Below are positions 1-8,117 of a DNA stretch of 8,117 bases, in pieces. The stretch is taken from assembly GCA_011048855.1 (NCBI GenBank), contig DSCZ01000286.1, forward strand, positions 1 through 8,117, read 5' to 3'. Position 1 is the stretch's first letter; every line of letters starts with the position of its first letter. The stretch comes from Desulfobacteraceae bacterium (lineage in GTDB: Bacteria; Desulfobacterota; DSM-4660; Desulfatiglandales; Desulfatiglandaceae). The notes beneath the pieces were generated by a model. The model made no database searches, was not told where the DNA came from, and worked only from the letters and a program-made list of their open reading frames with translations. A program made the position numbers and the translations under genes.

Positions 1-3
1 CAT

Positions 4-62
4 GGGCTGTGGAAATGTGCAAACCCCTTACGGGGTTCTCACATTACCACAAGCCCTTTTTT
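4..62 (+). terminator. Long imperfect hairpin with T-tract, probable intrinsic terminator
   Basis: The arms pair in blocks: GGGCT (4-8) with AGCCC (52-56), GTGG (9-12) with CCAC (47-50), AATGTG (14-19) with CACATT (40-45) and AACCCC (22-27) with GGGGTT (32-37), closing on a 4-nt loop. Six T residues (57-62) follow at once. It would end transcription entering from the left, presumably from the insertion sequence's own genes, before reaching the host gene beyond its end. The long hairpin could also act as a DNA structure for the element. Confidence 0.7.
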
Positions 63-72
63 ATACCCCAAA

Positions 73-118
73 CTCGTAAAGGTATGTGCCGCTAAACCTC
101 GTAAACATACATGCCGCT
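73..118. repeat. Two tandem 21-bp repeats inside the IS end
   Basis: The copies at 73-93 and 98-118 both start CTCGTAAA and end TGCCGCT on the plus strand, differ at four inner positions, and are separated by AAAC. Their spacing (25 bp from start to start) and closeness to the element boundary fit transposase-binding repeats. Confidence 0.7.
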
Positions 119-123
119 TGACA

Positions 124-411
124 TATTCAATCCTATGCAAGATTTTAAGAAAGATGAACAGGCCAGAGCAGGCATTAAGTGAAACAGAACATATAAGGGG
201 GAGGGCTAGAAACGACGCGGTCCTGACTTGCCGGGCGGCTGCCATGTGTGATTTGGGTATGTATGTAAAGGCAAGGAGAGAGATCGCGCCAGTGTGTGAT
301 CGGAATCGATCAGAATCGAAAAGCTTTGCGTCTTTGGTAGTCAGACGTATTAGAAAAGAAGCACCGCATGTCTATGGGGAGGATGAACTCCGGGATTGTG
401 ATGATTCTTGA
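124..411 (+). pseudogene. 3' remnant of a tetratricopeptide-repeat protein cut by the IS
   Basis: The frame encodes about 95 residues with TPR character: a helix pair around ILCKILRKMNRPEQALSETE, then RAAAMCDLGMYVKARREI, the usual spacing of the TPR A and B helices, followed by a tail (SLVVRRIRKEAP) common at the end of such proteins. It stops with TGA at 409-411. No proper start exists: the only upstream start-like codon, TTG at 118, lies inside the IS end, and there is no ribosome binding site. I therefore read it as the C-terminal part of a larger TPR protein whose 5' portion was separated by the insertion. A short product started from the IS cannot be excluded. Partner and role are unknown. 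Confidence 0.6.
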
Positions 412-961
412 CCTTTTTTGAGTTCTTGATGAAGAGGCGGATTATCTAGGTCAGGAGAACATTCGCTATTCGTGATTTTCTCTTTCCTGTTTTGACTCTT
501 TTGATGTTATCTTTGCAAAAAGATAGGCGGTCAACGGCAAGTTGATCCTTCCAAAATTCAATGACTTTCCGGAGTTTTCCAAACGGGTCGAGGCATGGCT
601 CAGGTTGAACGCGCCCGTCGCAATTGGAAGAAGGGGGGACGGTGCTGTACAGTATGACAGTGGTGTGATAATTTAGTTATATGCGGCGGACGAGGGTTAC
701 GTTTGAGGGTGACTTCCATCACGGGATGAATTGAATCGTGGTTATGAAGGGCGTCCGATTTTTTAAGGCTATCAATCAAAGCATCTCTTTCTGGAATTGC
801 TTCTCCCTACGGTATTTCTAGGTTTTCCCACTTTCAGGTTAAGCGGCTGCATTTTGTGCCTTGAAGGTAAATTGATTGGGGCAGATCTTTCCGGATCGGT
901 TCATTCACGGAAAAAGAGAGCAATTACTGATTAAGAGATAAATTGCTTCGACATTGTTGTT
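412..961. other. Gene-poor stretch with possible decayed sequence
   Basis: I see no intact gene with a credible start and ribosome binding site in these ~550 bases. One open stretch at 527-676 reads like protein and is listed separately. A weak stem (AGCAATT at 919-925 with AATTGCT at 941-947) lies near the right side. The region looks like intergenic debris between the broken TPR gene and the restriction-like island. Confidence 0.5.
527..676 (+). pseudogene. Possible fragment of an unidentified gene
   Basis: From the stop at 524-526 to the TAG at 674-676 one frame stays open for 49 codons. Its composition is protein-like: NGKLILPKFNDFPEF, then an amphipathic stretch with VEAWLRLNAPVA, then GRRGDGAVQYDSG. 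There is no ATG, and the TTG at 542 lacks a ribosome binding site. It may be the 3' end of a lost gene or chance. I do not recognise the family. Confidence 0.28.
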
Positions 962-985
962 ACTTATAGTCTGTAGACTTATCGC
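962..985 (+). promoter_or_regulatory. C-box operator of the controller protein
   Basis: Two half-operators follow one another: ACTTATAGTC at 962-971 and GACTTATCGC at 976-985, separated by TGTA. This closely matches the C-box of restriction-modification controller proteins, whose known operators (for example Esp1396I and PvuII type) contain repeated GACTTATAGTC-like boxes with a short GTG-containing spacer. In those systems a C-protein dimer on the left box activates, and a second dimer on the right box represses. The position, ending 23 bp before the start codon of a C-like gene, supports the same autoregulation here. Confidence 0.8.
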
Positions 986-992
986 ATGCGCA

Positions 993-1008
993 ACCCGAAT
1001 ATTCGGGT
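993..1008. promoter_or_regulatory. 16-bp perfect palindrome abutting the start codon
   Basis: ACCCGAATATTCGGGT is a perfect inverted repeat ending one base before the ATG at 1009. Its AATATT centre is placed to serve as a -10 element (998-1003), which would put transcription start at or next to the ATG. It could also be a second operator, or a stem limiting translation if the transcript begins upstream. No Shine-Dalgarno sequence is present. Confidence 0.5.
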
Positions 1009-1227
1009 ATGGAAATCAAGCGCCGTTTCGGCAATCGAATACGTGAATTAAGGCTTCAAAAATCGCTTTCTCAAGAAAAACTGGCTTTTCTATCCGGGTT
1101 GCACCGGACCTACATCAGCGATGTGGAGATCGGTAAACGAAACATCTCACTTGAAAACATCTCCCGTCTTGCTTGTGCCTTGGGTATCTCCCTAACCGAG
1201 CTTTTTTCATTCAATGATCCCGCCTGA
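1009..1227 (+). CDS. XRE-family controller (C) protein of a restriction-type system
   Basis: This 72-residue protein is a single helix-turn-helix domain of Cro/C1 type. The segments LSQEKLAFLSGLHRTYISDVE (residues ~20-40) and ISLENISRLACALGIS (~46-61) are those of C proteins from type II restriction-modification systems, and the length is typical of them. It should bind DNA as a dimer at the C-box at 962-985, first activating and then limiting its own gene and the endonuclease behind it. The ATG at 1009 is the only sensible start: no upstream start exists in frame and the family N-terminus (RFGNRIRELR) follows at once. With no ribosome binding site, a leaderless mRNA is likely, as known for several C genes. 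The HNH gene begins 2 bp after its stop. Role in delaying nuclease expression is inferred from operator and order. Confidence 0.88.
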   Translation: MEIKRRFGNRIRELRLQKSLSQEKLAFLSGLHRTYISDVEIGKRNISLENISRLACALGISLTELFSFNDPA

Positions 1228-1229
1228 TC

Positions 1230-2261
1230 ATGCTTCAATTTCAGGTCAACGATCCCACTCTGGAATCCCAATGGCGCGCCATCATATTATTCGGTAAAAA
1301 CTCAGCCACTTACAAGTTCGCCTTTGCGCAGGCGTTGATTGAATTCACTCAGCAAAAAAAGACTGAGGTCACGCTTGCCGAGCTTTCAGAACCTTTTTCC
1401 CGGCATATATGTAACCACCTTAAAAAGAGTGACCGTCAGGGAACGGCTGAACGCAGCAGATTCCTGGATACCTGCCGCAAATTCAACCAGGGCGAAATTT
1501 CCAAAGACAGGCTGCTGAAAGTAACCCAAAGCCTGGGTTTTGTGAACGTGGTGGATGCTTTCCAGGTCGTCAACCGCGATATGATCCCCAACCCTTTCTA
1601 TGAGAAGAATTACCAGGAAGGCGATAAACGCATCATTATTCGTGACGAGCTGTTTAAACTGGCGGAAGGCTTCCAGTTTACCAATCTATCCGGCGAGGCG
1701 GACGCTCGTTGGGACCTGGTGGAGACTGCCTGGAATTTAGACATCAACCCGCGGTTGCTGGAGGTTCAGTTTGATGAAACCCGCAACGAGTTTTTTATTG
1801 AGGAAAACTTTCTAAATCGCAGAGTAAATGTCACTTCCGCCCGCGAGTCATTAAACGGGTACCAGAAGGGCAAATGCTTTTATTGTTACAAGAATATTTC
1901 CATTGTTTCCGGCGATGCTAAGGCCTGTGAGGTGGACCATTTCCTGCCCCATTCGCATGTGCAGAAACATCTTCCTGCAAACATCAATGGTGTATGGAAC
2001 CTGGTGCTGGCCTGCCGGGAATGCAACTGCTTATCTGGAAAAGGTGCGCGGACTCCGGATTTAGATTATTTAGACGCACTCTTTCAGCGCAATGAATTCT
2101 ACATCGATAGCAAGCACCCATTGGCTGAAACCATCGTGAACCAAACTGGACAGAGTAGGGAAAAACGCATGCATTTCCTACAGCGCCATTACAATATCTC
2201 TGTAAACTGCAGTATTCACAAATGGAAGCCGGAATTCCTTTTCTCTACGCGGCCGTTTTAG
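1230..2261 (+). CDS. HNH endonuclease, probable restriction nuclease
   Basis: The 343-residue protein has an uncharacterised N-terminal part (~1-205) containing an ILFGKNSATYKFAFAQAL segment, and a C-terminal HNH nuclease domain (~210-275). Visible motif residues are the zinc pair CFYC (216-219), EVDHF with the catalytic-type D236-H237, NLVLAC with N257, and the second zinc pair C262/C265. It should cut DNA by the beta-beta-alpha-metal mechanism; the N-terminal part may provide target recognition. It starts 2 bp after the controller gene with no ribosome binding site of its own, so translation is probably coupled to it. The 3' end overlaps the opposing methyltransferase gene by 17 bp. By position it is the R gene of a C-R pair. 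Target sequence and dependence on DNA modification cannot be told from sequence. Other HNH roles, such as homing, are less likely given the C-box control. Confidence 0.85.
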   Translation: MLQFQVNDPTLESQWRAIILFGKNSATYKFAFAQALIEFTQQKKTEVTLAELSEPFSRHICNHLKKSDRQGTAERSRFLDTCRKFNQGEISKDRLLKVTQSLGFVNVVDAFQVVNRDMIPNPFYEKNYQEGDKRIIIRDELFKLAEGFQFTNLSGEADARWDLVETAWNLDINPRLLEVQFDETRNEFFIEENFLNRRVNVTSARESLNGYQKGKCFYCYKNISIVSGDAKACEVDHFLPHSHVQKHLPANINGVWNLVLACRECNCLSGKGARTPDLDYLDALFQRNEFYIDSKHPLAETIVNQTGQSREKRMHFLQRHYNISVNCSIHKWKPEFLFSTRPF

Positions 2262-2865
2262 TCAAGTAGATAGTGACCCATTGAATTCCTTGCCTGGACA
2301 TGGCATCCGCGTTTTCCCACAACTGGCTCACAATAAACCCTTTCTGCGTTAGCTGGTCGATATAGGTTTGCCGCATGCGCAAAACCATCAGGCGTCCCTG
2401 GGCATCCCGTTTTTCATCCTTCATGTCTGGACGGCTCTCCGGAATTGAAATCAATAGTTTCCCGGCTGGCTTCAGTAGGTTGGCAATTGCGGTCAAGGAT
2501 GCGCTCAGTTCGTCATCGTCAATATGCATCAAGACCGCAGAGCACAGAACGCCGTCAAAGGAACCGTCCGCAAATCGATGCAGGCCGTCCGGTAGATGGC
2601 CGGCGAAGACTCGCTTTTTTAATTCACTGAATCTTTCCCGAGCTAGGTTGATAAATTGTGGACAAGGATCCACGCCCACAGCATCTATTCCCTGGTTCAG
2701 CAAACGGACCAGATCGCGCCCTGAACCAAAGCCGATTTCCAGGACGTGCTCGTCTTTCTCGAATACTTCATGGAAATATCTGGATACCCCGCCTTCAACC
2801 TCAATGTAGCGGTAAAAGGCGCTCTCTGCATAATGGTAATAATAATTAAAAGTTTCTTTGTCCAT
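2245..2865 (-). CDS. Class I SAM-dependent methyltransferase, substrate unknown
   Basis: A 206-residue Rossmann-fold methyltransferase. Motif I is VLEIGFGSGRD (41-51), the acidic residue that binds the SAM ribose is in GVDPCP (D66), the post-motif strand is FDGVLCSAVLMH (103-114), and LLKPAGKLLISIPE (130-143) is the motif typical of Methyltransf_11/25-like enzymes. There is no (D/N/S)PP(Y/F/W) catalytic motif and no cytosine-C5 PCQ/ENV motifs, so it is not an ordinary DNA methyltransferase. The ATG at 2865 is chosen because the conserved start (MDKETFNYY) begins there; a TTG five codons upstream would extend it. It converges on the HNH nuclease gene with a 17-bp overlap and has its own promoter, which would let it be made independently of the C protein. 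It may act as the protective or modifying partner of the nuclease, or modify another molecule. Confidence 0.82.
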   Translation of the reverse strand: MDKETFNYYYHYAESAFYRYIEVEGGVSRYFHEVFEKDEHVLEIGFGSGRDLVRLLNQGIDAVGVDPCPQFINLARERFSELKKRVFAGHLPDGLHRFADGSFDGVLCSAVLMHIDDDELSASLTAIANLLKPAGKLLISIPESRPDMKDEKRDAQGRLMVLRMRQTYIDQLTQKGFIVSQLWENADAMSRQGIQWVTIYLTKTAA

Positions 2866-2885
2866 TTTCGATTCGACCAAGTAAC

Positions 2886-2913
2886 ATTTTATCAGTTCTT
2901 GACAATTTCACAA
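2886..2913 (-). promoter_or_regulatory. Candidate sigma70 promoter of the methyltransferase
   Basis: On the minus strand TTGTGA (2913-2908) and TAAAAT (2891-2886) are 16 bp apart. Start of transcription would fall around 2878-2880, leaving a leader of about 15 nt before the ATG at 2865, with no clear Shine-Dalgarno sequence. This is a pattern match only. Confidence 0.5.
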
Positions 2914-2915
2914 TT

Positions 2916-3074
2916 CTAGGAAGGCTCATATTGTTGATTTAAGCGCTTGCGTGGAGAATTATAGATGCTGTTGAAAGGGAAGGCCGGGTTAACCTGCCAA
3001 GGGATTTCCTGGATGGACATCTCCGGAAACTTGACCATCGATGGCCTGGGGGCTTTGTACATGCGTGTCCTCAT
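2916..3074 (-). pseudogene. Possible frameshifted 3' part of the gene starting at 3126
   Basis: In another minus-strand frame, ATG 3074 to TAG 2918-2916 encodes 52 residues with a credible protein look: KAPRPSMVKFPEM, SIQEIPWQVNPAFPFNSIY, then a basic end. It has no ribosome binding site, and its frame is closed by a stop at 3092-3090. The simplest reading is that one indel separated it from the well-initiated frame at 3126, giving an original product of about 65-70 residues. It could equally be an unrelated fragment or chance. Confidence 0.3.
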
Positions 3075-3126
3075 GCGTGGCAGATGAAATTATCAAGAAC
3101 CGCCCCACCTTGGTTTTGCGGGCCAT
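2989..3126 (-). CDS. Possible small protein of 45 residues with a strong ribosome binding site
   Basis: An ATG at 3126 on the minus strand is preceded by AAGGAGGAATA, with AGGAGG 8 nt from the start, one of the best ribosome binding sites in the window. The reading frame gives MARKTKVGRFLIIS, then a polar stretch, ending at TAA 2991-2989. I recognise no family. The second half does not look strongly protein-like, whereas the neighbouring frame (2916-3074) does, so a frameshift may have broken a longer gene. If real, it would be expressed away from the 3277 gene, with the palindrome at 3189-3209 upstream. Confidence 0.4.
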   Translation of the reverse strand: MARKTKVGRFLIISSATHEDTHVQSPQAIDGQVSGDVHPGNPLAG

Positions 3127-3188
3127 AACTTATTCCTCCTTATTGTTTGCTCGGCATCAAAGAAGGTTGCTTATGGCCTGCCTCTCAA

Positions 3189-3209
3189 CTTAAGGGCAAT
3201 GCCCTTAAG
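3189..3209. promoter_or_regulatory. 21-bp palindrome between divergent genes, candidate operator
   Basis: CTTAAGGGCA (3189-3198) and TGCCCTTAAG (3200-3209) are perfect inverted 10-bp arms around a single base. It sits 62 bp upstream of the minus-strand ATG at 3126 and 67 bp upstream of the plus-strand ATG at 3277. No T-tract follows on either side, so an operator is more likely than a terminator. The binding protein is unknown. Confidence 0.5.
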
Positions 3210-3276
3210 AACCCAAATACAATTTTCAGAAAGAATGCTACACTACCAAAGAAGGAACAATGAGAGGTAAAAAATC

Positions 3277-3723
3277 ATGAAACAATTCGTCAACATGATA
3301 TTGGTTTTTCTTCTTGGAATCATATCTGGATATGAAATCAGAAAAAGATTATTCACATCACAGATTGTAGCTATGATGGAACCTATGGCTCCATTGGTAT
3401 TAAGAAAGTATTACCCAATCAGAAAGCAAGTAGCAATGAATCACTTCACGAATAGAACGAGACTCGTAGCTATTCAATGTCCTCAATGCAGAAATATTTT
3501 TATTACCAAATTGTTTTGCAAGAAATGTAAAAGAAAAGGATATATTATTGAAAATAAAAAACATGTCACTGAATACGATGTTCCTTCGTGGAAAGGATAC
3601 AAAGTGGCGATTGAAAGCGGACGCTATAAAAACCTTGATATGAAATTCATTGATAGGTTGATGAAAAAAACCATATCAATTTCAGAAGCCGTTAATTCTG
3701 ATGGAGAAGAACAAAATGATTGA
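3277..3723 (+). CDS. Membrane-anchored zinc-ribbon protein of unknown function
   Basis: The 148-residue protein starts with one hydrophobic segment (~5-19, VNMILVFLLGIISGY), followed by a basic turn (RKR) that suggests the rest is cytoplasmic. A zinc ribbon follows: CPQC (68-71) and CKKC (81-84) with a 9-residue loop. The C-terminal ~60 residues are charged and have no recognised domain. A ribosome binding site (GAGAGG) lies 9 nt before the ATG. The gene is strikingly AT-rich next to its neighbours, suggesting transfer. Its end overlaps the next microprotein gene by 8 bp, so the two are probably translated together. I do not recognise the family. A membrane-tethered nucleic-acid or protein-binding role is only a guess from the ribbon. 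Confidence 0.72.
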   Translation: MKQFVNMILVFLLGIISGYEIRKRLFTSQIVAMMEPMAPLVLRKYYPIRKQVAMNHFTNRTRLVAIQCPQCRNIFITKLFCKKCKRKGYIIENKKHVTEYDVPSWKGYKVAIESGRYKNLDMKFIDRLMKKTISISEAVNSDGEEQND

Positions 3724-3823
3724 CTTCATAATTTACATGGGAATATACATAGGTTTAAGCCTGCTTGTTTATGTTGTACTCTCAATATATGAAAAAAAAA
3801 TGTTTAGGGAGAAAAAAAAATGA
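3716..3823 (+). CDS. Membrane microprotein (35 residues), coupled to the 3277 gene
   Basis: ATG at 3716 lies inside the last codons of the preceding gene (8-bp overlap). The product is almost one transmembrane helix: MIDFIIYMGIYIGLSLLVYVVL, here given as residues 1-20 MIDFIIYMGIYIGLSLLVYV plus VL, followed by a short, strongly basic tail ending in three lysines, which by the positive-inside rule faces the cytoplasm. Start and stop overlaps on both sides (8 bp upstream, ATGA downstream) argue that it is truly translated as part of one unit. The AGAAGAACAA stretch before the ATG is at best a weak ribosome binding site. No family is recognised. Confidence 0.5.
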   Translation: MIDFIIYMGIYIGLSLLVYVVLSIYEKKMFREKKK

Positions 3824-3903
3824 AAGGGAAAACGCTGGTTTCAGTTGCTTTAATCATCACCTTGATATACTTGTATCAGCTTCCTATTTATTTCGCCTTG
3901 TAA
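3820..3903 (+). CDS. Membrane microprotein (27 residues), ATGA-coupled
   Basis: The start codon overlaps the stop of the preceding microprotein gene in an ATGA, a standard arrangement for coupled translation, with GGGAGAAAAAAAA before it acting as a possible ribosome binding site. The product begins MKGK and then has one hydrophobic span (TLVSVALIITLIYLYQLPIY), so a single-pass membrane peptide, N-terminus basic. It resembles small hydrophobic peptides found with membrane complexes or type I toxins, but no family can be named. The low base complexity around it lowers confidence. Confidence 0.45.
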   Translation: MKGKTLVSVALIITLIYLYQLPIYFAL

Positions 3904-3995
3904 ACGCTCACAAGAACGCACAAGCATCTTTGGATGTATCACAATATATAGTACAGAAGAAGAACAAGGAGATCGGCGAGCCTTGGAAAGAATGT

Positions 3996-4030
3996 GAAGA
4001 CTGCGGCCAGGTCTTTCATTATGACATTTT
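3996..4030 (+). repeat. REP-like repeat, copy A (solo)
   Basis: GAAGACTGCGGCCAGGTCTT followed by TCATTATGACATTTT matches the three copies at the right end of the window. It stands alone between the microprotein genes and the glycohydrolase gene, in the same orientation as the others, and marks a junction between AT-rich and GC-rich DNA. Confidence 0.7.
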
Positions 4031-4105
4031 TCATCTTTGTCTAATCCAAATCAGGAATTCTCTGATTGTGATATATTTTGTTTGTGGAAGTTTTTGGAGT
4101 GGAGA

Positions 4106-5062
4106 ATGGCTGTGTCGATTGATAAGGATAGGGGGGTGGTAAGTCGGGCGCGGGGGTGTCTGGTTGGGCAGTTGGCGGGGGACGCGCTGGGCAGCCTGGT
4201 TGAGTTTCAGTCGCCGGAAAAGATCCGCAGCCGGTATCCCGATGGCGTGCGGGAGCTGGCCGACGGCGGGACGTGGAATACTCTTGCGGGCCAGCCTACT
4301 GATGATTCCGAGATGGCGCTGCTGCTGGCACGCATGCTGGTAAAGACAGGAGTCTATGATCCGGAGGCGGCACTAAAGGAATACCAATACTGGTTGCGTT
4401 CGGATCCTTTCGATTGTGGCAACACCATCTACGCGGGGCTGACGGGGAATCCCAATCCCGACAGCCAGGCCAACGGCGCCATGATGCGTATCAGCCCACT
4501 GGGGATTTTCGGGGCCAACTACAAATTAGAGCAGGTGGCGGAATGGGCCATGCGGGACGCGGCGCTGACCCATCTTCACGTGATCTGCCGGCAGGCGAAC
4601 GCGCTGTTTGCCATGGGCATTGCCCATGCTATCTCTTGCGGTTGCGGGGGCAGGGAGCTGTACCGGAGCATCCGGCAGTGGGCAAAGGAGATGCCCGTGG
4701 AATCCGCGTTAATGGCAATCATCGAAAAAGCGGCGGAAGCACCGCCGCAGGACTTTGTCCGCCGGCAGGGCTGGGTGCTGATCGCGTTTCAGAACGCCCT
4801 GTACCAGCTGTTGCATGCTGAAACAATGGAAGCGGGCATTGTTGATACGGTGATGCGCGGCGGCGATACGGATACAAATGCCGCCATCTGCGGGGCCCTG
4901 CTGGGGGCCGTTCACGGCCTGGAGGCCGTTCCGGACCAATGGCTCAATGCCCTGCAAAACTGCCGGCCCCAAGAGGGAACCCCCCGGGTTCATCAACCCC
5001 GACCCCAATGCTTCTGGCCTGTGGATGCCCTGGAGTTGGCGGGAAAGTTGGTAAGAGGGTAG
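4106..5062 (+). CDS. ADP-ribosylglycohydrolase (DraG family)
   Basis: The 318-residue protein has the three hallmark metal-binding motifs of the family: GDALG (25-29), TDDSEMAL (65-72) and GGDTDTN (252-258), with NGAMMR (123-128) and a TH motif (155-156) between them. Such enzymes are all-helical, hold two magnesium or manganese ions with these aspartates and threonines, and remove ADP-ribose from proteins or other targets in the cytoplasm. The ATG at 4106 is preferred over the in-frame ATG at 4037 because GGAG lies 6 nt upstream and the conserved domain starts soon after. The length is normal, and all metal ligands I can identify are present, so it should be active. It ends 12 bp from the end of the opposing TPR gene. 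No ADP-ribosyltransferase is recognisable here, so its substrate is unknown; it may oppose a toxin or defence ADP-ribosylation encoded nearby. Confidence 0.92.
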   Translation: MAVSIDKDRGVVSRARGCLVGQLAGDALGSLVEFQSPEKIRSRYPDGVRELADGGTWNTLAGQPTDDSEMALLLARMLVKTGVYDPEAALKEYQYWLRSDPFDCGNTIYAGLTGNPNPDSQANGAMMRISPLGIFGANYKLEQVAEWAMRDAALTHLHVICRQANALFAMGIAHAISCGCGGRELYRSIRQWAKEMPVESALMAIIEKAAEAPPQDFVRRQGWVLIAFQNALYQLLHAETMEAGIVDTVMRGGDTDTNAAICGALLGAVHGLEAVPDQWLNALQNCRPQEGTPRVHQPRPQCFWPVDALELAGKLVRG

Positions 5063-5074
5063 GGCTTTGTTTTA

Positions 5075-5626
5075 TCATGTGGCAAGATGTTTTCGGCATT
5101 CCTCTATGCCCTGGGTGCATTCTTCTTCATCAAAAAAGTCATCGAACAGGTGTATCTTCATGGCACGCTCATAGCATGTCAACGCTTCCCGGTACCTTTT
5201 ATGACGCACCAACAAACTCCCCCGGCTCAGCCAGCCAAAGGAATATCGGGGGTAGAGTTCCGTGATCACCCGGTGACATTCCAGTTGTTTTTCGATAAGC
5301 CCCAATTTTTCAAAGATATCGGCTTTTTCATTCCAGACGTCCCGCGAGTTGTAATGGCTCCCGGCGCCTTTCCAATGCGGTTCGTCGCAAGATTCGGGCC
5401 GCCATTCCGATTCGTCTTCTGAGCTAGGGGCCGGACGGGTCGGGACGTCGGGTGTTCTGGGTACCAGTTCCAGTGAGCGGTTAATGCTTGCCAGCGCTTC
5501 TTCAAATCGATCCAGGCGCCCCAGCATAACGCCGCGCTTGAACCAGGCATAGGCGTCATCAGGGTTCTTTTCAAGCGCCTCTTCATGCATCTGCAGCCAG
5601 CATTTTATAGTAGTTATATCACGCAT
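5075..5626 (-). CDS. Tetratricopeptide-repeat protein
   Basis: The 183-residue soluble protein carries TPR units at about 24-57 (DAYAWFKRGVMLGRLDRFEE), 95-126 and 129-160 (FGWLSRGSLLVRHKRYREAL). Between the first and second is a Pro-, Ser- and acid-rich, probably disordered linker (57-93). TPR arrays bind partner proteins, so it is likely an adaptor. The start is set by AGGAGGG five bases before ATG 5626. It is the last gene of the minus-strand operon with the XRE regulator and the 338-residue protein, 61 bp downstream of the latter. Its 3' end converges on the glycohydrolase gene with only 12 bp between. There is no signal peptide. Another TPR gene was broken at the left edge of the window, but the two need not be related. 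Confidence 0.8.
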   Translation of the reverse strand: MRDITTIKCWLQMHEEALEKNPDDAYAWFKRGVMLGRLDRFEEALASINRSLELVPRTPDVPTRPAPSSEDESEWRPESCDEPHWKGAGSHYNSRDVWNEKADIFEKLGLIEKQLECHRVITELYPRYSFGWLSRGSLLVRHKRYREALTCYERAMKIHLFDDFFDEEECTQGIEECRKHLAT

Positions 5627-5687
5627 TTTCCCTCCTGTTTACATATTTGATCTCTGCATTGTCGGCGCCATCGCTACCTGCCCCGGT

Positions 5688-6704
5688 CTATTCAATGGGG
5701 TGGTGTTTCCGGCGCTTTCCGCGCCTGCCGTGGGTAATGGTGATGATGGGGTCGGATTTGACGGGGGAAAAGTCCGGCGGGGGCGGGTCGCCTTTTTCAT
5801 TTGCCTTTTCCAGAATACTCTGCAGCTCGGCCAGTTTCCTTGCGCCGTCGATGGCCTCGGCGCCTTCATTCCGGTAGTCGAACCAGGGACCGTCCATGTC
5901 GTTGTATTCCCGGGCGGCCAGGGGGACTGTGGGCGGATTGTTTCCGGTGATGGCCCGCCACAGCATGGCATCGGTCAGGTGGGCGAAGACGCGCAACCCG
6001 GCCTTGATGTCCCAGTCGCTTTTCTGGAAGGGGTCTTCGAAGATCTCCTGGCGCATGCGTCCGCCCGGGGCCATGCCCATGCCCATGCTCGCGTCGCATG
6101 AGGAGTAAAAGTATTGCGTGAGGCGATCTTTCTGCTCTGAAAGGCGCGTTTCGAATACATCCCGGCGCATGGGAAAGACCATGATCTGCAGGCCGCCGAA
6201 CTCGGCTTTACCGGTGAGCTGCTCCTCGGCGCTGTAGCCTTCGCCCAGGGGCATGGCCACGAACTGGCGAATGATTCCCTTTTCCACGCAGTAGCCGTCC
6301 AGCCACGGCTGTTCGGGTACGACCAGGTAGTCCTGGGGGCGGCGGTGCAACTTTTCCGACCAGGGCTTGCCGCTGAGGGCGCAGATCTTGCCCGTCGCCA
6401 GCTTGATTGCAAAGGGGTATGGGGTATCGCGGCTGGGGATATATTCTCCATCAAAGTTCAGCCACAGGGCCTCGGCGCGGTACATGGGCAGCATGACGCC
6501 GCCGCGCATTCTCCAGGCCGGCGGCAGGCGCTTGGAAAAGTCGTCCACGTGGCGCAGGGGGAAACGACCCAAACCCGGGGGCAGGGGATACTCTTTGCCG
6601 TCATCGGGGATGCGCAGGGTGCGCTGAAAGTTGATGGAAAGAACGGCGTTGGGGTGATGGTCGGGGAAGCGAAACACCAGGGAGTCGTCGCGTAATTCAA
6701 TCAT
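5688..6704 (-). CDS. Conserved protein of unknown function (338 residues)
   Basis: The long, well-formed frame has dense blocks typical of a conserved enzyme-like protein: FQRTLRIPDDGKEYPLPPGL (27-46), RGGVMLPMYRAEALWLNF (68-84), YPFAIKLATGKI, PQDYLVVPEQPWLDGYCVEKG, IIRQFVAMPLGEGYSAEEQL, GLQIMVFPMRR and APGGRMRQEIFEDP (212-225). From memory similar uncharacterised proteins occur in several bacterial phyla, with no function assigned; I name no domain. The last ~60 residues are different in style: a helical stretch (279-304), PPPP, and a basic tail (RRGKRRKHH), probably variable. ATG 6704 is chosen over 6725 because AAGGAG lies 7-8 nt upstream and the upstream start overlaps the regulator's stop. 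It lies 14 bp behind the XRE regulator and before the TPR gene, so all three are probably one transcript. No signal peptide or membrane segment is seen. Confidence 0.82.
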   Translation of the reverse strand: MIELRDDSLVFRFPDHHPNAVLSINFQRTLRIPDDGKEYPLPPGLGRFPLRHVDDFSKRLPPAWRMRGGVMLPMYRAEALWLNFDGEYIPSRDTPYPFAIKLATGKICALSGKPWSEKLHRRPQDYLVVPEQPWLDGYCVEKGIIRQFVAMPLGEGYSAEEQLTGKAEFGGLQIMVFPMRRDVFETRLSEQKDRLTQYFYSSCDASMGMGMAPGGRMRQEIFEDPFQKSDWDIKAGLRVFAHLTDAMLWRAITGNNPPTVPLAAREYNDMDGPWFDYRNEGAEAIDGARKLAELQSILEKANEKGDPPPPDFSPVKSDPIITITHGRRGKRRKHHPIE

Positions 6705-6718
6705 ATTGGTTCTCCTTT

Positions 6719-7078
6719 TTACCATTTGCCGTCGCGGACCTCCCGGGCAATACGCAGCACCGCGTGGTCGGGTATCTCTTTGAGCTCGCGGATGAGGTGG
6801 GCGAACAATTCCGGGCGCTTGCGGATGATCTCCTGAACATCCCTGGAGACTTTTCCGCTCAGGGCCAGCAGCACGTCTGGGTCTTCACCCAGCTCCGCGG
6901 CCAGCAGGCGGATCTTTGCTTCCGTGAGGTAGACCTTGTGGTCGCCGCGTTCGATCTTGCTCAGGTATGAGGGCTCCACGCCGATGCGCGCGGCTACCTG
7001 GCGCAGGGAAAAATCGCGGTTCGCTTTGCGGAGTTTTTCCCGCTGTTTTCGCACGAAGGATCCGAAGGTGGTTGTCAT
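6719..7078 (-). CDS. XRE-family transcriptional regulator, operon autoregulator
   Basis: The 119-residue protein has an N-terminal Cro/C1-type helix-turn-helix: FSLRQVAARIGVEPSYLSKI (23-42) with ERG after it, then LLAAELGEDPDVLLALSGKV. The C-terminal part (~80-119: QEIIRKRPELFAHLIRELK, then PDHAVLRIAREVRDGKW) is conserved in a common family of small regulators that head operons. ATG 7078 is chosen because an upstream start (7114) would place the coding sequence across the promoter, whose -35 box ends at 7114. There is no ribosome binding site and the predicted transcript starts at the ATG, so it should be leaderless. A palindrome across the -10 box (7081-7102) suggests that it represses its own operon with the 338-residue protein and the TPR protein. 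Confidence 0.88.
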   Translation of the reverse strand: MTTTFGSFVRKQREKLRKANRDFSLRQVAARIGVEPSYLSKIERGDHKVYLTEAKIRLLAAELGEDPDVLLALSGKVSRDVQEIIRKRPELFAHLIRELKEIPDHAVLRIAREVRDGKW

Positions 7079-7080
7079 AG

Positions 7081-7102
7081 TATGTAGTATATAGTACACA
7101 TA
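7081..7102. promoter_or_regulatory. Candidate operator overlapping the XRE promoter
   Basis: The inverted repeat TATGT-N4-TATA-N4-ACATA spans 22 bp, perfectly symmetric in its outer and central blocks, and covers the -10 box and part of the spacer. XRE regulators bind such sites as dimers, so binding here would block RNA polymerase. Identity of the binder as the adjacent gene product is inferred. Confidence 0.55.
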
Positions 7103-7114
7103 AAGATTTGTCAA
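7086..7114 (-). promoter_or_regulatory. Near-consensus sigma70 promoter of the XRE operon
   Basis: On the minus strand TTGACA (7114-7109) and TATACT (7091-7086) are exactly 17 bp apart. The -35 box is perfect and the -10 box differs from consensus at one base. Only 7 nt separate the -10 box from ATG 7078, so transcription should begin at or next to the start codon. Confidence 0.82.
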
Positions 7115-7123
7115 CTAAGAAAA

Positions 7124-7157
7124 AAGACTGGGGCCAGGTCGTGCATTATTGCATTTT
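7124..7157 (+). repeat. REP-like repeat, copy B
   Basis: AAGACTGGGGCCAGGTCGTG followed by CATTATTGCATTTT. It lies just upstream of the decayed transposase, the usual place for a repeat belonging to a REP-associated transposase. Confidence 0.75.
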
Positions 7158-7181
7158 AAATTTGGCAGTTACTTCTCCTAC

Positions 7182-7420
7182 ATGATTCGTGGCCCTGCTG
7201 TTGCGGCTCGAGTTTCCTGGGGCAGGTGCATAAACGGTTTCACTGGGTTGCTCATGCCTATATGTGACAACTATTACCATTTGTTGGTTGACTCCCCGGA
7301 AGCCAATCTAAGCCGCGGCATGCGGCACTTGATGGTGTCTATACCCAGGAGTTTAACAGTAAGCGCATCTCAAAACACATGCTTTATATAGTCAAACCTT
7401 TAGGTAGATTTTTACATGAG
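7182..7420 (+). pseudogene. Decayed REP-associated (Y1/HUH) transposase
   Basis: Across changing frames this stretch spells a TnpA_REP-type protein: FLGQVHKRFHWVAHAY (7214-7261), then DNYYHLLVDSPEANLSRGMR (7266-7325), then DGVYTQEFNSKR (7331-7366). The matching blocks in intact family members include NHYHLLVETPEANLSRGMR and NGVYTQ. At least two frameshifts break it. The first histidine of the HUH metal site is a tyrosine here (NYYH instead of NHYH), so it is doubly dead. Most of the N-terminal part is missing between a possible start at 7182 and 7214. Beyond 7366 only scattered traces (GRF near 7412) remain. In life such enzymes move or maintain REP repeats, here copies A-D. Confidence 0.75.
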
Positions 7421-7433
7421 GCAATGCGTGGCG

Positions 7434-7462
7434 TTGAATAAAAAGTTTGATTTGACTATTAC
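7434..7462 (+). promoter_or_regulatory. Candidate promoter of the zinc-ribbon microprotein
   Basis: TTGAAT (7434-7439) and TATTAC (7457-7462) are 17 bp apart. Transcription would begin near 7469, giving a short leader containing the ribosome binding site. AT-rich sequence makes chance matches likely. Confidence 0.42.
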
Positions 7463-7483
7463 TGACTTAATAGAGGAGGAAAT

Positions 7484-7663
7484 ATGCCAAACTGTCCACA
7501 TTGTGGAAGGTATTCTTCGCCCCCTGTGAAATGGAAATGTGATACGTGTAATGCAACATGGTGCGCATGGGGAAATTGCCCTGGTTCTGGTGGATTGAAA
7601 GCTGGAAAAAACACTGGACTGAAATGCCCGGTTTGTCGTAAAGGAAAAATACAAAAAATATAA
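7484..7663 (+). CDS. Small zinc-ribbon protein (59 residues)
   Basis: The ATG at 7484 is preceded by AGAGGAGGAAAT, an excellent ribosome binding site (GGAGG 5 nt from the start). The product has cysteine pairs CPHC (4-7), CDTC (19-22) and CPVC (48-51) plus C27 and C32, enough for two zinc-binding sites, with aromatic and glycine-rich links (TWCAWGNCPGSGG) and a basic C-terminus. It resembles rubredoxin-like or double zinc-ribbon small proteins that bind nucleic acid or a protein partner, but I cannot name the family. It stands alone, between the decayed transposase and REP copies C and D. Its intact frame and start amid decayed DNA suggest it is maintained or recently arrived. Confidence 0.72.
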   Translation: MPNCPHCGRYSSPPVKWKCDTCNATWCAWGNCPGSGGLKAGKNTGLKCPVCRKGKIQKI

Positions 7664-7748
7664 ATTGGGCAGTTTAGGGCATAACGCTCATTTACAAGAC
7701 TGAAGTCTGGAGTTGCATTTCCTCATCAGATGGGTTTCGGGAATCTTT

Positions 7749-7783
7749 GAAGACTGGCGCCAGATCTTGCATTATTACAATTT
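7749..7783 (+). repeat. REP-like repeat, copy C
   Basis: GAAGACTGGCGCCAGATCTT followed by GCATTATTACAATTT. It contains the perfect palindrome TGGCGCCA (7755-7762), while the other copies have GGGGCCA or CGGCCA there. Confidence 0.75.
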
Positions 7784-7808
7784 GGTAATTTGGTGAGGGT
7801 GGGGGGGA

Positions 7809-7843
7809 GAAGGCCGGGGCCAGGTCTTAAATTAATACATTTT
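7809..7843 (+). repeat. REP-like repeat, copy D
   Basis: GAAGGCCGGGGCCAGGTCTT followed by AAATTAATACATTTT. It is 60 bp from copy C in the same orientation and is preceded by a run of seven G residues. Confidence 0.72.
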
Positions 7844-7964
7844 GAGATTGAAGGTGAGTGGAGGGTAAAGATCGGCGAGAGGCGCAAAAGGCTGGCGGCA
7901 TTAGGCCGGTGGCGGCAAGTGGGGTGAGTGTTTTACTGGTGCTGGATCCAGGGCCAGGGGCTGG

Positions 7965-8117
7965 GGAATCTCGGATTGCTTGGGAGTGCGCTACAACACC
8001 GTCAGTCGGGGGATCAAGCGTTTGGAGAAGCAGAAAAGTAAGATTTCAAGATTTTACTCCAGCCTCGCCCAGCAGGCGGCGGATGTGCTCCACCAAGTAG
8101 AGGGGAAGGGAGATCAA
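7965..8117 (+). pseudogene. Possible C-terminal HTH fragment of another REP-type transposase
   Basis: The frame containing TAC 7992 reads ISDCLGVRYNTVSRGIKRLE, then KQKSKISRFYSSLAQQAADV and continues off the window end. The LGVRYNTVSRGIKRLEK part looks like the recognition half of a helix-turn-helix such as that found at the end of longer REP-associated transposases. No continuous frame or start connects it with anything upstream (a TGA at 7925-7927 breaks the neighbouring frame that reads ERRKRLAALGRWRQ). REP copies C and D just upstream fit. It could be another small DNA-binding protein. Confidence 0.38.

What the first reader, a model, noticed from the sequence alone, without database searches (positions are those of the whole stretch)
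962..2913. C-box-controlled HNH nuclease paired with a non-DNA-type methyltransferase: candidate undescribed restriction-like system
Seen: C-box, C-like XRE gene, HNH gene 2 bp behind it, and a methyltransferase gene facing the nuclease with overlapping ends. Known: in type II restriction-modification systems the C protein delays the nuclease until the DNA methyltransferase has protected the genome. Here the methyltransferase lacks the DNA N-methyltransferase and cytosine C5 catalytic motifs and looks like a Methyltransf_11/25 enzyme. Either DNA is modified in an unusual way, the modification is on another molecule, or the nuclease attacks modified foreign DNA and needs no host protection. In each case it would not be a standard R-M system.
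Basis: partly seen in the sequence, partly recalled or inferred. Interest (0 to 1): 0.85.

Follow-up and report, generated by a model that had tools for sequence, protein, structure and literature searches.

The report
Restriction-like nuclease with unusual partner enzyme
The window holds a DNA-cutting enzyme under a restriction-type switch, paired with a methyltransferase that does not look like a DNA methyltransferase; relatives pair the same cutter with other small enzymes, so this may be a recurring defence module whose partner does not work by tagging DNA.

Summary
In detail: C-box (961-986), C gene (1009-1227), HNH nuclease gene (1230-2261) and a convergent methyltransferase gene (2865-2245). 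The layout copies a C-controlled type II restriction-modification system and recurs in an Aminicenantes contig, but the methyltransferase has no DNA-methyltransferase motif and folds like small-molecule enzymes. The pairing is mostly not chance: of five close methyltransferase relatives whose neighbours I could see, three are fused to an HNH nuclease, one faces one, one has none; the fusion is a large family. In 98 nuclease loci the immediate partner is a HIT protein (69), a small methyltransferase (17), a methyltransferase-HIT fusion (2), a MazG-like protein (3) or none seen (7), and the partner changes along the nuclease tree. Restriction genes occur in 19 of 48 nuclease flanks and 0 of 28 control stretches. 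I propose a nuclease plus a guard enzyme acting on a nucleotide-type molecule, with C delaying the nuclease; the guard's role and substrate are inferred. A strong rival is a nuclease that senses modified, perhaps phosphorothioate, DNA: distant methyltransferase relatives lie beside SspA-SspB genes. No listed paper or family library described the pair.

The parts
961..986 (+). C-box, C.PvuII type: two operators TACTtatAGTC and GACTtatCGCA with TGTA between them, -48 from the C start
   Evidence: same offset in L013, L072, L067, L030, L064; 11 of 500 shuffles as good; consensus from PMC4824078; stricter pattern not met
1009..1227 (+). Controller (C) protein, XRE/HTH_3, 72 aa
   Evidence: C.BclI 2e-18, C.AhdI 2.3e-17, PADLOC Control_protein 7.9e-28
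1230..2261 (+). HNH nuclease, 343 aa, 2 nt behind the C gene
   Evidence: HNH_4; 2961 relatives at E 1e-3; D236, H237, N257, K271 invariant in 61 rows
1254..1733 (+). N-terminal winged-helix-like domain of the nuclease (residues 9-168), shaped like sulfur-binding domains and ORC winged helices
1875..2057 (+). HNH core (residues 216-276), Cys4 type as in all 17 methyltransferase-paired loci
   Evidence: HNH_4; Cas9 HNH chains E 2e-4 by profile
2245..2865 (-). Class I SAM methyltransferase, 206 aa from the ATG, convergent to the nuclease, 17 bp overlap at the gene ends
   Evidence: Methyltransf_25/11; model pLDDT 95.5; none of the 50 fold matches listed is named as a DNA methyltransferase
2886..2913 (-). 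Promoter-like site (TTGTGA-N16-TAAAAT, extended -10) about 20 nt before the methyltransferase ATG
   Evidence: consensus match only; 3 found in 700-3200, 3.3 expected by chance

Best explanation
A restriction-like defence module of two working parts. (1) An HNH nuclease whose N-terminal winged-helix-like domain reads DNA and whose C-terminal Cas9-like HNH core cuts it. (2) A guard enzyme, here a small SAM methyltransferase, that makes the cell safe for the nuclease not by marking target sites in DNA but by acting on a nucleotide-type small molecule: a modified nucleotide that would otherwise enter host DNA, or a nucleotide signal that arms the nuclease. In most relatives a HIT hydrolase would do this job, in a few a MazG-like pyrophosphohydrolase. 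The C protein and C-box hold the nuclease back when the genes enter a new cell, until the guard, transcribed from its own side, has acted. Shown: the parts, the C-box, the recurrent layout, the fusion of the two domains, the partner exchange, and the restriction-gene neighbourhood. Inferred: that the nuclease is harmful without its partner (from the C control), that the partner is protective, and that it acts on a nucleotide and not on DNA or protein.
For: C-box, C gene and nuclease, with a facing methyltransferase, is a gene order known from C-controlled type II systems. The layout recurs in L013, and window and L013 form one clade of the nuclease tree (100/89). Methyltransferase and HNH are fused in L141, L142 and L143; of the 120 best hits to one fusion 111 carry both domains (my reading of the table). 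The fused HNH part aligns with the window family over 299 columns, probability 94.4, E 1.8e-8 for one pair. Two of 40 viral loci found by the methyltransferase also hold the nuclease next to it (L106, L121). In 98 distinct loci, 91 have a HIT, small methyltransferase, methyltransferase-HIT or MazG-like partner. The partner changes on the nuclease tree: 11 changes in all, at least 3 forced by well-supported branches for the methyltransferase label. Co-directional, HIT-linked and window-type methyltransferases are three lineages. HIT and PRA-PH/MazG families act on nucleotides (family knowledge; hits). The methyltransferase model resembles small-molecule enzymes. Restriction-type genes lie in 19 of 48 nuclease flanks and 0 of 28 control stretches, p 5e-5; 15 of 44 without the seed donors, p 2e-4.
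Against: No activity is known for any member. Only 8 of 100 rows have a C gene, so the delay is not general. 7 of 98 nucleases have no partner in reach (L090 is cut at the contig end). A methyltransferase is not a nucleotide hydrolase, so the shared substrate is a guess. Partner exchange could also mean different accessory jobs. One close methyltransferase relative has no HNH within 5 kb, and 38 of the 40 viral loci found by the methyltransferase show none. The restriction seeds were picked from the nuclease loci themselves. A methyltransferase-nuclease fusion recalls type IIG enzymes, which do methylate DNA. The nuclease tree has long branches (L155, L007, L145) whose places are unsure.
Confidence: 0.38

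Rival explanations
1. Modification-dependent (type IV-like) nuclease. The N-terminal domain senses modified foreign DNA, perhaps phosphorothioate; HIT and methyltransferase partners clean up or mask the odd nucleotides, and host protection is not the main point.
Confidence: 0.27
2. Unusual DNA modification. The methyltransferase, though built like a small-molecule enzyme, methylates DNA (or a mark already on DNA, such as a sulfur) and so protects host DNA, as a type II or type IIG system with a new modification enzyme.
For: Gene order of a C-controlled R-M system; fusion of methyltransferase and nuclease in one chain as in type IIG enzymes.
Against: No DNA-methyltransferase motif and no target-recognition domain in 206 aa (sequence); fold neighbours are small-molecule and tRNA enzymes or unnamed ones; HIT proteins, which are not methyltransferases, hold the downstream place in 69 of 98 loci.
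Confidence: 0.2
3. Toxin-antitoxin-like pair in which the methyltransferase (or HIT) acts on the nuclease protein or on RNA and so silences it until infection removes the block.
For: C control and tight linkage; a Peptidase_S24 (LexA-type) domain is added in 5 of the 120 listed fusions (my reading), which suggests switching by a signal.
Against: No binding partner or conserved modification site is known; enzymes as partners are more easily explained by a shared small substrate.
Confidence: 0.11
4. A chance neighbour: a metabolic methyltransferase next to an ordinary restriction nuclease.
For: The methyltransferase belongs to broad families; one close relative stands without HNH; 29 others have unknown neighbours.
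Against: Recurrent layout, fusion, and 4 of 5 close relatives with visible neighbours tied to HNH.
Confidence: 0.04

Closest known systems
C-controlled type II restriction-modification systems (C.PvuII-type C-box; Csp231I for the convergent R and M genes)
   Same: C-box at the C gene, C gene directly before the nuclease, methyltransferase facing the nuclease.
   Different: The methyltransferase lacks DNA-methyltransferase motifs and a target-recognition domain; relatives of the nuclease have HIT or MazG-like partners. Csp231I itself has another C-box type.
SBD-HNH / SBD-SRA-HNH phosphorothioate-dependent type IV enzymes (ScoMcrA, SprMcrA, EcoWI)
   Same: Winged-helix-like N-terminal domain plus C-terminal HNH (PMC7461809 passages).
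   Different: No sequence match found; fixed enzyme partner; C control.
Type IIG enzymes (nuclease and methyltransferase in one chain)
   Same: A large sister family fuses methyltransferase and HNH.
   Different: Type IIG enzymes carry a DNA adenine methyltransferase and a target-recognition domain (recalled); here the methyltransferase is small-molecule-like and comes first.
PADLOC entries with similar pieces (PtuB and Cas9 HNH, ThsC HIT, mad2, PDC-S07 NUDIX)
   Same: Shared HNH, HIT, methyltransferase or NUDIX domains.
   Different: Only the generic domains match nuclease and partners; no PADLOC model covers the nuclease beyond its HNH core.

Membership tests
C-controlled type II R-M system | C protein of the controller family | tested here: met
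C-controlled type II R-M system | C-box of two GACT-N3-AGTC-like operators before the C gene | tested here: met
   (offset conserved in 6 of 8 loci; window box has 4 mismatches); the stricter pattern is not met
C-controlled type II R-M system | Nuclease with intact catalytic residues | tested here: met
   D236, H237, N257 invariant in 61 rows; activity itself not tested
C-controlled type II R-M system | Cognate DNA methyltransferase with (D/N/S)PP(Y/F) or PCQ motif | tested here: not met
   sequence read
[quoted passage not shown]
   needs enzymes
Type IV phosphorothioate-dependent SBD-HNH enzyme | Sulfur-binding domain | tested here: inconclusive
Type IV phosphorothioate-dependent SBD-HNH enzyme | Phosphorothioation genes rare in the host | tested here: inconclusive
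   DndC in 1 of 50, DUF4007/SspB in 0 of 50 genomes; low base rates, and no control rang
Type IIG enzyme | DNA adenine methyltransferase domain and target-recognition domain in the fused relatives | tested here: not met
   four fused proteins scanned; generic methyltransferase families and HNH_4 (one also Peptidase_S24), no DNA methyltransferase family
Toxin-antitoxin system | Partner neutralises a toxic nuclease | not testable with these tools
   needs expression in a laboratory strain

The most novel reading that the evidence does not exclude
A new principle of self-protection in restriction: instead of marking its own DNA, the cell keeps a nucleotide-type molecule away from the nuclease. 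HIT, MazG-like and three separate methyltransferase lineages are interchangeable guards of one HNH nuclease family, either because they destroy or cap a modified nucleotide that the nuclease would attack once built into host DNA (phosphorothioate is the leading candidate), or because they switch off a nucleotide signal that arms it. The C protein times the nuclease after the guard.
Probability: 0.3. Interest if true: 0.88.

Novelty: new variant of a known kind. Interest (0 to 1): 0.7.

Why it matters
Restriction is taught as cut plus DNA mark. Here the regulation and gene order of restriction are kept while the marking enzyme is exchanged for enzymes that, in the commonest case (HIT), are not methyltransferases at all. 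If the partner is protective, there is a second way to be self. If not, there is a large, little-studied family of nucleases with dedicated accessory enzymes, some with ties to DNA sulfur biology. Both are testable with two genes in a laboratory strain.

Tried and rejected
No own genome is held, so host, island borders and other methyltransferases of the host are unknown. Single-sequence scans of genome and viral contigs found nothing; only the alignment query did. No match in phage records. The E. coli search with L086 DNA found no place covering 80% of the query; the 20 rows listed are a 60-base transposase end.

Sulfur-binding-domain reading: profile comparison with proteins at hand gave no match, with two reference proteins each time. 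NF045808 matched 22 of 150 genomes at E 1e-10, nearly all in its HNH half, and 0 of 150 over its cut-off, so no clean SBD family could be built. I keep this reading as a rival.

Plain DNA methyltransferase: rated lower on motifs and fold. Chance adjacency: rated low on fusion and recurrence, with one exception (L196). Methyltransferase searches of further genomes were empty: 0 of 299 and 1 of 142, the known one, so the whole-genome linkage rests on one phylum. The methyltransferase also found 75 plasmid records, weakly (4 of the 20 listed opened), and 40 viral loci, mostly distant (all scanned for the nuclease).

Full report
Observation. The window encodes a C protein (1009-1227), an HNH nuclease two bases behind it (1230-2261) and, on the other strand, a class I methyltransferase whose gene end overlaps that of the nuclease by 17 bp. 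The C protein is most like C.BclI and C.AhdI. The C-box at 961-986 has four mismatches from two GACT-N3-AGTC operators and the GT-centred spacer described for C.PvuII-type boxes in PMC4824078 (passages). Taken alone it is only moderately unlikely (11 of 500 shuffles) and fails a stricter pattern. The best box lies at the same -48 offset in 6 of 8 C-bearing loci; in L013, L072 and L067 it is strong (0, 1 and 1 of 500 shuffles), in L030 and L064 weak (170 and 407), and in L070 and L074 the best match lies elsewhere and is chance-like.

The partners. I counted partner genes within 1 kb in 100 rows; two are duplicates, leaving 98 loci. HIT 69, all downstream on the same strand; small methyltransferase 17 (14 downstream on the same strand, 2 facing, 1 upstream); methyltransferase-HIT fusion 2; MazG-like 3; none 7. 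A C gene precedes the nuclease in 8. In L070 the HIT gene and a methyltransferase gene of the kind that is fused to HIT in L067 and L072 stand side by side. The layout with a facing methyltransferase is seen in the window and in L013 only. On the nuclease tree window and L013 form a clade (100/89) beside the Bacteroidota HIT rows (98/74, not fully supported), and the methyltransferase label needs at least three changes. On the methyltransferase tree the co-directional ones (14), the HIT-linked ones (3) and the window type are separate lineages, and window and L013 lie among fused and stand-alone relatives (99/92). All 17 methyltransferase-paired and 3 MazG-paired nucleases keep a Cys4 HNH; 2 of 71 HIT-paired rows, 0 of 2 fusion-paired and 2 of 7 unpaired ones do.

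The fusion. Searching 297 whole genomes with the window-type methyltransferase gave 4 at E 1e-40: L013's own and three in which it is the N-terminal part of a 555-642 aa protein with an HNH_4 domain. One fusion has 1211 relatives at E 1e-3 among the 7996 candidates scored; of the 120 listed, 111 carry both domains and 5 also a Peptidase_S24 domain (my reading of the table; one search confirms one). Since the query was the fusion, this shows its size, not how often the methyltransferase stands alone. Its HNH part aligns with the window nuclease over nearly the whole length when 107 fusions are used (299 columns, probability 94.4, E 1.8e-8 for one pair); with three fusions only the HNH core matched.

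Methyltransferases without the nuclease. The closest plasmid relative, in Burkholderia, overlaps an IS3 transposase gene and has no HNH within 5 kb. Three more distant ones (Ensifer, Sphingopyxis, Devosia; about 29-30% identity) are divergent from a cysteine desulfurase gene and a DUF4007 gene; for Sphingopyxis PADLOC names them SspA and SspB. I opened 4 of the 20 plasmid hits listed. Of 40 viral loci, two (L106, L121) hold the nuclease beside the methyltransferase, and 38 do not in the DNA held. In L091 a PAPS-reductase-type gene lies 2.5 kb away.

Context. Six restriction-type seeds occur in 19 of 48 nuclease flanks and in none of 28 control stretches, one from each of 28 nuclease-bearing genomes (p 5e-5; 15 of 44 without the seed donors, p 2e-4). 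The seeds were chosen from the nuclease loci after clustering, so the test favours enrichment. The L001 neighbour is a SauUSI-like type IV enzyme (PADLOC mREase_IV; the name SauUSI is recalled); the L021 neighbour is an SRA-HNH enzyme.

The methyltransferase. The 206 aa model (pLDDT 95.5) matches small-molecule methyltransferases, METTL6 and several unnamed structures; none of the 50 listed rows is named as a DNA methyltransferase. No DNA-methyltransferase motif or recognition domain is present.

Mechanism. The C control says, by analogy with restriction-modification, that the nuclease can hurt a new host until something has been done. The facing methyltransferase is the natural doer. But elsewhere in the family a HIT or MazG-like protein is the neighbour, and those families work on nucleotides (family knowledge). 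The reading that covers all partners is a guard acting on a nucleotide-type molecule. I give it 0.38 as a whole: that nuclease and partner form a functional unit I hold near 0.9, that the partner does not work as a classical DNA methyltransferase near 0.75, and the nucleotide substrate near 0.35. The phosphorothioate variant has four hints: the fold, the TIGR04096 likeness, the SspA-SspB neighbours of distant relatives, and a human HIT enzyme that desulfurates nucleotides (PMC8775712 passages). None is strong alone. DndC is in 1 of 50 and DUF4007 in 0 of 50 nuclease-bearing genomes, which fits but proves little, and no control rang.

Literature. In ten searches no listed title or abstract start describes this pair; one search listed nothing. 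I saw passages of PMC12923530, PMC13092281, PMC3874152, PMC10853773, PMC7461809, PMC8775712, PMC6224610 and PMC4824078 (for PMC12923530 and PMC10853773 also the outline and abstract); a term search of PMC11090510 had no hit, so none of its text was read. Subscription papers and REBASE were not searchable, so novelty is provisional.

Noticed in passing
window 4106-5062 (+); L141 3186-3608 (-); L056 1094-1963: An ADP-ribosylglycohydrolase gene lies 1.2 kb from the module; a 52% identical one begins 17 bp from the methyltransferase-HNH fusion in L141, and a distant one (25%) lies 2.4 kb from the partnerless nuclease of L056. Possibly a further nucleotide-type associate.
   Followed up: partly
L197, L198, L199 (plasmids of Ensifer, Sphingopyxis, Devosia): Distant relatives of the window methyltransferase are divergent from cysteine desulfurase (SspA-type) and DUF4007 (SspB) genes: an unassigned methyltransferase of phosphorothioation loci?
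   Followed up: partly
window 4003-4030, 7130-7157, 7756-7783, 7816-7843: Four copies of a REP-like 28-mer (GGGGCCAGGTCTTGCATTATTACATTTT, up to 3 mismatches; none in 200 shuffles).
   Followed up: no
window 6719-7114 (-) and 5688-6725 (-): An XRE gene overlapping a 345-aa gene with no match in Pfam, NCBIfam or PADLOC; a possible regulator pair.
   Followed up: partly
window 993-1006: A perfect 14-bp palindrome CCCGAATATTCGGG between the C-box and the C start; not in the 130 bp upstream of the C genes of L013 or L072.
   Followed up: no
P0226, P0229, P0250, P0256, P0263: Methyltransferase-HNH proteins with an added Peptidase_S24 (LexA-type) domain, 746-764 aa: a signal-cleaved version of the module?
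   Followed up: partly
L021 6723-10016 and kin in Sphingobacterium: Array SRA-HNH, NUDIX, HNH, a 193-aa protein, HIT in L021; the NUDIX gene ends 2 nt before the HNH gene; its kin in L032 matches PADLOC PDC-S07.
   Followed up: partly
L081 7559-7888, L087 7556-7888, L146 9589-9912: MazG/PRA-PH-like gene beside the nuclease in three Bacillota loci without HIT or methyltransferase (the L146 protein itself has no Pfam match at 1e-3).
   Followed up: partly
L084 (Aliterella atlantica): The only one of 50 nuclease-bearing genomes with DndC is also one whose nuclease has no HIT, methyltransferase or MazG partner.
   Followed up: no
L106 7989-9579 (viral contig): A methyltransferase gene directly followed by, and overlapping, a nuclease-family gene on the same strand, in the order of the fusion.
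   Followed up: no
L145 3350-4252 (-) and L150 4945-5898 (+): HNH_2 proteins that look alike by eye sit near the HIT-paired nuclease of L145 and beside the fusion of L150.
   Followed up: no
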